From Pseudanabaena sp. FACHB-1998 (GTDB taxonomy: Bacteria > Cyanobacteriota > Cyanobacteriia > Pseudanabaenales > Pseudanabaenaceae), in NCBI RefSeq assembly GCF_014696355.1, contig NZ_JACJQA010000041.1:1-64000 (forward strand): 64,000 nt of DNA, given 5' to 3'. The notes below the pieces were generated by a model that had not been told where the DNA came from, did not search any database, and saw only the letters and a list, made by a program, of their open reading frames with translations. Below, in pieces: positions 1-64,000 of the stretch; position 1 is the stretch's first letter, and each line of letters opens with the position of its first letter. The position numbers and the translations under genes are program-made.

Positions 1-1
1 C

Positions 2-478
2 CCCAGAGCAGCACACTTAGTCTATGTCGATGAGTCTGGCATGGATGAAAGAGATCAGCACAGTTATGGATGGTCTGAGGCGGGACAAAGGATTTATGGA
101 CTAAAGTCTGGGATTAGAAAAAAGCGTATCAATATGATTGCTGGCTATCGGGATGGACAAATAATTGCTCCCTTCACTATTGAAGGAGCCTGTAATCGCA
201 ACGTTTTTGAAATTTGGCTAGTAACTTGTTTAATCCCAAAACTCCAACCCAAGGAGTGGGTAATTATCGATAATGCTACCTTTCATCACGGTGGTAGAAT
301 TCGCGAATTAATTGAAGCGGCTGGATGTAAATTAGTCTATCTTCCTGCTTATTCTCCTGACCTCAATCGCATTGAAAAATGTTGGGCTTGGTTGAAGCAT
401 CGAATTCGCAAACTTTTACGCAATTCTGACAATTTACGTGATGCCATGGAATCTGTTCTGGCCGCTTCTGCGTCCTAA
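2..478 (+). CDS. IS630-family transposase, C-terminal part, cut by window edge
   Basis: The reading frame is open to the left edge, so the true start lies outside the window. The visible part is the DDE catalytic core of an IS630/Tc1-mariner type transposase: VYVDESG (first Asp), VIIDNATFH (second Asp) and SPDLNRIEKCWAWLK (Glu) appear in order with normal spacing. The final residues (AASAS) end at TAA. No terminal inverted repeat could be recognised downstream, so the boundary of the element is unknown. The visible sequence looks intact, but activity cannot be judged without the N-terminal helix-turn-helix part. Confidence 0.85.
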   Translation, partial: PRAAHLVYVDESGMDERDQHSYGWSEAGQRIYGLKSGIRKKRINMIAGYRDGQIIAPFTIEGACNRNVFEIWLVTCLIPKLQPKEWVIIDNATFHHGGRIRELIEAAGCKLVYLPAYSPDLNRIEKCWAWLKHRIRKLLRNSDNLRDAMESVLAASAS

Positions 479-545
479 TACACTTGGCGACAGCTATAAC
501 AGAAAATATTTCTAATAAGTAATCGCTGTTTGCTTTTCTGTGAAG

Positions 546-663
546 TGGCGATCGTGTTTTTTGGGGTTGATGGGGCGATCGCTGTTTGATTTTTTGAAGT
601 GGCGATCGTGATTTTGGGTTTTGAAGGGGCGATCGCTGTTTGATTTTTTTGGAGAGGCGATCA
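546..663 (-). repeat. HIP1-based tandem array, minus orientation (left flank of AIPR gene)
   Basis: About five GCGATCG-centred units of 26-28 bp; read on the minus strand they resemble the units of the 22.5-30 kb island (CGATCGCC, then a C/A-rich stretch, then AAAA). Bases 575-650 are nearly identical to 2777-2854. Confidence 0.75.
575..650 (+). repeat. Direct repeat copy A flanking the AIPR gene
   Basis: Aligns with 2777-2854. The last 56 bases (595-650 against 2799-2854) differ at two positions; a two-base indel lies before them. Both copies contain HIP1 cores followed by TGTTTGATTT. Confidence 0.8.
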
Positions 664-750
664 TGCTGTTGAAGTGTTGCGGATCTGATCGCTGGAGCGG
701 ATATTAACTCAGTTCTCTATCGCCAAAAGCCCTTACCGAAAATGATCGAG

Positions 751-2592
751 CTAATCTTCGCTATTGTCCATTTCAATAATCTCATCGCCATCTTCCAGCA
801 CAATATCTTCAATATCTTTTACAGAAATATCCAAATCATTTAAAGCATCTTTTATTCTCTCGTAATAAGATAGTTTAAATAAGAATTTTATTATTCCATC
901 TGTCGTTTTTTCTTCATTGTTTTCTATTTCAAGTTGTTTCCTAACAAATTGATCTATAAATTTAAAGGTTTTAAGAATAGACTCTTTTTCATTTTTTTCA
1001 TAGGTATTAATAATGTACTTATTTACATTTAGTTTTTTGTCAAATTTCGCTTGCAAATAATTTGTAAAAGAAACCTTAAATAAAGCAATTAGATGATAAT
1101 AAGCTGTTTCAAATGTATCTTCATAAGAGCAAAAATAATAGCCGCAAACTATATCAAATATATAAAATGCACATAACATATCTTCAAATGATGTTCTGTC
1201 GTTAAATATTTTTTCATACAGTCCATCTTGATGTTCTCTATGTGAAACGAAAATTAGCTCTTTGCTAGTTTCCTTGTAATGCTTGTAGTTATTTATGACA
1301 CTTACAGGATCTTGCAAATGATAAGCTAGATATACATTGGCAAAAATATGGTTGGTAACTTTAGTGATACCTTCTGGAAGTTCGCGAAACTCATCGCGCC
1401 TTTTTTCATACCAAAATTTAGTTTGATATGAATCATTTTGCAGCCTAATTTGGATGTCATCATTAGCACAAAAGTCGCGATCATATATGGGATTCTGTGA
1501 ATTAGTGTATCTAGTTACATTTAAATCAAAATCAGTTCCTCCTGATTTCAAAAGACGTAAAGTAAGCAAAGACTCACTATCCATTTGAATACGCTTTGTC
1601 GGAGACGCATTTTTATAAGCTCGGTAAATAGAATAAACAGTTTGTGCGCCGTTTATAATTTGTAACCCAGTGAGCTGTAACTTTTCAGCCTTCTTCCCAA
1701 TTTTAGGCAATAGATATGTAATAGCAGTAATACCATTATTGTAATACCAAAAATAAGCAGGGTTTTCAATTGCTGTTTTTTCTATTTCCTCATTAAATTC
1801 TGATTGTAGGAGAGGATTTCTAACATTCTTATAGAAAAGTGCAAAACCATATTTTTCAAATAAATCATATATACTTTTAGGACGAAGTAAAAACATATAT
1901 GCCTCAAAAGGCTTTTGTATTTCAATACGTCCATTCCCTTGTACAATCTCAATATCAATGAGACTTTCCTCTGGATTTTGATAGGTTTCTAGAGGATTTA
2001 AAGGCTCAATTTTTTTATATTTTCTATCTATGTAATCTAATTTAATTCGATTAATATCAATAACTTCAAACTTGATTTTTTCGTCATTATTTATGAACGC
2101 CTTAATATTCTCATCGGCTCCTCTTCTATATTGAGAAAGGGTCAAAAAAATAAATTTAACTTCTCCATTCTCTTTGAGATGTTTATCCAACTCTTCTACT
2201 TTTAATTTCAACTTATCATTAAAGTCGTCTTTCTCACCTCGCAAAATTGTGGTAAAGTCACTCAAAGCTTTGAGTATTTCATCTTTGTCTGATTCTTTTT
2301 CCGAATTACCCGCATTGTTCCACTTCGACTGAACAACATAGAAAATCTTATCGCCGTAATTGTTTATCTTATCAAAGACGATATCGCAAGAGCTATCATT
2401 ATCTCCATCAGTGATAAAACTTGTGTAGCTAGATATCTTTCCATAAAATTCAAGAAACCAAATTAAAAGAGCATAGGATTTCTGGTTGTTGATAGCATTT
2501 CTATGTTTTTGTATGAATTTATCATCTTTATACTTTTCTAAGAGATCATTTAGTTCGCCATCTATAATGTTGTAAAAATCTTTAGTAAACAT
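751..2592 (-). CDS. AIPR-family putative abortive-infection / phage-resistance protein
   Basis: 613 aa. The central part matches the AIPR family (abortive infection phage resistance): FEAYMFLLRPKSIYDLFEKYG, a YYNNGITAIT segment and LQIINGAQTVYSIYRA. The N-terminal ~120 residues look like a PD-(D/E)XK nuclease fold: CDIVFDK gives the Asp and YVVQSKW the QxK. The probable role is phage defence by nucleic-acid cleavage; this rests on family knowledge and has not been tested here. The gene is much more AT-rich than its neighbours, contains no complete HIP1 octamer and sits between near-identical direct repeats, all suggesting horizontal acquisition. It appears to be a single-gene system, as no partner reads with it. 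The start is the first Met after an AT-rich leader without a strong ribosome-binding site. Confidence 0.8.
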   Translation of the reverse strand: MFTKDFYNIIDGELNDLLEKYKDDKFIQKHRNAINNQKSYALLIWFLEFYGKISSYTSFITDGDNDSSCDIVFDKINNYGDKIFYVVQSKWNNAGNSEKESDKDEILKALSDFTTILRGEKDDFNDKLKLKVEELDKHLKENGEVKFIFLTLSQYRRGADENIKAFINNDEKIKFEVIDINRIKLDYIDRKYKKIEPLNPLETYQNPEESLIDIEIVQGNGRIEIQKPFEAYMFLLRPKSIYDLFEKYGFALFYKNVRNPLLQSEFNEEIEKTAIENPAYFWYYNNGITAITYLLPKIGKKAEKLQLTGLQIINGAQTVYSIYRAYKNASPTKRIQMDSESLLTLRLLKSGGTDFDLNVTRYTNSQNPIYDRDFCANDDIQIRLQNDSYQTKFWYEKRRDEFRELPEGITKVTNHIFANVYLAYHLQDPVSVINNYKHYKETSKELIFVSHREHQDGLYEKIFNDRTSFEDMLCAFYIFDIVCGYYFCSYEDTFETAYYHLIALFKVSFTNYLQAKFDKKLNVNKYIINTYEKNEKESILKTFKFIDQFVRKQLEIENNEEKTTDGIIKFLFKLSYYERIKDALNDLDISVKDIEDIVLEDGDEIIEMDNSED

Positions 2593-2956
2593 ATAAAGTT
2601 AAAGAGAAATGAGTATTTATTGAATTTTTTATAGCAACTGGTGCGGATTTTCGACAGAAGATTAAATCTTATATAGAATATACTACATACTCTCCAACTC
2701 CTTTAGCACAGTTGCAAACTTAAATTTCATTTCATGATAACCATTTTCAAGCTTCTAGTATTTCAGTTTACTAAATGCGATCGCTGTTTGATTTGTTGTG
2801 AAGTGGCGATCGTGATTTGGGGTTTTGAAGGGGCGATCGCTGTTTGATTTTTTGTGGAGGAGGTTCCACTTAATGCTGATGATAAGCCACAAATGAGTAC
2901 TTACCTGTAATCAGGCAAACCAGTTAGTATATTTTGTATTGTAGCTATGTTCGAGT
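2593..2956. other. Intergenic region with HIP1 repeats
   Basis: 364 bp AT-rich spacer between the AIPR gene and the next minus-strand gene. It holds the HIP1 array at 2777-2854. I see no further gene or RNA. Confidence 0.6.
2777..2854 (+). repeat. Direct repeat copy B / HIP1 array right of the AIPR gene
   Basis: Second copy of the 575-650 repeat, same orientation. Homologous recombination between the copies would remove about 2.2 kb containing only the AIPR gene. Confidence 0.8.
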
Positions 2957-3397
2957 TTAGCAACGCAAAGCTGTATTGAGATAATTACTAAACAAATGAA
3001 TTCCTAAGAAACTTAAAGTTACATAGACAAATAAAACAATAAATCCACTCACTAATAGATTGATAGCAAAAAATAGCAATAACGCTATAATGCGATGGGC
3101 GATTTTGGTTAAGGGACGGGTGTGATGAGGTGCGGCTATATCTTGAACTTTTATCCGTTTTTTATAACGATCTTTACCAATCAATAAAACAAAGAAATAT
3201 CTTGCAAAGAGCAAGTTAATCACAAACCTTACATCTATCAATTTCGGTGAAGGCTTGGGAAGGGCGGAGGAAATTACATCTTTAATATTTTTATGTTCTT
3301 CGGTACTCAATTTCTCAATGATAGCCTCAGGGATGCGATCCATGTAGTAGTCAGCATCTCTTAGGCTATAGTCCTTGATTGTATAATTTGAAGGCAT
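2957..3397 (-). CDS. Hypothetical membrane protein
   Basis: 146 aa, family not recognised. A soluble, charged N-terminal half (Lys/Glu-rich to about residue 60) is followed by a short hydrophobic stretch (FVINLLFARYFFVLLI) and a long hydrophobic C-terminal stretch (LLLFFAINLLVSGFIVLFVY), probably giving two membrane passes. It stands alone, with a perfect palindrome 140 bp upstream of its start and a HIP1 array beyond its 3' end. No function is proposed. Confidence 0.6.
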   Translation of the reverse strand: MPSNYTIKDYSLRDADYYMDRIPEAIIEKLSTEEHKNIKDVISSALPKPSPKLIDVRFVINLLFARYFFVLLIGKDRYKKRIKVQDIAAPHHTRPLTKIAHRIIALLLFFAINLLVSGFIVLFVYVTLSFLGIHLFSNYLNTALRC

Positions 3398-3537
3398 GGT
3401 GTCTGGATAAAATAGATAAATACATAAAATAAAAATTAAGAGACAGAAGTTCTATTTCTTAATTTTTTATGTTTACCTATTATTGCATGACCATTAACGT
3501 ATAAATTTATTAAAATCTAAAAAATATGGCTTTTTTT

Positions 3538-3593
3538 CAGCAAATAATTTATGAACAAGGGGCTTAAGCCCCTTGTTCATAAATTATTTGCTG
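3538..3593. terminator. Perfect 56-bp palindrome
   Basis: Uninterrupted inverted repeat centred on GGGGCTTAAGCCCC, arms of 28 bp and no loop. It lies between the M48-like gene 3' end and the promoter region of the 2957-3397 gene and could terminate transcription on either strand. Confidence 0.6.
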
Positions 3594-3609
3594 GATTTGA
3601 TAGCGTAGA

Positions 3610-5670
3610 CTAAAGAATTCGAGAAGTTAAGATGAGACTGGCTAAACCGACTAAAACCAGAATAGAGCTTCCGATATTATTCCAGAATTGGTGATAGCTA
3701 ATAAGGGAAGCGCGTTTTTTGGGCTGATCTTCCATAATCGGTTGAAGAGTTGACAGATCGACAATTGGGAACTTGCCTCGTCGAAACCAGCCTGAAGCGA
3801 TGACCGAGCGATCGCGTAATACTTCGAGATTTTTAATGGAGTTGGAAGGATCAACAACCCACTGCTGGAAGTTGGGTATGTAATTGAGAAAAGCTAAGCC
3901 CCCTTGATCTTCTAATCTCAAGGCGTAACCAATGTAAAATTCATCGGTGCTATAGCCTAGCAATTCGCCAGCAATCTGCACGGGCTTGCCTTGAACATAA
4001 CTGGCGTAGGGATCAGTAAGTAAGCTAACGAGATCGGTGTCTGCAACTTTCCGAAAGTCGGGATAGCGTAAACTACCTTGATACATAAATCCCAAACCTA
4101 AGCCGATGAGGGAGAGACTGAGCCAGAGCCAGCGATTATAGAGTTGAGTTAAAAAACTAGCAGCAATTAGCGCGATCGCTACTCCCAATAAAGGCGAAAT
4201 CTGAATCAATAAATCGCGCCAAAAGTTTTGATATAAAACTTTTTTATTTAGCTTTTTCTCTTCCTTCAATAGTTCAGCAAAGTCATATTCCGTTAAAAGT
4301 CCTAACTGTTTAGAATATCCTGCTAAAAGCTGGAGGCGTTTGCCGACCAAGGGATGAGTAGAATGAATTTCGAGCCAACGTCGCCAAGGGTTAAACATTT
4401 CCCAGAGAAATACGCGGTAAGGATTTTGATCGGTTTGTCCTGCATGGGCGATTTCCATAGCTAAACCGATCGCAGTCATGGTTTGACGATCGCATATCCC
4501 TAAGGCTCTGGTGGATTCTAAAAGGCGATTAGTGGGCATGGCGGGCTGATTATAGGGCAGCATTTGTCGCGCCATTTTGGGCAAGGCACGGGCGAGGGCG
4601 TTGGGATTGCCTGTAACTTCCGCTGCAAAGCGATCGCTCACAATCGTACTGGCATGGGATAGCCAAATCAGCAAGTAGTTACTAACAGAATAGATGACAT
4701 TCGCGAAAGTTGCGGCAACTTGCCAGAATTGCTTGGCGCTTTTAGCTTGGTAGCTACGGCGGCTGAGCAGTACATAAATGTAATAGAGAACTTGAACGGG
4801 GGCAGAAATGAAGGTTAAAACGGCAAAGCTTTTATTGCGAATGCGCCCGAGTTGATAGGCATAAACCGCAGCCAATTCATCATCATCAAGGCAATCAAAT
4901 AGACCTCGACTCACCACAATTCTGGCGGAATTGGAAATGACTCCATAGATAAAAGCAACAGGAGCGTCATCTTCAATCCATCCTAACCTTGGGACAAAAA
5001 TATTTTGTCTTTCGCAAAATTCCTCAATTATTTCTACGGACTCAGGACTTCTTAAATCCAAATCCGCCAAGGTAATCCATTGAATGCGGTGATATTGCTT
5101 TTGGGTAATGTCGATAATCCAAGGTGACATAAAAAATAGCAGAATGCTAATCACGCTGGCGGCGATCGCCACGGTCTTAAACCAAGTATCGGTAAAGTAG
5201 TCCGTAAAGAATCGCGAGATCCCATAGCCCAACAGAAATTGTAAAGCGGGAATAGTGAGAGTCGTCAGAATTAGGGCGGCAATCAGAAAATATGTGTAAC
5301 GTGAGGGCAGCGATAGAGTGACATTGTTTTTGCGATAGCGACGTGGATCGGACTTAACGACAGAAGCGACTTCTTGGTTACGCTGGATGCGATCGTCAGG
5401 AGGTGCATCTAGCATCGCATTTAGGGTAATTAAAGACTTTTGCGCCCAAGTCTGTATCTGCGGGTCAGTATAGGCGGCTAATTTTTCGCAAATGGCGATC
5501 GCCTTGTCCGCACGTCCTGTTTTTTTGTATGCCGAAACTAGCCAGATTTGCGCCTGTACATAGTCTTTTGATTTCGTGCTGCTACTATCTTGGCTATATT
5601 CAGACAAGATGGCGATCGCTTCGGTGTAGTGCTTTCGCAATAAAGCCTCTTTGCCAGCTTTTAGGGACAT
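3610..5670 (-). CDS. M48-like membrane protein lacking the HEXXH zinc site (pseudoprotease)
   Basis: 686 aa. A TPR-like helical N-terminus (about 1-90) is followed by two membrane segments (about 126-150 and 165-186), an M48/HtpX-like domain (about 210-450) and more membrane segments near 490-540. The family context is clear: RIVVSRGLFDCLDDDELAAVYA leads into the catalytic helix. The expected HELGH is instead Y272-Q-L-G-R276, and the third-ligand region reads STIVSDRFAAE, where Glu would be expected four residues before the Asp. All three zinc ligands are therefore replaced. The frame is intact over 2 kb, which argues against a decaying gene and for a non-catalytic role such as scaffold or membrane quality-control partner. 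It is a single gene. Confidence 0.75.
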   Translation of the reverse strand: MSLKAGKEALLRKHYTEAIAILSEYSQDSSSTKSKDYVQAQIWLVSAYKKTGRADKAIAICEKLAAYTDPQIQTWAQKSLITLNAMLDAPPDDRIQRNQEVASVVKSDPRRYRKNNVTLSLPSRYTYFLIAALILTTLTIPALQFLLGYGISRFFTDYFTDTWFKTVAIAASVISILLFFMSPWIIDITQKQYHRIQWITLADLDLRSPESVEIIEEFCERQNIFVPRLGWIEDDAPVAFIYGVISNSARIVVSRGLFDCLDDDELAAVYAYQLGRIRNKSFAVLTFISAPVQVLYYIYVLLSRRSYQAKSAKQFWQVAATFANVIYSVSNYLLIWLSHASTIVSDRFAAEVTGNPNALARALPKMARQMLPYNQPAMPTNRLLESTRALGICDRQTMTAIGLAMEIAHAGQTDQNPYRVFLWEMFNPWRRWLEIHSTHPLVGKRLQLLAGYSKQLGLLTEYDFAELLKEEKKLNKKVLYQNFWRDLLIQISPLLGVAIALIAASFLTQLYNRWLWLSLSLIGLGLGFMYQGSLRYPDFRKVADTDLVSLLTDPYASYVQGKPVQIAGELLGYSTDEFYIGYALRLEDQGGLAFLNYIPNFQQWVVDPSNSIKNLEVLRDRSVIASGWFRRGKFPIVDLSTLQPIMEDQPKKRASLISYHQFWNNIGSSILVLVGLASLILTSRIL

Positions 5671-5744
5671 CGCTTAGCCTCTATCTCTCAACGTTAAAAG
5701 CTATTTTGCCATCTATCGGGCTTAACATAAAACCCAAAAGACAA

Positions 5745-5767
5745 GAGGCGGCGCTTTGCGCCGCCTC
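5745..5767. terminator. GGCGC-TTT-GCGCC hairpin
   Basis: Ten-base arms GAGGCGGCGC / GCGCCGCCTC around a TTT loop, between the ABC ATPase 3' end and the M48-like gene start. A second small inverted repeat (AGAAGGC...GCCTTCT) follows at about 5773-5798. It shares the GGCGC-loop-GCGCC core with 18548, 39016, 39190 and 56705. Confidence 0.6.
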
Positions 5768-5803
5768 AAAGCTAGAAGGCTAGTGCAACTTGCCTTCTGG
5801 TTT

Positions 5804-6619
5804 TTATTGATAGCGTTCCAGAAAATCTAAGGCTTGATTGCGTAATTCGTAATACTCCTTAGACTCCCGCAATTCGTGGCGATCGCGGGGACGTGGTAAG
5901 GAAATATCTAACACTTTTCCGATGGTCGCTTTGGGTCCATTGGTCATCATCACCACGCGATCGGACATAAAGATCGCCTCATCCACATCATGGGTAATCA
6001 TCATCACCGCTTGGCGATGATTTTCCCAAATATCTAGAACTTGTTGCTGGAGCTTAGGTCTAGTCAAGGCATCTAGCGCCCCAAATGGCTCATCTAACAG
6101 CAACATTTTAGGACGAGTCGCCAAGGCTCGCGCCACCCCAACTCTTTGTTTCATACCGCCTGAAAGTTCGTGGGGATATTTATCGGCGGCGGCGGTGAGA
6201 TTCACCATGTCAATATGCTCATTTACTACCGCGATTTTTTCGGCACGGCTTGTGGTTTTAAATACTTCATCCACGGCCATACGGATGTTTTCTCTGACCG
6301 TCAACCAAGGCAGCAAGGAATAGCCCTGAAAAACCATCATCCGTTCCGCCCCCGGTTTGCGAATGATTTTTCCCTCCAGAGTAACTGAACCTGATGTTGG
6401 CTTCTCTAACCCTGCGACAATCCTCAAGAGGGTTGATTTGCCACAGCCTGAGTGACCAATCACCGAGACATATTGCTGCTCAGCGATCGCCAGATCAATG
6501 CCATCTAGAACCACAAATTGACTACCATCAGGTTTGCGAAATGCTTTGACGACATTTTCGATCGCCAGAAATGTCTTGTCTTGGGGAGGAGTAGAATTGA
6601 GCGATAGTTGAGTAGTCAT
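5804..6619 (-). CDS. ABC transporter ATP-binding protein, NrtD/CmpD/SsuB type
   Basis: 271 aa, full length for the family. Walker A is GHSGCGKST near residue 56, the Q-loop is in MMVFQGYSLLPW, the signature is LSGGMKQRVG and Walker B is MLLLDEPFGALD followed by the switch His in MMITHDVDEA. It is a single nucleotide-binding domain that would dimerise and drive import by the permease at 8069-8923. It is last in the operon permease-binding protein-ATPase, 33 bp after the binding-protein gene. The subfamily imports nitrate, nitrite, cyanate, bicarbonate or sulfonates; the sequence alone does not settle the substrate. Confidence 0.9.
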   Translation of the reverse strand: MTTQLSLNSTPPQDKTFLAIENVVKAFRKPDGSQFVVLDGIDLAIAEQQYVSVIGHSGCGKSTLLRIVAGLEKPTSGSVTLEGKIIRKPGAERMMVFQGYSLLPWLTVRENIRMAVDEVFKTTSRAEKIAVVNEHIDMVNLTAAADKYPHELSGGMKQRVGVARALATRPKMLLLDEPFGALDALTRPKLQQQVLDIWENHRQAVMMITHDVDEAIFMSDRVVMMTNGPKATIGKVLDISLPRPRDRHELRESKEYYELRNQALDFLERYQ

Positions 6620-6652
6620 AAAGGTTAAGCAAGAATATTATGCAAGGAAAAA

Positions 6653-8053
6653 TTACGCAAGAAAAAAGGATTGAGGTGCATTTGCCCTAATTTCAAAGCT
6701 ACTGAGATAGCCGATGGGATTACTAGGATCAAAGGATTTGCGATCAATAAAAGCTGAGGCAGGTTCCACTTTATAATCCTCCGACGGACATTTAATTCCC
6801 ATTTCCGCAGCAATTTCTCGATACAAATCCGTTCGCCATGCTTGACGGGCGATCGCTTCGGCATTTTTAGGGAATTCGAGGATTTGTCCCCAACGGGTTG
6901 CTTGAGTCATCAGCCAGAGGCTTTGGGATTGCCAGAGAAAAGTGGAATGGTCATGGGCAACTTCGGAGACAGAAGGGGGCATTTCAAAAAATAGCGTTGT
7001 CTCGATGCTGTTGGTGATGCGAGGTTGCTGATCAAAGCCACCATAGTTGTAATTTCCAACAATGGCAGGGCGAGTATATTTCACATTTGCGCCTGTAAAA
7101 GAGCGCTGAGAAATGATTTTAGCGACTTCTTCCCGATTAGCAGGTTTGCTGCAATATTGACAAGCTTCGATCATCGCTTTGACTAGCGATCGGTAGGTTT
7201 TGGGATAGTCCTGAATGAAAGATTCGCGCACAGCTAACAAGCGATCAGGATGACCATTCCAAATTTCTCGCCCTTGAGCAAAAGTAAATCCTATGCCTTC
7301 ATTACCTGCGATCGCTCTTGTATTCCAAGGCTCCGCAACCATATAAGCTTGAATCGTTTCCATTCGCATATTGCTCACCATCTGAGGTGGTGGGGTAATA
7401 ATGGAACGCAACTCAGTAACGGGATTGATACCCGCCGCCGCAAGCAGATAGCGCAGGAAATATTCATAGATAGCGGAACTCAGAACCGTTGCCCATACTC
7501 GCTCCTCGACAGGTGCTGTTTGCCAATAGCCTCGCAAATCTTTTCCAAACTTCTCTAAGTCTCCATTATAAGTAGATAAGGGACGAATACCTGCTTCCCA
7601 CAATTTGCGATTGAAGGTGATTGCATTGCCATGACGATGAATAGTCATCGCTGCACACAGAGGAAAATGCCTTGCGCCTTCTGCACCTGTTCTTGCATTA
7701 GTGACAGCCCCTGATACGACGGGAGAAGCATCTAAGCGCCCAAAAATAATTCCGTCACGGGAATTCGCCCAGCTTGCTTCACGACTGAGCGTCACATTCA
7801 ATCCATACTTCCGAAAGAATCCCTTTTCCCAAGCGATCGCAAAGGGAGCGCAATCGTTAACAGGGACAAAGCCGACAGTTAAGTTAGGCTTTTCGAGACT
7901 GGCAGGATTAATAATTGGTTCGACCGCAAGGGCTGTTTCCGATAGTCCAGTGGGGTTTCGTGATTGTTCTTGGGCGCAAGCGGAAAAAGCGATCGCTGAA
8001 GCAGTAGCGGTCATCCCCTTGAGAAATTCTCTTCTGGTACGCGAACTGTACAT
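6653..8053 (-). CDS. NrtA/CmpA-family ABC substrate-binding lipoprotein with Tat signal
   Basis: 466 aa. The N-terminus has the twin-arginine motif (TRREFLKG), a hydrophobic stretch and then FSAC, suggesting Tat export and lipid anchoring. The mature domain starts with LTVGFVPVNDCAPFAIAWEKGFF and ASWANSRDGIIFGRLDAS, typical of the NrtA/CmpA/SsuA-like periplasmic fold. The gene lies 15 bp after the permease gene and 33 bp before the ATPase gene. No NrtC-type ATPase/binding-protein fusion and no cynS gene are nearby, so a nitrate, bicarbonate or cyanate label would be a guess. No clear NtcA box (GTA-N8-TAC) was seen before the operon. Confidence 0.85.
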   Translation of the reverse strand: MYSSRTRREFLKGMTATASAIAFSACAQEQSRNPTGLSETALAVEPIINPASLEKPNLTVGFVPVNDCAPFAIAWEKGFFRKYGLNVTLSREASWANSRDGIIFGRLDASPVVSGAVTNARTGAEGARHFPLCAAMTIHRHGNAITFNRKLWEAGIRPLSTYNGDLEKFGKDLRGYWQTAPVEERVWATVLSSAIYEYFLRYLLAAAGINPVTELRSIITPPPQMVSNMRMETIQAYMVAEPWNTRAIAGNEGIGFTFAQGREIWNGHPDRLLAVRESFIQDYPKTYRSLVKAMIEACQYCSKPANREEVAKIISQRSFTGANVKYTRPAIVGNYNYGGFDQQPRITNSIETTLFFEMPPSVSEVAHDHSTFLWQSQSLWLMTQATRWGQILEFPKNAEAIARQAWRTDLYREIAAEMGIKCPSEDYKVEPASAFIDRKSFDPSNPIGYLSSFEIRANAPQSFFLA

Positions 8054-8068
8054 AGTTATCTCCGCCTC

Positions 8069-8923
8069 TTAGGACTGGGCAGGGCGACGGGTGATGATCG
8101 CTTGCAATTTGGCGAGGGCATAGTCCAAAATCAATCCCGTTACGCCAATTACAAAGACCGCTAAAAATACGGCACTTACATTCAGTCGGTTCCATTCATC
8201 CCAAACAAAAAAGCCTATGCCTATGCCACCCGTGAGCATTTCTACGGCGACAATTACTAGCCATGCAATCCCTAAACTGATGCGTAAACCTGTAAAGATA
8301 TAGGGCAAACTAGCGGGTAAAATCACTTTAATTAACTGCTTCCATCGGGGCATTTCGAGAACTTGGGCAACTTCCAAATAGTCTTTGGGAACGTTACTGA
8401 CACCTTCGGCGGTGTTAATGATCGTAGACCAAAGGGAGGTAATAAAAATCACGAAAATTGCGGAAGGCTCGGCAGCGTTAAAAATTGCAAGGGCGATCGG
8501 CAACCACACAAGGGGAGAAACAGGCTTGAAAACCTGAATAATCGGGTTAATTGCTAACCAAGCATGACGCGATAACCCAATCCAAACGCCCACAGGAATG
8601 GCAACTACAGCCCCCAAGGAAAATCCAATACAAACTCGGCGGAGGCTAGCTAGCAGTAACCAGCCAATCCCGATATCACCCGGTCCGCGCTGATAAAATG
8701 GATTTAAAATAAAATCTAAATTTTTAATCAGCGCTTCGAGTGGCGTAGGCATCATTTCATGGCGAAATAAAGCGATCGCCCACCAGAGGGCAATCACTCC
8801 TACAAAGCCAGCGATCGGTAAAAGGACAGTGGCTCGCAAGAGGCTGCGAAAGAACCAAGTTATTAAAGCGCTCATAAAAGTGCGAACATCAGTAGCTAAA
8901 TTCATCAAAACCACGCGGGACAT
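8069..8923 (-). CDS. ABC transporter permease, NrtB/CmpB/SsuC type
   Basis: 284 aa, about six membrane helices. The conserved cytoplasmic loop for ATPase contact is present (EVAQVLEMPRWKQLIKVILPASLPYIFTGLRISLGIAW). It is the first gene of the minus-strand operon followed by the binding protein and the ATPase. Two such subunits would form the inner-membrane channel. The permease-first order differs from the usual nrtABCD/cmpABCD order. The chosen start is the first Met; MNLATDVRTF, six codons later, is also possible. Confidence 0.88.
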   Translation of the reverse strand: MSRVVLMNLATDVRTFMSALITWFFRSLLRATVLLPIAGFVGVIALWWAIALFRHEMMPTPLEALIKNLDFILNPFYQRGPGDIGIGWLLLASLRRVCIGFSLGAVVAIPVGVWIGLSRHAWLAINPIIQVFKPVSPLVWLPIALAIFNAAEPSAIFVIFITSLWSTIINTAEGVSNVPKDYLEVAQVLEMPRWKQLIKVILPASLPYIFTGLRISLGIAWLVIVAVEMLTGGIGIGFFVWDEWNRLNVSAVFLAVFVIGVTGLILDYALAKLQAIITRRPAQS

Positions 8924-9020
8924 AACTTTGTTTGTGATGAAGCCTTTTGTAGTCTCTATTCAGTCAAATACAAGTTACCGTAAGTCGCGATTTTAAGTCA
9001 ATCGCGATCTCTTTAATAGG

Positions 9021-9055
9021 CATCTAATTTTCCCGCCTTGCGGGAAAATTAGATG
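9021..9055. terminator. Inverted repeat downstream of the pentapeptide-repeat gene
   Basis: Perfect 16-bp arms (CATCTAATTTTCCCGC and its complement) around CTT, with A/T-rich outer ends; likely a bidirectional terminator. Confidence 0.6.
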
Positions 9056-9065
9056 CTTGGGACTT

Positions 9066-9746
9066 TTAACGCTTAGCGTTTTCTAAGTGTGCGCCATCTA
9101 GCTTTGCTAAATGCAGATCGGTATTTCGGAGATCGGCTTCTTTGAGCTTTGCCCCATTGAAATCGGTTTTCCGTAACACCGCACCACTTAGATTTGCCTT
9201 TGTGAGATTCGCTCCATTCAAGATTGCGCCACTTAACTCTGTTTCACAAAGAGAAGAGTTACTTAAATTTGCCCCATTTAGATTTGCGCCAATAAGATTC
9301 GCATCAGTGAGATCCGCATTCGTCAGATCGGCTCCGCTAAAATTTACCCCCATCAAATTAGCATTGCGAAGAACTGCACCACTCAAATTTGCGCCACTGA
9401 GATTGGCAAGGCTGAGATTGACAGAACTGAGATTAGCTAAACTCAAATTTGTGCCGCTAAGGTTGGTCATGCAGAGGGTGACATCCTGAAATGTGGCAAG
9501 GCTAAGATTTGCGCCACTGAGATTGGCTAAGGTGAGGTTTGCCTCCCTCAAATTTGCGCCAATGAGGTTAGCACCGCCGAGATTAGCCAAGCTCAAATCA
9601 GCACCGCTAAAATTAGCTTTGCTCACTTCTGCATAGGAAAGATTGGCTTCTCGGAGATCGATTTGTATATGATATTCCTGCGATCGCCATAGATTCCAAC
9701 TACTGACCCCTTTTTGCAGTTGAATTAGATGGTCTTTATTTGCCAC
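9066..9746 (-). CDS. Pentapeptide-repeat protein
   Basis: 226 aa. From about residue 30 to the end it is a run of A(N/D)LXX pentapeptides (for example ANLSGANLSLA, ADLTNADLTDANL), about 38 repeats, which fold as a right-handed quadrilateral beta-helix. There is no signal peptide or membrane segment, so it is probably cytosolic. The N-terminal 25 residues (LIQLQKGVSSWNLWR) are a common lead-in in cyanobacterial members. The molecular role of most such proteins is unknown, and no partner is evident here. Confidence 0.92.
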   Translation of the reverse strand: MANKDHLIQLQKGVSSWNLWRSQEYHIQIDLREANLSYAEVSKANFSGADLSLANLGGANLIGANLREANLTLANLSGANLSLATFQDVTLCMTNLSGTNLSLANLSSVNLSLANLSGANLSGAVLRNANLMGVNFSGADLTNADLTDANLIGANLNGANLSNSSLCETELSGAILNGANLTKANLSGAVLRKTDFNGAKLKEADLRNTDLHLAKLDGAHLENAKR

Positions 9747-9781
9747 TATTTTGTCGCTCTACTTGTTTGGTTAACCCAAAT

Positions 9782-9830
9782 CAAGAAAATTTTGAAAGCT
9801 TTGCTAAGCAAAGCTTTCAAAATTTTCTTG
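9782..9830. terminator. Perfect palindrome before the pentapeptide-repeat gene
   Basis: 24-bp arms around a single A; the outer sequence is CAAGAAAATTTTGAAAGC. It lies upstream of the minus-strand gene start and could stop transcription entering from either side. Confidence 0.55.
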
Positions 9831-10043
9831 TGGTTCGTTCGCTCTTGATATCTACTTTTAAGCAACCTGCTCTAAATAACTAGGCAAACCACCTCAACTT
9901 AACAATAATTCAAGACTGAAAAAGTTTGATCCAGTTATGACAATTCGCAATATAAAGTGGTATATCTCAATCAATCATTATGGTGATCGAATGATGAGCA
10001 AACTAAATAAGACGATGGCTCTAGTGACAGTGAGTTTAACCAT

Positions 10044-10967
10044 ATGAGAGTGTTAAGCCCTCCTAGAACAAGATCGGGGTCGAGTGCTACTTTTGTAGCT
10101 TGCCTATTTTTTGCTGGTGTCGTTTTAAGCGATCGCATGGGGAACTCAATCGCGATCGCCGCCCCTAATCTCTCAATTGCCCAGTCTATCCAGCCTGCTA
10201 ACGCCTGTCCCCAGTTAACCAATCGGCGCTATGTGGTTTTGTTAGATCGACCAGCAAATTTGTTACCCCAGTTACCTGAATTTTTAGCGATCGCCGCCGT
10301 TCCCTGCACTTATCTTAATGGTTCGATGACATTTTTTGGCGGTTTTGATAATGCTCAAGCCTCCACATTTCGGGCTAGCCAATTACGGGAATTGGGACTA
10401 GATGCGATCGTTCATTCTTTCACCGCCAAGGTAAATGATATTCCTGCAAATCTTCAAGGTGCTGCCATTCTGGTTGATCCGAGCAATGACCCTAATGCAG
10501 TCCTTCAAAGAGTGCGATCGCTCACAGGGAAGGGAGCCGTTTTTGCGACTTTTAGTAACCGCTCGGTGATTTTAGCCGCACCTCTATTTAGCCAACAGAG
10601 TGCTAATAGCAGTGCCGTTCTCCTTCGCAATCAAGGGCTTGCTGCCCAAGTTATCAGCGCTGAGCTAATTTCTGCCCCTAAAGCGCCTGATAATCTAGCC
10701 CCTCCAAATCCTGTTCCAACGCCCAATAATCCTGCAAATCCTCAAAACCCTGATAGCTCTAAAAAAATCATCTATCGAGTTTTAGTTCCCAACAGTAATG
10801 CCAACACTTTGAAACTGATCCGTGAAAGCGCTCCTGATGCTTTCGTTACGATTCTTAAGGGTAAATCCTATATTCAAGTCCGTACTTATACCAATCGCAG
10901 TAATGCCCATCGCGAACGCGATCGCTTAAATTCTCAATTTTCAGGTACGATTTTGATTCAAGATTAA
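10044..10967 (+). CDS. Exported protein with SPOR-like modules
   Basis: 307 aa, no family assigned with certainty. An N-terminal hydrophobic stretch (VACLFFAGVVLSD) and a following Ala-rich stretch suggest a signal sequence. Two similar alpha/beta modules flank a Pro/Asn-rich linker (about 215-240: APPNPVPTPNNPANPQNP). Each carries a RYVVLL or YRVLVP strand and a late Q-V-R-type strand, resembling SPOR peptidoglycan-binding repeats. No strong ribosome-binding site precedes the ATG. It is followed after 4 bp by the YgjP-type gene, so the two are probably cotranscribed. Confidence 0.6.
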   Translation: MRVLSPPRTRSGSSATFVACLFFAGVVLSDRMGNSIAIAAPNLSIAQSIQPANACPQLTNRRYVVLLDRPANLLPQLPEFLAIAAVPCTYLNGSMTFFGGFDNAQASTFRASQLRELGLDAIVHSFTAKVNDIPANLQGAAILVDPSNDPNAVLQRVRSLTGKGAVFATFSNRSVILAAPLFSQQSANSSAVLLRNQGLAAQVISAELISAPKAPDNLAPPNPVPTPNNPANPQNPDSSKKIIYRVLVPNSNANTLKLIRESAPDAFVTILKGKSYIQVRTYTNRSNAHRERDRLNSQFSGTILIQD

Positions 10968-10971
10968 ACTT

Positions 10972-11733
10972 ATGGTATCTCTTCCCAAATCTTTAATAGA
11001 ATCTTTAACGGATTTACCAAACTATACGGTGCGGGTAAGTTCTCGCGCTAAATGCGTTCGCCTCTCGCTGTCTGTAGAAGATGGTTTAGAGGTAGTAATA
11101 CCTGACAATTACGATCGCCGTAAGATTCCCGAAATCGTTCATACAAAACGTGATTGGATTGCGCGACATCAAAATAAATTAGATGAGCGTAAAGCGTTTT
11201 TGCAGTCGCAGTCTCCCCATGAACTGCCTGAATCTATTAATCTGCGATCGCTTGGCGAGCATTGGCGCATAGAATATCTAGCGATTTCCCTGACTTCAAA
11301 TGCTATCAGCATTAGTGAACAGCCCGAGCCGATGTTGCTAGTCGTAAGTGGAAATGTGGCGAATGTGCAAGCTTGTAAGGCTCTCTTAAAGCAATGGTTA
11401 ATGCGAAAAGCCGAGAAGCATCTCTTTAGTTGGTTACGCCAAGTCAGTACTCGCCACCATCTGCCCTATCGCACGACTACGGTACGCAGTCAAAAAACTC
11501 TCTGGGGTAGCTGTTCACGCGATCGCAATATTAGTCTTAACTATAAGTTGCTATTTTTAGACAATAAAGTGGTGGAATATGTTCTGCTCCATGAGCTTTG
11601 CCATACGGTTCACATGAATCACTCGGATAAATTTTGGGGTTTAGTCAGTAAGTTTGAGCCAAATTACAAATCTCTGGATAAGTCTCTCAATCAAGCATGG
11701 AAGATTATTCCCGCATGGCTAGAAGCCACGTAA
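10972..11733 (+). CDS. YgjP/DUF45-family zinc metallopeptidase-like protein
   Basis: 253 aa. The C-terminal motif HELCHTVHMNHSDKFW contains HEXXH with the downstream H typical of the YgjP (DUF45, WLM-related) family; KTLWGSCSRDRNISLNYKL upstream is also a family hallmark. Probably a cytosolic zinc peptidase of unknown substrate. It begins 4 bp after the preceding gene. The last codons and TAA lie inside a 57-bp inverted repeat (11726-11782). Confidence 0.85.
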   Translation: MVSLPKSLIESLTDLPNYTVRVSSRAKCVRLSLSVEDGLEVVIPDNYDRRKIPEIVHTKRDWIARHQNKLDERKAFLQSQSPHELPESINLRSLGEHWRIEYLAISLTSNAISISEQPEPMLLVVSGNVANVQACKALLKQWLMRKAEKHLFSWLRQVSTRHHLPYRTTTVRSQKTLWGSCSRDRNISLNYKLLFLDNKVVEYVLLHELCHTVHMNHSDKFWGLVSKFEPNYKSLDKSLNQAWKIIPAWLEAT

Positions 11734-11782
11734 TACCAAATGAAGAAATGGCTACGCCATTTCTTCATTTGGTATTACGTGG
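11726..11782. terminator. 57-bp inverted repeat containing the stop codon
   Basis: 27-bp perfect arms around TAC. The left arm contains the last coding bases and the TAA of the YgjP-type gene, so the mRNA hairpin starts within the coding sequence. Confidence 0.6.
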
Positions 11783-11888
11783 TTTGGTGCGCCACCATTA
11801 TTATGTCTTTGGAGAGATTTTGGACAAATCAACGTCTATTGATCAGAGATTTAAAGGGCTTGAAAATATTGATATATCAAGAAATCAA

Positions 11889-11944
11889 GACTTAATGCAC
11901 ATAGAGCCTGTGAGCAAACTCACAGGCTCTATGTGCATTAAGTC
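11889..11944. terminator. 26-bp-arm inverted repeat
   Basis: Perfect arms (GACTTAATGCACATAGAG...) around CAAA, about 65 bp upstream of the DUF3352 gene. It is a second insulating hairpin in the same spacer. Confidence 0.55.
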
Positions 11945-12010
11945 TATGGCTATTTTTTGTTAAGCCCTATACTGACATTTTGCAACTAAAAATATGGGAG
12001 GTCTCATTTT

Positions 12011-13768
12011 ATGACTGAAAAGAAAACAAATTTATTGCCAATTATTGGTGGTGCGGCTGTAGTAGTTGCTGGTGGTGTAGGAGCTTATTTCTTCTTCAAT
12101 AAACCAGTTAATTTACCTACAGGTATCGGTAGTACTGCCTCTGGAACTCTCACCGTCGTCCCTAAGCAGTCCTTGATGGCGATGTCCATTTCCACCGACG
12201 GAGCATCTTTGGCTCAGCTAGAGCAGTTTCTCTCGCCAGAAACCAAAAAAATCTATGATAAAGCGATCGCCCAGATCAGAAACAATCTTGCATCGGGTGA
12301 CATTGACTATGACAAAGATGTTAAGCCTTGGGTTGGCAAAAATGTCACGGTTGCCTTCTTGCCATCGGGCAAAACTGCTCGCCTTAGCCCTTCCACACCT
12401 CAGTCCGCACTTCAGCCCCGTTATGTGCCGATGAGCGACACAGGTTCTCTTCAATTTGTGCAAGCACCTCAAATTAAAGAAGCCCCGAAGGAGGCAACCC
12501 CCAATATTTTGATCGTACTTGAGGTTAAAGATAAAGCTGGAGCGGAAAAGTTTTTAACAGAAAAGGTCAAAGTCAAATCAGGCGGTAAAGAAAAACAGTC
12601 GGATTACAAAGGGGTAAAAATTACGCAATACGGCGAAGGCTCAAGCGCCAGCGCTACAGCGATGGTCGGCGACTATTTGATTGTCACTCCTCAAGAAAAG
12701 ACCACTCAAAAGGCGATCGACACCTTTAAGGGTGAGGCTTCGCTAGCTAGCTCGGCTGGAGTTGACGATCTCAAACTCAAAAACTCCGTTGCTCAAATTT
12801 ACATTCCCAACTTTGGGGAATCCATTGTGGAGCTATCGGCGCTTAATCCAAATGCCCAAACTATTCCTCCTGAATCTTTGGAGCAATTGAAGAAGGTCAA
12901 GTCGATGAATATGGGCTTTGGCATTGACGACACAGGTATTCGCTTTAAGGTAGTTGGTAAGTTTGATCCTGCGGCGATCGCAGCTCTCAAAAATTCACCC
13001 AATAAAATTATTGGTCAGATTCCTTCTCAAGCCTTTTCCCTAATTACTGGCTCCAATATCAAGAGTTCTTGGGAACAGTTTGTCAAGTCTGCCGAAAATA
13101 CACCTGAAGTGAAGAAAAGTATTGAAGAAGCGAGAACTCAATTAAAATCTTCACCTTTAGCGATCGATTTGGACAAAGATATCTTTGGATGGATGGATGG
13201 AGAATTTGCCTTTGCTTCGGTGTCGGGTAAACCCGAAGGCATTCTCGCGCAAACTCAAGGGCTTGCGCCGATTCTCTTGCTCCAAACTAATAATCGGGCG
13301 GCGGGTGAGTCTTTACTCAAAAAATTCGACGATTTTGTCGCTAAAAATGGTGGCAAGGTTAGCAAAAAAGATGTTGGTGGTGTCTCCGTAACTGAATGGT
13401 CTGTCACAGGAGCGCCTGGGGCGATCATATCTCACGGTTGGAGTCAAAAGGACACCGTATTTATTACTGCTTCGCCTATTGTGTCGATGTTTGTCCCCAA
13501 ACCTGCAACCGCGATCGAGACTGATCCCACCTTCAAGGATGTAGTTAGCACTCTACCTGCTAATAATATTGGCTATTTCTATATTGATGCCGATAAGACA
13601 TGGAATATCGTTCAAACTTTTATGCCTCCTGCGGAAAAGGAAAAGACTCCTGCGGAGGTCAAGGCTCTAATTGCTTCAATTCGAGGTTTAGCAGTAACGG
13701 CTGCCTATCCTAGCGCTGAGTCTGCTGAAGTTGAGGCTATTTTAGCTCTCAAGAAAGGCGGCAAATAA
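12011..13768 (+). CDS. DUF3352-type single-pass membrane protein
   Basis: 585 aa. A short basic N-terminus (MTEKKTN) and one membrane segment (LLPIIGGAAVVVAGGVGAYFFF) are followed by a large extracytoplasmic domain resembling the cyanobacterial DUF3352 family, with repeated ALxxL, EKFLTEKV and GYFYIDADKTWN-type segments. A good ribosome-binding site (GGGAGG) lies 11 bp before ATG. Function is unknown in the family. It is monocistronic: hairpins lie on both sides, and the stop codon lies in the downstream one. Confidence 0.75.
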   Translation: MTEKKTNLLPIIGGAAVVVAGGVGAYFFFNKPVNLPTGIGSTASGTLTVVPKQSLMAMSISTDGASLAQLEQFLSPETKKIYDKAIAQIRNNLASGDIDYDKDVKPWVGKNVTVAFLPSGKTARLSPSTPQSALQPRYVPMSDTGSLQFVQAPQIKEAPKEATPNILIVLEVKDKAGAEKFLTEKVKVKSGGKEKQSDYKGVKITQYGEGSSASATAMVGDYLIVTPQEKTTQKAIDTFKGEASLASSAGVDDLKLKNSVAQIYIPNFGESIVELSALNPNAQTIPPESLEQLKKVKSMNMGFGIDDTGIRFKVVGKFDPAAIAALKNSPNKIIGQIPSQAFSLITGSNIKSSWEQFVKSAENTPEVKKSIEEARTQLKSSPLAIDLDKDIFGWMDGEFAFASVSGKPEGILAQTQGLAPILLLQTNNRAAGESLLKKFDDFVAKNGGKVSKKDVGGVSVTEWSVTGAPGAIISHGWSQKDTVFITASPIVSMFVPKPATAIETDPTFKDVVSTLPANNIGYFYIDADKTWNIVQTFMPPAEKEKTPAEVKALIASIRGLAVTAAYPSAESAEVEAILALKKGGK

Positions 13769-13810
13769 AAAATATAGGGGTTGCAGAGCAACCCCTATAT
13801 TTTTTATTTG
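13762..13810. terminator. Hairpin at the DUF3352 stop codon
   Basis: 23-bp perfect arms around AGA, with A/T-rich outer ends. It includes the stop codon TAA. Confidence 0.7.
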
Positions 13811-13814
13811 TAAT

Positions 13815-13853
13815 AATAAAGCCCCGAATGGCGGAGCCATTCGGGGCTTTATT
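13815..13853. terminator. Hairpin between the convergent DUF3352 and dxs genes
   Basis: 18-bp arms (AATAAAGCCCCGAATGGC) around GGA, A-rich on one side and T-rich on the other; a good bidirectional terminator for the convergent genes. Confidence 0.75.
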
Positions 13854-13859
13854 GTAAGC

Positions 13860-15782
13860 CTAACTAGTAACCGCAGCTTGCTGATTAAAAGCGAACTGGT
13901 GGAGAATGCGATCGCAGATTTGTCCACTCGATAGACCGAGAGAATTGAAAGACTGTTCTGGCGAAGCATGTTCCACGAGAATATCGGGAACACCAATGCG
14001 ATAAACAGGAGCTAGAACATTCGCATCATTCAAAGCTTCAAGTACCGCGCTACCAAATCCACCCATTAGGCAACCTTCTTCAAGCGTGACTACTTTGCCG
14101 ATTTTTTGAGCAAGGGGCAGAATTAGCTCAGTATCCAGAGGTTTTGCAAATCTGGCGTTAACGACAGTAGCACTGATTCCATGCTCATTGAGGAGTTCCG
14201 CAACCTGTAGGGAAGGATAAACCATCGAGCCGTAGGCTAATAGTAATACATCCTTACCTTCGCGCAGTACTTCCGCTTTACCGATTGGTAATGGCTCGAT
14301 ATCTTCATCTTGCAGTGGTGCACCCACGCCATTACCGCGAGGATAACGCATGGCGATCGCGCCATTATGGGTCAACCCAGTGACGATCATGTTCTGCATT
14401 TCGGCTTCGTCCTTAGGAGCCATCAAGACGATGTTCGGAATGCAGCGCAAATAGGCGATGTCATACATCCCTTGGTGGGTAGGACCATCGGCTCCAACGA
14501 TACCTGCGCGATCGAGGCAAAGGAAAACGGGCAAGCTCTGAATGCAGATATCATGCACAATCTGATCGAAACCACGTTGCAGGAAGGTGGAATAAATCGC
14601 GGCGACGGGACGCATCCCTTCGCAAGCCATCCCTGCGGCAACGGTGAGGGCGTGCTGCTCCGCAATACCAACATCAATAAATTGATTAGGCAATGCGGCT
14701 TGGAATTTATCTAAGCCTGTACCTGTGGACATGGCGGCGGTAATCGCCACAATCCGTTTGTCATGCTCAGCAAGTTTGATCAGCGTATCCGCAAAAACCT
14801 TGGAATAGCTGGGAGGTTTGGGTTTACTACTGGAAGCTGAGGGTTTCGCTTTGCCTGTGGCAATATCAAAGGAATTTTGAGCATGATAGCCAACGCGATC
14901 GGCTTCAGCATAGCTATAGCCTTTACCCTTAGTGGTACTGACGTGAACCATCACGGGGCCAGTAAGCGTATGCGCCATTTTGAAGGTATCGATCAATTCC
15001 TTGAGATTGTGACCATCGACGGGACCAATATAAGTAAAGCCAAGTTCCTCAAATACGGCTCCTACTTTGTTTTGTACCATCGTCACAATCTTGAGATTGT
15101 CCTTGATGCGCTCAATCTCAGGGCTGATTTGTTCACCAACGAAGGGAATATTGCGGATTTGTCCTTCGAGATTATTGGTGATGAATTTCATCGGTGGACT
15201 GAGGCGCAGTTTATTCAGGTACTTAGGAATTGCGCCGACGTTTGCCGAAATTGACATTTCATTGTCATTGAGGACAACTAATAAATTAGTTTTGGGAAGA
15301 TGTCCTGCATGGTTGATTGCTTCAAGCGCCATCCCGCCTGTCAAGGAGCCATCACCGATAATCGCCACAGTTTTGTAATTTTCGCCTTGCAAATCGCGAG
15401 CGATCGCCATGCCAAGGGCTGCGGAAATACTGGTCGAAGCATGACCCGCACCAAAATGGTCGAATTCACTTTCGCGACGATTGAGATAACCTGCAATGCC
15501 GTCCTTTTGACGCAAGGTATGGAAATCCTTGTAGCGCCCTGTGATCAGTTTGTGGGGATAAGCCTGATGTCCTACGTCCCAAACGACCTTGTCACGGTCT
15601 AAATCGAGGGTTTGGTATAAAGCGAGCGTTAGCTCGACTACACCTAGCCCAGGACCAAGGTGTCCCCCTGTGGCGGCGATCGTTTCTAAATGTTTTTGCC
15701 GAATTTCCTTAGCAATAGATTCCAATTGCGAGATCGTCAGACCGTGCAACTGGTTAGGATGGGTGACATCACTTAACCGCAT
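13860..15782 (-). CDS. dxs: 1-deoxy-D-xylulose-5-phosphate synthase
   Basis: 640 aa, normal length. Thiamine-diphosphate enzyme condensing pyruvate and glyceraldehyde 3-phosphate, the first step of the MEP pathway for isoprenoids, carotenoids and the chlorophyll tail. The cofactor motif [13 protein letters not shown]...NDNEMSIS lies near 150-185. The transketolase central domain has [15 protein letters not shown], and the C-terminal domain is complete. The start is the first Met ([12 protein letters not shown]). It is a single gene, convergent with the DUF3352 gene. Confidence 0.97.
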
Positions 15783-15873
15783 ATATAATTATTTTCATAA
15801 AATGACTTCCTTTAGTTTAACTGAAGCACACCCCCCAAACGTTCATCGCGATCGCAGTTCTTTAAAATCCATC

Positions 15874-15930
15874 ATAAGAGTAAAAACCTGTGGCGCACGC
15901 GCAGTGTATGCCACAGGTTTTTACTCTTAT
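15874..15930. terminator. Long inverted repeat with CCTGTGGCGCACGCGCAG core
   Basis: 21-bp outer arms (ATAAGAGTAAAAACCTGTGGC and its complement). The centre shares its core with the hairpin at 59302-59346, 43 kb away. It lies between the divergent dxs and histidine-kinase genes. Confidence 0.55.
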
Positions 15931-16026
15931 TTTAAGTCCCCGCTATTTACTAGTATCAACTCATCGGAGGGTTATACTGATATTTAAATAAGACTTTGTC
16001 CTATGTGATTCTCTAGTTATTTTCCC

Positions 16027-17157
16027 ATGCTTTCCGCGAGTCCTGACCTTATAGCCCTAGCCCGATCGCAAATTATTTTACTGACCCAGAGCTTGGGTGC
16101 AGTCGCTAGCGCTATGTATATCACCGAGACGGTGGCGGATGGGATGCCGCCCCATTTGATCGAAGTGGCTGTGTTTCCAGAAGAGGGGGCGATCGCTCTG
16201 CCAGAGACTTTTACTTCTGAATCTTTGCCCATGTTGGCGATGGGGGCTAGTGGCTTAGTAAGACAGCGCCGCTTTGTCTTGCCTTTGATTTATGAAGAGG
16301 CAATTTTAGGTTTTTTGATGACGGGACGGGAAGATCGGGATTGGTTCGATTATGAACAATCGCAAATTCAACAAATTGCTAATACCTTAGCGATCGCTTG
16401 CGCTCTTGATCGCCGCAATCAATGGTTAGCCGCAAATCAACAGCGTAACTATGAAGAACAAAGCAATTTTTTAGCCTCACTACTACATCAACTCCGCAAT
16501 CCTCTTACTGCAATTCGCACCTTTGCTCAATTACTATCGCGCCGCATTGTTGCGGACGATCCTAATCAAAAATTTGTGACAGGAATTTTACGTGAAACTC
16601 AGCATATCCAAGATTTGCTAAGCGAAGCCGATCGCCCTGCGCCACTCTTACTATCGGAAGCGGAACATGAAAAGGCGCTCTTACCTGCGGCAACGATAGA
16701 ACTAACAGAGATTGATCTTAGTGAAATTCTGGATGGAATTACTAACTTTGCCAACGCGATCGCGCAGGAACGAAATATTCAATTTTTATCAAATATCCCT
16801 TCCCATTTGCCCAAAGTTTTAGGTAATGAGTCGGCTCTAAGGGAAGCGATCGGCAATCTTGCCGAGAATGCGCTCAAATATACGCCTGAACGTGGCTATG
16901 TGTTATTAGGCGCAGATGTAAAACCTGACACAGTTTACATCTATGTCCAAGATACGGGTGTCGGTATTCCTGATGCTGACTTGCCACGCTTATTTGAGCG
17001 CAATTTTCGGGGTAGACAGGCGGATGGCGATATTTCAGGTACGGGATTAGGACTGGCGATCGCTAATGAATTAGTCCAGAAAATGGAAGGAAGTATTCAT
17101 GTGATCAGTCAAGTTGGCAAAGGCAGTACTTTTGCGGTGACCCTAAAGAGAATTTAA
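16027..17157 (+). CDS. GAF-domain sensor histidine kinase
   Basis: 376 aa, soluble. A GAF-like sensor region lies at about 1-125. The HisKA H-box is FLASLLHQLRNPLTAIRTF near 155-175. The ATPase domain has the N-box (EAIGNLAENALKYT), the G1 box (DTGVGIPDADLPRLFERNFRG) and the G2 box (SGTGLGLAIA). There is no membrane segment, so a cytoplasmic signal is likely. No response regulator is adjacent, so this is an orphan kinase. The ATG has no obvious ribosome-binding site (TATTTTCCC precedes it). The stop is in a hairpin. Confidence 0.9.
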   Translation: MLSASPDLIALARSQIILLTQSLGAVASAMYITETVADGMPPHLIEVAVFPEEGAIALPETFTSESLPMLAMGASGLVRQRRFVLPLIYEEAILGFLMTGREDRDWFDYEQSQIQQIANTLAIACALDRRNQWLAANQQRNYEEQSNFLASLLHQLRNPLTAIRTFAQLLSRRIVADDPNQKFVTGILRETQHIQDLLSEADRPAPLLLSEAEHEKALLPAATIELTEIDLSEILDGITNFANAIAQERNIQFLSNIPSHLPKVLGNESALREAIGNLAENALKYTPERGYVLLGADVKPDTVYIYVQDTGVGIPDADLPRLFERNFRGRQADGDISGTGLGLAIANELVQKMEGSIHVISQVGKGSTFAVTLKRI

Positions 17158-17190
17158 GTAAAGGTGGCACTTTGTGCCACCTTTACTTAA
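17154..17190. terminator. Hairpin at the histidine-kinase stop
   Basis: 17-bp arms (TTAAGTAAAGGTGGCAC) around TTT. The TAA stop is in the left arm. Confidence 0.7.
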
Positions 17191-17331
17191 CTGATGTTAC
17201 GTGGAACCCTCATCCCCTACCCCCTTCTCCCGCAGGAGAAGGGGAGCAAAATCCATATTTTCTTGTTCCCCTCTCCTGCGGGAGAGGGGCTAGGGGTGAG
17301 GGCTTTACAAACTTCCACGTAACATCAGTTA
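17188..17331. mobile_element. MITE-like inverted-repeat element, copy 1
   Basis: About 144 bp with 18-bp terminal inverted repeats (AACTGATGTTACGTGGAA). Internal inverted blocks are rich in CCCTCTCC/GGAGAGGG. Its right end supplies the TAA stop of the next minus-strand gene. It is related to 50610-50758. No coding capacity; presumably mobilised in trans if at all. Confidence 0.6.
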
Positions 17332-18522
17332 CTCAATTCGTGACTGTAAACGAAAGAACAGAAATTGGGTAACTTGATCATTACTGAAGTTATCATCACT
17401 CACTAAAATCAAGCTTTGAGAGCCATCGGCTAATTTGGGTCCGATCGCCATTCCTTCGAGATTATCTAACTTAATCCCAAGGATTGCCAAATCGAGAACT
17501 AACTTTTTGCGAATTGATCGCAGATTAGGGCTAGCTCGAAAGCTGGTGATTGATGAAGTATCATCGGCGCTACCTGTAAAGATTTGCCAGATTTTGGCAC
17601 TGAGTCCGTTAGCCCCATTAGAGCGCTCAAGGGTGAGAAAATGACCTCCGCGATCGAGGGCAATAATTTCATTAACGCCAATTTGATTAATTGGGGAAGT
17701 CATGGCTTCTACAGGATAGCGATGCTCAGCAACGATCAGGGGTGCAATATTACCAACTAAATAATGCAGAAACCGACTTTCGGAAGGTTGGCTGGTATCG
17801 GTTTGAGCGTCTTGAGCAAGGGCATTTTCGGTAATCGTAAAGACGCGATAGGGGTCGCCCACAGAATCACGAATGACAGTCATCGCTTCAAAGCCAAGAT
17901 TGTCTCTTACGCCTCTGGGCAAAATTTCTGGATTGTTACGTCCTTTGGAATTTGGGATTTGATTAGGTTCCGTTGCTTCCGTTTTTGGTAAATAGCGAGA
18001 GGGAATTGGCAGACTCCGCAGCTTTTTACCAGTCAGTAGATCAAATTCATCAATGAAGGGATCAATTCCTTTGCTAGCAACACCTTCGCTCGCAATTAAT
18101 ACGGTGCGATCGCCTGTAAGTGCGATCGCCTCAGGATCAATTTCGCCTTGTGGATAGGTATTACCTTTTTTGTCTTTGAGAATATTTAAACCAATCACTT
18201 CCACATTCTCTAATTGAGGATTTGCGGATTTAGGCGCAAATTGTAACCTCAGCGCATAGAATCGGGCTGGGGAAAATTCGCTACGATCATCGGAAATGGC
18301 ATAAAAAATATTCTCAAAGCGATCGTAAGCGAGTCCCGACAAGCCACCAACAGGCGTATTTTCAAATTTCTGCTTCGGTAATTGGTATTCATTAATAAAG
18401 TCTAGAGAGACATTCAGAAATGTGCGATCGCTTGCCAAGACAGGCAAAGCCGTCAATCCACTCAAAATAACTATTCCCAAACTCAGCAGCAGACTAACTA
18501 GTAAATATTTAAGGTTTCGCAT
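17329..18522 (-). CDS. Esterase-like activity of phytase family protein, exported
   Basis: 397 aa. A Sec signal peptide (about 1-30, ending LPVLAS) is followed by a beta-propeller-like domain of the PF13449 'esterase-like activity of phytase' family: GGLSGLAYDRFENIFYAISDD, DPEAIAL, RDNLGFEAMTV, LTLERSNGA and LDNLEGMAIG. Probably periplasmic or outer-envelope; phosphatase or esterase activity is inferred from the family. The last codon and stop abut the MITE-like element at 17188-17331. Confidence 0.85.
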   Translation of the reverse strand: MRNLKYLLVSLLLSLGIVILSGLTALPVLASDRTFLNVSLDFINEYQLPKQKFENTPVGGLSGLAYDRFENIFYAISDDRSEFSPARFYALRLQFAPKSANPQLENVEVIGLNILKDKKGNTYPQGEIDPEAIALTGDRTVLIASEGVASKGIDPFIDEFDLLTGKKLRSLPIPSRYLPKTEATEPNQIPNSKGRNNPEILPRGVRDNLGFEAMTVIRDSVGDPYRVFTITENALAQDAQTDTSQPSESRFLHYLVGNIAPLIVAEHRYPVEAMTSPINQIGVNEIIALDRGGHFLTLERSNGANGLSAKIWQIFTGSADDTSSITSFRASPNLRSIRKKLVLDLAILGIKLDNLEGMAIGPKLADGSQSLILVSDDNFSNDQVTQFLFFRLQSRIE

Positions 18523-18547
18523 ATTTTTTGATTTTTTTATTTCATTA

Positions 18548-18580
18548 AGATATAGTCGGCGCTTTGCGCCGACTATATCT
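18548..18580. terminator. GGCGC-TTT-GCGCC hairpin at the dus stop
   Basis: 15-bp perfect arms (AGATATAGTCGGCGC) around TTT. It contains the TAG stop of the dihydrouridine synthase gene. Confidence 0.65.
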
Positions 18581-19619
18581 CAGCTTCACAACTAGGACGG
18601 GCAATCAAATTCTCATAGGGTTCGATCGCAAAGGGGCGCTCAGGTTCAGCTAGTAAATGGCGATCGCATAGGTCAAAAAGCTCTTGCTTAGATTGCACGA
18701 GGCGCATTCCCGCTAAAAAACTTCCCTCTGGATCAATCCCAGTACCAATGAAATTTAGAAACTTTTTCAAGCAATTTACATGGGATTTCTCACGAAGATC
18801 TTCACGGCTGGTAATCGCAAATAGGTGCTGGATATAGCGATTTACATCCGCTAGCGTAATCACCTGTACGGGCTTCCCTGCAAAGCGATCGCGTATTTGC
18901 TGAAAGATCCAAGGATTACGAATCGCTGATCGCCCAATCATCACCCCTGCGGCTCCCGTTTCTTGTAATACCTGTTCCGCTTTGAGATAGGAAGTTACAT
19001 TCCCATTAGCTAACACTGGACAATTTACTGTCTGCACGGCTTGACGAATTAAGTCATAATGCACTTCGCCTCGATATAGCTCCTTGACCGTGCGCCCATG
19101 CAGACTGAGCAGATCAATTTGATATTGATTGATTAATTCCAATAGCTTCTCAAAATTAGCAATGGAATCAAATCCCACCCGCATCTTCACTGTGAAAAGT
19201 CCTGTAATCTGCGATCGCAAAGCATCAAAAATTCGCTCAATCGTTTCAGGTTCGCGCAATAGCCCCCCACCCACATTCTTTCGATAAACTCGCGGTGCAG
19301 GACAACCAAGATTAAGGTCAATTCCTGCGATCGGATACTTCGTAAGTAGCTGAGCAATCCGCAACAGATCGGGAATACTCTCACCAATTAATTGAGCAAA
19401 TACAGGTCTTCCTGTTGTGTTCAAGGTAATGGATTTGAGGATTTTTTTGTCAATACTAGAGTTCCCATAGACGCGAAAATATTCGGTCACATAATAATCA
19501 GGACATCCATATTCACTTAGCATTTGCATGAACGCAAGATCGGTTACATCCTGCATGGGCGCAAGTGCAGTGAAGGGTTGTCCCGCTAAAATCGGTGGTG
19601 GCAAGGTTTGAGAAGACAC
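18573..19619 (-). CDS. dus: tRNA-dihydrouridine synthase
   Basis: 348 aa. FMN-dependent reduction of uridine in tRNA D-loops. Family motifs: APMQDVTDLAF, FAQLIGESIPDLLRIA, GIDLNLGCPAPRVYRKNVGGGLL (catalytic Cys in GCPA), LLSLHGRTVKELYRG and GAAGVMIGRSAIRNPWIF. The TIM barrel is complete with a short C-terminal helical domain. The sub-class (DusA/B/C) is not assigned. It starts 29 bp downstream of the Uma2 gene, so the two may be cotranscribed. Confidence 0.93.
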   Translation of the reverse strand: MSSQTLPPPILAGQPFTALAPMQDVTDLAFMQMLSEYGCPDYYVTEYFRVYGNSSIDKKILKSITLNTTGRPVFAQLIGESIPDLLRIAQLLTKYPIAGIDLNLGCPAPRVYRKNVGGGLLREPETIERIFDALRSQITGLFTVKMRVGFDSIANFEKLLELINQYQIDLLSLHGRTVKELYRGEVHYDLIRQAVQTVNCPVLANGNVTSYLKAEQVLQETGAAGVMIGRSAIRNPWIFQQIRDRFAGKPVQVITLADVNRYIQHLFAITSREDLREKSHVNCLKKFLNFIGTGIDPEGSFLAGMRLVQSKQELFDLCDRHLLAEPERPFAIEPYENLIARPSCEAEI

Positions 19620-19648
19620 AATTATTAGATTTAAGAAGCTTACGAATC

Positions 19649-20266
19649 CTAGGCGGCGGCTTGAAAAACTTGATTAGCCGTGAGATTTAATTCTGGGAAA
19701 GTCGGCGAAACTAGGCGATCGTCTCCCTGAAACGATGTAACTTGATATTCTCCATCGACTAACTGATAGATAAATATCGTAGGCTGTTTGGGATTACCAA
19801 TAAATCTCCTCCCACCTAAACCCAAATAATCCACAACCCAATATTCAGGGATCCCTATCTCTTCATAGTCTTTTACTTTTGTCAAATAATCAACGCGCCA
19901 ATTAGTACTCACCACCTCGACCGCAATAATAACCGAGGCTCCCTGAGTCACCGTAGATTCGTTTTCCCACAGAGGCTCATTGCTTAAGTTAGAACGATTT
20001 AAGATTAGAATATCTGGCAAATAGGCTGATTCAGCCTCAGCAACTTTTACAAAGGCTTGACTAGGTATAAGGTATGGCAAATTCAATCGCCTATACTCAA
20101 ACACTAATTCTGTCGATAAAAATCCCTTTACTGATTCGTGCGCTCCTTTAGGTTGTGGCATCTCAATAATTATTCCATTATGTAACTCATAGAAACCTTG
20201 GTCGGGCTTCCACTGGATAAACTCTTCGTAGGTTACTAATTGGGTTTTCGCTAAGGCTTGAACCAT
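19649..20266 (-). CDS. Uma2 family (DUF820) putative endonuclease
   Basis: 205 aa. Cyanobacteria-expanded PD-(D/E)XK-fold family: YEEFIQWKPDQGFYELHNGIIIEMP at the start, then YLPDILILNR (Asp) and VIIAVEVVSTNW...TKVKDYEEIGIPEYWVVD (Glu and the Lys-containing helix). The biological role of the family is unsettled; many copies per genome are usual. It lies just upstream of dus on the same strand. Confidence 0.92.
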   Translation of the reverse strand: MVQALAKTQLVTYEEFIQWKPDQGFYELHNGIIIEMPQPKGAHESVKGFLSTELVFEYRRLNLPYLIPSQAFVKVAEAESAYLPDILILNRSNLSNEPLWENESTVTQGASVIIAVEVVSTNWRVDYLTKVKDYEEIGIPEYWVVDYLGLGGRRFIGNPKQPTIFIYQLVDGEYQVTSFQGDDRLVSPTFPELNLTANQVFQAAA

Positions 20267-20604
20267 TGGGTTACCTGTTTTGCAATCATGTAGTTTGATT
20301 ATATAGCAATAGTTGAGAGAATACCCCTTGGGGGCGTTCTCTCAATTATTGCCACTCCATTCCTACTCAAAGTGGAATTGCAACGTTTTGCGTTACAATT
20401 CCACTTTGGGTGTGAGCTAAAATACATGGTAAATGCTTAACACATAGAAAAAAAAGGATTTTACGGGACTCAAAAGCAGAAAAGCCTTACTTTTTATCCC
20501 TGAGGTTTTTTGTCCTAAGTAATTCTCTTATTGCGATAGCTAGGCAATGAACAGCCTACAATACTTATAAAATTACATTAATCTTTAATATTAGGAGATT
20601 GCCG
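20267..20604. other. Spacer with two inverted repeats
   Basis: 338 bp between divergent genes. An imperfect hairpin lies at about 20308-20350 (TTGAGAGAATACCCC...). A better one at 20369-20407 has arms of AAAGTGGAATTG and its complement. The rest is AT-rich promoter-like sequence; no gene seen. Confidence 0.55.
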
Positions 20605-21276
20605 ATGGCGCAGGTTAGTATTCGTCTTTACTGGTTGTTCCAATCACTCATTGCTTTCGCTCCTTATCTGCTGGCAGGTTTGCTAGCAGGCACGCTTGTT
20701 TTAGCGCTAGGTGTTTTCATTGCTCGTTTCCTTCTATGGGATTGGTTACTACCTTTTGAAGAGTTATGCTTGATAACTCTCAAAGAATGGTCTAATCCAA
20801 CCCTAGATAGATACATGACGGCTCTAACTTGGATGGCTCAGGGCGAAATTACTATTCCTATACTGATTGCGATCGCAGGAATTCTTATTTATCGCGAGGA
20901 GGCAGTTCCAGTCCTGATCTTAGCGATCGGGTTAAGCGGTTCATGGTTGCTTAACGGCATTTTTAAGTCTTTCTTCCGCCGCAAACGCCCCGATCTATGG
21001 GCTTCTTCTAAACGTCCAATGGATTACAGTTATCCCAGCGGTCATTCGATGAGTGCAATTTCCTTCTACGGTTTATTAGCGGCGATCTTGACGCAGTCTC
21101 TAGGTATTCCTCTATGGATTACTGCTCCCTTGGCAGGGTTTTTAACCTTGGGAGTAGGCTTTAGTCGAGTGTATTTTGGGGTGCATTGGCCCACAGATGT
21201 CCTCAGTGGATGGGTTGCTGGCGGCATATGGCTTGCATCCTGCTTATACGGACTAGTTCAAATTAGTGGAATTTAA
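20605..21276 (+). CDS. PAP2-family membrane phosphatase
   Basis: 223 aa. The three type-2 phosphatidic-acid phosphatase motifs are present: KSFFRRKRP (KX6RP), YPSGHSMSA (PSGH) and SRVYFGVHWPTD (SRX5HX3D). About six membrane helices. It would dephosphorylate lipid phosphates or polyprenyl diphosphates at the membrane. The start at 20605 is chosen because AGGAGA lies 6 bp before it; an in-frame TTG two codons earlier overlaps that site. It is convergent with the lipid-kinase gene, overlapping by 4 bp. Confidence 0.92.
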   Translation: MAQVSIRLYWLFQSLIAFAPYLLAGLLAGTLVLALGVFIARFLLWDWLLPFEELCLITLKEWSNPTLDRYMTALTWMAQGEITIPILIAIAGILIYREEAVPVLILAIGLSGSWLLNGIFKSFFRRKRPDLWASSKRPMDYSYPSGHSMSAISFYGLLAAILTQSLGIPLWITAPLAGFLTLGVGFSRVYFGVHWPTDVLSGWVAGGIWLASCLYGLVQISGI

Positions 21277-22259
21277 GCAGAGATTGATGGGCGATCGGTG
21301 GAAATGCTCCCCACTTGCTCTGGCAAACCATAGCTGTTGTTTTCGTCAGCAAACTTTAATAGCAACTCAGGCGTAGGAACACAAATTAAAAGAGCATTTG
21401 GAACCACTTCCACAATGATGGGGGTAACGCCTAGATACTGTCCATCGGCATGAACTTCTAATGGTGGATAACTCTTAATCTCAATTTTAGCAGCGCGATG
21501 AGTCTTGAGCCGCTCATGGGGAAGGCGTTCACCCCGCATAGCTTTAAAGAAGTGACACAGATGATCCCATTTGGAGGGGTTATCAATATATATTACGTCC
21601 AGCTTTCCATCATTCATTTTTGCGTCAGGCGCTAAGGCAAATTGCACCCCATAGCGAGGACTGTTGCAGATATTGACTTGCAAGATGCGTAAACGTCGCA
21701 TCCGTCTGCCATCGAGGCGCAAGACTAAGCGGTGCTGTTTAAATTGCAAAAAAGTTTGTATACCTGACAGGATACTTTTAAAAGCAGTCCAATAATTTTT
21801 CTTGATTCCTTCTTTGACTTCATCTCCACAAGGAAAAAGTGTGGCTTCTAGACCCACGCCGACCACTTCCACAAAGTAATGATCGTTTGCCTTGCCCATA
21901 TCAAACCGACCACGCGTTCCCTCTACCAGAGTCTGAATGGCTTGAGATAAATCGTTGGGGATATCTAAGCTAGCGGCAATGTTATTACGGGTTCCCATCG
22001 GAATAATGCCTAACACAGTTTGAGTATGCATTAATCCTCGCGCTACGGCTTCAATCGTGCCATCACCTCCCGCTACAATCACAAGTTCAGCACCTGCTTG
22101 AGCAGCCTCAGCCGCAAGATTCTCACCATCTTCATCAGGAGAAGTGGTGCAGAGTTCAGCTTCGATGCCTTGATTTTGCAAAGCATCGACAATTTCAGTT
22201 GACTGATCAGGTTTGTCAGCAGGGCCAGAAGTGGGGTTGATGATGAGGCGGGTATTCAT
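21273..22259 (-). CDS. Diacylglycerol-kinase-family lipid kinase (YegS-like)
   Basis: 328 aa. DAGK catalytic domain: LIINPTSG at the N-terminus, VIVAGGDGTIEAVARGL (GGDGT nucleotide site) and GIIPMGTRNNIAASL; the C-terminal beta-sandwich has GKLDVIYID and HADGQYLG. It phosphorylates a lipid such as diacylglycerol or a related amphiphile. It is convergent with the PAP2 phosphatase, an opposing activity, which may or may not be meaningful. Confidence 0.9.
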   Translation of the reverse strand: MNTRLIINPTSGPADKPDQSTEIVDALQNQGIEAELCTTSPDEDGENLAAEAAQAGAELVIVAGGDGTIEAVARGLMHTQTVLGIIPMGTRNNIAASLDIPNDLSQAIQTLVEGTRGRFDMGKANDHYFVEVVGVGLEATLFPCGDEVKEGIKKNYWTAFKSILSGIQTFLQFKQHRLVLRLDGRRMRRLRILQVNICNSPRYGVQFALAPDAKMNDGKLDVIYIDNPSKWDHLCHFFKAMRGERLPHERLKTHRAAKIEIKSYPPLEVHADGQYLGVTPIIVEVVPNALLICVPTPELLLKFADENNSYGLPEQVGSISTDRPSISA

Positions 22260-22613
22260 CTCTGTCGTTTTCCTATTGGTTTAAAGTTGAAAATAATGTA
22301 AACGGTTAGGATAAAAGCCTGCTCAGGCACACTTGCTTAGCAAAAGGTCTACAGTTCATTAATTTAGATACGTCCAAAAAAATTATCCGAAAGATCTAAA
22401 GTCTATGGACTATAGCAGTTTGTTGAGACTTTCCCTTCCCTCTATAAGCTGATCTAACGAACTGACGAGATTACCCTACCAAAGGAATTTCTCAATTAAA
22501 CTTGACAGCATCTGAGGGTGGTAGTCATGAGGAGGTTTATTAGGTAGCGATCGCTCAATTATCATCCACTAGTACAACACGATCGCCCAACCACCCACAA
22601 AAAACGCGATCGC
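22260..22613. other. Spacer with toxin-gene relic and HIP1 units
   Basis: 354 bp at the left border of the toxin-antitoxin island. It contains the toxin-end relic at 22517-22543 and two HIP1 units. Otherwise nothing recognised. Confidence 0.5.
22517..22543 (+). pseudogene. Relic of the 3' end of a RelE/YafQ-like toxin gene
   Basis: The frame reads GGSHEEVY-stop, matching VGSHDEVY-stop at the end of the intact toxin gene at 25801-26088. In both cases HIP1 repeats (AGCGATCGC) follow about 5 bp later. Nothing further upstream matches. Confidence 0.5.
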
Positions 22614-22618
22614 CTAGT
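22580..22618 (+). repeat. HIP1-based units (two)
   Basis: Two units (CGATCGCCCAACCACCCAC..., then CGATCGCC). The array runs into the 3' end of the yoeB gene. Confidence 0.7.
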
Positions 22619-22889
22619 AGTGATAACGAGCTTGAAGAAACTCAATGCGATCATCTTTAATGCGATAGACCATTCGATGTTCTTGAGTTAATCTTCTTGA
22701 CCATGTATTTTCACCAACATATTTGAGAGGTTCAGGCTTGCCAATTCCCTTAAATGGATCATCAAGAACCGATTCAACTAGTTCCATCGCTCGAACAGCA
22801 ATTTTGCGATCCGTATTTACCCAATACACTAGATCTTGTCTGAATTGTGACACAAAAACAGCATCACGCGGTTTCTTTGGCACTGCCAA
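22614..22889 (-). CDS. yoeB: YoeB/Txe-family mRNA interferase toxin
   Basis: 91 aa. RelE-superfamily ribosome-dependent RNase. The C-terminal signature is complete: EPLKYVGENTWSRRLTQEHRMVYRI, then FLQARYHY, including the Glu, Arg and terminal His-Tyr used by YoeB. It overlaps the end of the upstream antitoxin gene by 26 bp, the usual coupled arrangement. Neutralised by the YefM protein encoded upstream. Confidence 0.93.
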   Translation of the reverse strand: MAVPKKPRDAVFVSQFRQDLVYWVNTDRKIAVRAMELVESVLDDPFKGIGKPEPLKYVGENTWSRRLTQEHRMVYRIKDDRIEFLQARYHY

Positions 22890-23160
22890 GTCCCACCTCC
22901 TGACTGAGTTGATTCAAAGTTTTTGGCAAAACTGTTCTCGAATCCGCCTCTTCTAAAGCTTCAAATAAACGAATTGCATTTTTAGGAGATTTAAGTAAAT
23001 GCAAAGTTTCAAGCAAACTTGATAGCTCTTTAGCTGAAATCACTGCCACATTTTCGCGGTCGCCACGTTCCAAAATGACAAAGTTGTTTTCTGCAATCAC
23101 GCGATCGCAAATTTCTGAGAATTGGTTGAGTGCTTGATCGTAATTGACTGTAAGACTCAT
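22864..23160 (-). CDS. yefM: YefM/Phd-family antitoxin
   Basis: 98 aa. N-terminal Phd/YefM DNA-binding fold (NYDQALNQFSEICDRVIAENNFVILERGDRENVAVIS) and a C-terminal toxin-binding tail. First gene of the yefM-yoeB operon. It is likely autoregulatory through the TGTACA palindrome at 23175-23194, just upstream of the start. Confidence 0.93.
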   Translation of the reverse strand: MSLTVNYDQALNQFSEICDRVIAENNFVILERGDRENVAVISAKELSSLLETLHLLKSPKNAIRLFEALEEADSRTVLPKTLNQLSQEVGLGSAKETA

Positions 23161-23174
23161 ACGCCATTACAAAA

Positions 23175-23194
23175 TGTACAAATAAATTTGTACA
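23175..23194. promoter_or_regulatory. YefM operator palindrome with TGTACA cores
   Basis: TGTACAAAT-AA-ATTTGTACA, perfect 9-bp arms. TGTACA is the known core bound by YefM proteins. A TATAAT-like -10 (minus strand, 23198-23203) sits next to it, so binding would block the promoter. Confidence 0.8.
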
Positions 23195-23232
23195 CATATT
23201 ATATAGCTGATTTTTGAGAAAAAAGTATAAGG

Positions 23233-23311
23233 CGATCGCCAATTTATCCCCCTCACAAAAAACATGATCGTCCCGCCACTCACCAAAAACGAGATCGCCC
23301 AATTACTCACA
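23233..23311 (+). repeat. HIP1-based array (three units)
   Basis: Units begin at GGCGATCGCC, ATGATCGTCC and GAGATCGCCC, separated by C/A-rich stretches ending in AAAA. It lies between the yefM operon and the divergent DUF433 gene. Confidence 0.75.
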
Positions 23312-23358
23312 TGAAATAGCTCTTATGCTAAGCTTGAGCAGCGTGATTGTAAGCAAAT

Positions 23359-23589
23359 ATGAACTATCGAAGCATCATAACAATTGAGCCAGATAAGCGT
23401 GGTGGAAAGCCTTGCATTAGGCGGATGCGTATTACTGTGTATGATGTTTTAGGATGGTTAGCGTCGGGAATGTCCCATGCAGAAATTTTAGATGACTTTC
23501 CAGAATTGACAGAGCAGGATATTAGGGCTTGTTTAGAGTTTGCTGCGGATAGAGAACATAGATTGATGGCTTTTGTGGGTGCTGCGTGA
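23359..23589 (+). CDS. DUF433-family antitoxin
   Basis: 76 aa. DUF433 winged-helix-like protein (GGKPCIRRMRITVYDVLGWLASGMSHAEILDDFPELTEQDIRACLEFAAD). In cyanobacteria these genes are regularly followed by DUF5615 PIN-like genes, as here, so the role as antitoxin is by family context. It overlaps the next gene by 4 bp (GTGA). Confidence 0.88.
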   Translation: MNYRSIITIEPDKRGGKPCIRRMRITVYDVLGWLASGMSHAEILDDFPELTEQDIRACLEFAADREHRLMAFVGAA

Positions 23590-23918
23590 GGTTGCTTTTT
23601 GATCAAAATTTGAATCGTAAGTTGGAAGGAAGATTAGCTGATATTTTTCCTGATTGCAGCAATGTTCAGTTTCATGATTTAGATGATAAAACTGATACTG
23701 AGATATGGGATTTTGCTGAAATCAATAATTTCTATATCGTGACTCAAGATGCGGATTTTGCAGAGAGAAGTTGTTTGTGTGGTTCGCCTCCAAAGGTGAT
23801 TTGGTTACGTTGTGGAAATGTGCCAACGAGTCAGGTCGAACAAATATTAAGTTTCGGGAGTGGAGTGATTAATGGGTTGAAAGATGCTGTAAATATAGAC
23901 TGCCTAGAGGTTTACTAA
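23586..23918 (+). CDS. DUF5615-family PIN-like toxin
   Basis: 110 aa. The Mut7-C/DUF5615 PIN-like signature is MRLLFDQNLNRKL (Asp plus N) with IVTQDADFAE as the second acidic motif; probably a metal-dependent RNase. It begins with GTG inside the GTGA overlap with the DUF433 gene. Confidence 0.88.
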   Translation: MRLLFDQNLNRKLEGRLADIFPDCSNVQFHDLDDKTDTEIWDFAEINNFYIVTQDADFAERSCLCGSPPKVIWLRCGNVPTSQVEQILSFGSGVINGLKDAVNIDCLEVY

Positions 23919-23921
23919 ACG

Positions 23922-23955
23922 CGATCGCCCAATCACCCACCAAAACGTGATCTCC
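23922..23955 (+). repeat. HIP1-based units (two)
   Basis: One complete CGATCGCCCAATCACCCACC unit and one degenerate unit (GTGATCTCC) between convergent genes. Confidence 0.65.
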
Positions 23956-23959
23956 AAGC

Positions 23960-24580
23960 TTACATACATATTTTTGAGCCTAAATGTTTTAGTACTTGTA
24001 ATACTTCGTAAAGCTCATTATTAGGGTTTACCAAAGAAAATAATCGCGAATTTGCATACTCGTTTTGTGAAGTTTTCAAAAACAAAAATTCATTCCCATT
24101 GGTAATCATGCCAAATGTTGATTGAACGGTTTCCGAATTACTCAACATATAAGCTAAAGCTTGTGGAATCGCTCTTGTTACGGCAAAATCACTTCGCTTT
24201 GATTCAATGACTAATAACCAAAGCTGATTCTTTATTACCAATACATCGATCCGCCCTCGAATTATGGTTCCTTCATCTTTCATTTCTAAGGCTATAGCGG
24301 TTTCTGTCTCGATCCGAAATGGCTTGTGATAAAAGCCAGCGAGATCTAACAATGGTGCAAGCACTACCATCTTGACTGTATTTTCTAACATTGGTGGATC
24401 TTCCATCAATTCTAAAAAATTAGCTTTCACCCGATCTAATAAATGGAGATCTTCTTGTCTTAATGGTGTAAAATCATCCAACCATTCCGTAAAAAAAATA
24501 GGATCTTGAGATATCTGAAGCCCAAAATTTTGCTTTAATTCCTTGAAAGTTACATCTTTTGCTGCGATCGCCTGAACCAT
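23960..24580 (-). CDS. HsdR-N-type PD-(D/E)XK nuclease-like protein, stand-alone
   Basis: 206 aa. Resembles the N-terminal nuclease domain of type I restriction R subunits (HSDR_N): FRIETETAIAL, then GRIDVLVIKNQLWLLVIESKRSD, giving the D...ExK catalytic triad, then FGMITNGNEFLFLK. There is no helicase domain and no methylase or specificity subunit nearby. Stand-alone copies are frequent in cyanobacteria and of unknown role; nuclease activity is inferred from the intact motif. Confidence 0.85.
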   Translation of the reverse strand: MVQAIAAKDVTFKELKQNFGLQISQDPIFFTEWLDDFTPLRQEDLHLLDRVKANFLELMEDPPMLENTVKMVVLAPLLDLAGFYHKPFRIETETAIALEMKDEGTIIRGRIDVLVIKNQLWLLVIESKRSDFAVTRAIPQALAYMLSNSETVQSTFGMITNGNEFLFLKTSQNEYANSRLFSLVNPNNELYEVLQVLKHLGSKICM

Positions 24581-24639
24581 GATGAATTCTAGGTAGAAGT
24601 AATAATCTTAATAGTAGTGCAAAAACAAAATATCCAACG

Positions 24640-24752
24640 CGATCGCCCAACCACCCCCCTAAAAGTCCAACGCGATCGCCCAATCATCCTTTTAACAAAA
24701 CACAATCGCCCAATCACCCACCAAAACGTTCTCGCCCAACCACTCACAAGTC
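24640..24752 (+). repeat. HIP1-based array (four units)
   Basis: Units CGATCGCCCAACCACC..., CGATCGCCCAATCATCC..., CAATCGCCCAATCACCC... and a degenerate TCTCGCCCAACCACTC. The last one forms an inverted repeat CGTTCTCG/CGAGAACG (24727-24764) that may terminate the brnTA operon. Confidence 0.75.
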
Positions 24753-24767
24753 TGGACGAGAACGATT

Positions 24768-25028
24768 TTAATTAGATTGACTTTGAGCAAGCTCTTCTCT
24801 CAATACTCTACGCAATATACTTTCTAGAGGTTCTTGAGTTTGTTGATGGATATGTTGACGCAAGGCTTCGTTGATGGATGTTTGATAATTATCGCCACCT
24901 TTGTTGTTTGCTTCTGCGCGAAACCATTCTAAGATCTCATCATCTAGCCGAATTGTAATACGAGTTTTGCCTTTGATTGGCTCGATCGCGCCACGGTTTC
25001 CTTTACTGAAGTCATATTCTGTTTCCAT
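24768..25028 (-). CDS. brnA: BrnA-family antitoxin
   Basis: 86 aa. KTRITIRLDDEILEWFRAEANNKGGDNYQTSINEALRQHI is the BrnA ribbon-helix-helix signature. It follows brnT by 5 bp, the normal toxin-first order of this family, and likely represses the shared promoter. Confidence 0.92.
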   Translation of the reverse strand: METEYDFSKGNRGAIEPIKGKTRITIRLDDEILEWFRAEANNKGGDNYQTSINEALRQHIHQQTQEPLESILRRVLREELAQSQSN

Positions 25029-25033
25029 GTTTT

Positions 25034-25300
25034 TTAATCCTCTTCATATTGTTTACGTTCGCGACACTCTGCTAAACGTGTTGAAATTAGGCGAATGTCT
25101 TCACCCCGCCATGTGAAAACAATGACCAAAATTCTGCCAAAGGCATCCATGCCAATAATGACAAATCGATCTTCATCAAATCTGTTGTCTGGAATGGTGA
25201 TGGCGAGATCGTCTGAAAATACAGATACTGCATCGGCGAACTCAATGCCATGTTTTTGCAGGTTTGATGAGTCTTTGTTTTTGTCCCATTGATACTTTAT
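25034..25300 (-). CDS. brnT: BrnT-family ribonuclease toxin with an ATA at the start position
   Basis: 88 codons. The translation KYQWDKNKDSSNLQKHGIEFADAV... continues through DRFVIIGMDAFGRILVIVFT to a RERKQYEED C-terminus, all BrnT hallmarks. The family normally starts MKYxWD; here the Met codon position is ATA (25300-25298), directly preceded by an in-frame TAG. No ATG, GTG or TTG occurs in frame before about codon 50. Either a rare ATA start is used or the toxin has been silenced by a start-codon mutation while the antitoxin remained intact. No ribosome-binding site is visible. Confidence 0.85.
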   Translation of the reverse strand: MKYQWDKNKDSSNLQKHGIEFADAVSVFSDDLAITIPDNRFDEDRFVIIGMDAFGRILVIVFTWRGEDIRLISTRLAECRERKQYEED

Positions 25301-25303
25301 CTA

Positions 25304-25339
25304 ATTATAGTGTGTACAAGTGTACATACAACTCTGCCA
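25304..25339 (-). promoter_or_regulatory. brnTA promoter with paired TGTACA operator
   Basis: On the minus strand: TTGTAT, 16 bp, TATAAT (25304-25309). The spacer contains TGTACA-CT-TGTACA. The -10 ends 3 bp before the brnT coding frame, so the transcript is probably leaderless or nearly so. The operator fits autoregulation. Confidence 0.65.
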
Positions 25340-25355
25340 TAAATTTGTATCAAAG

Positions 25356-25510
25356 CGATCGCCCCCTCACTCACAAAAAAGTACAACACGATCGCACCAT
25401 CCCACACAAAAACGCGATCACCCACTTTCCCATCTCAAAAACACGATCACCCAATTACTCCCCTTAGAAAACGCGATCGCCCAACCATTCAACAAAAAAA
25501 CGCGATCGCC
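25356..25510 (+). repeat. HIP1-based array (six to seven units)
   Basis: Successive units of 25-30 bp: CGATCGCCCCCTCACTC..., CGATCGCACCATCCC..., CGATCACCCACTTTCC..., CGATCACCCAATTACTCC..., CGATCGCCCAACCATTC... and CGATCGCC. The last unit joins the conserved promoter block at 25518. Confidence 0.8.
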
Positions 25511-25517
25511 TAGAGTC

Positions 25518-25540
25518 GTTTGATGTTAGTGAGTTAGAAT
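25518..25540 (+). promoter_or_regulatory. Conserved toxin-antitoxin promoter block, copy 1
   Basis: GTTTGATGTTAGTGAG followed by TTAGAAT. It matches 28338-28360 at 22 of 23 bases, also just after a HIP1 array. TAGAAT (25535-25540) is a likely -10. Confidence 0.6.
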
Positions 25541-25595
25541 GAGAAATATCCAGAATATAGTTGTTAAGAAATTTTGTAATAGTTAAGGAAGTCTT

Positions 25596-25826
25596 ATGAT
25601 GGTCTTTCAGCAAATCATTGATTCTATTGAGGGTTTATCAATAGAAGATCAGGATTATTTGTTTGAGCTAATCCGTAAGCGACGAATTGAAAGTCGGCGG
25701 CAGGAGATTTTGGCTAATTCTGAGGAGGTAAGGAAATCATTTAAAGAGGGAACAGCAAAAAGAGGAAGTGTAGATGATTTGATTGCTGATTTACTGGGGG
25801 ATGATGATGCAAGTTGTTTGGAGTAA
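25596..25826 (+). CDS. Putative antitoxin paired with a RelE-like toxin
   Basis: 76 aa. Helical acidic/basic protein (FQQIIDSIEGLSIEDQDYLFELIRKRRIESRRQEIL) like small cyanobacterial antitoxin partners; the acidic C-terminus (LIADLLGDDD) is typical of a flexible toxin-binding tail. It overlaps the toxin gene. The family name is not known to me; the call rests on context. Confidence 0.72.
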   Translation: MMVFQQIIDSIEGLSIEDQDYLFELIRKRRIESRRQEILANSEEVRKSFKEGTAKRGSVDDLIADLLGDDDASCLE

Positions 25827-26088
25827 TGGATTTAAACGGTCTTTCAAAAAAATTACAAAGAAAAATCCGCAATTAACTGAGCCAATTGTAAAAGCATTAA
25901 GGCTGTTGGGAGATGATCCATTTACGCCTTCATTAAAGTCTCATAAGTTGGGAGGAAATTTAGCTGGATTATGGTCTTGTTCTGTGGCTTATGATTGTAG
26001 GATTGTTTTTAGATTTTCTGACGATGAAGAGTTATTGGAGATGGTGATTTTTTTGGTTGATGTTGGGAGTCATGATGAGGTTTATTAA
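25801..26088 (+). CDS. RelE/YafQ-like toxin
   Basis: About 95 aa. RelE-superfamily fold: VVWSNGFKRSFKKITKKNPQL, then SLKSHKLGGNLAGLWSCSVAYDCRIVFRF and a final VDVGSHDEVY. Three consecutive ATG codons (25801, 25804, 25807) could start it; all overlap the antitoxin end by about 20-26 bp. Upstream in-frame codons (TTG at 25783) are less likely. Probably a ribosome-dependent mRNA interferase. Confidence 0.85.
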   Translation: MMMQVVWSNGFKRSFKKITKKNPQLTEPIVKALRLLGDDPFTPSLKSHKLGGNLAGLWSCSVAYDCRIVFRFSDDEELLEMVIFLVDVGSHDEVY

Positions 26089-26092
26089 ATAG

Positions 26093-26190
26093 CGATCGCC
26101 CACTCATCCCCTCAAAAAAACGCGATCGCCCAACCAACCACCAAAAACACGATCGCCCAATTACCTCAAAAAAAGCGATCGCCCAATCAG
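26093..26190 (+). repeat. HIP1-based array (four units)
   Basis: Four units of 22-28 bp between convergent toxin genes. Orientation is the same as the other arrays in the island although the gene on the right is on the minus strand. Confidence 0.78.
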
Positions 26191-26194
26191 TCGT

Positions 26195-26494
26195 CTAATT
26201 TAAACGATTACGCCATTTTTTAGCGTTTTGAGAACAATGAAAGACAGCGTAAACAGTTATTGTGTCCTCAAAGTATTCATAAAAAATAGCGTAAGGGAAT
26301 CGGCGCACTAAGGCTCTGCGGTATTGTTCGTGGACAAATACATATATTTCAGGGTTTCTTTTAATAGTTTGGATGGAAGCATCAATACATCTCAAAAACT
26401 CTTCTCCTAATCCAAGTTCCCTTTCTTGATACCAATCATAGGCTTCTGTAATGTCTTGTTCCGCTTCTGGGAGAATGATAAGACTCTTAGCCAT
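26195..26494 (-). CDS. RelE/ParE-family toxin
   Basis: 99 aa. LIILPEAEQDITEAYDWYQERELGLGEEFLRCIDASIQTIKRNPE, then RRALVRRFPYAIFYEYFEDTITVYAVFHCSQNAKKWRNRL, a standard ParE/RelE toxin with the conserved RRFPY strand. It overlaps the antitoxin gene by 8 bp. Confidence 0.92.
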   Translation of the reverse strand: MAKSLIILPEAEQDITEAYDWYQERELGLGEEFLRCIDASIQTIKRNPEIYVFVHEQYRRALVRRFPYAIFYEYFEDTITVYAVFHCSQNAKKWRNRLN

Positions 26495-26714
26495 TTCTTT
26501 GATTATTACGAATTCTTGCTTTTACTGAGTCCCACGAACTTGCTAAACTAGGGTCTTGTGAGTGAGATAGTTTTCTTTTAGCTAGTTCTTCTTTTTGCCA
26601 GTCTAATACTGGAACATTAGCTGGTTGAGTTGCAATGTTATCCCATAAATCCTCAAGAAGTTGTAGCTTTTCTGAAAGTCCTAGCTCAAAAATTGGTGCA
26701 AATTCTACGGTCAT
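26487..26714 (-). CDS. Addiction-module antitoxin (unstable antitoxin, PF09720 type)
   Basis: 75 aa from ATG at 26714. LGLSEKLQLLEDLWDNIATQPANVPVLDWQKEELAKR matches the 'addiction module protein' family that partners ParE/RelE toxins; the C-terminus (SWDSVKARIRN) is the toxin-binding part. Longer in-frame starts exist upstream but run into the HIP1 array and give no family-like sequence. Confidence 0.9.
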   Translation of the reverse strand: MTVEFAPIFELGLSEKLQLLEDLWDNIATQPANVPVLDWQKEELAKRKLSHSQDPSLASSWDSVKARIRNNQRNG

Positions 26715-26783
26715 AAACGTAAGTCCATGTAGAGATAATAAACTTACTTTACTGCAAAAACAAGAAATGTGTGTAGCATAAGG

Positions 26784-26845
26784 CGATCGCCCACCCCTCC
26801 ACAAAAACACAATCGCCCACTCATCCCCAAAAAACGCGATCTCTC
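26784..26845 (+). repeat. HIP1-based array (three units)
   Basis: Units CGATCGCCCACCCCTCC..., CAATCGCCCACTCATCC... and CGATCTCTC between divergent toxin-antitoxin operons. Confidence 0.75.
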
Positions 26846-26926
26846 AATAAATTTGATAACAGTTATTGCTATTTACTGTTATTGCAGCGAGAATATTAAT
26901 ATCAAGATTATTAGAGGACTAAATTT

Positions 26927-27184
26927 ATGAATGTGTCTCTAACGCCTGAGCTAGAAAGCTTTATACAAGGAAAGGTTAGTACTGGCTTGTACTATTCTGC
27001 TAGTGAGGTTGTGCGTGAGGGTTTGAGATTGTTGCAAGAACGGGATCAACTCCAGCAGTTGCGTTTGCAGGAGTTACGTCAAGATATTCAGGCAGGTTTA
27101 AATAGTGGTGATGCTACGCCTCTTGATATACAGGCAGTGAAGGCAAAAGCACGGCAGCGCAAGCAACAGAAGCAGGTGCAATGA
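26927..27184 (+). CDS. parD: ParD-family antitoxin
   Basis: 85 aa. Ribbon-helix-helix N-terminus (MNVSLTPELESFIQGKVSTGLYYSASEVVREGLRLLQERD) is the type II ParD signature; a charged C-terminal tail follows. It overlaps parE by 4 bp. Confidence 0.93.
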   Translation: MNVSLTPELESFIQGKVSTGLYYSASEVVREGLRLLQERDQLQQLRLQELRQDIQAGLNSGDATPLDIQAVKAKARQRKQQKQVQ

Positions 27185-27480
27185 TGGCAATCATTCTGAA
27201 GCGTCCGCTTGCTGAGTTGGATTTACTGGATATTTGGGATTATATTGCAGATGATAGTCCAGATAGAGCAGATGATTTTTTAGACCGAATAGAAGGTAAG
27301 TTGTTGACTTTAGCTCAGAATTCAGGTTTGGGACGGAAAAGACCAGAGTTATTGCCAGATTTACGGAGCTTTCCTATTGGTAATTATGTTGTGTTTTATC
27401 AGCAGATTGAGGGTGGTATTGATGTGATTCGATTGCTTCATGGTTCAAAGGATATTGAGCAAGTATTTAAACAGAACTAA
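27181..27480 (+). CDS. parE: ParE-family toxin
   Basis: 99 aa. LKRPLAELDLLDIWDYIADDSPDRADDFLDRIEGKLLTLAQNSGLGRKRPELLPDLRSFPIGNYVVFYQ is a typical ParE fold (gyrase poison or related). It begins within the parD stop (ATGATG). Confidence 0.93.
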   Translation: MMAIILKRPLAELDLLDIWDYIADDSPDRADDFLDRIEGKLLTLAQNSGLGRKRPELLPDLRSFPIGNYVVFYQQIEGGIDVIRLLHGSKDIEQVFKQN

Positions 27481-27487
27481 TGTAGGG

Positions 27488-27522
27488 CGATCGCCAAATC
27501 ATCCACAAAAAAGCGATCGCCT
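27488..27522 (+). repeat. HIP1-based units (two)
   Basis: Two HIP1 units, followed after 17 bp by a TAGAAT -10-like sequence before the next antitoxin gene. Confidence 0.65.
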
Positions 27523-27578
27523 ATGGTTATTGCGCTAGGATAGAATATTTAAAAGGACTGATTTGGAGAGGTAGTTAA

Positions 27579-27860
27579 GTGAAGGCAAAAGGCATAACTA
27601 AGCGCGTCACAGTTTCTTTAACGTCTGATGTTTTTAGTAGTTTGCCCTCACAGGGGCGGATGAATTGGTTGCGGGAAGCGATCGCAGAGAAGTTGCAACG
27701 GGAAAACCGATTAGTTTTGAGTTCTGCTGAGTCTAAGGCAATTGATCGCATTGCTAAACCTATTAAGGAAGATGAGTGGGTGACGATAGGAACTCTAGAT
27801 GAGGAGTTTGATTTGGAACAGGTGAATAGGGAGATTAAGTTGCGTGGCTATACGCGCTAA
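27579..27860 (+). CDS. Putative antitoxin of a RelE-like pair
   Basis: 93 aa from GTG at 27579, with GGAGAG 7-12 bp upstream. TKRVTVSLTSDVFSSLPSQGRMNWLREAIAEKLQ looks like a ribbon-helix-helix, and KEDEWVTIGTLDEEFDLEQVNREI a flexible toxin-binding tail. The toxin gene overlaps its end by 17 bp. The family is not identified; context decides. Confidence 0.72.
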   Translation: MKAKGITKRVTVSLTSDVFSSLPSQGRMNWLREAIAEKLQRENRLVLSSAESKAIDRIAKPIKEDEWVTIGTLDEEFDLEQVNREIKLRGYTR

Positions 27861-28173
27861 GTATTTTTTGCAAGTGCATCCGCTTGTGATATCAGAGGAT
27901 TTGCCAATTTTGCTGATGGTTTTGAGGACTGATTTTGAGGGTTTGTTCAAGCCGATTTTGCAGTCATACCCTGATACTGGTGGGATTTTGAGTTGCCATA
28001 AGTTAAAGGGTGGTTTGCGTGGTTATCACGCTTTGGAGATTCGCTTTGATGAGGCCGAGTATAGGCTGGTCTATCGGATTTTTGAAAAGCCTGCCCCGAA
28101 AAGGGTAAGGGTGATTAGTTTCGATATTCATGATCATGCTTATGAGAAGGCGAAAGAAAGGGTAATGGGTTGA
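27844..28173 (+). CDS. RelE-like toxin
   Basis: 109 aa from GTG at 27844. The core (LKGGLRGYHALEIRFDEAEYRLVYRIFEKPAPKRVRVISFDIHDHAYEKAKER) matches RelE-like toxins with a C-terminal HDHAYEKA motif. Probably an mRNA interferase. Confidence 0.82.
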   Translation: MAIRAKYFLQVHPLVISEDLPILLMVLRTDFEGLFKPILQSYPDTGGILSCHKLKGGLRGYHALEIRFDEAEYRLVYRIFEKPAPKRVRVISFDIHDHAYEKAKERVMG

Positions 28174-28190
28174 GTTGCTTTTTATAAACG

Positions 28191-28330
28191 CGATCGCCCA
28201 TCCACTCACAAAAAACGCGATCGCCCAACCATCCACAAAAACGCGATCGCCCACTCACCCACAAAAAACGCGATCGCCAAAACACTCATCAAAATATGAT
28301 CGCCCAATTACCTCAAAAGACGAGATCGCC
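28191..28330 (+). repeat. HIP1-based array (five to six units)
   Basis: Units of 26-27 bp: CGATCGCCCATCCACTC, CGATCGCCCAACCATCC, CGATCGCCCACTCACCC, CGATCGCCAAAACACTC, then two degenerate units. It leads into the promoter block at 28338. Confidence 0.82.
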
Positions 28331-28337
28331 ACAAGCT

Positions 28338-28360
28338 GTTTGATGTTATTGAGTTAGAAT
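28338..28360 (+). promoter_or_regulatory. Conserved toxin-antitoxin promoter block, copy 2
   Basis: GTTTGATGTTATTGAG followed by TTAGAAT, near-identical to 25518-25540. TAGAAT (28355-28360) is a likely -10. Confidence 0.6.
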
Positions 28361-28394
28361 TATATAAAGTTGGTTTGTTCATGAGAGTTTCAAT

Positions 28395-28604
28395 ATGCAA
28401 ATACTCCTTAACGATGAGAAGACAAGAGAAATGCTTACGGAAATCTTAATTGATTTGATTAAGACTAGAAAGGAGCTTTTTGCGGAAATATTCCAAGATG
28501 CTTTAGAAGAGGTCGGTTTGGGGAATGCGATCGCTGAGGGTAGAAGAAATGAATTTGTTCCTGAAGAGAATATCTTTGCGCTTCTGGATGGTGATGTTGC
28601 ATGA
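28395..28604 (+). CDS. Putative antitoxin of a RelE pair
   Basis: 69 aa. Predicted helical (EILIDLIKTRKELFAEIFQDALEEVGLGNAIAEGRR) with an acidic end (EENIFALLDGDVA), a common form of cyanobacterial RelE antitoxin. It overlaps the toxin start by 4 bp (ATGA). Confidence 0.75.
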   Translation: MQILLNDEKTREMLTEILIDLIKTRKELFAEIFQDALEEVGLGNAIAEGRRNEFVPEENIFALLDGDVA

Positions 28605-28867
28605 ATGTTAGGTTTGAGTCTAGGTTTGAAAAGGACTTGAAGTTAGTCAAGGATCGTAATCTTTTGGCAAGGTTGAAGCAGGTGATTTTGACCTGTAAGC
28701 AAGCTGAATCGGTGGGGGAAATCAATAACCTAAAAAAGATGCAGGGATATGATAGTTTTTATCGCATTCGTCTAGGTGATTACAGGATAGGGATAGAAGT
28801 TTTGGAAAATGAAGTAATTTTTGTAAGATTTTTGCACCGTAAGGATATTTACAAGTTTTTCCCTTAA
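28601..28867 (+). CDS. relE: RelE-family toxin
   Basis: 88 aa. VRFESRFEKDLKLVKDRNLLARLKQVI, then LKKMQGYDSFYRIRLGDYRIGIEVLENEVIFVRFLHRKDIYKFFP, a complete RelE fold with the YRIRLGDYRIG strand and C-terminal HRKDIY. Ribosome-dependent mRNA interferase by family. Confidence 0.92.
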   Translation: MNVRFESRFEKDLKLVKDRNLLARLKQVILTCKQAESVGEINNLKKMQGYDSFYRIRLGDYRIGIEVLENEVIFVRFLHRKDIYKFFP

Positions 28868-28870
28868 AAG

Positions 28871-29137
28871 CGATCGCCCACTCACCCACAAAAAACACGA
28901 TCGCACAATCACTCACAAAAAACACGATCGCCCAATCATCACCCAAAACGCGATCGTCCAATCATCACCCAAAACACGATCGCCTAACCATTCACAAAAA
29001 ACATGATCGCCCATTCACCCACCTAAAACGCGATCGCCCAACCACTCACAAAAACGCGATCGCCCATTCACTCACAAAAAACGCGATCGCCCAACCAACC
29101 ACAAAAAACATGATCGCCCAATCATCCCCCTAACAAA
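28871..29137 (+). repeat. Longest HIP1-based tandem array (ten units)
   Basis: Ten head-to-tail units of 26-27 bp, consensus CGATCGCCCAAYCACTCAC followed by AAAAAACR. Successive units differ by a few substitutions; there is no unique spacer sequence, so it is a tandem repeat rather than a CRISPR array. No gene in this stretch. Confidence 0.88.
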
Positions 29138-29266
29138 ACCTCTATAGATTGATTTCTTTTGGCATAGTTTTTAACTTGTCTCTTTTTGTCCTCTCTGATC
29201 TTTAATTTTCATTACCCCATTGGACGGTTACAGGTAAACAAACATAGCACGGTCGAATTGTTGGAA

Positions 29267-29779
29267 TTATTTATCTGAAATAACTGCCTGCATATCGTCT
29301 TCATAGTAAGACTGCCCAGCACAGGTAGTGTTAAAACTCTGCTGTAATATTTTATATTTATCTACCTGTGCATTGTATGTGGGCAGTTCCTCGTTATATG
29401 AAGATGCAAGTTTTCTCTGGTTTGTTATTAGTGTATTGAAACTGTCTACCGATTCTTGGCTATATCTGTCTATGAACGGTTTACGTTGAGAAATTATTTG
29501 CTCAAAACGTTCAAGTTCAGACAATTTTTGTTTTAGCCTTGACTTCATTTGTTCAATTTGAACACTGTCGCTATTGAGACGATTTTGCTGTCTAACACAT
29601 GAACGAAGTTGCTCACGGGAGAGAACTGGACTTGAATTCTGGATATTATTGCGAAGCCCTAAACCACGAAAACGGACTCTTACTCTTGCATCTACATCTA
29701 AAACATGAATCGTAAGAAAAGCTAGCAAAGCAGAGACATGGATTAGGAATTTGGTGTGTGTATTCGTCACTTTAAGCAT
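29267..29779 (-). CDS. Exported coiled-coil hypothetical protein
   Basis: 170 aa, not recognised. A hydrophobic N-terminal stretch (FLIHVSALLAFLTIHVLDVDA) is a likely signal sequence. It is followed by a helical region (about 60-160) rich in Q/E/L heptads (QIEQMKSRLKQKLSELERFEQII). One Cys occurs in CVRQQNR and another in TTCAGQSYYED near the end, possibly a disulfide. AT-rich; at the border of the toxin-antitoxin island. Confidence 0.55.
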   Translation of the reverse strand: MLKVTNTHTKFLIHVSALLAFLTIHVLDVDARVRVRFRGLGLRNNIQNSSPVLSREQLRSCVRQQNRLNSDSVQIEQMKSRLKQKLSELERFEQIISQRKPFIDRYSQESVDSFNTLITNQRKLASSYNEELPTYNAQVDKYKILQQSFNTTCAGQSYYEDDMQAVISDK

Positions 29780-29858
29780 AATTTACAGTTTCATTGCAAA
29801 TATTGTACAAATTATTCGTTTGGCTTAAAATATCGCAAATTTCTACTTTAAGTCAAAT

Positions 29859-29905
29859 GCGAGCGCCCAATCAATCACAAAAGCGCGATCGCCCATTCAT
29901 TCCCT
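29859..29905 (+). repeat. HIP1-based units (two), island right border
   Basis: A degenerate GAGCGCCCAATCAATC unit and a CGATCGCCCATTCATTCC unit; the last of the same-orientation arrays. Confidence 0.65.
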
Positions 29906-30040
29906 CAGGCAATAATATGATAACACTCACTGGTGTCGATTTAGATATCTGTTCAACTAATCTTTAATGACTGGAAAGTGATGTAACAGTCTGTCATCTA
30001 TAATATTTTTAAGGAAAAACTATAATATAAACTCAGAATT

Positions 30041-30376
30041 ATGGGCAAAATACAAGACAACCGAGACGCTGCACCCTTACTGTATGCTCTTCTTGACTTT
30101 AGAGATAATTTGAAAGAATGCGGAGAACTTAGTCCAGAAGTGGAAGAAAGTCTAAAGAGAACATTTCAGCTTTTGACAAAAAAATCTAGAAATTACGAGA
30201 GATATACTGAAACGCTCAGAGCAGGTGTGAATTCTAAAACTTGGGAATTAGGCAGTGAGAATCCTTATCCTCGTGAGTATTGTTGCTTATGGTGTGGGGA
30301 AGAATGGACTGTAAAAAATAGTGATCATAAAAATCAATGTAATTGTCCAAACTCTTGTAATGTAAGTACGATGTGA
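30041..30376 (+). CDS. Hypothetical protein with C-terminal Cys-rich putative zinc ribbon
   Basis: 111 aa, not recognised. Helical N-terminal part (LLYALLDFRDNLKECGELSPEVEESLKRTFQLL). The C-terminus has CCLWCGEEWTVKNSDHKNQCNCPNSC, a plausible four-Cys zinc site (CLWC ... CNC/C). It stands alone between the island and the GMC gene. Confidence 0.5.
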   Translation: MGKIQDNRDAAPLLYALLDFRDNLKECGELSPEVEESLKRTFQLLTKKSRNYERYTETLRAGVNSKTWELGSENPYPREYCCLWCGEEWTVKNSDHKNQCNCPNSCNVSTM

Positions 30377-30493
30377 AACCCAAATCTAAAAGCCTTGACT
30401 TTCTCTTCTGAATTGCTAGTCAACTACAATTTCAATCAGATAAGACAATAATGGGGCTATAAATTAGAGTAGTTGCACATCGCATTACAAAAA

Positions 30494-32005
30494 TTATTTC
30501 AACCTCTCAATTAACCGATCGCCTACTCTTAAAGCATTAGCAATAATCGTCAAAGCAGGACTCACCGCCGCATTAGAGGGAAAGAAACTGCCATCTACAA
30601 CGTAGAGATTATCGAGATCGTGGGTGCGGCAATCGCGATCTAAAACGGAAGTTAAAGGATCGTCACCAAAGCGACAGGTTCCGCATTGATTGGCGACCAC
30701 TTGCAACGGTGACTCAGAGCGAGGATGCATGAAACCAGTACGGAAACCATCTAGGGACTTTTCGATATTTTTTAAAACATCAGTCCAGCGATAAATTAGG
30801 CGATCATGTGCCTCCGTATTGTTGGGATTGTAATCAATATGGATTTTGTGGTTTTCCCAACGCACCCGATTATTTGGATCTGGCAAATCCTCCGTTTGCG
30901 CCCACCAACCGATGGAATGGGTCGCTAACTGCTTCAGTCCGAAGTTGGGCATGAGCCGCGCCACAATCGAGAATACAGGGGGGGATTCTGCAAAAATGAT
31001 GTCTGTGAGCAGTCCACCCGAATTCTGAATATGTCCCATTGGATAGGGAAAATCCGCATCACCCCAATAGAAATCATTCACATAAATAGACTTTTGGAAA
31101 GAACCATTATTCGGCTTAGTGCTAAGTTGAACTACCGATGACAACAGGCTTTTCATCAAATTCCGTCCCACTTGATCGGAGCTATTGGCAAGCCCTTTGG
31201 CATGGGAATCATTTGCCGATCGCAACAGTAACGCCGCCGAATTGATTGCCCCACAGGCAAGCACGACGATATCACCTAAAAAGAGATAGGACTGTCCGCC
31301 CACTTCCGCTTCTACTCCCTTCACCGATCGCCCCGATGGATTGGTATGTAAACTGATCACTTTGGCTTGGGTTTTCAAGGTGACATTTGCCGATTGCAAG
31401 GCGGGGACAAGGCAGCTTTCTTCAGAGTCGCTAGTGGGGTCATCATCTTTACGGGTTAAGCCGAGGGGAATGGTCGATGGATGCAAACCTTGATTAGCGA
31501 TCGCCTCATAGATCTTCTGCATCTCAGGCTCATGACTCACCGCAGCATAGGGATAATCAGTGCTGTGAGTTGGCTCAGTACTATCAGTTTGGGACTCACC
31601 ATGCACCTTATAGAGATTTTCAGCTTCGGTGTAATAAGGCTCAAATTCGTCATACTTCACGCACCATTCTGGCGAAATTCCTGCTTGATGGGTGACTTCT
31701 TCAAAGTCCTTCTCGCGCCGCCGCAAGAGAGCCGAGCCATAGATTTTAGTATTCCCACCGATCGCATAGTTAGTCTGCGGTGAAAATGGCTCGCCTGTGT
31801 GGTCATACCATTGTTCAGGAGCATGATAGCGATCGCGCTGAAAGATGTCGATATTGCTGCGATTCTGTTCTTCAAGAGGCATAAAGTCACCGCGTTCCAG
31901 AATCAGAATTTTCTTACCCGTGGAAGCTAGTTTATAGGCAAGGGTTCCGCCCCCCGCACCAGTTCCCACAATAATCACATCGTAATAATTGTCATCAATA
32001 ATCAT
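30494..32005 (-). CDS. GMC-family FAD-dependent oxidoreductase
   Basis: 503 aa. N-terminal FAD-binding Rossmann motif DVIIVGTGAGGGTLAYKLASTGKKILILERG; conserved TNYAIGGNTKIYGSALLRRR near 90; C-terminal QCGTCRFGDDPLTSVLDRDCRTHDLDNLYVVDGSFFPSNAAVSPALTIIANALR with the GMC active-site region. It oxidises an alcohol or sugar; substrate unknown. It is 29 bp from the acyltransferase gene on the same strand. Confidence 0.92.
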   Translation of the reverse strand: MIIDDNYYDVIIVGTGAGGGTLAYKLASTGKKILILERGDFMPLEEQNRSNIDIFQRDRYHAPEQWYDHTGEPFSPQTNYAIGGNTKIYGSALLRRREKDFEEVTHQAGISPEWCVKYDEFEPYYTEAENLYKVHGESQTDSTEPTHSTDYPYAAVSHEPEMQKIYEAIANQGLHPSTIPLGLTRKDDDPTSDSEESCLVPALQSANVTLKTQAKVISLHTNPSGRSVKGVEAEVGGQSYLFLGDIVVLACGAINSAALLLRSANDSHAKGLANSSDQVGRNLMKSLLSSVVQLSTKPNNGSFQKSIYVNDFYWGDADFPYPMGHIQNSGGLLTDIIFAESPPVFSIVARLMPNFGLKQLATHSIGWWAQTEDLPDPNNRVRWENHKIHIDYNPNNTEAHDRLIYRWTDVLKNIEKSLDGFRTGFMHPRSESPLQVVANQCGTCRFGDDPLTSVLDRDCRTHDLDNLYVVDGSFFPSNAAVSPALTIIANALRVGDRLIERLK

Positions 32006-32034
32006 AATTTTGTCGTCGCTAAATTATTTTGTAA

Positions 32035-33135
32035 TTATTTGAATTTTTTAATCAAAATTTTCCCAAGCCTAATACCAGGCAATTCTATATATTTATACAA
32101 GAAATAAGCGGTTACATATGTTAAAGGAATTATAGTAAATACTATTATTATTACGCATTGATTAGGCGAATATCCTAATGCATATAAATTACGCTCTATA
32201 TAAGCACCTATAATCGACAGAAAAAACATATGAAATAAATATACTGAGTAAGATAAATCTGATAAAGTCTTGAAGAATTTATTATCAAAAAAGTGATTTA
32301 TTCTTTGACTGAAAAAATTTTCAAGGCAGCAGATTGTCAATAATACTGAAGCAAATAGCAAATAAAAATTATCTCGCTTGTCTTTTGTAAGAATGGCATA
32401 AATGCATAGCAGCAAAGCACTTACAAGAAAAACAATTCTTTGCTTTTTAAATACAGTTAATTTACTCGTTCCAAGATATATAAAAATACCAATCAAAAAT
32501 ATTGGCATTTGATAAAATATCAATGAAGGTTCTAGAAAATGAGGAATAAAATATTTTTTTGATATCACACTTAATAATAATATGCAAATAGTAAACAATG
32601 TTATTTTAATTAAGCTACGAGTCTTTTTAAAAAACAGAAAAATTATAGGAAAAATCAAATAAAATTGCATTTCTAAAGACAAACTCCAATCGGGTAAAAG
32701 GGTTGAAAAGGATTGTTTAGGAAAAAATCCAAAAGTGTAGGTAATATGCAGTAGGATATTCCACGCACTAAAGTCTACTGGAATACTGGCTAGTACTGTA
32801 TTGTTATTGAGTAAAGCAAGTTCCCTAAAGCTTGGAACAAAATAATCCACTAAAAATATTGCAACAATAAGCGCTAAATAATATGCAGGCGAAACTCTAA
32901 AAAACCTTCTTAAATAGAATCTTATCCAATTATTTTTGTTTTCAAATGGTTCTTTTATATCAATATAATCACTAGTATACATCATAAGAAATCCAGATAT
33001 CATCATGAATATATCTACTGCCACTTTTGCATTTGGGTTATATCCTGTATATCCTCCCAAGATACAACAATGTGAAATTACTACCCACAGTGCAGATATT
33101 CCTCTAATACCATTGATCACCGATATCTTGTTCAT
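32035..33135 (-). CDS. Acyltransferase 3 (OafA/YrhL-like) membrane protein
   Basis: 366 aa, about ten membrane helices. The N-terminal motif RGISALWVVISHCC holds the conserved R and H of acyltransferase 3; DWSLSLEMQFYLIFP is the second family motif. It would O-acylate a surface sugar or lipid. The gene is very AT-rich without any HIP1 octamer, unlike both neighbours, suggesting recent transfer. Confidence 0.9.
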   Translation of the reverse strand: MNKISVINGIRGISALWVVISHCCILGGYTGYNPNAKVAVDIFMMISGFLMMYTSDYIDIKEPFENKNNWIRFYLRRFFRVSPAYYLALIVAIFLVDYFVPSFRELALLNNNTVLASIPVDFSAWNILLHITYTFGFFPKQSFSTLLPDWSLSLEMQFYLIFPIIFLFFKKTRSLIKITLFTICILLLSVISKKYFIPHFLEPSLIFYQMPIFLIGIFIYLGTSKLTVFKKQRIVFLVSALLLCIYAILTKDKRDNFYLLFASVLLTICCLENFFSQRINHFFDNKFFKTLSDLSYSVYLFHMFFLSIIGAYIERNLYALGYSPNQCVIIIVFTIIPLTYVTAYFLYKYIELPGIRLGKILIKKFK

Positions 33136-33219
33136 TTATTTTTATTTATCTCAAATTATTTAAATAATTATTAACTCGTTCAAGTCCTAATTAATTAGTA
33201 GTTTGAACGAGTTTTTAGC

Positions 33220-33834
33220 TCATTGCCACATGTAAATCAAAGTAAACAAAGCAATCCAAATGACATCGACAAAATGCCAAAATAGTGAAGTGGATTCCAC
33301 TCCGAATTCTCCTTTTGCGTAGTTGTCAGGAAAGAACGATCGCACTAACATGATTAGCTGCAACAGCACACCCGTTAAAACGTGCAGCCCGTGAAATCCT
33401 GTCAGCAAATAGAAACTACCACCAAACACGCCATCACCGAAGCCAAAGGCTAAACCACTCCATTCCACTGCTTGACCATAAAGGAAATAACTACCCATAG
33501 CGATCGTCAGGAGCCAAAAGGCGCGAAAGCCCCAAAGCTGCTTTTTATGGAGGAATTTCTCAGCGATATAGCTGGTGAAACTGCTGGAAACTAGAATCAC
33601 TGTGTTAATCGCAGGTTCGCGAATTTCTAAACCTGTGACACCATTAGGAAGCCAATTGAGAGAAGTGGTTTTATAGACAATATAGGCGGCGAAAAAGCTC
33701 AAGAAGATGACGCTTTCGGAAAGTAGGAAGACGACAAAGCCGAATAGCCGATTGTCGGGATGCTCACTATGAGTCGATTCGTGGGCAACTTCCAAAATAG
33801 GATTGTTGCTAACAGAAGTGTCAACTGGTTGCAT
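33220..33834 (-). CDS. ctaE: Cytochrome c oxidase-type subunit III (ARTO)
   Basis: 204 aa, about five membrane helices, typical for short bacterial subunit III: FGFVVFLLSESVIFLSFFAAYIVYKTT, GFHGLHVLTGVLLQLIML and FWHFVDVIWIALFTLIYMW. It overlaps the end of subunit I by 14 bp. With the CuA-less subunit II gene at 36866-37762 it makes the alternative respiratory terminal oxidase. Confidence 0.93.
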   Translation of the reverse strand: MQPVDTSVSNNPILEVAHESTHSEHPDNRLFGFVVFLLSESVIFLSFFAAYIVYKTTSLNWLPNGVTGLEIREPAINTVILVSSSFTSYIAEKFLHKKQLWGFRAFWLLTIAMGSYFLYGQAVEWSGLAFGFGDGVFGGSFYLLTGFHGLHVLTGVLLQLIMLVRSFFPDNYAKGEFGVESTSLFWHFVDVIWIALFTLIYMWQ

Positions 33835-35500
33835 GATTTATCTCCAACTTATCAGGATTAGAAACTAAGGGTTCATCTTTGCCATAGCCGTAGGGTTCGG
33901 AAATTACAATCGGTAACTCCTCAAAGTTCTCATGGAATGGCGGCGAAGAAATAAGCCATTCCAAACCGATCGCTCGCCAAGGATTTTTGGGAGCTTTCTC
34001 ACCCTGTACCCATGAGCCAATCATGTTGAGCAAGAATGGCAATGTTGATACGCCCAAGAGAAAACCGCCTAAACTAGCGATCACATTCCAGAAGGCAAAC
34101 TCTGGATCGTAGGAGGCAACGCGGCGAGGCATTCCCTGCAAACCGAGGGGATGCATTGGAAAGAAACAGGCATTTGTACCAATAAAAGTGAGGATAAAAT
34201 GGAGCTTTCCTAAACCTTCGGAATACATTCTTCCTGTCATTTTTGGGAACCAGTGATACAACCCTGCATAGATTCCCATTACCACTGCGCCGTAAATTAC
34301 ATAATGGAAATGTCCAACCACGAAGTAAGTATTATTCACATGAATATCTACGGGAACAGAAGCCAGCATGATGCCAGTGATCCCTGCGAATACAAACATC
34401 ACCATCGCACCTAAGCCAAACAACATCGCTGTATTTAGCTTGATCTTGCCGCCCCAGATGGTCGCTACCCATGCAAAAACCTTGATTCCCGTCGGCACAG
34501 AAATCAACATGGTCGTCGCCATAAATAGCATCCGCATCCAGCTAGGCGTGCCACTAGCAAACATATGATGCACCCACACAATGCCACTTAATCCCGTAAT
34601 GATTAAGGAAGATACTGCCACGACTTTGTAACCAAAGAGAGGCTTACGCGCATAGACTGGGAAGATCTCTGAGAAAATCCCAAACACTGGCAAAGCAATC
34701 ACATAGACGGCGGGATGAGAATAGAACCAGAAAAAATGTTGAAAGAGAACAGGATCGCCGCCCTTGGCTGGATCGAAAAAACTGGTTCCAAAAGTCAAAT
34801 CAGACAAGAGCATCACGGCTCCTGCGGTCAGGGCTGGCAATCCAATTAACTGAATGATTTGCGCGGCAAGGACTGTCCACACAAACACAGGCATTTTGAA
34901 CCAAGTCATACCTGTAGTTCGCATTCGGAAAATGGTAGTCACGAAGTTAATCGCGCCCATAATCGAAGCCACGCCCGAAATGGCGACTGCAACTAACCAA
35001 AGGAATTGACCGTTAACAATATTTCCCGTAGGATTTTGCAAACTCACAGGCGGATAAGCCCACCAGCCCGATTGCGAAGATCCCCCAGGCACAAAGAAGC
35101 TTGCCATCAGGATCACGCCAAACACAGGAACCATCCAAAAGGCAACTGCATTTAACTTAGGGAAAGCCATATCACGAGCGCCGATCATCAATGGCACTAG
35201 GTAATTGGATATTCCCAAAAGCACAGGAAATGTCCAGAGAAACAGCATGATCGTGCCGTGCATCGTGAACATGGAGTTATACACAGCGCGATCAACTAAA
35301 TCCGATTCAGGGGTAATCAGTTCACCTCTTATCACCATTGCCAGAACGCCACCAATGAGGAAGAAGAAAAAGGAAGTAACAATATATTGAATCCCAATCA
35401 CTTTATGATCGGTACTAAACCCAAAAAATCGCCGCCAGTCTTCGGGTTGCTCAGACTGAGGTGGAAGATCGGCGATCGCATCAATAGAGATATTTGCCAT
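33821..35500 (-). CDS. ctaD: Heme-copper oxidase subunit I (ARTO)
   Basis: 559 aa, twelve membrane helices. Heme and CuB ligands are present: TMHGTIMLFLW, FWFYSHPAVYVIALP (His with the cross-link Tyr; the usual Glu is Ala, as in many cyanobacterial forms), WVHHMFASG and DIHVNNTYFVVGHFHYVIYG. It reduces oxygen to water in the thylakoid or cytoplasmic membrane. First gene of a ctaD-ctaE pair, separated from ctaC by 1.3 kb. Confidence 0.95.
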   Translation of the reverse strand: MANISIDAIADLPPQSEQPEDWRRFFGFSTDHKVIGIQYIVTSFFFFLIGGVLAMVIRGELITPESDLVDRAVYNSMFTMHGTIMLFLWTFPVLLGISNYLVPLMIGARDMAFPKLNAVAFWMVPVFGVILMASFFVPGGSSQSGWWAYPPVSLQNPTGNIVNGQFLWLVAVAISGVASIMGAINFVTTIFRMRTTGMTWFKMPVFVWTVLAAQIIQLIGLPALTAGAVMLLSDLTFGTSFFDPAKGGDPVLFQHFFWFYSHPAVYVIALPVFGIFSEIFPVYARKPLFGYKVVAVSSLIITGLSGIVWVHHMFASGTPSWMRMLFMATTMLISVPTGIKVFAWVATIWGGKIKLNTAMLFGLGAMVMFVFAGITGIMLASVPVDIHVNNTYFVVGHFHYVIYGAVVMGIYAGLYHWFPKMTGRMYSEGLGKLHFILTFIGTNACFFPMHPLGLQGMPRRVASYDPEFAFWNVIASLGGFLLGVSTLPFLLNMIGSWVQGEKAPKNPWRAIGLEWLISSPPFHENFEELPIVISEPYGYGKDEPLVSNPDKLEINHATS

Positions 35501-35610
35501 GATTTATAGATTGAAAAGTTTAACGGTTGAATTTCCCCGCCTTTGTTGAATCTAGACATAAGATTCAGTCTAGTTTTATGGTCGGGTGCAGTGATTTGCT
35601 ACGCATCTGG

Positions 35611-36036
35611 TTAGGGCGGATAGTAATCGACACTTTTTAGAAACTGCTCAACAGATTGTATTTGTATTGAGCGAAATGGACTGAGAACCAATAGATCCTT
35701 ATCTCCACTAATAATCAAATCCGCTTTACCGCTAAGCGATAACTCTAAAATCTTGTCATCCTTGGGATCACGGCATTCCTTAACAACATCTATTACTTCA
35801 ATCAATATGCCTCTATCTATGAAGCTATCCAAAAATTCTTCTCGCTCCTCGTCTGTGATATATTTTCTGAATTTTGCACGACTGAGAACTTCGTCAATCT
35901 CTTCTATTAGTTCTAATGAAAATAAAATGTTACCGTTTTGGAGTGCATACCTAATTGCCAAGTCAGGTTTACTCCCCTCAAATAGCACAGAGCTAATAAT
36001 CACGTTGGTATCAAAAACGTATCGCACTTTATTCAT
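35611..36036 (-). CDS. PIN-domain toxin (PIN_3 type)
   Basis: 141 aa. VRYVFDTNVIISSVLF (first Asp), LIEEIDEVLSR (Glu), CRDPKDDKILELSLSGKADLIISGDKDLL (acidic cluster). It matches 'toxin component, PIN family'; probable RNase. It overlaps the antitoxin by 8 bp and lies inside the split oxidase operon. Confidence 0.9.
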   Translation of the reverse strand: MNKVRYVFDTNVIISSVLFEGSKPDLAIRYALQNGNILFSLELIEEIDEVLSRAKFRKYITDEEREEFLDSFIDRGILIEVIDVVKECRDPKDDKILELSLSGKADLIISGDKDLLVLSPFRSIQIQSVEQFLKSVDYYPP

Positions 36037-36253
36037 TTAACAAATTACTCAAAATTTCTGGAGTTAATCCTCTACCCTGAGCTTTACGGCTGATATCACT
36101 CATAACCGCCTCTAGTGGTCGGCGATTTCTGGCAAATTCTTTCAACCTTAAGCTAAGAAGAGCATCAAGCTTTTGGCGATCGGCAAAGATAGCTGACTCA
36201 TAAATTTTTGCCGATTCTGCATCCACACAGATTTTAATTTCTCTAACTTCCAT
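36029..36253 (-). CDS. Antitoxin paired with PIN toxin
   Basis: 74 aa. VREIKICVDAESAKIYESAIFADRQKLDALLSLRLKEFARNRRPLEAVMSDISRKAQGRGLTPEILSNLL: small cyanobacterial-type antitoxin, helical, with a C-terminal toxin-binding segment. Coupled to the PIN gene by an 8-bp overlap. Confidence 0.78.
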   Translation of the reverse strand: MEVREIKICVDAESAKIYESAIFADRQKLDALLSLRLKEFARNRRPLEAVMSDISRKAQGRGLTPEILSNLLNE

Positions 36254-36321
36254 AAATTTTACCTGCCAAAAATATTTCTAGACCATTTAGCCTTTATTAT
36301 CGTTGAAATTACCAGCGATCG

Positions 36322-36849
36322 CTATCTAGCATAAAATCCACTTGGACAAGTAAATTTCCCACCATTGAATACAGGTTTAGGTGGCTTATCGAAAGTACTA
36401 CCTTCAGCTATACATAGAACTGAATCAGTTGCTTTCCGTTTCTTGTCATAGGCAACAGCACCTACAAGAGCATATATCTTTGCCTTAGTGAGTCCTAGCC
36501 CAAATAGGTCAGTTGGCACTTCCCTTGGGGTTGCATGGATATAAACGCGATCGCTAATTACTTCTGTAGAGAAGAGATAACGAGTTGTTGTGTCAGGAAT
36601 CGGTGCAATCTTCAAGGACTTGAAAGATTTGCTAAAAGTCTGATGCTCTAGGTAGTAAGCTTCTTGGGATCTCAGATAAGTACCAGACGCTTGAATTCCC
36701 GGATTACCGCAAGCGCAACCGATCGGAACTTGAATAAAACAAATTCCAATACCCACGGGAATTGCCCCAATAGCAGTCAATGCAATAATTCGTTTAGGGC
36801 TTCTCTTCCTAGAACCTTCTTTTAGATTTTTTTCTAATAGATCAGACAT
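36322..36849 (-). CDS. Type IV pilin-like G/H family protein
   Basis: 175 aa. A basic N-terminus (SRKRSPKR) and one membrane helix (IIALTAIGAIPVGIGICFIQV) are followed by YLRSQEAYYLEHQTFSKSFKSL and a C-terminal LCIAEGSTFDKPPKPVFNGGKFTCPSGF, a pattern of cyanobacterial pilin-like G/H proteins. It lacks a clear prepilin cleavage motif, so assembly into pili is uncertain. It lies between ctaC and the PIN pair. Confidence 0.7.
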   Translation of the reverse strand: MSDLLEKNLKEGSRKRSPKRIIALTAIGAIPVGIGICFIQVPIGCACGNPGIQASGTYLRSQEAYYLEHQTFSKSFKSLKIAPIPDTTTRYLFSTEVISDRVYIHATPREVPTDLFGLGLTKAKIYALVGAVAYDKKRKATDSVLCIAEGSTFDKPPKPVFNGGKFTCPSGFYAR

Positions 36850-36865
36850 AAGTTGACCTCCATAT

Positions 36866-37762
36866 TTAATTGGAATAATTCACCACAGGTGGAGCCGCAG
36901 GGATAACTGTTGCCCAATTATTCGCATTGGCGCGTTTAGCATACTCACTCGCGGCGCGGTTGTAGGCAATAGCAGGCGTAGCACTAGCAGCATCTGCCAA
37001 CCATTTTTGATAGGCTTCAGGGGATTCTACTACTACATCGGTTTGCATCGCTGCAAAATAAGTACCGCTATATTGCGAATCGCGCAAGCGATATTTGCCT
37101 TCCCGGATAGGCGTAAATTCAAAATCAATATCACGTCCGGGAATTACATCTTGCTTTATCCGAAAAGCAGGGATAAACAAGCCATGCAGTACATCTTCAG
37201 AATGGAGAACTAGCTTAATTCGGCGATTATTAGGTAAATGTAATTCTGTACTGCTGACCTTGGCTGTGCCATCGCCATAGCGAAATTCCCATGACCATTG
37301 CCGCGCTAGGACTTGGATTTTTTCGGTTTCTAAGGTTTTAGAGTCGCTAATTTTAGCTGCATCAGCCCATGCTATCATCGCTCCGTGACTATGATCCATT
37401 GGTCCTAAGATCGACATCTGGTCATAGATTTGATAGCTATAAACCGCGATCCAAACTACCAAAGCAAAGGGAATCACTGTCCAAATGATTTCTAATTTGA
37501 CATTACCTTCAATGTGAGGGCCATCACTAAGATCGTATTTCTCGACGCGTTGAAACAAGATCGAATAGGTCAAAGTGCCAAACACACCGAGAAAGATGAA
37601 AGTTCCTAAGGTCACCAAAAAGCTGAATAGGTTATCAACTAATACTGATTCCGCCGAAGCTTGGGGTGGGAACCATGTATAGGCGGCTTGCCCCATCCAG
37701 AGACTGATGAGAGCGATCACGATCGCTGCAACCGCTAAGATTAAAATTGTACGAAGTTTCAT
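36866..37762 (-). CDS. ctaC: Oxidase subunit II lacking most CuA ligands (ARTO type)
   Basis: 298 aa, two membrane helices (about 5-25 and 42-70) and a cupredoxin domain. In the CuA loop the canonical C-x-E-x-C-x(3)-H-x-x-M reads D228, Q230, S232, F236, M239; H193 (DVLHGLFIP) is kept. Both cysteines and one His are lost, so CuA cannot form. This is the hallmark of cyanobacterial ARTO (ctaII), thought to take electrons from quinol rather than cytochrome c. It sits 8 bp downstream of the DUF2231 gene that precedes it on this strand. Confidence 0.92.
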   Translation of the reverse strand: MKLRTILILAVAAIVIALISLWMGQAAYTWFPPQASAESVLVDNLFSFLVTLGTFIFLGVFGTLTYSILFQRVEKYDLSDGPHIEGNVKLEIIWTVIPFALVVWIAVYSYQIYDQMSILGPMDHSHGAMIAWADAAKISDSKTLETEKIQVLARQWSWEFRYGDGTAKVSSTELHLPNNRRIKLVLHSEDVLHGLFIPAFRIKQDVIPGRDIDFEFTPIREGKYRLRDSQYSGTYFAAMQTDVVVESPEAYQKWLADAASATPAIAYNRAASEYAKRANANNWATVIPAAPPVVNYSN

Positions 37763-37770
37763 GGTTATCC

Positions 37771-38370
37771 CTATAGCGAATTAAGATCTTGACCCATGCG
37801 TAACAGGCGATCGGCGGTGATATGTACGCCAAACTCTGAGGCAAGCTGTGCGCCCAAAGTCCCGTGAGCAAACATGATCACGAAAATAGCGAGTCCTGCT
37901 AACAAATAGCTCCATTGCACCTGTTGTCCCATATCCTTGCGCCAGAGGAAGCGTTGAAATCCTCGCCAGACTGTCATCCCCACAATTAGAGCTAATAACA
38001 GCACTCCACCCACTCCATGCCAAATCATCGTCTCCATTGCTTGAAAACCCCAAGCACTTTTGACATTCTCATCGGGCGTAGCGAGTAATATTTCGTAAAA
38101 ACCTGCGCCGACAGTAAAGAAAGTAACGATCGCGGCGGCGACCATGTTGTACCAGCCGACATCAAAAAAGTTTGATCGCGCCGCAGGAATCGCCATAAAT
38201 TTGAATAGCGGCTTTTCCAAAACAAAAAATACGCCCACCAGATCGAAGCCGATCGCCACAATAAATAGACCGAGGGTCAAATGAACGAGATTCGGATGGA
38301 TGGGAATGCTGTAGGGTAAACCATTCACTCCCAATTGACCATGTAATTGATCGATTAAAGTTGCAATCAT
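37771..38370 (-). CDS. DUF2231 membrane protein, ARTO operon
   Basis: 199 aa, five to six membrane segments. Contains IPIHPNLVHLTLGLFIVAIGFDLVGVFF, TMIWHGVGGVLLLALIVGMTVW and FAHGTLGAQLASEFG; the several His in helices suggest heme or metal contacts. It overlaps the upstream DUF2231 gene by 4 bp and precedes ctaC by 8 bp. DUF2231 genes commonly accompany ARTO in cyanobacteria, suggesting an accessory role. Confidence 0.82.
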   Translation of the reverse strand: MIATLIDQLHGQLGVNGLPYSIPIHPNLVHLTLGLFIVAIGFDLVGVFFVLEKPLFKFMAIPAARSNFFDVGWYNMVAAAIVTFFTVGAGFYEILLATPDENVKSAWGFQAMETMIWHGVGGVLLLALIVGMTVWRGFQRFLWRKDMGQQVQWSYLLAGLAIFVIMFAHGTLGAQLASEFGVHITADRLLRMGQDLNSL

Positions 38371-38867
38371 TTCAAACTAGCCTCCCTTAAAGCTTCGACA
38401 ACGGGAACTGTGTGCAGCCCATAGACCCAAACCAATAAATCACCTAAATAAACTTGAAACAGAACTATTCCTGTTAATAGTACACCTGCAAAGAGAAAGG
38501 AAACAGGTAAAGTCTTGGGATCACGGATACGCAAGACATACCGCCATCCTGTCATCGCCGCAATAATCCCCGATAATGACCAGCCGATGATTGTATGGAG
38601 GTTTAAAGTAGGTTCTACTGAACTATAAGGTTCTGCAAGTCCAGCTTCAATTTGTCCAAAGACAATGGCAATAAAGATAGAAATCGTGGCAAAAAACAGA
38701 TTCCACCAACTAACTTCATATAGGCGAGGATTGCGCGTGAAATAGGCGATCGCATCGCATACTACGGCAAATAACACCATCGCTATAACAAAATGCACCA
38801 CAATCGGATGAATTGTATCGGGATAAGGTAGATTATGGTCATTTAATGGCGGAAGGTATTCCAGCAT
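38367..38867 (-). CDS. DUF2231 membrane protein, first gene of the ARTO operon
   Basis: 166 aa, four membrane segments: DTIHPIVVHFVIAMVLFAVVCDAIAYF, LHTIIGWSLSGIIAAMTGW and VLLTGIVLFQVYLGDLLVWVYGLHTVPV. Related in pattern to the next gene, with paired His in helices. Coupled to it by a 4-bp overlap. Confidence 0.8.
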   Translation of the reverse strand: MLEYLPPLNDHNLPYPDTIHPIVVHFVIAMVLFAVVCDAIAYFTRNPRLYEVSWWNLFFATISIFIAIVFGQIEAGLAEPYSSVEPTLNLHTIIGWSLSGIIAAMTGWRYVLRIRDPKTLPVSFLFAGVLLTGIVLFQVYLGDLLVWVYGLHTVPVVEALREASLK

Positions 38868-39015
38868 AGGTATTTAATTATTCCTCAATGCTTAATGAAA
38901 GGGTTGGGTTTTGTGCGTTGTTATTAGGCTAAAGCAATCATCTGGAGCTTAGCCTAATGTTCATTTAGATTTAAGAATGTTTTTTATATAGCAATGTAAG
39001 TTTTGCTTAGGACAT

Positions 39016-39070
39016 AAAACCCAAAAAGCAAGTTGCGGCGCGAAGCGCCGCAACTTGCTTTTTGGGTTTT
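39016..39070. terminator. 26-bp-arm hairpin, GGCGC-GAA-GCGCC core
   Basis: Perfect arms beginning AAAACCCAAAAAGCAAG around a GAA loop. Confidence 0.6.
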
Positions 39071-39117
39071 GGTTTGTACTGGCTAACTCTTGCTTTGCTA
39101 TAGGGCGTAACTAATAC

Positions 39118-39152
39118 AAAAACACAAAATGGCTTAGCCATTTTGTGTTTTT
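39118..39152. terminator. 17-bp-arm hairpin
   Basis: AAAAACACAAAATGGCT and its complement around one T, with T-run ends; bidirectional terminator-like. Confidence 0.6.
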
Positions 39153-39189
39153 TAGAACTTTATAGCTATAGCCAGTCTTGTTCCCAAGA

Positions 39190-39222
39190 AAAGAGGGTCG
39201 GCGCTTTGCGCCGACCCTCTTT
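39190..39222. terminator. GGCGC-TTT-GCGCC hairpin
   Basis: 15-bp arms AAAGAGGGTCGGCGC around TTT, same core as 18548-18580. Confidence 0.62.
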
Positions 39223-39318
39223 ACCTATCGGGTAAGAGATGTGGATGAACTCAGAGACTGACTGGACTCTGGTTGAGTCTGTTGTGGGGAGAGGTCAATC
39301 TGAATCCAAGGCTTAATG

Positions 39319-39864
39319 TTAGAACTTATCAAAAATTATCCAATCTTGAATATTTTCCGTCTTCAGAACTAATGCAGCCATATCGATTTCAGTATCAGTT
39401 CCCTCGATCGCTACTAAATAATTTCCTTGCGCTAAAAGATTGCTGTAGTGTTTGGCTTGGTCTTCAGAAATACCCGCACCGATCGCACCTCCGAGCAATC
39501 CGCCCGATAAGGTTCCATAAAAGGCTCCTGCTGCCATCCCAACTAATAAAACCGCACCACCACCTGCGGGAAAAGCTAGGGTGGAGAGTCCTGCAACGAC
39601 TCCACCCACAACACTTCCTAAAACTCCAGCGTCTAAAGCACCATGCCCGATTTGAGTTCTGGTACGATCTTGGGCAAACTGTTTCTCAGACTGCACAACT
39701 GGCTCTACTAATCCTCCTATGGTGGTGTCTTCTGCATTAAGATGCTCGACAACTACCGAAACTTTACTCATTGGAAATTCAGTCTTTCGCAGTTGGGCGA
39801 TCGCGGATTCAATACGTTGGCGATCGGGAAATATACTGATCGCATTTTTATGTTTTAACGCCAT
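39319..39864 (-). CDS. General stress YflT-like glycine-zipper protein
   Basis: 181 aa from ATG at 39864 (GAGAGAG about 8 bp upstream); a TTG five codons earlier overlaps that site and is rejected. N-terminal alpha/beta domain (ISIFPDRQRIESAIAQLRKTEFPMSKVSVVVE) like YflT/general-stress 17M proteins. A Gly/Ala-rich central segment (GSVVGGVVAGLSTLAFPAGGGAVLLVGMAAGAFYG) can insert in membrane, and the C-terminal domain is YLVAIEGTDTEI. Paralogue of 59426-60013. Confidence 0.75.
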   Translation of the reverse strand: MALKHKNAISIFPDRQRIESAIAQLRKTEFPMSKVSVVVEHLNAEDTTIGGLVEPVVQSEKQFAQDRTRTQIGHGALDAGVLGSVVGGVVAGLSTLAFPAGGGAVLLVGMAAGAFYGTLSGGLLGGAIGAGISEDQAKHYSNLLAQGNYLVAIEGTDTEIDMAALVLKTENIQDWIIFDKF

Positions 39865-39880
39865 GCTAAACTCTCTCAAT

Positions 39881-40183
39881 TTAAATAGGTTTGATATCCC
39901 ATCCAGTTAGTTCATCAACCGAAAAAATCTGACCTACGGTAATTGCTTGCATTCCTTTCTCTCTCATCTGCTCAACCTGCTCATTTCCGTGATCATTTAC
40001 CTCAGTAATTCTAAAAATCACTTTATTGGAATTTTCGATTACTATCCCTTCAAAGGAGACGTTGGTATTTAATTTTCCAATGGGTTCTGGATGATCAGGA
40101 GACTGAGGGAATTCAGATCCTTTATTGATCTTGCCAATAATTTTCCCATCTAATTCAAATTTGGCTGGAGTATCGCTTTGCAT
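39881..40183 (-). CDS. Hypothetical protein
   Basis: 100 aa, not recognised. Soluble, acidic, probably beta-rich (FELDGKIIGKI, VSFEGIVIENSNKVIFRITEVND). It sits just upstream of the YflT-like gene on the same strand (16 bp), so probably cotranscribed in the stress island. Confidence 0.6.
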   Translation of the reverse strand: MQSDTPAKFELDGKIIGKINKGSEFPQSPDHPEPIGKLNTNVSFEGIVIENSNKVIFRITEVNDHGNEQVEQMREKGMQAITVGQIFSVDELTGWDIKPI

Positions 40184-40223
40184 GATTTTTTCCTAGGGTA
40201 TCGATTAAAAGGATCAAGAAAAT

Positions 40224-40373
40224 TTAGATACTTCGTCCTACAAACAGATTGTAGACAATCCCAATCAGGGCTAAAACCAAAAGAATATGGATTAATCCAC
40301 CACCAATGTTAATAGAAAATCCTAATATCCAGAGAATGATCAGGATGCCAATACCAGTCCAGATTAGATTCAT
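40224..40373 (-). CDS. Lmo0937-family small membrane protein
   Basis: 49 aa: begins MNLIWTGIGILIILWILGF, with a GGGLIHILLVLALIGIVYNLF second helix and a GRSI end. It matches the small two-helix 'lmo0937 family' often found with CsbD and GlsB stress proteins. An AGGAGATC ribosome-binding site lies just before ATG. Confidence 0.85.
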   Translation of the reverse strand: MNLIWTGIGILIILWILGFSINIGGGLIHILLVLALIGIVYNLFVGRSI

Positions 40374-40420
40374 AATGATCTCCTAATTCTATTTAAGAAA
40401 CCATTTAAGAATTGTCTAGA

Positions 40421-40613
40421 TCCCCCCAGCCCCCTAAAAAAGGCATTCATATACTTGACGCACTTTACAAATTCCTACCCCCCTCAGTCCCCCCTTGGAA
40501 GGGGGGAAGTCTGAGTTCTCCCCTTCCAAGGGGGAGTTAGAGGGGGTTCTAAATATTTGGTACGTCAAGTATATTAACGCTCTTAAAAAGGGAGATTGGG
40601 GGAGATCTCTTAA
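40421..40613. mobile_element. Nested-palindrome MITE-like element, copy 1
   Basis: About 190 bp, three nested inverted repeats: outer AGATCCCCC/GGGGGAGATCT, middle ATATACTTGACG/CGTCAAGTATAT and inner CCCCTTGGAAGGGG/CCCCTTCCAAGGGG. Second copy at 45671-45861. No coding capacity. Confidence 0.7.
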
Positions 40614-40667
40614 GGCTTTTGACCGTAAGAAGTAATTCTTAAATGCTTTCTAAACTTACCAATAACC

Positions 40668-40701
40668 AGAATTCTAGCTTCTTTAGAGAAGCTAGAATTC
40701 T
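40668..40701. terminator. Hairpin downstream of the CsbD gene
   Basis: 15-bp arms AGAATTCTAGCTTCT around TTAG, 3' of the minus-strand csbD gene. Confidence 0.65.
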
Positions 40702-40746
40702 TATACTTATATAGCGATCGCCTCAAGGCAATGGCAATTAGACAAA

Positions 40747-40929
40747 TTAGTCAATGACTTTTTTGACTTCATCTTTGACATCTTCAGCAGCATTACGCAC
40801 GTTTGCTTCAGCTTGCTTAGCCTTGCCCTCGATCTTATCCTTAGTATTTCCTGTTACATCACCGACAATCTCTTGCACTTTGCCTTCAACATTTTTAGCA
40901 GCAGCTTTAACTCTATTTTCTAAACTCAT
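40747..40929 (-). CDS. CsbD-family stress protein
   Basis: 60 aa, all helical and highly charged: NRVKAAAKNVEGKVQEIVGDVTGNTKDKIEGKAKQAEANVRN is the CsbD signature. Family induced by general stress; molecular role unclear. A stress-type promoter motif lies about 70-125 bp upstream (40997-41055). Confidence 0.93.
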   Translation of the reverse strand: MSLENRVKAAAKNVEGKVQEIVGDVTGNTKDKIEGKAKQAEANVRNAAEDVKDEVKKVID

Positions 40930-40996
40930 GATTGATGTACTCCTAGATTGGACAATATTTACTAGAGAGGAATTAACCCCTCTGGTTTATGGAGCG

Positions 40997-41055
40997 ACTA
41001 TGACAGAGGACTGTTTGATTTCTTGAATGAAATGATTGATTACGATACAAACCTT
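40997..41055 (-). promoter_or_regulatory. Stress-regulon promoter motif, site A (csbD)
   Basis: Minus strand: AAGGTTTGTATCG, TAATCAATCA, TTTCATTCAAGAAATCAAAC, 9 bp, TCATAGT (-10). About 83% identical over 59 bp to site D (56269-56327), same spacing. Confidence 0.72.
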
Positions 41056-41140
41056 TACCTACAGATATCGGACTTGGCGGTGTGAAACAGGGATCGACTC
41101 ACCTGTAGAGATTTTGTCATAAATTTTTTCTCGTCCTTAC

Positions 41141-42067
41141 CTATTCAATCTTGGGAACATCCAAAATGGCTTCATTGAAAAGCATAACGCTCTGGTCTGT
41201 ACCTTTCGATCTATACATCGCTCTATCAACCTGTTTAAAGAGGATTTCAGCCGTTTCTCCATCTTGAGGACATATAGCAATCCCAATCGTGGCACTTATA
41301 GAAACAATAATTCCGTCAAAATCACAGTCCTCAGAAATTCGAGCAATCATTCTTTTTGCAAGGTTAATGACTTCATCTTCGAGTTTGACATCTAATAAAA
41401 TGCAGATAAATTCATCGCCTCCCCATCGACTAACGATATCTTCACCGCGCACAAAATCTTGTAAACGCTTTGCTACGGTGATCAAGACCTTATCGCCAAT
41501 GTCATGACCATAAGAGTCATTAATATTTTTAAATTTATCGAGATCGATAAACATGAGTGCAAGTTTCCACCCATGTCGTCTTGACTGAGTCAAGCCATGA
41601 TCAAGACGCTGCTCCAGTAATAAACGATTTGGAAGCCCTGTTAGTGAATCATGAAGTGCGATATGTAGCGCATCTTTCTCTTTGGCTTGGGATTTTGATA
41701 AATCGGTACGCAACTCGAATAGATCTTTCTGGGTTTGCTTCAGTTCAGATTCAATTCTGATTCTATCAGCCACTTGTTTGGTGAGTGTGGTATTAACCTG
41801 ATGTAGATCTTCCGCAGCTTTTACCACCTTTCTCTCAGCTTCTTCGTTTTGAGCAATTACTTCTTCGATGGTTGGAAATGGAGGAATAATTTTCTCATCA
41901 TTTTTGAGAACTGCATTTACTGTACTAAGCTGACCCGCAGCTTGCTGGACATTTTCTTTGATTTCTTCGTTTTGATCAAGTGCATTTTTAAGAGGAGTGG
42001 TTTTAGTATTTACCGCCTGATTCGATGTATCAGTTGTACTGGAACTATCTTTAATTTCATTTTCCAT
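41141..42067 (-). CDS. GGDEF-domain diguanylate cyclase
   Basis: 308 aa from ATG at 42067 (GGGAGA 6-9 bp upstream). A helical, coiled-coil-like N-terminal part (about 1-130) without membrane segment contains two similar blocks (LDQNEEIKENVQQAAGQLSTVNAVL and AQNEEAERKVVKAAEDLHQVNTTL). The GGDEF domain has SLTGLPNRLLLEQRL, RWGGDEFICILL (active site) and an inhibitory-site RGED five residues before it. It makes cyclic di-GMP; product-inhibited. Confidence 0.92.
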   Translation of the reverse strand: MENEIKDSSSTTDTSNQAVNTKTTPLKNALDQNEEIKENVQQAAGQLSTVNAVLKNDEKIIPPFPTIEEVIAQNEEAERKVVKAAEDLHQVNTTLTKQVADRIRIESELKQTQKDLFELRTDLSKSQAKEKDALHIALHDSLTGLPNRLLLEQRLDHGLTQSRRHGWKLALMFIDLDKFKNINDSYGHDIGDKVLITVAKRLQDFVRGEDIVSRWGGDEFICILLDVKLEDEVINLAKRMIARISEDCDFDGIIVSISATIGIAICPQDGETAEILFKQVDRAMYRSKGTDQSVMLFNEAILDVPKIE

Positions 42068-42259
42068 AATATTCTCCCACACTAATAAAATTAAAGTAGA
42101 TCTTCTGAAATTCTTACTAAATCCTGTTTACAAGTATCACCATGTCATTTTGATGATGTAAATCATGTTTGAGCTAAGTAGAAGTTGAATGATCTGTATA
42201 GAAACATTACAAATCTTTACAATAAGTTACGATTAAAATGCTGATAGTTGGGATCTATT

Positions 42260-42314
42260 ACCCCCCCCACTAAATAAAGACGACACGAAGTGCCGTCTTT
42301 ATTTAGTGGGGGGT
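42260..42314. terminator. Hairpin with C-run
   Basis: Arms ACCCCCCCACTAAATAAAGACG... and complement, one of two adjacent inverted repeats upstream of the GGDEF gene; the second follows at 42330. Confidence 0.55.
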
Positions 42315-42329
42315 ATGATTTTGTGTATT

Positions 42330-42382
42330 CCCGACAAATCCCTAAGAAGTCTGCAAAGAAGACTTCTTAGGGATTTGTCGGG
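42330..42382. terminator. Long inverted repeat
   Basis: 22-bp-plus arms CCCGACAAATCCCTAAGAAG and complement with a short A/G-rich loop, 3' of the gene at 42411. Confidence 0.6.
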
Positions 42383-42410
42383 ATTTTAACTGTATGTATT
42401 GCGATTACAG

Positions 42411-42683
42411 TTATTGAATTTTTGATAGGATCAGGCTGACCAACACAATAAGTCCTAAGGCTCTCCGAAAGTAATTAACGCCTTGAAATAATTCTTCCCA
42501 AGCCCAAGTAAATAAAGAGCCAAAAGCGATTACTTCTAATCCGATAGAAATTTTACCTGTTGTAAAAATTAGCTTTAATACAGTAGCTACAATCCAAACA
42601 ATGATAGGCAAATTCGGCATCTGGGCAAGAACAATTTCGCCTTCGCGATCGCGAAACACTTGATCAAATATTGTATTTCCCAT
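42411..42683 (-). CDS. Small membrane protein
   Basis: 90 aa, not recognised. Three hydrophobic stretches: LPIIVWIVATVLKLIFT, ISIGLEVIAFGSLFTWAW and ALGLIVLVSLILS; a soluble N-terminus (FRDREGEIVLAQ). A good ribosome-binding site (GAGAGA) lies before ATG. It follows the GST gene on the same strand. Confidence 0.65.
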   Translation of the reverse strand: MGNTIFDQVFRDREGEIVLAQMPNLPIIVWIVATVLKLIFTTGKISIGLEVIAFGSLFTWAWEELFQGVNYFRRALGLIVLVSLILSKIQ

Positions 42684-42740
42684 TAAATTTCTCTCTCTTC
42701 TGTGGTTTTTAAAAGTCCAAAAATAACGACAGCGCTTGGC

Positions 42741-43412
42741 TTAACTCAAAAGATCGTAATCTCCACCACGCTCTAGGGCTTGTTGATAGGCTGGACGTGC
42801 TTGGATACTCTTCAAAAATGCTACAAGCTTGGGACGACTAGCCCTGAGATTACCCTGTGCTACTGCTACTTCCAATGGAAAGCTAATTTGGATATCGGCG
42901 GCGGTAAATTCATTACCCGCAAACCATGTACTTTTCCCAATCTCTGCCTCCATATAGTTTAGGTGCAGAGTGATCTGAGGATCAATAAATGAACTTTTGA
43001 CGCGATTTGTGATTGATCTAGCGATCGGGCGCACAAAGAAGGGCATAGGAGTCTTGTCAATTGTATCGAAGACAAGCTTCAGTAATTGCGGCGGCATCGC
43101 CGAACCTTCGGCATAGTGAAGCCAGTAGGTGTAGCGTAAATGTTCTGGCGTGCCTAGCGCAGGTTTTAAGCGTCCATTGCCATAGCGATCGACTAGATAC
43201 TCGACAATGGCTCCCGATTCCGCCACGGTTAGATCTTCATCAGTAATCACAGGTGATTTACCGAGGGGATGTACTTTCCGTAAAGATGGGGGAGCCAACA
43301 TGGTTTTGGGATCACGTTCGTAGCGCTTGATTTCGTAGGGGAGTTCCAGTTCCTCTAGTAGCCAAAGTACCCGTTGGGAACGGGAGTTATTTAAGTGATG
43401 AACGGTGATCAT
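42741..43412 (-). CDS. Glutathione S-transferase family protein
   Basis: 223 aa. N-terminal thioredoxin-fold domain (ITVHHLNNSRSQRVLWLLEELELPYEIKRYER, then HPLGKSPVITDEDLTVAESGAIVEYLVDRYG) and a C-terminal helical domain ending in ARPAYQQALERGGDYDLL. Conjugates or reduces with glutathione. The N-terminal Asn-Ser-Arg-Ser segment holds the likely catalytic Ser. Confidence 0.92.
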   Translation of the reverse strand: MITVHHLNNSRSQRVLWLLEELELPYEIKRYERDPKTMLAPPSLRKVHPLGKSPVITDEDLTVAESGAIVEYLVDRYGNGRLKPALGTPEHLRYTYWLHYAEGSAMPPQLLKLVFDTIDKTPMPFFVRPIARSITNRVKSSFIDPQITLHLNYMEAEIGKSTWFAGNEFTAADIQISFPLEVAVAQGNLRASRPKLVAFLKSIQARPAYQQALERGGDYDLLS

Positions 43413-43423
43413 GAAATTTTCTC

Positions 43424-43771
43424 TTATTTTGTGGAAGTAGGTTGACAGGTCATAACCCCTTCCTGTTGAGTATTTGCATTAGGTTTACTACCCATCGCCC
43501 GAATCTTCATGACTGGCTGATAATTGGGATAACACCGTACCAACACCGTATCACTATTACGAGTTATATAGAGAACACTGATCGGTTTGCCACCCAAAAT
43601 TGCGTTTTCGAGGCGAGGCGCAGTTGCCGCAGTTGCAATCAATTTAGGTTGAGGAGTAGTCACTGAATTAGACAAAATAGCCTTTGCTGACAATGGCTGC
43701 AAATAGAGCATTAGGAATGTGGTTGCGATCGCTAATAGAGCGACAAATAACTTAGTAGGTAGTTTAAACAT
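43424..43771 (-). CDS. Exported hypothetical protein
   Basis: 115 aa. Signal peptide (about 1-30: LFVALLAIATTFLMLYLQPLSAKA) and a small domain (ILGGKPISVLYITRNSDTVLVRCYPNYQPVMKIRAMG) with two Cys that could form a disulfide (VRCYPN, VMTCQP). It lies 11 bp upstream of the GST gene; probably cotranscribed. Confidence 0.6.
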   Translation of the reverse strand: MFKLPTKLFVALLAIATTFLMLYLQPLSAKAILSNSVTTPQPKLIATAATAPRLENAILGGKPISVLYITRNSDTVLVRCYPNYQPVMKIRAMGSKPNANTQQEGVMTCQPTSTK

Positions 43772-43803
43772 TGCCTAGCCTTTAATGAAAAATATGTTTT
43801 CCA

Positions 43804-44937
43804 TTAGTTTACAGAAGAATAAGTCGAACGAGTGCATCGACGGGCAAAACTAGCTACTGCTTCAACAAATTCTTCATGTTGTTCCATCATACTCATATGT
43901 CCCGAAGGTGCGAGAACTACTAATTCCGAGTTTTTTATCTGCTCATGCATATAGTGACTTGACTCAACAACTGTAGCCGCATCTTTATTTGCAGAAATGA
44001 TCAAGGTTGGTATCTGAATCTTCTCTAGAACTCCAGTGGCATCATAATGCATCATCCCTAACATTTGTCGCCCTAAGACTGAAGGTGAGACTCGTGCAGA
44101 GCGATTCATTAAATAGTCCAACTGCCCCATAGTTGGGCGACCTGCAAAGGAAGAAAGTCTTCCAGTAATATGTGAAGTTCCATTCAAATAGCTCAACCAT
44201 GTTTGCACCCAAACAATTGGCGATAAAGCAATCATTATGTAAAGGATTGGCTCCAATAGTGGCTTTTGTAAGGCTCGCAAAATGTTTGTGAGGGGAGCCG
44301 TATGCACAGGATTTGTAAAAGTGGTATTAACTAAACCAAGCCCCGCTACCCGCGTTCCTAAATGCTGAGGAAAGAGACGACAGAATGTTAACAAAATCAT
44401 GCCACCCATACTATGTCCAAAGATAATCGCTGGTTTATCGCCTGCTAAATCGAGGACAGCTTCCAGATCAGTCGCTAAGTTCTCCATACTATAGTCGTTA
44501 TCAGGAACTTCTCCAGATTTCCCTGTTCCCGGTACATCCCATAGGATTAAACGAAATTCATTTTCTAAAGCTTGTTTGATGTAGTACCAATGCGTACTAT
44601 TACAACTCCATCCGTGGGTAAAAATGATCGGTGGTGCATCGCGATCGCCAAAAAATTCAACGTGAATATTGGTTCCATCAGGTCGATGGATTTGTTCAAC
44701 TTCTCTGGAACGCGAAGGTGTGGGTTCATTTTCGGCGGGACTAGCTAGCAACGCTAGGATGATAAAGCGTCCTAATAGGCTAAAAACTAGCATGACAATG
44801 CCTGTAACAAGCAGAGCAACCACTGTAATCCAACCCAGATACCAACCAATGACAAAATACAAGCCGAAACCAAGCAATGCTGTAGAAAGTATTCCGAGCA
44901 GTATGATAATTAGGGGAGCTAGGGGGAAAATAGACAT
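43804..44937 (-). CDS. Membrane-anchored alpha/beta hydrolase
   Basis: 377 aa. Two N-terminal membrane segments (about 5-70) and an alpha/beta-hydrolase domain: IIFTHGWSCNSTHWYYI, the nucleophile elbow IIFGHSMGGMILL, TLIISANKDAAT (acid region) and LVVLAPSGHMSMMEQHEEF (catalytic His). Substrate unknown. It stands alone with a palindrome upstream. Confidence 0.88.
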   Translation of the reverse strand: MSIFPLAPLIIILLGILSTALLGFGLYFVIGWYLGWITVVALLVTGIVMLVFSLLGRFIILALLASPAENEPTPSRSREVEQIHRPDGTNIHVEFFGDRDAPPIIFTHGWSCNSTHWYYIKQALENEFRLILWDVPGTGKSGEVPDNDYSMENLATDLEAVLDLAGDKPAIIFGHSMGGMILLTFCRLFPQHLGTRVAGLGLVNTTFTNPVHTAPLTNILRALQKPLLEPILYIMIALSPIVWVQTWLSYLNGTSHITGRLSSFAGRPTMGQLDYLMNRSARVSPSVLGRQMLGMMHYDATGVLEKIQIPTLIISANKDAATVVESSHYMHEQIKNSELVVLAPSGHMSMMEQHEEFVEAVASFARRCTRSTYSSVN

Positions 44938-44964
44938 ATATTTAATTATTGGTTTACTCTAAAT

Positions 44965-45010
44965 CCAAAAAAGGAGTGGCGGCACGAAGCGCCGCTACTC
45001 CTTTTTTTGG
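44965..45010. terminator. Hairpin of the GGCG-CGAAG-CGCC type
   Basis: Arms CCAAAAAAGGAGTGGCGGC and near-perfect complement; related to 56705-56743 (shared GGAGTGGCGGC). Confidence 0.6.
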
Positions 45011-45029
45011 GTTGACGACAGCTATACAA

Positions 45030-45075
45030 GTTGAACAAGAAGGGGCAATTCATGAATTGCCCCTTCTTGTTCAAC
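45030..45075. terminator. Perfect 46-bp palindrome
   Basis: 23-bp arms with no loop, centred on CAATTCATGAATTG, just 3' of the Dps gene. Confidence 0.65.
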
Positions 45076-45086
45076 ATTGGAGTTTC

Positions 45087-45623
45087 TTAAACTCCGACAG
45101 TTTTCTTATTAGGTTCTGGCTTTGCACCATTAGATTCTAAAGATTCACCTTCGATAAAAGAACGGAGCATCCATGCAATCTCTTCATGTTGTCCCATTAA
45201 ACCTGTTAAGAAGTCGGCAGTTCCATCATCTTTGTATTTCTCAGAGCATTTCTCGATATGATCACGCAAGTTACGGATAACTTTTTCGTGATCATCTAGC
45301 AAGTACGATACCATCTCTGTTGTAGTGGGGATTTTACCAGCATGTTCTTTGAGAGAACAGATTTTCAGGAATCCTTCCATTGTGCCGACAGGATAACCAC
45401 CGAGCATTCTAATCCGTTCGGCGATCGCATCGACATTAATCGTAAGGGCTTCATAATGCGCTTGCCATAGTTTATGCAAGGTCATAAATTGAGGTCCCAC
45501 GACATCCCAATGATATTTTTTGGTTTTGACGAGGAGCAAATAGCTATCGGCTAAGTCATTGTTAAGGAGGTCGATCACGCCTTGACGTTGAGTTTCGGTT
45601 AGTCCAATGTTGATGTTTTTCAT
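45087..45623 (-). CDS. dps: Dps-family ferritin-like protein
   Basis: 178 aa. Dps signature: LADSYLLLVKTKKYHWDVVGPQFMTLHKLWQAHYEALTINVDAIAERIRMLGG, with the inter-subunit ferroxidase His (KYHW, LHKLW) and Asp/Glu (DAIAERI). Twelve-subunit iron-storage and DNA-protection protein using peroxide. A GGAGATC ribosome-binding site precedes ATG. The C-terminal ~15 residues are an extra polar tail. Confidence 0.95.
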   Translation of the reverse strand: MKNINIGLTETQRQGVIDLLNNDLADSYLLLVKTKKYHWDVVGPQFMTLHKLWQAHYEALTINVDAIAERIRMLGGYPVGTMEGFLKICSLKEHAGKIPTTTEMVSYLLDDHEKVIRNLRDHIEKCSEKYKDDGTADFLTGLMGQHEEIAWMLRSFIEGESLESNGAKPEPNKKTVGV

Positions 45624-45670
45624 AATAGATCTCCTTGAATTAATAAATGATGTTGGTTAAAGACTGGAAG

Positions 45671-45861
45671 AGATCCCCCTCAATCCCCCTTAAAAAGGGC
45701 GTTAATATACTTGACGCCCTTTACCAAATTCTTACCCCCCTCAGTCCCCCTTGGAAGGGGGGAAGTCTGAGTTCTCCCCCTTCCAAGGGGGGACTGAGGG
45801 GGGTCTAGATATTAGGTGTGTCAAGTATATGAATGCCTTTTTAAGGGGACTGGGGGGATCT
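45671..45861. mobile_element. Nested-palindrome MITE-like element, copy 2
   Basis: Same three nested arms as 40421-40613: AGATCCCCC outer, ATATACTTGACG middle, CCCCTTGGAAGGGG inner. Lies between dps and rubredoxin. Confidence 0.7.
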
Positions 45862-45876
45862 TTAATAAATAGAAGA

Positions 45877-46080
45877 TTAGACTAGGGCTGGTTCCATTAG
45901 TGGAACATCGGTTGCGGGTGCATCTTCTGGCTCAAAGTCAGATTTGGGGGTTCCACAATTGGGGCAAACCCAATCATCGGGCAAGGCTCCAAAGGGAATA
46001 CCAGGTTCAATACCTGAGGCGGGATCGCCGATCGCAGGATCGTAGACATATCCACAAGTTTTACAGATATACTTTTCCAT
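45877..46080 (-). CDS. rub: Rubredoxin
   Basis: 67 aa from ATG at 46080 (TTGGAGTC, ribosome-binding site immediately before). [18 protein letters not shown] and [13 protein letters not shown] supply the two CxxC pairs binding one Fe. Soluble electron carrier. No C-terminal membrane helix, unlike the thylakoid RubA. Adjacent to a Rieske oxidoreductase and in a peroxide-stress context. Confidence 0.95.
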
Positions 46081-46139
46081 TTTTGACTCCAAATTCCTAA
46101 ATATAAAATGTTTTTAGAAGCACATACTTGATGGTGAAT

Positions 46140-47654
46140 TTAGCTAACGACTGGCTCCAAGTCCTTGACAGCAGGTCCTTGAATCACCTTGCCTTCGCAG
46201 CTATACCTTGCGCCGTGACAAGCGCAATCCCAACTTTTCTCAGCGTTGTTCCAACTCACGATACAACCGAGGTGAGAACAAGTCGCCGAGACAGAGTGGA
46301 CAGTTCCCTCTTCATCGCGATAAGCAGCCACTTTCTCATTGTCGATAGTCAGTAGTTTTGCTTCACCTTTAGCTACTTCGCTAAAAGAATTAGACAATAA
46401 CCCTTTAAAGCGATCGCCAATCCAGCGAGTTACCACATCAGCTTCTTGTTTGACCGATTCCACTGTTACAAATGGAGTCGCCCGCAGCGAGTCATATAAA
46501 TCTGCGTAGGGATTTTCTTTTCCGAGAATTAAGTCAGTCAGGATCATCGCAGACATGGTTCCCTTCGACATGCCCCAGAGACTAAATCCTGTGGCGACAT
46601 AGATATGCTTGTTAAAAGGAGTCAAGTTGCCAATGAAAGGAAGCTTGTCAAATGACACCATATCTTGGTTTGACCAACGGTAAGCAAAGGTGTCAATGTT
46701 GAAGCGATCGCGAGCATAGGATTCTAGTTTTTGATAACACTCTTCCGTATTAGTAACTGTGCCAACTTTGTGACCTTCACCGCCAACCAATAGGAGTAGT
46801 CCATCCTCATAGGGAGTAGTACGAATCGAATGCGAATTTTCGCCACTACCGATATACATTCCTTCGGGTGCGATCGCAGCCTCAATTTTTGCGCCCACGA
46901 TGTAGGAGCGTTCGGGATAGGTTTTAGCGAAGAAAAGTCCTAAATTTAGAATCGGTAGATTCGTTGCGACGATTACATCCTTGGCGGTAATTACCCCCAG
47001 ATCGGTAACAACGTAACAGGAATCACCTTCATCAACCTTCTGAACTCTGGTGTTCTCAAATAAGTAACTGCCATCGCCAGTAATATTTTTAGCAAGATGG
47101 AGTAAATATTTGCGAACATGAAACTGAGCTTGGTTATCCAGCTTAATTGCTCCTGCGATCGCAAAGGGCAATGATGTTTCGGTAACAAAGCTGGCGAGAA
47201 GTCCTAATTTATGAGCAGCTTCCACTTCAAGTTTAACTAGCTCCAGTTCGCTATCTGGTTCCGCAAAAGTGTAAGCGCTTTGACGACTAAAATCACAATC
47301 AATCTGCTCATCAGCGACAAAATTTGCCACTTGCTCAACCGCAGCTTGATTAGATTCTGCATAAAGTTTTGCTTTTTGCTCTCCAATTTGCTTAATTAAA
47401 TCAGCATAAATTAATTGATGTAATGCTGTCACTTTCGCAGTTGTATGACCACTGACACCTGCGGCAATCTGTCTAGACTCAATGATCGCGACAGTTTTTC
47501 CAGCCTTTTTTAACAGTGTTGCTGCGGTCAGTCCGACAATACCGCCGCCGATAATCGCTACATCCACTGTGACCCTATTTTCAAGAGAAGGATAGGTAGT
47601 TGCGGGAGTGGAGTCAATCCAAAAGGAGGCGTGTTTTTCAGATAGATTTTTCAT
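46140..47654 (-). CDS. FAD-dependent oxidoreductase with C-terminal Rieske [2Fe-2S] domain
   Basis: 504 aa. DAO-type FAD domain at the N-terminus (VDVAIIGGGIVGLTAATLLKKAGKTVAIIE; GxGxxG). The C-terminal Rieske domain has CSHLGC...CACHGARYSCEGKVIQGPA, i.e. CxHxGC and CxxHG ligands. The family is common in cyanobacteria and of unknown substrate; it may pass electrons from the adjacent rubredoxin (48 bp away), an inference. Stress-type promoter site B (47751-47816) lies about 100 bp upstream. Confidence 0.92.
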   Translation of the reverse strand: MKNLSEKHASFWIDSTPATTYPSLENRVTVDVAIIGGGIVGLTAATLLKKAGKTVAIIESRQIAAGVSGHTTAKVTALHQLIYADLIKQIGEQKAKLYAESNQAAVEQVANFVADEQIDCDFSRQSAYTFAEPDSELELVKLEVEAAHKLGLLASFVTETSLPFAIAGAIKLDNQAQFHVRKYLLHLAKNITGDGSYLFENTRVQKVDEGDSCYVVTDLGVITAKDVIVATNLPILNLGLFFAKTYPERSYIVGAKIEAAIAPEGMYIGSGENSHSIRTTPYEDGLLLLVGGEGHKVGTVTNTEECYQKLESYARDRFNIDTFAYRWSNQDMVSFDKLPFIGNLTPFNKHIYVATGFSLWGMSKGTMSAMILTDLILGKENPYADLYDSLRATPFVTVESVKQEADVVTRWIGDRFKGLLSNSFSEVAKGEAKLLTIDNEKVAAYRDEEGTVHSVSATCSHLGCIVSWNNAEKSWDCACHGARYSCEGKVIQGPAVKDLEPVVS

Positions 47655-47750
47655 GGCGAATTAAGAACTGGCGCGTGAAAATACTGTGCAAAGTTCATAG
47701 AATATCTTCCTAATTTAATACTTGGAATTGGAAGGTATTTCCTTACGCTA

Positions 47751-47816
47751 ACTATCACAAGTCAGGGTTTGGTTTATTGAATGATTTGGTTGATTATGAA
47801 ATAAATTGTAATGAAG
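47751..47816 (-). promoter_or_regulatory. Stress-regulon promoter motif, site B (Rieske oxidoreductase)
   Basis: Minus strand: TTTATTTCATAATCAACC, AAATCATTCAATAAACCAAAC, 9 bp, TGATAGT (-10). The upstream part overlaps the crtW stop codon. Confidence 0.68.
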
Positions 47817-48555
47817 GAAGTTTCCACCAAGGTATATTGGGATGTGAATGATGCTCTTGGTGATAGCCAAAATGATAGCAAGTTAGCAATGACCACAAGA
47901 GAGGACGATAAATACTTTGAGCGTGAGCAGAATTTTGATAACCACCGATTGGTTCGCGATGGGGTAAAAAAGTCCCAAAATAGAAAACCTGAATCGAACT
48001 TAAAATCGTGGGAACTATTGAAAATAGAATTAAATTGGCATAGGCAATATTCAGAAAGCTATGCATACTTACATAGGCAATCAGTAAAACTGCTAATCGC
48101 CACCAACTCCAATACCTTTGCATAAAGCAGATGTACCAAGCGATCGCATTTTTATGTGTGCCATCATGAAAGTCAGGATCAGAATCTGTAGCGGGAGCGT
48201 GATGATGTTGCAAATGCTTTTTTGATATCTGCTCATAGGAGAAGAAACCATACAACAAGAGGGCAAAAGAACCAATCCAGTTGTTAATTTGATGATGCTT
48301 TGGCAAAATTGCGCCATGCATCGCATCATGGGCTGTGATAAAAAGCCCTGTACAAAGAAAAGTTTGCCACCCTATCATCGCTCCTAGCCAACCCCAAGAA
48401 ATCCGTTCCATAGATACAGAATTCAATAAGAACCAAAAACTAATCGCCCAAATGATAATAATCAATAGAGCGATCGCTACTCCAGTCATACCAATTTTCG
48501 AGTCATCAAATAGAGGATGCATCGAAGGGTCGGAATTTTCTGAAGTTAGATTCAT
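47794..48555 (-). CDS. crtW: Beta-carotene ketolase (CrtW type)
   Basis: 253 aa. Membrane di-iron desaturase-like fold with the CrtW His boxes: FITAHDAMHG, KHLQHHHAPATDSDPDFH, TFLPHREPIGGYQNSAHAQS and CYHFGYHQEHHSHPNIPWWKLP. It adds 4-keto groups to beta-carotene (echinenone, canthaxanthin), pigments used in photoprotection, consistent with nearby Hli genes. Four or so membrane helices. Confidence 0.93.
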   Translation of the reverse strand: MNLTSENSDPSMHPLFDDSKIGMTGVAIALLIIIIWAISFWFLLNSVSMERISWGWLGAMIGWQTFLCTGLFITAHDAMHGAILPKHHQINNWIGSFALLLYGFFSYEQISKKHLQHHHAPATDSDPDFHDGTHKNAIAWYICFMQRYWSWWRLAVLLIAYVSMHSFLNIAYANLILFSIVPTILSSIQVFYFGTFLPHREPIGGYQNSAHAQSIYRPLLWSLLTCYHFGYHQEHHSHPNIPWWKLPSLQFIS

Positions 48556-48613
48556 AGGAAATATTTTTAATGGAGGTTTAAAATGTTTAACCTCAAAGTA
48601 ATTTGATGTTTTT

Positions 48614-48632
48614 GAGGGGGGGATTCCCCCTC
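48614..48632. terminator. G-run hairpin
   Basis: GAGGGGGG-ATT-CCCCCTC, followed by a T run on the plus strand; small bidirectional terminator next to the hli gene. Confidence 0.5.
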
Positions 48633-48666
48633 CTTTTTGCTTTATTCTGGGACTGTGTAATTCAGT

Positions 48667-48906
48667 TTAGGAAACTGGTGGAACTGCGCCTGAGGACAAA
48701 ATACCCCAAAACGCAAGAACACCTTTATGGGTGAACAATTCGATCGCGATCGCTGATACAAAGCCGATCATGGCAAAACGACCGTTCCAAAGTTCTGCTT
48801 GAGGAGTAAATCCGAGAATCCAAGCATTGCGAGACATTCCATTAACTCTATCAGCCTGTGGGGTGATTGTTTGAGATGTGCTAGTTGTAGGTGTTTCAGT
48901 TTGCAT
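48667..48906 (-). CDS. hli: High-light-inducible protein (Hli/SCP)
   Basis: 79 aa. Polar N-terminus, then the LHC-like helix NAWILGFTPQAELWNGRFAMIGFVSAIAIELFTHKGVLAFWGIL with the E-x-N-x-R chlorophyll-binding motif. One membrane helix; associates with PSII or chlorophyll synthase complexes under light stress. Paralogue of 56348-56554 with a closely similar ~90-bp upstream region. Confidence 0.95.
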   Translation of the reverse strand: MQTETPTTSTSQTITPQADRVNGMSRNAWILGFTPQAELWNGRFAMIGFVSAIAIELFTHKGVLAFWGILSSGAVPPVS

Positions 48907-48915
48907 AGTAGTTGT

Positions 48916-49006
48916 TCCAAAATTATAAAATTGATTCAGTCTTACGACTTCCTTCTAGAATTACACATCAGTGATAGAAATCAGGTTATAGAATAAATGA
49001 GAACGT
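48916..49006 (-). promoter_or_regulatory. Conserved hli leader/promoter, copy 1
   Basis: About 90 bp that align without gaps to 56564-56653, with shared blocks such as GAACG/ACGTTCTC, ATTACA/TGTAATTCTA and CGACTTCC. Probably a promoter plus 5' leader from the duplication of hli. Confidence 0.6.
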
Positions 49007-49061
49007 ATATTTTGTATAAATAGCTCTCAAATGTTAATAAAAAACATCAAGATGAATAGAT

Positions 49062-49829
49062 TCATAATGCAGTCATGATCTTAATCAACTCAGAAGACAA
49101 ATCTACATTCCATGGAGCGTACTTCTTAAACAGAACACCCGCGAGAATATAGATGTTTGAAGAATAGAAAGCCTTGCCATGCTTATGCATTTCGGATATT
49201 CTCTGCCTTACCTGAGGTTCAGAACTGTAATACCCAAAATTCATCGGTGAAGTAATAAAATCCTGCACCTGATAACCTTGAGCGATCGCATACTCAATGG
49301 TGTCCACAGGATCAGAATATGCGGAAATCATCAGCATTGCATTTTGGCACTTCATCCCAAGAAGTTGCTTAGTTATTGATGACCCATCGGTTCCACCATG
49401 CAAAGCAGGCATATAGAGATCATTGTTGATTGCTGGCAGATAGGGAGGATTAGAGATCAAGTAATTGCCTTCGGATTGCCAATTACTTTGGAAAAAGCAA
49501 GAATTATGCACAACATATTTGTCACTAAGCTTATAGCGGTCAATCCGAAACTGAGCCACTTCACAGGATTTAGCGTTTAACTCATAGCCCTGAATTAAGC
49601 CACTAAATTGACTCTTGAGGAGGCTATTAATTACGGGGCTACCATCTCCTGCGCCAAACTCCACAATAGAATTGCAATCTTCGCAAGTATTCAACACCAT
49701 TCTTTCGAGACATTGAGAATAGAACAGTGACTCTTCAGGACAGAAAAATATCTCTTGAGGGATGTGTTCAGGTACATGTTCGGATGTGTAGGTTTTGACT
49801 GGTTTAGAACGCAATAAAGATCTATTCAT
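49062..49829 (-). CDS. Class I SAM-dependent methyltransferase, HemK/PrmC-like
   Basis: 255 aa. SAM motif I VEFGAGDGSPVINSLL; catalytic motif LISNPPYLPAIN (NPPY) typical of N5-glutamine or N6-adenine methyltransferases; a C-terminal LAGVLFKKYAPWN. Length fits a small PrmC-like enzyme without the N-terminal domain. It lies 14 bp after a DUF3891 gene on the same strand. Substrate unknown. Confidence 0.82.
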   Translation of the reverse strand: MNRSLLRSKPVKTYTSEHVPEHIPQEIFFCPEESLFYSQCLERMVLNTCEDCNSIVEFGAGDGSPVINSLLKSQFSGLIQGYELNAKSCEVAQFRIDRYKLSDKYVVHNSCFFQSNWQSEGNYLISNPPYLPAINNDLYMPALHGGTDGSSITKQLLGMKCQNAMLMISAYSDPVDTIEYAIAQGYQVQDFITSPMNFGYYSSEPQVRQRISEMHKHGKAFYSSNIYILAGVLFKKYAPWNVDLSSELIKIMTAL

Positions 49830-49843
49830 ATAATTCTCAATAT

Positions 49844-50581
49844 TTATTTTTTAGAAAATATCCATTCCAAGCTGGTGATCGGCGCTTGCTTGAGAGCTTT
49901 GATCAAGGTTTGATTGTCATCGTATTTAAGATCGGACAGATGGCAGCATTCCACATTTACGGTAAACTCTCTCTCCTCAAAGGGCCAAGGCTCCACCGTT
50001 AAATGTTTGTTTTCCAAGCAGCGCAGATCGTAACGTTGCTGGCGAATACCACTGGTAATCTCTACGGCTCGCCCATCTTCTGGCACTTGTCTTTGCACCA
50101 AGATTAAGGACAGGCGATCGCACCATTGCATAAACTGATAACTGCGTTCTGCTTCTTCCTTAGAAATCCCTAACTCCTTTTGCCACTGATTTTGGTCTTT
50201 TATTTGAGTTTCCAAAAAATCATGCCACTCATCGGAGACTTCTTTTTTGTTTTGATTGAGAAAACAAATGTGCATAGAAGTTAGCATCGTTACCCATCGA
50301 CCGCGATAGCAAGAATTCTCAAGGTGCTTTTTTAGCTTCTCTAAAGATACTTCGGGAGGTATTTGGGCGAGAGTAAAGTCTAAGGGAGCGCCGCATTCGG
50401 TTAAGTGATTGTCGAGCCACTCTTTTTCGAGATCATCATGATGCGAGATTGCCGCAAGAGTTTCGTAAAAGCGAATGGGAACGTTAGCGCGTTGCCATTG
50501 ACCTCCTAGTTGAGCGGCTAACAAGGCATGAGCGCGATGATAAATCACCTCCCATCCCTCTGTAGTCAGATTTACGATCAT
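49844..50581 (-). CDS. DUF3891 family protein
   Basis: 245 aa. DUF3891 pattern: AHALLAAQLGGQWQ, then YETLAAISHHDDLEKEW and a C-terminal ECCHLSDLKYDDNQTLI. The family has an HD-like helical look (HHDD) and unknown function. It is followed after 14 bp by the methyltransferase, so likely one operon. Confidence 0.82.
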   Translation of the reverse strand: MIVNLTTEGWEVIYHRAHALLAAQLGGQWQRANVPIRFYETLAAISHHDDLEKEWLDNHLTECGAPLDFTLAQIPPEVSLEKLKKHLENSCYRGRWVTMLTSMHICFLNQNKKEVSDEWHDFLETQIKDQNQWQKELGISKEEAERSYQFMQWCDRLSLILVQRQVPEDGRAVEITSGIRQQRYDLRCLENKHLTVEPWPFEEREFTVNVECCHLSDLKYDDNQTLIKALKQAPITSLEWIFSKK

Positions 50582-50609
50582 AAATTTTTCTCTAGGTTGA
50601 ATAATTTAG

Positions 50610-50758
50610 GACTTACGCAAAATTTAAATTGCTCTCACCCCCCAGCCCCCTCTCCCATTAGAGGAGAGGGGGAGTAAAACTAATTTTTTATTCCCCTCTC
50701 CCCTTTTGGGAGAGGGGCTAGGGGTGAGGGTGATTTTGTTCCACGTAAAATCAGTTAT
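50610..50758. mobile_element. MITE-like inverted-repeat element, copy 2
   Basis: Shares the right end (TTCCACGTAAAATCAGTTA) and the internal CCCCTCTCC/GGAGAGGGGCTAGGGGTGAGGG blocks with 17188-17331; the left end is different or eroded. Its end supplies the TAA stop of the neighbouring minus-strand gene, as in copy 1. Confidence 0.6.
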
Positions 50759-51855
50759 TTAAAATTAGAGTTTTGAATTAGCGTCGTGACTGCTGCCGCC
50801 GCCCGATCGCCCATAAATTTTTCTTGGTCATAGCCCAGTACTAATTCCCAAGCATCATCGGGATACATCTCCGCTAAGGGTAGAGCTACATCGGTAAGCA
50901 TCCATTGCCCATGACGTTCATCTTCCCGAATATGCAATTCCCAATAGCCCATAGCCGCATCTGAAAGTCTCATTCGTTTCGCTGCCTCCAAATAATCGGT
51001 ATAAATTGCGGGTCCCGCTATCTCAAAATAGGTCAGTCCACCGTTGTAGCGGAGAAAATGGCGTTTGCGCTCAGTTAACAAAAAATTGTGATTGATACTT
51101 GCCAAAACTTGCCACGGCACAAGATCCAGATAAGCTTCGGGTTCGGTGTTCAAACCTAATTCCGCCATCATTTGAGCAAAAAAAGTAGAATGCTTTCTCG
51201 AAAGTCGACCATTGCCATATTCTTCGAGCAGTACGCGCATCAGAGTGGACTGAATTTCGTTACTCGCGCCACCCAAAATCCTTGAAAGGCGACTAGCTTC
51301 CACTAATCCATCTAAAGAGGCGATCGCTAACAATAGGCGATATCCCATTAAGTTTATATCCTCTCGTAGATACCGCTTTGACTCAGATATAAACGGATTT
51401 AAATCGACCTCAGCCCGTTCTTGCAAAGCTGGTTTAACCTCTGATAGCGGGATTTTTTGAATATCCACTTGGGTTAATTCCCATGCTTGCCAGACTGACT
51501 CAATGCGATCGCGGACTTCTTTTACATAAGTGGATCGCTCATTGGTATATAACTGTAAAGAATCGAACCAAAACAGATTGAGCCGATTGATTCTATATAG
51601 CGATCGCTGCAAAAACCAGTTTGCTTGTTCGGAATTTGAGCTTTCTGTATAGGCTTCAATTAAAGCTAAGGAGAGAAATTTTTCAAAATTTTCAATCAAA
51701 TTTGGTTGTTTTTTCACCTGCTCGTCTAAATTTTCTAGGGTGAGCAGCCAAGCAAATTGTTGATCGGTTGCTTCATAACTAGATAGTTGGACAATCGGCA
51801 ATAAGCTACCAAACTTTTGCTTAGAGGAGAATGGAGAAGGTGGGACTAATATCAT
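50755..51855 (-). CDS. Iron-containing redox enzyme family protein (heme-oxygenase-like diiron)
   Basis: 366 aa. Helical. The C-terminal half resembles heme-oxygenase-like diiron oxidases: EYGNGRLSRKHSTFFAQMMAELGL, NGGLTYFEIAGPAIYTDYLEAAKRM, WELHIREDERHGQWMLTDVALPLAEMYP; E/H residues at metal-ligand positions. May cleave or oxidise a small organic substrate. It starts within the ATGA overlap with the DUF2382-like gene. Confidence 0.82.
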   Translation of the reverse strand: MILVPPSPFSSKQKFGSLLPIVQLSSYEATDQQFAWLLTLENLDEQVKKQPNLIENFEKFLSLALIEAYTESSNSEQANWFLQRSLYRINRLNLFWFDSLQLYTNERSTYVKEVRDRIESVWQAWELTQVDIQKIPLSEVKPALQERAEVDLNPFISESKRYLREDINLMGYRLLLAIASLDGLVEASRLSRILGGASNEIQSTLMRVLLEEYGNGRLSRKHSTFFAQMMAELGLNTEPEAYLDLVPWQVLASINHNFLLTERKRHFLRYNGGLTYFEIAGPAIYTDYLEAAKRMRLSDAAMGYWELHIREDERHGQWMLTDVALPLAEMYPDDAWELVLGYDQEKFMGDRAAAAVTTLIQNSNFK

Positions 51856-52286
51856 AATAAAGAATCTGTTAACACTTCTTGACAGGTTTTTTGCGTAAAA
51901 GCATCTGCTACTTTAATTTCAATATCTAGCCCTGTAATTCTTGGGTCAGGTAAATTCGCGATCGCTTCTAAAAACTTATGCGCTAACTTAATAGAGTCGA
52001 ACTCACTTTTGACTATTAGCGTAGAAGACTCGGAAATAGTTGTTTCATTTATTTGAACCAATGAATCTTGATCACTATCCAAATCAATAATCGCAATTTG
52101 TTTATGCTCAGGAGAAATTTGTTCTACTATTAATTTTTCGCGACGAATAGGAATCTCAATAATCTGAGTCACAACTTCTTTACGAATAATTATCTCTCCC
52201 ACTTTATGTCTATTTATACAAGCAATTAAACGCTCCTCTAATAAAGAGATAGGTGGAATTAGATTGTCTTTTTTATCAACATCCAT
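51852..52286 (-). CDS. DUF2382-like protein
   Basis: 144 aa. LLEERLIACINRHKVGEIIIRKEVVTQIIEIPIRREKLIVEQISPEHKQIAI resembles the DUF2382 domain of 52414-53295 (LYEEHLIADKQRRKTGDVIVGK...), but with a divergent C-terminal half and no PRC-barrel. Coupled by ATGA to the diiron-type gene downstream. Function unknown. Confidence 0.7.
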   Translation of the reverse strand: MDVDKKDNLIPPISLLEERLIACINRHKVGEIIIRKEVVTQIIEIPIRREKLIVEQISPEHKQIAIIDLDSDQDSLVQINETTISESSTLIVKSEFDSIKLAHKFLEAIANLPDPRITGLDIEIKVADAFTQKTCQEVLTDSLL

Positions 52287-52413
52287 AATATTGGAGAATA
52301 TAAATTAAATCAGATTTTTGTTCCAAGTAGCGCCAAGCAACACTTTGAACAAAAATCTGGGCTTTATTTCCGCAAAAGGCTTTGTAAGGGCGATCGCAAT
52401 AATTCTGGTGGAT

Positions 52414-53295
52414 TTACTGCCTAGCTTTTACAGCAGTCTTAGCATCATCTCGAACAATAGCTTTACCATCACCTGTTACTTCTACATGCTCACTGCGGAG
52501 TTGCTCTTCTCCAGTGGCAGTTTCTTTCTCAACAATCTTTTTCACATTTACCTCTTCGCGAACAAAGGCTTCTTTGCGAATGTCAACAGATTCCTCAAAA
52601 ACCTCCATCCGCGCAATTTCTCCTTCTTGAAAGGCTCCTGCATTGACTGTAACTGCTACATGAGCATCTTTGGGAGTGTTTCGCTCCACGATCACTCTCT
52701 CTTTATCAAGAGGAACCGAGACTGCTGCTTTTTCGGTGTCAACACGTTTGCCGACAATCACATCTCCCGTCTTGCGGCGTTGTTTGTCAGCAATCAGATG
52801 CTCTTCATAGAGTTTCAAGTTTTGATGATCGCTATCGTTCAATTCATACATGGCAGCATCTTTCTCTTGCTCATCAGCAGGATGTGCTACAAATCCCGCT
52901 CCCGCAGATGATGCAGTGGAGTTCATGCCAGTGGGACGATATCCGTTTCTCACTTTCTCTTCGTAGCTGCGATCAACTACATCGTTTTCATTGTAGTTAG
53001 GAAGACTTTCCACTTGGGCTTTACTAAAAGCATCAATATAAACCCGTTTAGATTTATGATCAAACCTAGCTTTCCCAATTGGTAGAAGAACCTTCTTGCC
53101 CAGTCCCCATACGCCCGTATTAATTACCAAATAGCGTAAACTTCCATTTTCTTCGACCAGAATATCTGCGATAGAGCCGACTTTTTCTTGTCCAGTGTAG
53201 ACATCGAATCCAGTCAAATCAATGCCATCAAAGTGTTTTTGATAGTTTGGATCAAAGTCTTTAATCTTACATACTGTCATATGATTCATTCCCAA
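52414..53295 (-). CDS. PRC-barrel and DUF2382 stress protein
   Basis: 293 aa. N-terminal PRC-barrel (FDVYTGQEKVGSIADILVEENGSLRYLVINTGVWGLGKKVLLPIGKARFD) at about 20-90. The DUF2382 domain in the C-terminal half (LKLYEEHLIADKQRRKTGDVIVGKRVDTEKAAVSVPLDKERVIVERN...) continues to RSEHVEVTGDGKAIVRDD. Common in desiccation- and salt-tolerant bacteria. Promoter motif site C lies 26-100 bp upstream. Confidence 0.93.
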   Translation of the reverse strand: MGMNHMTVCKIKDFDPNYQKHFDGIDLTGFDVYTGQEKVGSIADILVEENGSLRYLVINTGVWGLGKKVLLPIGKARFDHKSKRVYIDAFSKAQVESLPNYNENDVVDRSYEEKVRNGYRPTGMNSTASSAGAGFVAHPADEQEKDAAMYELNDSDHQNLKLYEEHLIADKQRRKTGDVIVGKRVDTEKAAVSVPLDKERVIVERNTPKDAHVAVTVNAGAFQEGEIARMEVFEESVDIRKEAFVREEVNVKKIVEKETATGEEQLRSEHVEVTGDGKAIVRDDAKTAVKARQ

Positions 53296-53320
53296 ATAAT
53301 TTTGTTTCGCTCTAAAAACT

Positions 53321-53395
53321 AGATTATTAATAGAGAGTTCGACTTTGTGGATGATTTGATTAAATTGATTTGATATGAAATAGAATGTAATGCCT
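53321..53395 (-). promoter_or_regulatory. Stress-regulon promoter motif, site C (PRC/DUF2382)
   Basis: Minus strand: CTATTTCATATCAAATCAA, AAATCATCCACAAAGTCGAAC, 9 bp, ATAATCT (-10). More divergent than A and D but with the same spacing. Confidence 0.6.
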
Positions 53396-53401
53396 TTCAG
53401 T

Positions 53402-55123
53402 TTAAGCAGGTAAAGTATAGCGTTTTTCGATCGCTAATTTAATGCGATCGCGGCTATCAGTGGGGGAGAGATTGGTGTCAGTTTCAATCTCGCTGACTTC
53501 AGCCGCCAAGGATTTATCCTTAATCGAATTTTGCAACCATCTGGAATAATCTTGGAGATGCAAATGATGTAACCAAGTGCGATCGTCTACGCCTGCCGCT
53601 AATTGGATAAACATAATTAGGTTCTGCGCTTTGAGGTTTAGCTGATTATTTTCGCCTCTAAAAAAGAAACAGCGATCGTTGCCCAAATTCCCTTCCGCAT
53701 AATTCCGCATATGACGCTGACGTTCTTGCAGAGGGCGGATGACTTCAAATTGAAATGGTTGATCTTCAGTTGTCAGAAACCAAGCAACTGCCGATCCTGA
53801 AGCCAGTTCTAGGGAAAGGGGATCATTAGGTAGGGGATGTCCTACCGTGGTGCAAAAATCTTTAAAGGTCTGCATGGGTGACTTGACAGCAATCACGGTG
53901 TCAATAAGAGACAAAGCCGAAGTTGCCACATGCTCAGGATGAACTGTCACCATCAAAATGCCATTAACAGACTGCGGCAAAGTAACTGCGGCATTCCAAT
54001 CTGCATGAAACATATGATGTACTTCATCAATAACGATCCAATGAGGTCGTCCAGTTCGCACCCGCATTTCTAATAGAGAAGGTAATAATTGAGCGAGAAA
54101 TAAGGGGCGATCATTGATTTTCACTCCCATTAAATTTACGATTAAGTTTTGTTCGGGCTTACTTAAAACTGTTAACACTTCTGCGGAAGTCGGAATCTGT
54201 TGAGCATTGCCCAAGATAACTGTTTTATCAAAACTTTGATAGTCTCCTTCAGGATCAATGATGCAGACTTGGTAGCTCTTATCAATAAACCGCTCGATTA
54301 ATCCTGTGGCTAAGGTTGATTTACCGCCCCCCGAGATTCCAGCCAACATAATATTGCGGTTAAGTGGCTGAATATAGACATCGCGATCGCCATCAAGTTT
54401 ACCCAATAAGATGCGATGGCGATCGGGCAAAATAGAAGACTCTCGAAGATCGTCTGTCAGGTCTAGAGTTAATAATCTCTCTATTAATTCAACTACACCC
54501 TCACCTCGATTCTCGTCCGTTACCCAATCTACTTCACTCTTGACTGATGGGAGGGCATTGGCAACGGCTACCGAAAGCTCACATAATTTGAGAAAAGATA
54601 GATCATTCTCGGCATCACCAACTGCCACAGTATTACGGACAGACAATCCCATTCGGTCAAGAGCTTCACTTAGTCCCGAAGCTTTGTTTATGCCTGCTGG
54701 CAAAACCATTACTGCACCTTTATTAAAGATTACCTGTAGATCTAATCCCAGTTCTCTAATTACGGTGAGTACTTCCATTTCATTAGGTTCCCATGTTGCC
54801 ACGATCACTTTGCCAACGGCAAGGGGTTCAATATTACGCGATCGCAAAGCCTGCACAAACTTCTCAGGTGGCAAACTACCTAACAATATTTCTTCGCGAG
54901 TGGGAGGGAAGTAAATGACGGCTCCATTCTCAGCTACAATACAGTCAAACAAGTTGACTTCAGGAAATACTTGGATAAGATCTTCTAGTTGCCGACCTGT
55001 AGCTAAAATCAGCTTCCGTCCCGATTTTTGTAATCTTTTAAGAGCATCTAGGGTCGCCTCAGATACTTTTCCATCCTTGGCTAAAGTTCCATCGTAATCT
55101 GTAGCTAGTATTAAATAGTGCAT
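53402..55123 (-). CDS. HAD-IIB phosphatase fused to a HerA/DUF87-like P-loop ATPase
   Basis: 573 aa. The N-terminal ~220 residues are a Cof-type HAD phosphatase: DYDGTLA (D9 nucleophile, D11), LILATGRQ, INKASGL and VAVGDAENDLSFL (169-174). The second half is a P-loop ATPase: AGISGGGKSTLATGLIE (Walker A ~263-270), IIDPEGDY, and WIVIDEVHHMFH (Walker B ~365). The two enzymes in one chain are continuous in frame. The substrate is unknown; possibly a kinase-like or DNA-translocation module coupled to sugar-phosphate hydrolysis. Single gene. Confidence 0.88.
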   Translation of the reverse strand: MHYLILATDYDGTLAKDGKVSEATLDALKRLQKSGRKLILATGRQLEDLIQVFPEVNLFDCIVAENGAVIYFPPTREEILLGSLPPEKFVQALRSRNIEPLAVGKVIVATWEPNEMEVLTVIRELGLDLQVIFNKGAVMVLPAGINKASGLSEALDRMGLSVRNTVAVGDAENDLSFLKLCELSVAVANALPSVKSEVDWVTDENRGEGVVELIERLLTLDLTDDLRESSILPDRHRILLGKLDGDRDVYIQPLNRNIMLAGISGGGKSTLATGLIERFIDKSYQVCIIDPEGDYQSFDKTVILGNAQQIPTSAEVLTVLSKPEQNLIVNLMGVKINDRPLFLAQLLPSLLEMRVRTGRPHWIVIDEVHHMFHADWNAAVTLPQSVNGILMVTVHPEHVATSALSLIDTVIAVKSPMQTFKDFCTTVGHPLPNDPLSLELASGSAVAWFLTTEDQPFQFEVIRPLQERQRHMRNYAEGNLGNDRCFFFRGENNQLNLKAQNLIMFIQLAAGVDDRTWLHHLHLQDYSRWLQNSIKDKSLAAEVSEIETDTNLSPTDSRDRIKLAIEKRYTLPA

Positions 55124-55192
55124 AAGTGTTGAGTAATTATCATGATAAAAAGTTCTATTCTCAGTTACTGAAAACTGAAAATAGAACTGAAA

Positions 55193-55678
55193 TTACGCTT
55201 TTGCTAAAACTGCCTGTAACTTGGCTTCATCTTCGTTGGATAGAGAAGTTTTAAGTACTTTGCCTTTAAATTTACTAAGATCTTCGAGTACTTTGTCAGA
55301 AGTGGCTTTCCTTACTAATACAAAAATTGCAGATGTACCAGGAGTAATTGTGTTACCAATCTCTCGAATAAAGTTGTCATCAATCCCAATGTCCGTAAAT
55401 GCTCCAGACAAGCCTCCAGCTACCGCCCCAACAGCCCATCCTAAGAGAGGATTAAAAAAGATAAATCCAAATAGCAAACCCCAGAATCCTCCACTCAATG
55501 CTCCAGCGGCAGTAAGTTCTTGAGTCTGTTTGATCCGCACTTTTCCTTCTTTATTTCTGATGGCGATCGCTGCGTCTTCCAGATCGATTAGATGCTCTTG
55601 TTGAAGTTTTCGGAGTTCTAGCATAACTGCTTCAGCAGTAAACTCATCATCAAAGCCAACAGCAATTAGACTACTCAT
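55193..55678 (-). CDS. DUF1269 glycine-zipper membrane protein
   Basis: 161 aa. SLIAVGFDDEFTAEAVMLELRKLQQEHLIDLEDAAIAIRNKEGKVRIKQT is the DUF1269 start; a Gly-rich hydrophobic centre (LSGGFWGLLFGFIFFNPLLGWAVGAVAGGLSGAF) and the family NTITPGTSAIFVLV strand follow. Membrane associated; stress-linked. Confidence 0.93.
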   Translation of the reverse strand: MSSLIAVGFDDEFTAEAVMLELRKLQQEHLIDLEDAAIAIRNKEGKVRIKQTQELTAAGALSGGFWGLLFGFIFFNPLLGWAVGAVAGGLSGAFTDIGIDDNFIREIGNTITPGTSAIFVLVRKATSDKVLEDLSKFKGKVLKTSLSNEDEAKLQAVLAKA

Positions 55679-55712
55679 TTATTGATCCTGTGGATAATTT
55701 TTCATTATTTAG

Positions 55713-55743
55713 ACAAAAAGCGGTACTTTGCACCGCTTTTTGT
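55713..55743. terminator. Hairpin downstream of the secreted-protein gene
   Basis: ACAAAAAGCGGT...ACCGCTTTTTGT, arms of 12 bp around ACTTTGC; A/T-rich outside. Confidence 0.65.
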
Positions 55744-55750
55744 ATTTGGG

Positions 55751-56221
55751 TTAAGATTTAATCTTGTCTTTGATGGATTCTGCCGCATCAGATGCTTTCC
55801 CAGTAAGTGAGTTGATGGCATCTCCAGCTTTATCTAAAGCGCTATCTACACCATTTTTAGTGTCTTCGCCAGCCGAACTCATTTTGTCTCCCACTTTGTT
55901 AAAAGCTTTTTCTGCTTGCTTCACAATTGGAGGGGTTTTCTCATTCCGACTACGATTCATTTTGTCGAAATCAGCAGTTCCCTGAACCTCATTTAAACCT
56001 TGATTCGACCCATCCCCAGATGTATATTCTGGATTAGTATCGTAGGGACTAGTTTTTAATATATCTTCAGATTTTTTCTGAATGTTGGGCATAGGGAGGT
56101 TGTCAATGATTTGATTTGTGTCACTTTGAACAGCGCTCACTGGTGCAACATTTACAAATGTCACCAATACCAAAACAGCAACTATAACTAGTAACCGCTT
56201 AAAAAGTTGAATGAGTTTCAT
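55751..56221 (-). CDS. Exported helical stress protein
   Basis: 156 aa from ATG at 56221 (AGGAG 7-11 bp upstream). Signal peptide (about 1-32: LVIVAVLVLVTFVNVAPVSA) and a hydrophilic, Lys/Asp/Ala-rich helical C-terminal part (AEKAFNKVGDKMSSAGEDTKNGVDSALDKAGDAINSL), resembling LEA-like/YtxH-like proteins. Promoter motif site D is just upstream. Confidence 0.72.
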   Translation of the reverse strand: MKLIQLFKRLLVIVAVLVLVTFVNVAPVSAVQSDTNQIIDNLPMPNIQKKSEDILKTSPYDTNPEYTSGDGSNQGLNEVQGTADFDKMNRSRNEKTPPIVKQAEKAFNKVGDKMSSAGEDTKNGVDSALDKAGDAINSLTGKASDAAESIKDKIKS

Positions 56222-56268
56222 AGAGTTTCTCCTAAGTCTAATTAGCATCGTAAAACGTTTCTCAGGCT

Positions 56269-56330
56269 ACTATTACAAGAGCATGTTTGATTTCTTGAAT
56301 GAGTTGATTGATTAAGAAATAAACCTTAAT
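56269..56330 (-). promoter_or_regulatory. Stress-regulon promoter motif, site D (secreted helical protein)
   Basis: Minus strand: AAGGTTTATTTCT, TAATCAATCAACTCATTC, AAGAAATCAAAC, 9 bp, TAATAGT. The best-preserved copy together with site A; ends about 50 bp before the start. Confidence 0.75.
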
Positions 56331-56347
56331 AGCCCAGAAAATTTACT

Positions 56348-56554
56348 CTATGAAACTGGAACTGTTCCTGAAGCTAAGATACCCCAAAAATGGAGAACGC
56401 CTTGATGGGTAAATAGCTCGATCGCGATCGCTGATACAAAGCCAATCATGGCTAAGCGACCATTCCAGAGTTCTGCTTGCGGTGTGATTCCTGCAATCCA
56501 AGCGTTACGATTCATTGCTTTTGCGGCTTCAGCCTGTGGTGTATTAGTTTGCAT
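56348..56554 (-). CDS. hli: High-light-inducible protein, second copy
   Basis: 68 aa from MQTNTPQ at 56554. NAWIAGITPQAELWNGRLAMIGFVSAIAIELFTHQGVLHFWGIL: same LHC-like helix as 48667-48906. A longer in-frame start exists upstream but runs into the conserved leader. Thylakoid, light stress. Confidence 0.95.
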   Translation of the reverse strand: MQTNTPQAEAAKAMNRNAWIAGITPQAELWNGRLAMIGFVSAIAIELFTHQGVLHFWGILASGTVPVS

Positions 56555-56563
56555 AGTTCTTTC

Positions 56564-56653
56564 TCCAAAATTCAAAAATTTGTTTAGTCTTTCGACTTCC
56601 AATAGAATTACATATGCATGATGGAAATAGGGTTGCAGAACCTTTGAGAACGT
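56564..56653 (-). promoter_or_regulatory. Conserved hli leader/promoter, copy 2
   Basis: Gap-free match to 48916-49006 over about 90 bp, including CCAAAATT near the ATG and GAGAACGT at the far end. Confidence 0.6.
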
Positions 56654-56704
56654 CTGATTTGCATGAGTATTTCTTAAATATTGACCTAAAGAGATAGATA
56701 ACCC

Positions 56705-56743
56705 AAAGAGGAGTGGCGGCGCGAAGCGCCGCCACTCCTCTTT
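56705..56743. terminator. GGCGC-GAA-GCGCC hairpin
   Basis: 18-bp arms AAAGAGGAGTGGCGGCGC around GAA; sister of 44965-45010. Confidence 0.65.
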
Positions 56744-56796
56744 TTAAGAAAAATGGCAACAGCTAAATGGCTAGGCGCAATAAATATAAAAAACTA

Positions 56797-56843
56797 AAAC
56801 CTGTAGCCTGTGACCCACATTGTGGGTCACAGGCTACAGGTTT
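56797..56843. terminator. Perfect 47-bp palindrome
   Basis: 23-bp arms AAACCTGTAGCCTGTGACCC... around a single T. Confidence 0.65.
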
Positions 56844-56853
56844 AGCTACGCCT

Positions 56854-56892
56854 AACAAATTAAGATATGGCTTTGCCCTTTCTTAATTTGTT
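56854..56892. terminator. Hairpin with 15-bp loop
   Basis: Arms AACAAATTAAGA/TCTTAATTTGTT, just 3' of the PRC-barrel gene. Confidence 0.55.
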
Positions 56893-56898
56893 ATAACT

Positions 56899-58305
56899 CT
56901 AAGTTAGAGCCGCTTTACCAGCGTCAGGAGCGCGTAAATCCTCTAAAGATAGAGTAGGTGTGTCTGTATAAACAGAATCCAGCAAGACTTCCAAAACATC
57001 CGCATCACGCGAAATAGCGATCGCTTGGTGGGTAATTAATTCCCCGACATTGAGGATTACTTCATCATTGCGATCGAGAATAACGCGAGTTACAGGACGA
57101 CCCAAAGCACCTTTAATTCTCTTATCTTCAATGGCTTGGTTACCATGATCTTGGAGATTACTAGCAGTTTCTTTCACCTGCTCCCATAGTCCCTTAGCGC
57201 CATCCTTAACCTGTTGTCCGACATTAGACCCAGTAACTCTCAAAGCATCACCTGTAGTTAAACCAACAGCTTCCAATAAGGCTTGTTCTTGATGATGAGT
57301 TTTGGCTCTTTCGATTACTCGTGAAGTGACAATCTGTCCCTCCACTGCCACTACTGAACCTTCAGGCGTGAAAATCATTTTGTTAACTCGCCGTCCTTGC
57401 GCTTGTTCAATGCCAATATTTGCACCGATACCTGCGACACTTCCAGATAATCTTTCTCCTAATCGATCTTTGACACTGCCACCTGTCGCATGATAGAGAT
57501 TATCAATCATATTACAGTTTCGAGCCGCCAGAATATGCGCTTGAGTAACAACCTGTCCTTCGCGAATTAAAGGTATACCGTCATTCGTTTCTATAGTTTC
57601 TTGAGCAACTTTTCCTAATACAAAAGCCTCTTGCTCTTCAGGATTCACAACAGCATTTGTAAAGGTTGTACTCGCCATTTGAGTAGCTTCGTGAAACTTT
57701 TCGCCTGTAAAGTGAGCAGCTTCTTGAGCTTTCTCTCCTGTAAATTGAGCCATTTCCTGCACTTTGCCACTGGCTGTTTGCATCGCACCTCTAATTCCAC
57801 CGACTTGCTCTTGCATTAGGTCAGCAGTTTCCGAAGGAACGAAGGCAATATCTTCACCGATTTTAAGAGTGTCAGGGGCAGGCACAAAAGAGCGCCCAGA
57901 ATAAGCATCTGCAAAAATGCCTCCAGACACCTCATATCCTTCGATCACGCCCGTAGTATCATCAAAATAAAGGTCTACCATTGTTCCCAAATCACGACCA
58001 TCAACGGTCATAATTCTTGTACCCTTTAAGATGTTATCTCTTTCTAAAATGCTTTGAATTGCAGGAAATTCCGCAGCAGAATCTATAGCATTCCTAGAAG
58101 AGACAATTACAGCATCAGCACCGATCGCTTGAATTTTGCTCAAAGGTAGTACCAACGCATTGCTAAACCATCCACCTTCATCCACAAGGAAACCTAATAG
58201 CTGGTTCTTTTCTTGATCAAAGATTAAATCGACAATGGTCTTAAACTCTTCCCCAGAGTCGTAGGCGACTATAGGCTTCCCAATCATTCCTTTGCCATTA
58301 CGCAT
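56899..58305 (-). CDS. PRC-barrel domain stress protein
   Basis: 468 aa from ATG at 58305 (AGGAGA upstream). Two N-terminal PRC-barrel copies (GKPIVAYDSGEEFKTIVDLIFDQEKNQLLGFLVDEGGW and GTRIMTVDGRDLGTMVDLYFDDTTGVIEGYEV), an amphipathic helical middle with two similar FTGEKAQEAAHFTGEKFHEA blocks (about 205-230), and further beta-rich repeats (EGQVVTQAHILAAR, EGQIVTSRVIERAK, VGELITHQAIAIS). Probably structural. In an operon with the preceding small membrane gene. Confidence 0.85.
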   Translation of the reverse strand: MRNGKGMIGKPIVAYDSGEEFKTIVDLIFDQEKNQLLGFLVDEGGWFSNALVLPLSKIQAIGADAVIVSSRNAIDSAAEFPAIQSILERDNILKGTRIMTVDGRDLGTMVDLYFDDTTGVIEGYEVSGGIFADAYSGRSFVPAPDTLKIGEDIAFVPSETADLMQEQVGGIRGAMQTASGKVQEMAQFTGEKAQEAAHFTGEKFHEATQMASTTFTNAVVNPEEQEAFVLGKVAQETIETNDGIPLIREGQVVTQAHILAARNCNMIDNLYHATGGSVKDRLGERLSGSVAGIGANIGIEQAQGRRVNKMIFTPEGSVVAVEGQIVTSRVIERAKTHHQEQALLEAVGLTTGDALRVTGSNVGQQVKDGAKGLWEQVKETASNLQDHGNQAIEDKRIKGALGRPVTRVILDRNDEVILNVGELITHQAIAISRDADVLEVLLDSVYTDTPTLSLEDLRAPDAGKAALT

Positions 58306-58340
58306 TTTAGATATTCTCCTAAATTTGGTGAAAGTCAACC

Positions 58341-58532
58341 TTAATTGATAGGTTTGGTGTTTTTTGCAGGTTGGTTAGTATAAGTGCTTCTTACTTCAGT
58401 TTCTTTACCAAAATTAGGGATGAAGTCAATCACTCCAAAATATTCTAGTGCTACCACTCCACCACCAGCTATCAACACAGCTAAGCCCGTATACAGAAGA
58501 GAATTACTTTTCTTTCCTACAAGTCTAGGCAT
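58341..58532 (-). CDS. Small single-pass membrane protein
   Basis: 63 aa. SLLYTGLAVLIAGGGVVALEYFGVIDFIP, one membrane helix, polar tail. Not recognised. 35 bp upstream of the PRC-barrel gene, with the promoter motif site E just before it. Confidence 0.65.
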   Translation of the reverse strand: MPRLVGKKSNSLLYTGLAVLIAGGGVVALEYFGVIDFIPNFGKETEVRSTYTNQPAKNTKPIN

Positions 58533-58587
58533 ATATTTCCTCGCAGTTTCTAATTGTCTAGAAAAATGAAAAATTTTCTAGATCTAT

Positions 58588-58660
58588 ACCTTGTCAGCCT
58601 AATGATTGACTTCGTGAATGATTTGATTTAATTGGTTTATTAAGAAACAATCTGTTACAA
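58588..58660 (-). promoter_or_regulatory. Stress-regulon promoter motif, site E
   Basis: Minus strand: TTGTTTCTTAATAAACC, AAATCATTCACGAAGTCAATC, then a GGTATAG -10-like sequence. The upstream box matches; -10 spacing differs from A to D. Confidence 0.5.
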
Positions 58661-58711
58661 AATCAATTGAGAGAGTGCGCCCCAAAGGGGCGCACTCTCT
58701 CAATTGATTTT
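58659..58711. terminator. 25-bp-arm hairpin
   Basis: Arms AAAATCAATTGAGAGAGTGC..., loop AAA; lies 3' of the BON-protein gene. Confidence 0.68.
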
Positions 58712-58751
58712 TCCAAAGAAGAAATGGTGGCTTACACCGATCCTTCTAGGA

Positions 58752-59243
58752 TTAATTATTCTGCGAAGTAGCTACTGCTTTAATCGTGACGGTTTTAACA
58801 CCCTTGATTTCCATTGCTAAAGCCTTGATTTTATCAAGTTCAGCCATAGAAGGAACAGTGCCTGAGACGACAATATTTGCGTCTTTGGATTCTATAGTTA
58901 AATTCCCTTTAGGAATATTACCTTCTAATTTGCTCCGAACTTCACTCGCCAGATCAGTATCTGGTCGATTTGTGGAGTCACCCGTGCGTTGCTCACGCGC
59001 CCGAATATCTGATTCCAATTGCCTCTTGCGAGTTTCGTCTTGAGCATCATTTGCAGCCGCTTGAGTGTTTTGTGGTGAAGCGCTGGGGCTGCTAGTCGAT
59101 TGAGTATTCTGCGATGAAGTGCTGCCACTAGTAGGGTTGGAGTTTGGGTTAGGAGCATCAGCGGAAGTTCGAGCATCGGTGCAGGCTACCACTGTAACTA
59201 AAAGAAAATTAGTTAGCAGCAGGGAAGTAATTTTTCTATTCAT
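58752..59243 (-). CDS. BON-domain lipoprotein
   Basis: 163 aa. Lipoprotein signal (LLLTNFLLVTVVACTDA, Cys after VVA), a Ser/Thr/Asn/Pro-rich linker (about 30-75), then a BON domain (DLASEVRSKLEGNIPKGNLTIESKDANIVVSGTVPSMAELDKIKALAMEIKGVKTV). Envelope-located, phospholipid-binding by family. Confidence 0.92.
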   Translation of the reverse strand: MNRKITSLLLTNFLLVTVVACTDARTSADAPNPNSNPTSGSTSSQNTQSTSSPSASPQNTQAAANDAQDETRKRQLESDIRAREQRTGDSTNRPDTDLASEVRSKLEGNIPKGNLTIESKDANIVVSGTVPSMAELDKIKALAMEIKGVKTVTIKAVATSQNN

Positions 59244-59301
59244 AGCAAGAATTCCTTAATTGATTACAGTCTGTTTAGTAGGGGGTTAGTAAGTAGCTAG
59301 C

Positions 59302-59346
59302 CCCAAGACCTGTGGCGCACGCGCAGCGTGCGCCACAGGTCTTGGG
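59302..59346. terminator. Hairpin with CCTGTGGCGCACGCGCAG core
   Basis: 21-bp perfect arms CCCAAGACCTGTGGCGCACGC around GCA; shares its core with 15874-15930. Confidence 0.65.
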
Positions 59347-59425
59347 TTTTTATATTTAATTTTGCCTAGCTACTTACAGAGCAATTTTTAAAATTGCTCT
59401 GAATTTTAAGAAGGCACAGGGTGCT

Positions 59426-60013
59426 TTATCTCAAAGAAGTCTCGCCTGTTCTCGTAGAAGCACTATCCGAATTGTAAATACCCCATTCACGGATACCGTG
59501 ACGTTGGAAAATCTCTTCAGCTTGGCGAACTTCTTGATCATTGCCGTCAACCATTACCAAGTAATCTCCTTGGTCTACGCGATCGCTATAGACTTTGGCA
59601 CGGTCTTTAGGAATACCTAAACCTACCAAGCCTCCTACGAGACCACCCGCCGCAGCACCGATCGCACCACCAGTGAGAGTCGTCGCCAAAGCCGTCGCCG
59701 CCGCACCAGCCAACATCACGGGGCCAACTCCAGGAATGGCGACCAGTCCCAAACCTACGAGCAAGCCCGTAAGTCCTCCAGCCGCACCACCTGAAACAGC
59801 GCCTTTCTTAGCGCCTTCATCGGCTTTGTTGTCCAGATCCTTGAGGTTTTCGCCTGTTTGAGCGCCAGACATATCGGAGTTGTTATTGACATTGTTGCCA
59901 ATGATCGAAATTTGATCCATATTGAATCCGCTACTTCTCAATTCACCCAATGCTGATTCAGCTTCGCGGTGAGTCGAAAATGTACCTGTAGCACGTCTGT
60001 TTTGTCCGATCAT
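59426..60013 (-). CDS. General stress YflT-like glycine-zipper protein, second copy
   Basis: 195 aa. ATGTFSTHREAESALGELRSSGFNMDQISIIGNN (YflT-like domain), Gly/Ala-rich hydrophobic centre (GAVSGGAAGGLTGLLVGLGLVAIPGVGPVM...), and YLVMVDGNDQEVRQAEEIFQRHGIREWGIYN. Same architecture as 39319-39864. Confidence 0.8.
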   Translation of the reverse strand: MIGQNRRATGTFSTHREAESALGELRSSGFNMDQISIIGNNVNNNSDMSGAQTGENLKDLDNKADEGAKKGAVSGGAAGGLTGLLVGLGLVAIPGVGPVMLAGAAATALATTLTGGAIGAAAGGLVGGLVGLGIPKDRAKVYSDRVDQGDYLVMVDGNDQEVRQAEEIFQRHGIREWGIYNSDSASTRTGETSLR

Positions 60014-60048
60014 AATCTTTTCTCCGTTAATGAATTGATGTTTTGAAG

Positions 60049-60081
60049 AGTATTTCTCTCGCCGAAGGCGAGAGAAATACT
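60049..60081. terminator. GCC-GAA-GGC hairpin
   Basis: 15-bp arms AGTATTTCTCTCGCC around GAA; between Mn-catalase and the YflT-like gene. Confidence 0.62.
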
Positions 60082-60106
60082 AGTTATTCAGAAGATGTTT
60101 TGAATG

Positions 60107-60136
60107 GTGTTTTTCCCGCCTTCGGCGGCAGAAACA
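60107..60136. terminator. CGCC-TTCG-GGCG hairpin
   Basis: GTGTTTTTCCCGCC...GGCGGCAGAAACAC, slightly imperfect, TTCG loop; at the 3' end of Mn-catalase. Confidence 0.6.
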
Positions 60137-60140
60137 CTAG

Positions 60141-60848
60141 TTACTTAGAAACTGATTTAGATGAATGCTTTAGGGGATCTTCAATGTAATCAAAGTCAGG
60201 CTCTGAATTCCAAGAACCTCTTTCGTCTTTACCACTGCCGTCCGTTGATAGGTTGTAGTAAAGCTTCACAGTTTCGTCAGGTTGAATATTCCCAAAGAAA
60301 GGATCAGTTAACTTGTCGAGAGAATCCAAAGCTTTCATAAACATTTGCGTATGAGAAATCTCTCTAGTCAGCAGGTGATGCAATGTTTTTAAAGTTCCAT
60401 CATCCGTGGCGAGTTTAATCAAAGCTTCGTAGGTTTGCCGAGCGCCAGCCTCAGCCGCAATATTAGCTCTGAGGTCACGCACAACATCGCCGCCTTCATT
60501 TAGGTAGTTAGCAGTCCACGCGCTGCCTTGACTATCCAGAAAGTGTGGTCCCATGCCTTTCACAGCAAAAAGAGTGCTTTTATAGGCTTCCGTTTGATCG
60601 ACATCCTTAGTATGGATTTCAATCAACTTGCCTACCATTTCTAAATGACCAAACTCTTCAATAGCGATGTCTTGCAACATGTCTTTGATGCCTGGAAGCT
60701 CAATATGAAATGATTGCACCCAGTACTGTAAAGCTGCGGAAAGTTCGCCTGTGGCTCCACCGAATTGTTCTAGTAAGAGTTGTGCAAAACGAGGATTAGC
60801 CTTATCTACTTGAACGGTATGAATGGGATCTTTCTTGTGAAAAAACAT
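60141..60848 (-). CDS. Manganese catalase
   Basis: 235 aa. Non-heme di-Mn catalase: GELSAALQYWVQSFHIELP, DIAIEEFGHLEMVGKLIE (ExxH), NIAAEAGARQTYEALI and LTREISHTQMFMKAL supply the Glu/His ligands. Dismutates hydrogen peroxide. Similar in length to short cyanobacterial forms. Fits the oxidative-stress context with Dps and rubredoxin. Confidence 0.93.
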   Translation of the reverse strand: MFFHKKDPIHTVQVDKANPRFAQLLLEQFGGATGELSAALQYWVQSFHIELPGIKDMLQDIAIEEFGHLEMVGKLIEIHTKDVDQTEAYKSTLFAVKGMGPHFLDSQGSAWTANYLNEGGDVVRDLRANIAAEAGARQTYEALIKLATDDGTLKTLHHLLTREISHTQMFMKALDSLDKLTDPFFGNIQPDETVKLYYNLSTDGSGKDERGSWNSEPDFDYIEDPLKHSSKSVSK

Positions 60849-61515
60849 AATTTGACACTCAATTATTTTGTGTAATTTATGTAGATATAAGGCTGACTAA
60901 GTAAGTAGTCTCAGTTAAATATCAAATCTGAAAATCTATGTCTATGGAAGGAGATAGGTCTTAGATTCGGTTGTTAACTATACTGAGATACTTAAATATT
61001 TAAGCTTGATTCCATTTAATGAGTAGAATATCAATCAGTAATTTACTCATTGCAACTATCTTTACACCTGAATGTCATAAATCGTGTATAGACAAATATA
61101 AAAAACTGAATGAGTTGCATGAAATGGGTTAAAACTATTTAAATTGTTACAGTAATCACTTTTTTTCTAAGTAGGTAGATGCAATTAAATATAAAGATCT
61201 AAACACTGTAATAGAAGTACAGTATGATTTATAGCTTTTGGGCATGTTTTTAATTATGCCTAATTATTTAATAAAAGTGTTTGGATGATTTTTTAGTAGC
61301 GATCGCCAAAAATATAATCAAAAGATATGACGCACATAATAAATACTTTTTAATCTAGTCAAAATTTAGAAGGTTGGAAGATTTTATAGTAAAGATTTAT
61401 CTACTTTTAGTGCAATTCACTCAATTTATACATTACCTAACCATGAGATCAAACAATCGCCTGTTAGTTTGAATGTTGACTCATGAAACCACACAAAAAA
61501 CGTTAGGTAAAACAA
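60849..61515. other. 667-bp AT-rich spacer between divergent genes
   Basis: No gene recognised. Contains an inverted repeat AATGAGTA...TTACTCATT (about 61018-61050), one HIP1 octamer near 61300, and a candidate promoter motif (61442-61470). It is the divergent regulatory region between the minus- and plus-strand halves of the stress island. Confidence 0.55.
61442..61470 (+). promoter_or_regulatory. Candidate stress promoter motif, site G
   Basis: Plus strand: CATGAGATCAAAC (11 of 13 bases of the core CAAGAAATCAAAC), 9 bp, TTAGTTT. Same spacing as sites A, B and D but upstream box weak. Confidence 0.4.
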
Positions 61516-62091
61516 ATGGTTCATATCTTATACAGTGGCAAAGCCAATCATTTTGAGACTCCAGTTACTGCGGTACTAAATAGTATCAAGAAAGGATTCC
61601 TTTTGGCTTGCAGTTTCGCGTTGGTTCTAATGTTACAAGTGACATTCTTTAGTTCTGGGGCGATCGCATCTCCCTTGGCTAATATCTTTGGTGATCAAGT
61701 GGACAAAGTAACGCAAGGTGTCAAAACAGACATGGCGATCGACAAAGCCGCAGGTATTACTAAGGAAATCGGTCGCGATCTTCGCGATGGAAGAACCGAC
61801 AAGGTGATTGACAAACTAGCGGACACATCTAAAGACCTTGCCAAAGAAGCAGAAAAACGCGCTAAAGACTTAGCTAAAAATGTGAAAGAAGGTACCAAGG
61901 AAAATCTTGGTAAAGCTAAGGACATGGCTAAGGACGCTAAAGGCAAAGTTAGTGAAGGTGTCGAGAAAACCAAAGAGGTGGTAAACGATGGCGCTAACGA
62001 AGTTAAGAATGGAGCCAAGGGCTTACCCGATCAAGCTGGTAACAAAGTCGATGAAGTTATTGATTCTGCCCAAAACTTCTTAGGACAGTAA
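61516..62091 (+). CDS. Exported LEA-like helical protein
   Basis: 191 aa. Hydrophobic segment (FLLACSFALVLMLQVTFFSSGAIAS, about 30-55) after a polar N-terminus, then Lys/Asp/Ala-rich helix with 11-residue periodicity (KDLAKEAEKRAKDLAKNVKEGTKENLGKAKDMAKDAKGKV). LEA group-3-like, desiccation/salt type. A 10-bp upstream AGG precedes ATG. Confidence 0.72.
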   Translation: MVHILYSGKANHFETPVTAVLNSIKKGFLLACSFALVLMLQVTFFSSGAIASPLANIFGDQVDKVTQGVKTDMAIDKAAGITKEIGRDLRDGRTDKVIDKLADTSKDLAKEAEKRAKDLAKNVKEGTKENLGKAKDMAKDAKGKVSEGVEKTKEVVNDGANEVKNGAKGLPDQAGNKVDEVIDSAQNFLGQ

Positions 62092-62098
62092 ATACAGT

Positions 62099-62133
62099 AA
62101 ACGAACAGTCATTGCAAGGCGATGACTGTTCGT
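62099..62133. terminator. Hairpin downstream of LEA-like gene
   Basis: AACGAACAGTCAT/ATGACTGTTCGTT, 13-bp arms, followed by T-rich sequence. Confidence 0.7.
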
Positions 62134-62174
62134 TCATTCCCCTCAATTTTAAATAGATAAACAGAGAAAAATGT

Positions 62175-62423
62175 ATGGAATTTATTTGGTTTATTTTGAT
62201 CGGACTAGTAGCCGGAGCCTTAGCTGGTCAAATAGTTCGCGGTGGTGGCTTCGGTGTGCTGGGCGATATTATTGTTGGTATTGTCGGCGCATTGTTAGGT
62301 GGTTTCCTATTTAATACCTTCGGAGTCTCTACAGGTGGTGGCTTAATCGGTAGCTTGTTTGTAGCTACGATTGGCGCAGTGATTCTCCTTTACGGTGTCC
62401 GTTTAGTTAATAGAACTTCTTAA
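62175..62423 (+). CDS. GlsB/YeaQ/YmgE family stress membrane protein
   Basis: 82 aa. EFIWFILIGLVAGALAGQIVRGGGFGVLGDIIVGIVGALLGGFLFNTFGV..., the transglycosylase-associated (YeaQ/YmgE) family; three membrane helices with Gly zippers. Induced by general stress. Confidence 0.95.
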   Translation: MEFIWFILIGLVAGALAGQIVRGGGFGVLGDIIVGIVGALLGGFLFNTFGVSTGGGLIGSLFVATIGAVILLYGVRLVNRTS

Positions 62424-62434
62424 TTACCCGTTAT

Positions 62435-62472
62435 AGCAATTTTCAAAGGAATATCTGCTCCTTTAAAAATTG
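62435..62472. terminator. Imperfect hairpin after glsB
   Basis: AGCAATTTTCAAAGGA...TCCTTTAAAAATTGC; arms of about 14 bp with one mismatch. Confidence 0.55.
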
Positions 62473-62631
62473 CCATTTTACGAAGTTTGGGTAGATATAA
62501 CGAGAGCAAAACCCATGTCATATCTATCCGATGGGTAAGTCCTAGAAGTAAGAAAAATACTTTCTATTTCTAGATTTTGTACAAGTTGTAAATAGATTTT
62601 GTAAATAGATTATTTTAGAGGATAAATAGAA

Positions 62632-63132
62632 ATGAATGATAGAGATGTAAACCCTAGTACGGAAACTGACGCGAACCGTGATCCGATTTCTGGAGAAACA
62701 GGAGCCCATCCTGTAGGGACAGGCGTGGGAGCCGCAGGCGCTGGCACTGTAGGCACAGTTATCGGTGGTGCAGTTGGTGGCCCCGTAGGTGCAGTAGTTG
62801 GTGCGGTGATCGGCTCCGTAGTCGGTGGCTTAGCTGGAAAGAATGTGGCTGAGCAAGCTAATCCTACTTTTGAAGAAAATGATTGGCAACAGACTTATAC
62901 TTCCAGTACCTATGTTGAGCCAGATAAAACCTACGAAGATTATCAACCCGCCTATCGTACTGGCTATGAAGGCTACGATCGCTATGGTCAAGATGGTCGG
63001 AGTTACAGCGAAGTTGAGACCGATTTGCAACGTGATTATCAGAACAATCACCATGCAGGATTGCCTTGGGAACAAGCTAAACATGCAGTAAAAGATGCGT
63101 GGGATCGAGCGGCTAAGGCAATTCCTCGCTAA
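62632..63132 (+). CDS. Glycine-zipper hypothetical protein
   Basis: 166 aa. Polar N-terminus (DVNPSTETDANRDPISGETGAHP), Gly/Val-rich hydrophobic segment (AAGAGTVGTVIGGAVGGPVGAVVGAVIGSVVGGLAG, about 33-68) and an acidic Tyr-rich tail (YVEPDKTYEDYQPAYRTGYEGYDRYGQDGRSY). Seen in cyanobacterial stress clusters; function unknown. AGAGG ribosome-binding site before ATG. Confidence 0.7.
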   Translation: MNDRDVNPSTETDANRDPISGETGAHPVGTGVGAAGAGTVGTVIGGAVGGPVGAVVGAVIGSVVGGLAGKNVAEQANPTFEENDWQQTYTSSTYVEPDKTYEDYQPAYRTGYEGYDRYGQDGRSYSEVETDLQRDYQNNHHAGLPWEQAKHAVKDAWDRAAKAIPR

Positions 63133-63196
63133 AACCATTTGGTTGACTACTTCCCAATCTGAAGATAAGACATCGTAGAGCGTGAGTTCTATTACT

Positions 63197-63240
63197 TTTT
63201 ATTTCATAGTGAAGCAAGTTCATCAAGTCGTTCAAGTAGT
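63197..63240 (+). promoter_or_regulatory. Candidate stress promoter motif, site H
   Basis: Plus strand: TTTTATTTCATAGTGAAGC, then TTCATCAAGTCGTTC; resembles the upstream box of site B (TTTATTTCATAATCAACC). No clear -10. About 75 bp before the ferritin/hemerythrin-like gene. Confidence 0.35.
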
Positions 63241-63312
63241 TGGACATTCAAAAGTCATGATTTTTATAGAGAGAAGTAATTGTCTCTTAACTATACATAA
63301 GGATTAACATCA

Positions 63313-64000
63313 ATGTCAGTAACACTCGAAGACAACAAACGTACTGCGATCGCGGTCAAATTGGCAGACATGAAAGCAACCCAAAACTTGCTCATTGCCA
63401 ATGAAAAAAGTTTGATTTCAGCTTGTCCTGATCGAGAAATCACTAATCGTTTAGAAGGATTTCTCAGGGATGATCAGAAGAACTTAGGCATCATCGACAA
63501 TGTCATTGTTCAGTATGGAATTAAGGCTGAGCCAAACTCGACAATGCAGGTAGAGATCGAAGAAGTCGGGAAGATGATGCAAGACTCCGATCTATCGTTG
63601 TTTGATAAAGTAGCCAAGCATGAGCTTCTTAAACATACTCAGGCAATGGCAGGAGTTCTCGTTCACAAGGCTGGTCAAGTAGTGGGAGCCGATATCGCCG
63701 TAGCGATCGCCCCTCTCAATGCGGTTAACTTTGAAAATCGTGGACATGAAGAGCAGCTCAAAGGGATTCTAGAATCTCTCAGCACTCTGGAACTCACGGG
63801 CAAGCCCTCTGACAGTGGGCTGTGGTCAAGAGTCCAAGATACGATCGCCGCTCTGAGTGGCATTGCGGGTAGTCTCATCACTCGCAACGATCATGAGGTA
63901 AATATCTGTGATGTGATTCGTCTAGATCACGCCAAGGTATACTCTCTGTTTTCTCAGATTGCCGCCACCGACGATCCTCAAAAGCTAGAGGAATTTTTCG
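63313..64000 (+). CDS. Hemerythrin HHE-like protein, cut by window end
   Basis: At least 229 aa, open to the right edge. N-terminal helical region (MSVTLEDNKRTAIAVKLADMKATQNLLIANEKSLI, then VAKHELLKHTQAMAGVLVHKAGQVVGAD). The visible C-terminal part starts a hemerythrin domain (NICDVIRLDHAKVYSLFSQI, with the first D-x-x-x-DH ligands). Probably a non-heme di-iron stress protein. AAGGATT ribosome-binding site before ATG. Confidence 0.75.
   Translation, partial: MSVTLEDNKRTAIAVKLADMKATQNLLIANEKSLISACPDREITNRLEGFLRDDQKNLGIIDNVIVQYGIKAEPNSTMQVEIEEVGKMMQDSDLSLFDKVAKHELLKHTQAMAGVLVHKAGQVVGADIAVAIAPLNAVNFENRGHEEQLKGILESLSTLELTGKPSDSGLWSRVQDTIAALSGIAGSLITRNDHEVNICDVIRLDHAKVYSLFSQIAATDDPQKLEEFF

Follow-up and report, generated by a model that had tools for sequence, protein, structure and literature searches.

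Does the AIPR-family gene at the left end of this contig of Pseudanabaena sp. FACHB-1998 belong to a mobile unit bounded by the repeats on either side of it and, if so, how would such a unit move? The window analysed here is the whole stretch of 64,000 nucleotides that contains the gene. A preliminary description had reported a near-identical pair of repeats enclosing the AIPR gene alone, the gene itself being AT-rich and free of the HIP1 octamer, and these observations held. The most similar ungapped 56-mers (starting at 595 and 2799) have 54 of 56 identities, and 74 of 78 columns are identical when 575-650 is aligned with 2777-2854. No other gene was called between the repeats, GC content of the gene is 0.299 against 0.418 for the window, and it contains no HIP1 octamer versus ~3.1 expected at the window density, a modest deficit. 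The two repeats are the cores of longer, directly oriented arrays (Table 1).

The encoded protein matched the Pfam AIPR family with E=1.2e-35 (124.1 bits against a cut-off of 25), and its only PADLOC match was AbiU (E=7.8e-27, residues 73-557), a model without a curated cut-off. The NCBIfam model MzaE matched one member of the search set, taken to be the AIPR protein, at 2e-13. Abortive infection by this AbiU/AIPR-like protein is a prediction from profile matching. The window starts at the contig end within an IS630-type (DDE_3) transposase gene (41-478) to the left of the AIPR unit; a transposase gene is present on that side only, whereas a composite transposon would have one on both. The right neighbour gene (2957-3397) had no Pfam match.

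Table 1. Arrays and associated genes in the two array clusters of the window. The symbols > and < give array orientation.
Feature	Position	Strand	Details
Left HIP1 tandem array	522-692	+	27/54-bp units, > orientation, 6 GATC sites from 548
AIPR-family protein, cassette gene	751-2592	-	613 aa, AbiU-like; Pfam PF10592, PADLOC AbiU
Right HIP1 tandem array	2777-2860	+	Same orientation as left array, 3 GATC sites
Array and YoeB/Phd-YefM genes	22547-23160	-	Array at 22547 (<), YoeB toxin 22614-22883, Phd/YefM antitoxin 22864-23160
Segment	23232-25354		Array at 23232 (<), 54-aa ORF (23425 +), DUF5615 protein (23592-23918 +), HSDR_N protein (23960-24580 -), BrnA antitoxin (24768-25028 -)
Segment	25355-26189		Array at 25355 (<), 76-aa gene, YafQ-type toxin (25801-26088 +), array 26092-26189 (<)
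Segment	26195-28189		ParE/Unstab_antitox pair (26195-26714 -), ParD/ParE pair (26927-27480 +), small genes at 27660 and 27916
Segment	28190-29124	-	Arrays 28190-28331 and 28865-29124 (<) around a 57-aa ORF

Array units carry HIP1 (GCGATCGC) or close variants at a spacing of ~27 bp. Across 18 loci, 92.4% of the steps from one GATC to the next were 25-30 nt, a figure to be read against an array definition that already required steps of 20-35. The spacers show a strong strand bias (G 0.43, C 0.07), with a G+T content of 0.77 compared to a mean of 0.56 on the better strand of control 65-mers. The repeat occurs at many places in the FACHB-1998 genome (4.78 Mb, 64 contigs), where the right copy has at least 21 BLAST matches, itself included, among the best 40 of 132 candidates scored. 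A three-site array pattern matched this genome 75 times, some of them within genes, versus zero for the reversed pattern, and on contigs C41 and C23 arrays alternate with small gene pairs. The array family was matched in all 25 genus genomes searched, based on the best 35 candidates per genome. Control loci spanning 278 kb contained three array-like runs, two within called genes and the third outside called genes but in an open frame running off the end of the stretch. A Rfam scan of five loci returned no matches, the left array had no match in 50,697 phage records, and one exact array pattern had none in viral contigs.

The content of inter-array intervals was determined in a main set of 25 loci, five from the FACHB-1998 genome and 20 regions from 13 relatives. 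The latter were drawn from the matches listed and chosen for clustered arrays, and selection by closely spaced arrays favours small cassettes. An extended set of 28 loci and 83 cassettes adds three loci (L205, L206 and L209) from the locus of a 424-aa gene; the 20 regions taken there left out G021 and G024, which have the locus, and only a paralog was found in G023. Genes were called with our own codon-usage script instead of Prodigal, and array-like runs within genes of >250 aa were excluded.

The main set comprised 82 inter-array intervals with a median length of 643.5 bp and 143 genes. Neighbouring arrays were often separated by 600-750 bp that held a single small gene or two co-directional ones: 38 intervals held one gene, 35 held two, co-directional in every case, and nine held three to five. 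Among the 143 genes there were 60 matches to named toxin-antitoxin (TA) families, spread over 12 Pfam families, when the best 25 of 46 families were considered and with double matches possible. The Pfam matches of the 143 genes included ParE (14), PemK/MazF (8), YoeB, PIN, HicB-like and Phd/YefM (6 each), CopG (5) and BrnA (4), and also the TA-like or unknown families DUF433, DUF6883 and DUF4926 (8 each) and DUF5615 (4). A NCBIfam search was concordant with Pfam on cassette gene content. In 106 small control genes around the M48 gene, no named TA family had two or more members (best 25 of 84 families), although the TA-like DUF433 (6) and DUF5615 (5) were common there too, and Mut7-C (3) and XisI (2) were present.

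Many of the 20 genes scanned beside other arrays of the FACHB-1998 genome were also TA-like, namely Fic with a weak MazE match, XisH/XisI, Phd/ParE, YoeB, BrnT, DUF2442/DUF4160, DUF5615 and a weak PIN match. Two arrays, one at C3 (cyclase gene) and one at 197 kb of C23 (GIY-YIG gene), were exceptions without a clear TA neighbour. The 22-30 kb island of the window, proposed earlier to be of the same kind as the AIPR unit, indeed consists of TA genes enclosed by arrays of uniform direction. A low HIP1 content was rejected as a general mark of cassettes, and being AT-rich and HIP1-free is peculiar to the AIPR gene: cassette genes overall have a GC content of 0.384 ± 0.028 and 1.23 HIP1 per kb, not far from the 1.44 per kb of large genes in the same loci.

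Array direction was consistent within each locus for 129 of 129 scorable arrays in the 28 loci, three of the 132 arrays being tied on motifs and left unscored. Gene direction relative to the arrays was mixed (up, 51/50; down, 49/48). Orientation to the repeats was nevertheless constant within gene families (56 of 56) and in all 161 gene pairs with ≥80% identity. Less similar pairs had the same orientation in two of two cases at 60-80% identity, in five versus four opposite at 40-60%, and in 24 versus 20 opposite below 40%, so that remote pairs no longer follow the rule. A direction fixed per family is predicted by exchange between directly oriented homologous sites.

Cassettes themselves recur in different surroundings. 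The 28 loci yielded 84 homologous cassette pairs with ≥50% amino acid identity, 82 of them with ≥80%, and the neighbouring cassettes differed on 75 of the 76 scorable sides (92 of 168 sides were unscorable). At different loci, as judged by the flanking large genes, 74 homologous pairs were found with a median nucleotide identity of 92.5%, and all 74 lie on the same strand relative to the arrays, as do the seven pairs at the same locus. Measured on the shorter member, the homologous stretch ended no more than 30 nt from either array in 58 of the 74 pairs and no more than 60 nt in 65. Grouping gave 23 cassette families, which include 75 of the 83 cassettes and account for 42 additional placements at other loci. 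Were orientation free and the placements independent, the probability that all 42 agree would be ~2e-13. As in an integron, the loci contain exchangeable units in a fixed orientation to the site. Between genomes, 153 cassette gene pairs had a median amino acid identity of 94.6% compared to 88.2% for two core proteins from the same genome pairs, and the cassette was more alike than the core proteins in 125 of the 153, although two core proteins are a thin yardstick. The closest genomes showed little or no excess (G019/G020, 93.3 versus 95.8 and 97.6%; G007/G025, 96.4 versus 96.1 and 96.2%).

The 74 homologous pairs were compared with 600 random pairs to place the crossovers, with p-values that treat related pairs as independent. 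Identity over the proximal 50 nt was 0.723 for homologous versus 0.632 for random pairs in the right array (p=1.5e-9) and 0.664 versus 0.630 in the left array (p=0.009). The distal array ends resembled random pairs (0.653 versus 0.650 and 0.642 versus 0.630), and the 100 bases beyond the arrays were no more alike in homologous than in random pairs. As proximal array units travel with the cassette and distal units and outer flanks do not, the breakpoints lie inside the arrays. One allele pair differs by a cassette plus an array. At the locus of the 424-aa and 317-aa genes, G014 and G017 have a common left flank up to an array, followed by a VapBC-type segment (91%); between the two, G014 alone has an extra cassette (77/75-aa genes) and one more array, and the lone G017 array aligns to both G014 arrays. 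The VapC-type frame of G014 has an in-frame stop and no gene was called in it. At the 424-aa locus, FACHB-1998 and G005 have segments of the same two cassettes in opposite order, the G005 copies being incomplete.

In the alignment of a four-member cassette family, the identical region extends from the final GCGATC in the left array to the stop codon beside the right array. A second aligned family was set aside, as two of its six stretches were not homologous. That an array can begin just past a stop codon, as in this well-aligned family, would suit insulators or terminators favoured around TA operons, which might gain from insulation; the arrays would then be co-inherited with the operons and the cassettes spread by insertion sequences or plasmids. 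We regard this as very improbable, because it leaves unexplained why orientation to the repeats is fixed irrespective of gene direction, why homology runs from edge to edge next to non-homologous neighbours and why proximal but not distal units travel along. The stronger co-travel of the right proximal unit is reminiscent of an attC-type site and could indicate that HIP1 is the target of a dedicated site-specific recombinase or a methylation-directed nuclease, which would make the arrays true recombination sites rather than passive homology. HIP1 alone is palindromic, however, and a recombinase reading only this motif would permit either orientation, yet 74 of 74 pairs keep one; we consider such an enzyme distinctly unlikely.

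A further alternative is that the units are integron cassettes, either solo-attC or of a chromosomal integron, that carry HIP1 repeats by chance. Integron integrase (TIGR02249) was found over the curated cut-off in 12 of the 25 genus genomes, and in one of these (G007, locus L220) three arrays are present, one directly adjoining the integrase gene at its 3' end and the others ~16-17 kb away, so the array system and the integron meet at least once. The other eight of the nine integrase loci have no arrays outside large genes. In FACHB-1998 no integrase exceeded the cut-off (best E=1.8e-7), and the array system therefore does not depend on an integron. Our strict attC scan covered 19 array loci (231 kb) and the 278 kb of control without finding a site; it found canonical sites in two of the nine integrase loci (L222 and L227), and owing to its strictness would miss divergent attC. 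Based on these results, an integron origin of the units seems extremely improbable.

We favour another explanation, and consider it likely that the AIPR gene belongs, as one cassette, to a genus-wide repeat-bounded system, exchanged by homologous recombination between directional GT-rich HIP1 arrays. In the examined loci, sequence comparison shows that the units have their boundaries at arrays, that crossovers fall inside arrays and that orientation is fixed; it likewise shows sharing between species and one allele pair that differs by a cassette plus an array. A cassette would typically be one small gene or co-directional pair, often a type II TA system, between two directly oriented GT-rich arrays, and would be gained, lost or moved through recombination of an adjoining array with a second one, either on the same DNA or on DNA entering the cell. 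On landing it would keep its orientation to the repeats, because the arrays are directional and homologous, and one array would be left behind or brought along. Homologous recombination between arrays is best supported since it explains direction, unit boundaries, breakpoints, and gain or loss with one array. The agent would be a RecA-type recombination activity; RecA prefers GT-rich DNA. Incoming DNA may be brought by natural transformation or by plasmids. ComEC is present in 24 of the 25 genus genomes, and plasmid ABRG53f of Pseudanabaena sp. ABRG5-3 has an array match; by the record's own annotation, arrays there enclose a HigA/RelE-ParE pair as well as a PemK/MazF toxin and its small partner. 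Entry routes for cassettes thus exist.

The AIPR gene may have been captured by the same array exchange. A search of 37 other family genomes found no close copy; six of them, and the FACHB-1998 genome at one further place, encode remote AIPR proteins (25-36% identity). The closest near-full-length relatives (73-75%) are from a Bacteroidetes MAG, Dolichospermum, Anabaena and an uncultured cyanobacterium, followed by a Methylomonas MAG (66%), with two partial matches of up to 82%, and none of 19 loci of such relatives had arrays in the stretch taken. The gene thus has the look of a recent arrival from outside that occupies a standard cassette position. Tracing an empty site through the right-hand M48 gene was tried and rejected, as M48 is present in 25 of 25 relatives but its left neighbours are too variable (22 compared). 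An empty allele is not recognisable here, since the left side is a contig edge inside a transposase gene and the right neighbourhood is rearranged within the genus.

The numerous arrays in the FACHB-1998 genome and the lack of a relative with a close gene copy would both fit dispersed intergenic repeats flanking an immobile AIPR gene by chance. We consider this unlikely for the AIPR gene, given that the 278 kb of control loci have at most one array-like run outside called genes, that the two array copies are directly oriented and that an AbiU-like gene suits a defence cassette. Mobility of the AIPR gene is suggested by its anatomy and by the absence of a close copy in the other family genomes, and is argued by analogy, as nothing close to this cassette was found in the genus. 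The earlier proposal of mobile defence cassettes using HIP1 arrays is thus partly supported: strongly as a general idea in the genus loci examined, and by analogy for the AIPR gene itself, which may be mobile.

Outside the genus, a class-wide array pattern matched 63 of 116 genomes, many of the matches being short-period or coding runs, so that this number is not a census. G040, from another family, has arrays whose spacers differ and which enclose Unstab_antitox/ParE, two cases of XisH/XisI and a DUF2442 gene. Seven of its contigs were taken, and on the four that carry at least two arrays all 11 arrays are uniformly oriented, with orientation assigned by G+T majority. In G030, from another genus of the same family, two arrays with spacers that are not GT-rich flank a gene pair that includes a YoeB-type toxin. 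As a general mark of the arrays, GT-rich spacers were rejected, being present in Pseudanabaena, G040 and G129 and absent in G030 (0.570). It is possible, though doubtful, that tandem arrays of HIP1 form an exchange platform built for the purpose, as the cyanobacterial counterpart of the integron. Directional HIP1 arrays would then take the place of attC as the recombination sites of TA and defence cassettes drawn from a common pool. The trait would recur in at least one other family (G040) and would work with its own recombination factor or a RecA-guided mechanism. If true, this would give the long-puzzling HIP1 motif of cyanobacteria a testable role.

The HIP1 palindrome of cyanobacteria has been treated as a dispersed oligomer (PMC4390886), and the main text of that paper is without the words 'tandem', 'array', 'cluster' or 'toxin'. 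Among the papers listed by searches of an open library, which largely lacks subscription journals, none described repeat-bounded TA cassettes in cyanobacteria in its title or abstract opening. On present evidence, the shuffling of single TA or defence units between species would need neither an integron nor a transposon, only a directional HIP1-based repeat. The array model predicts excision that leaves one array, recA dependence and the orientation rule. New TA and defence genes can also be sought by treating arrays as boundaries, with the unknown pairs that they enclose, such as DUF6883/DUF4926, as candidates.

Several known systems share features with these loci. The AIPR gene product, a candidate abortive-infection protein, resembles the AbiU/AIPR proteins in its above-cut-off AIPR domain and its AbiU match, and differs from them in that its gene stands alone between arrays. 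Many cassettes of Vibrio superintegrons encode TA systems. Like integrons and superintegrons, the array loci are series of small cassettes with one repeat each, in fixed orientation to the site, and appear to be exchanged between species cassette by cassette. Unlike an integron, they are bounded by HIP1 tandem arrays, without attC by the strict scan and, in FACHB-1998, without an integrase over the cut-off; there are several separate array loci per genome, and cassette genes face either way. In the minimal mobile elements of Neisseria, a transformable host, cassettes are swapped by homologous recombination in shared flanks, and the exchange proposed for the arrays would similarly depend on flanking homology rather than a recombinase. 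The homology in Neisseria is provided by conserved flanking genes at one site, whereas the arrays are a dispersed repeat, so that a cassette may land at many sites.

When 22 genomes of the genus were aligned with one another at the M48 peptidase gene, which lies to the right of the AIPR locus (loci L081-L102), most differed in the gene to its left, and from these sequence comparisons the left side of the M48 gene appears to be a frequent rearrangement breakpoint in the genus. Within the window, the contig probably ends where it does owing to a break in a multi-copy insertion sequence, and the inverted repeat is a candidate terminator or a candidate miniature element.

Features around the AIPR locus and at related loci
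Feature	Location	Remarks
IS630-type DDE transposase fragment	window 41-478	at contig edge, immediately left of the AIPR array
Perfect inverted repeat, 28+28 bases, zero spacer	window 3538-3593	in the gap separating the M48 gene from a 146-aa ORF
Distant AIPR-family gene (28% identical)	G000:C32:28622-29581 (L078)	second AIPR-family gene, at another place in the genome of the window
DUF6883/DUF4926 loci, presumed examples	L183:7159-7688; L187:8684-9264	assigned by pair size, not from a per-protein table
HIP1 array	L220:19307-19389 (G007)	starts at the 3' end of the integron integrase gene

Among the 143 cassette genes of set A1, DUF6883 and DUF4926 were each represented eight times and were placed in arrays as toxin-antitoxin pairs are; the two together are a candidate for an uncharacterised toxin-antitoxin or defence unit. 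A genome from a different cyanobacterial family (G040) carries its own array flavour, around toxin-antitoxin and XisH/XisI pairs (L260, L261, L293 and L294).

Integron integrases were also present, with 12 of 25 Pseudanabaena-type genomes scoring over the cut-off in a profile search, and canonical attC sites adjoin the integrase in at least two loci (L222 and L227). Across the nine integrase loci taken, the G007 locus L220 provided the sole contact seen between HIP1 arrays and integrons.
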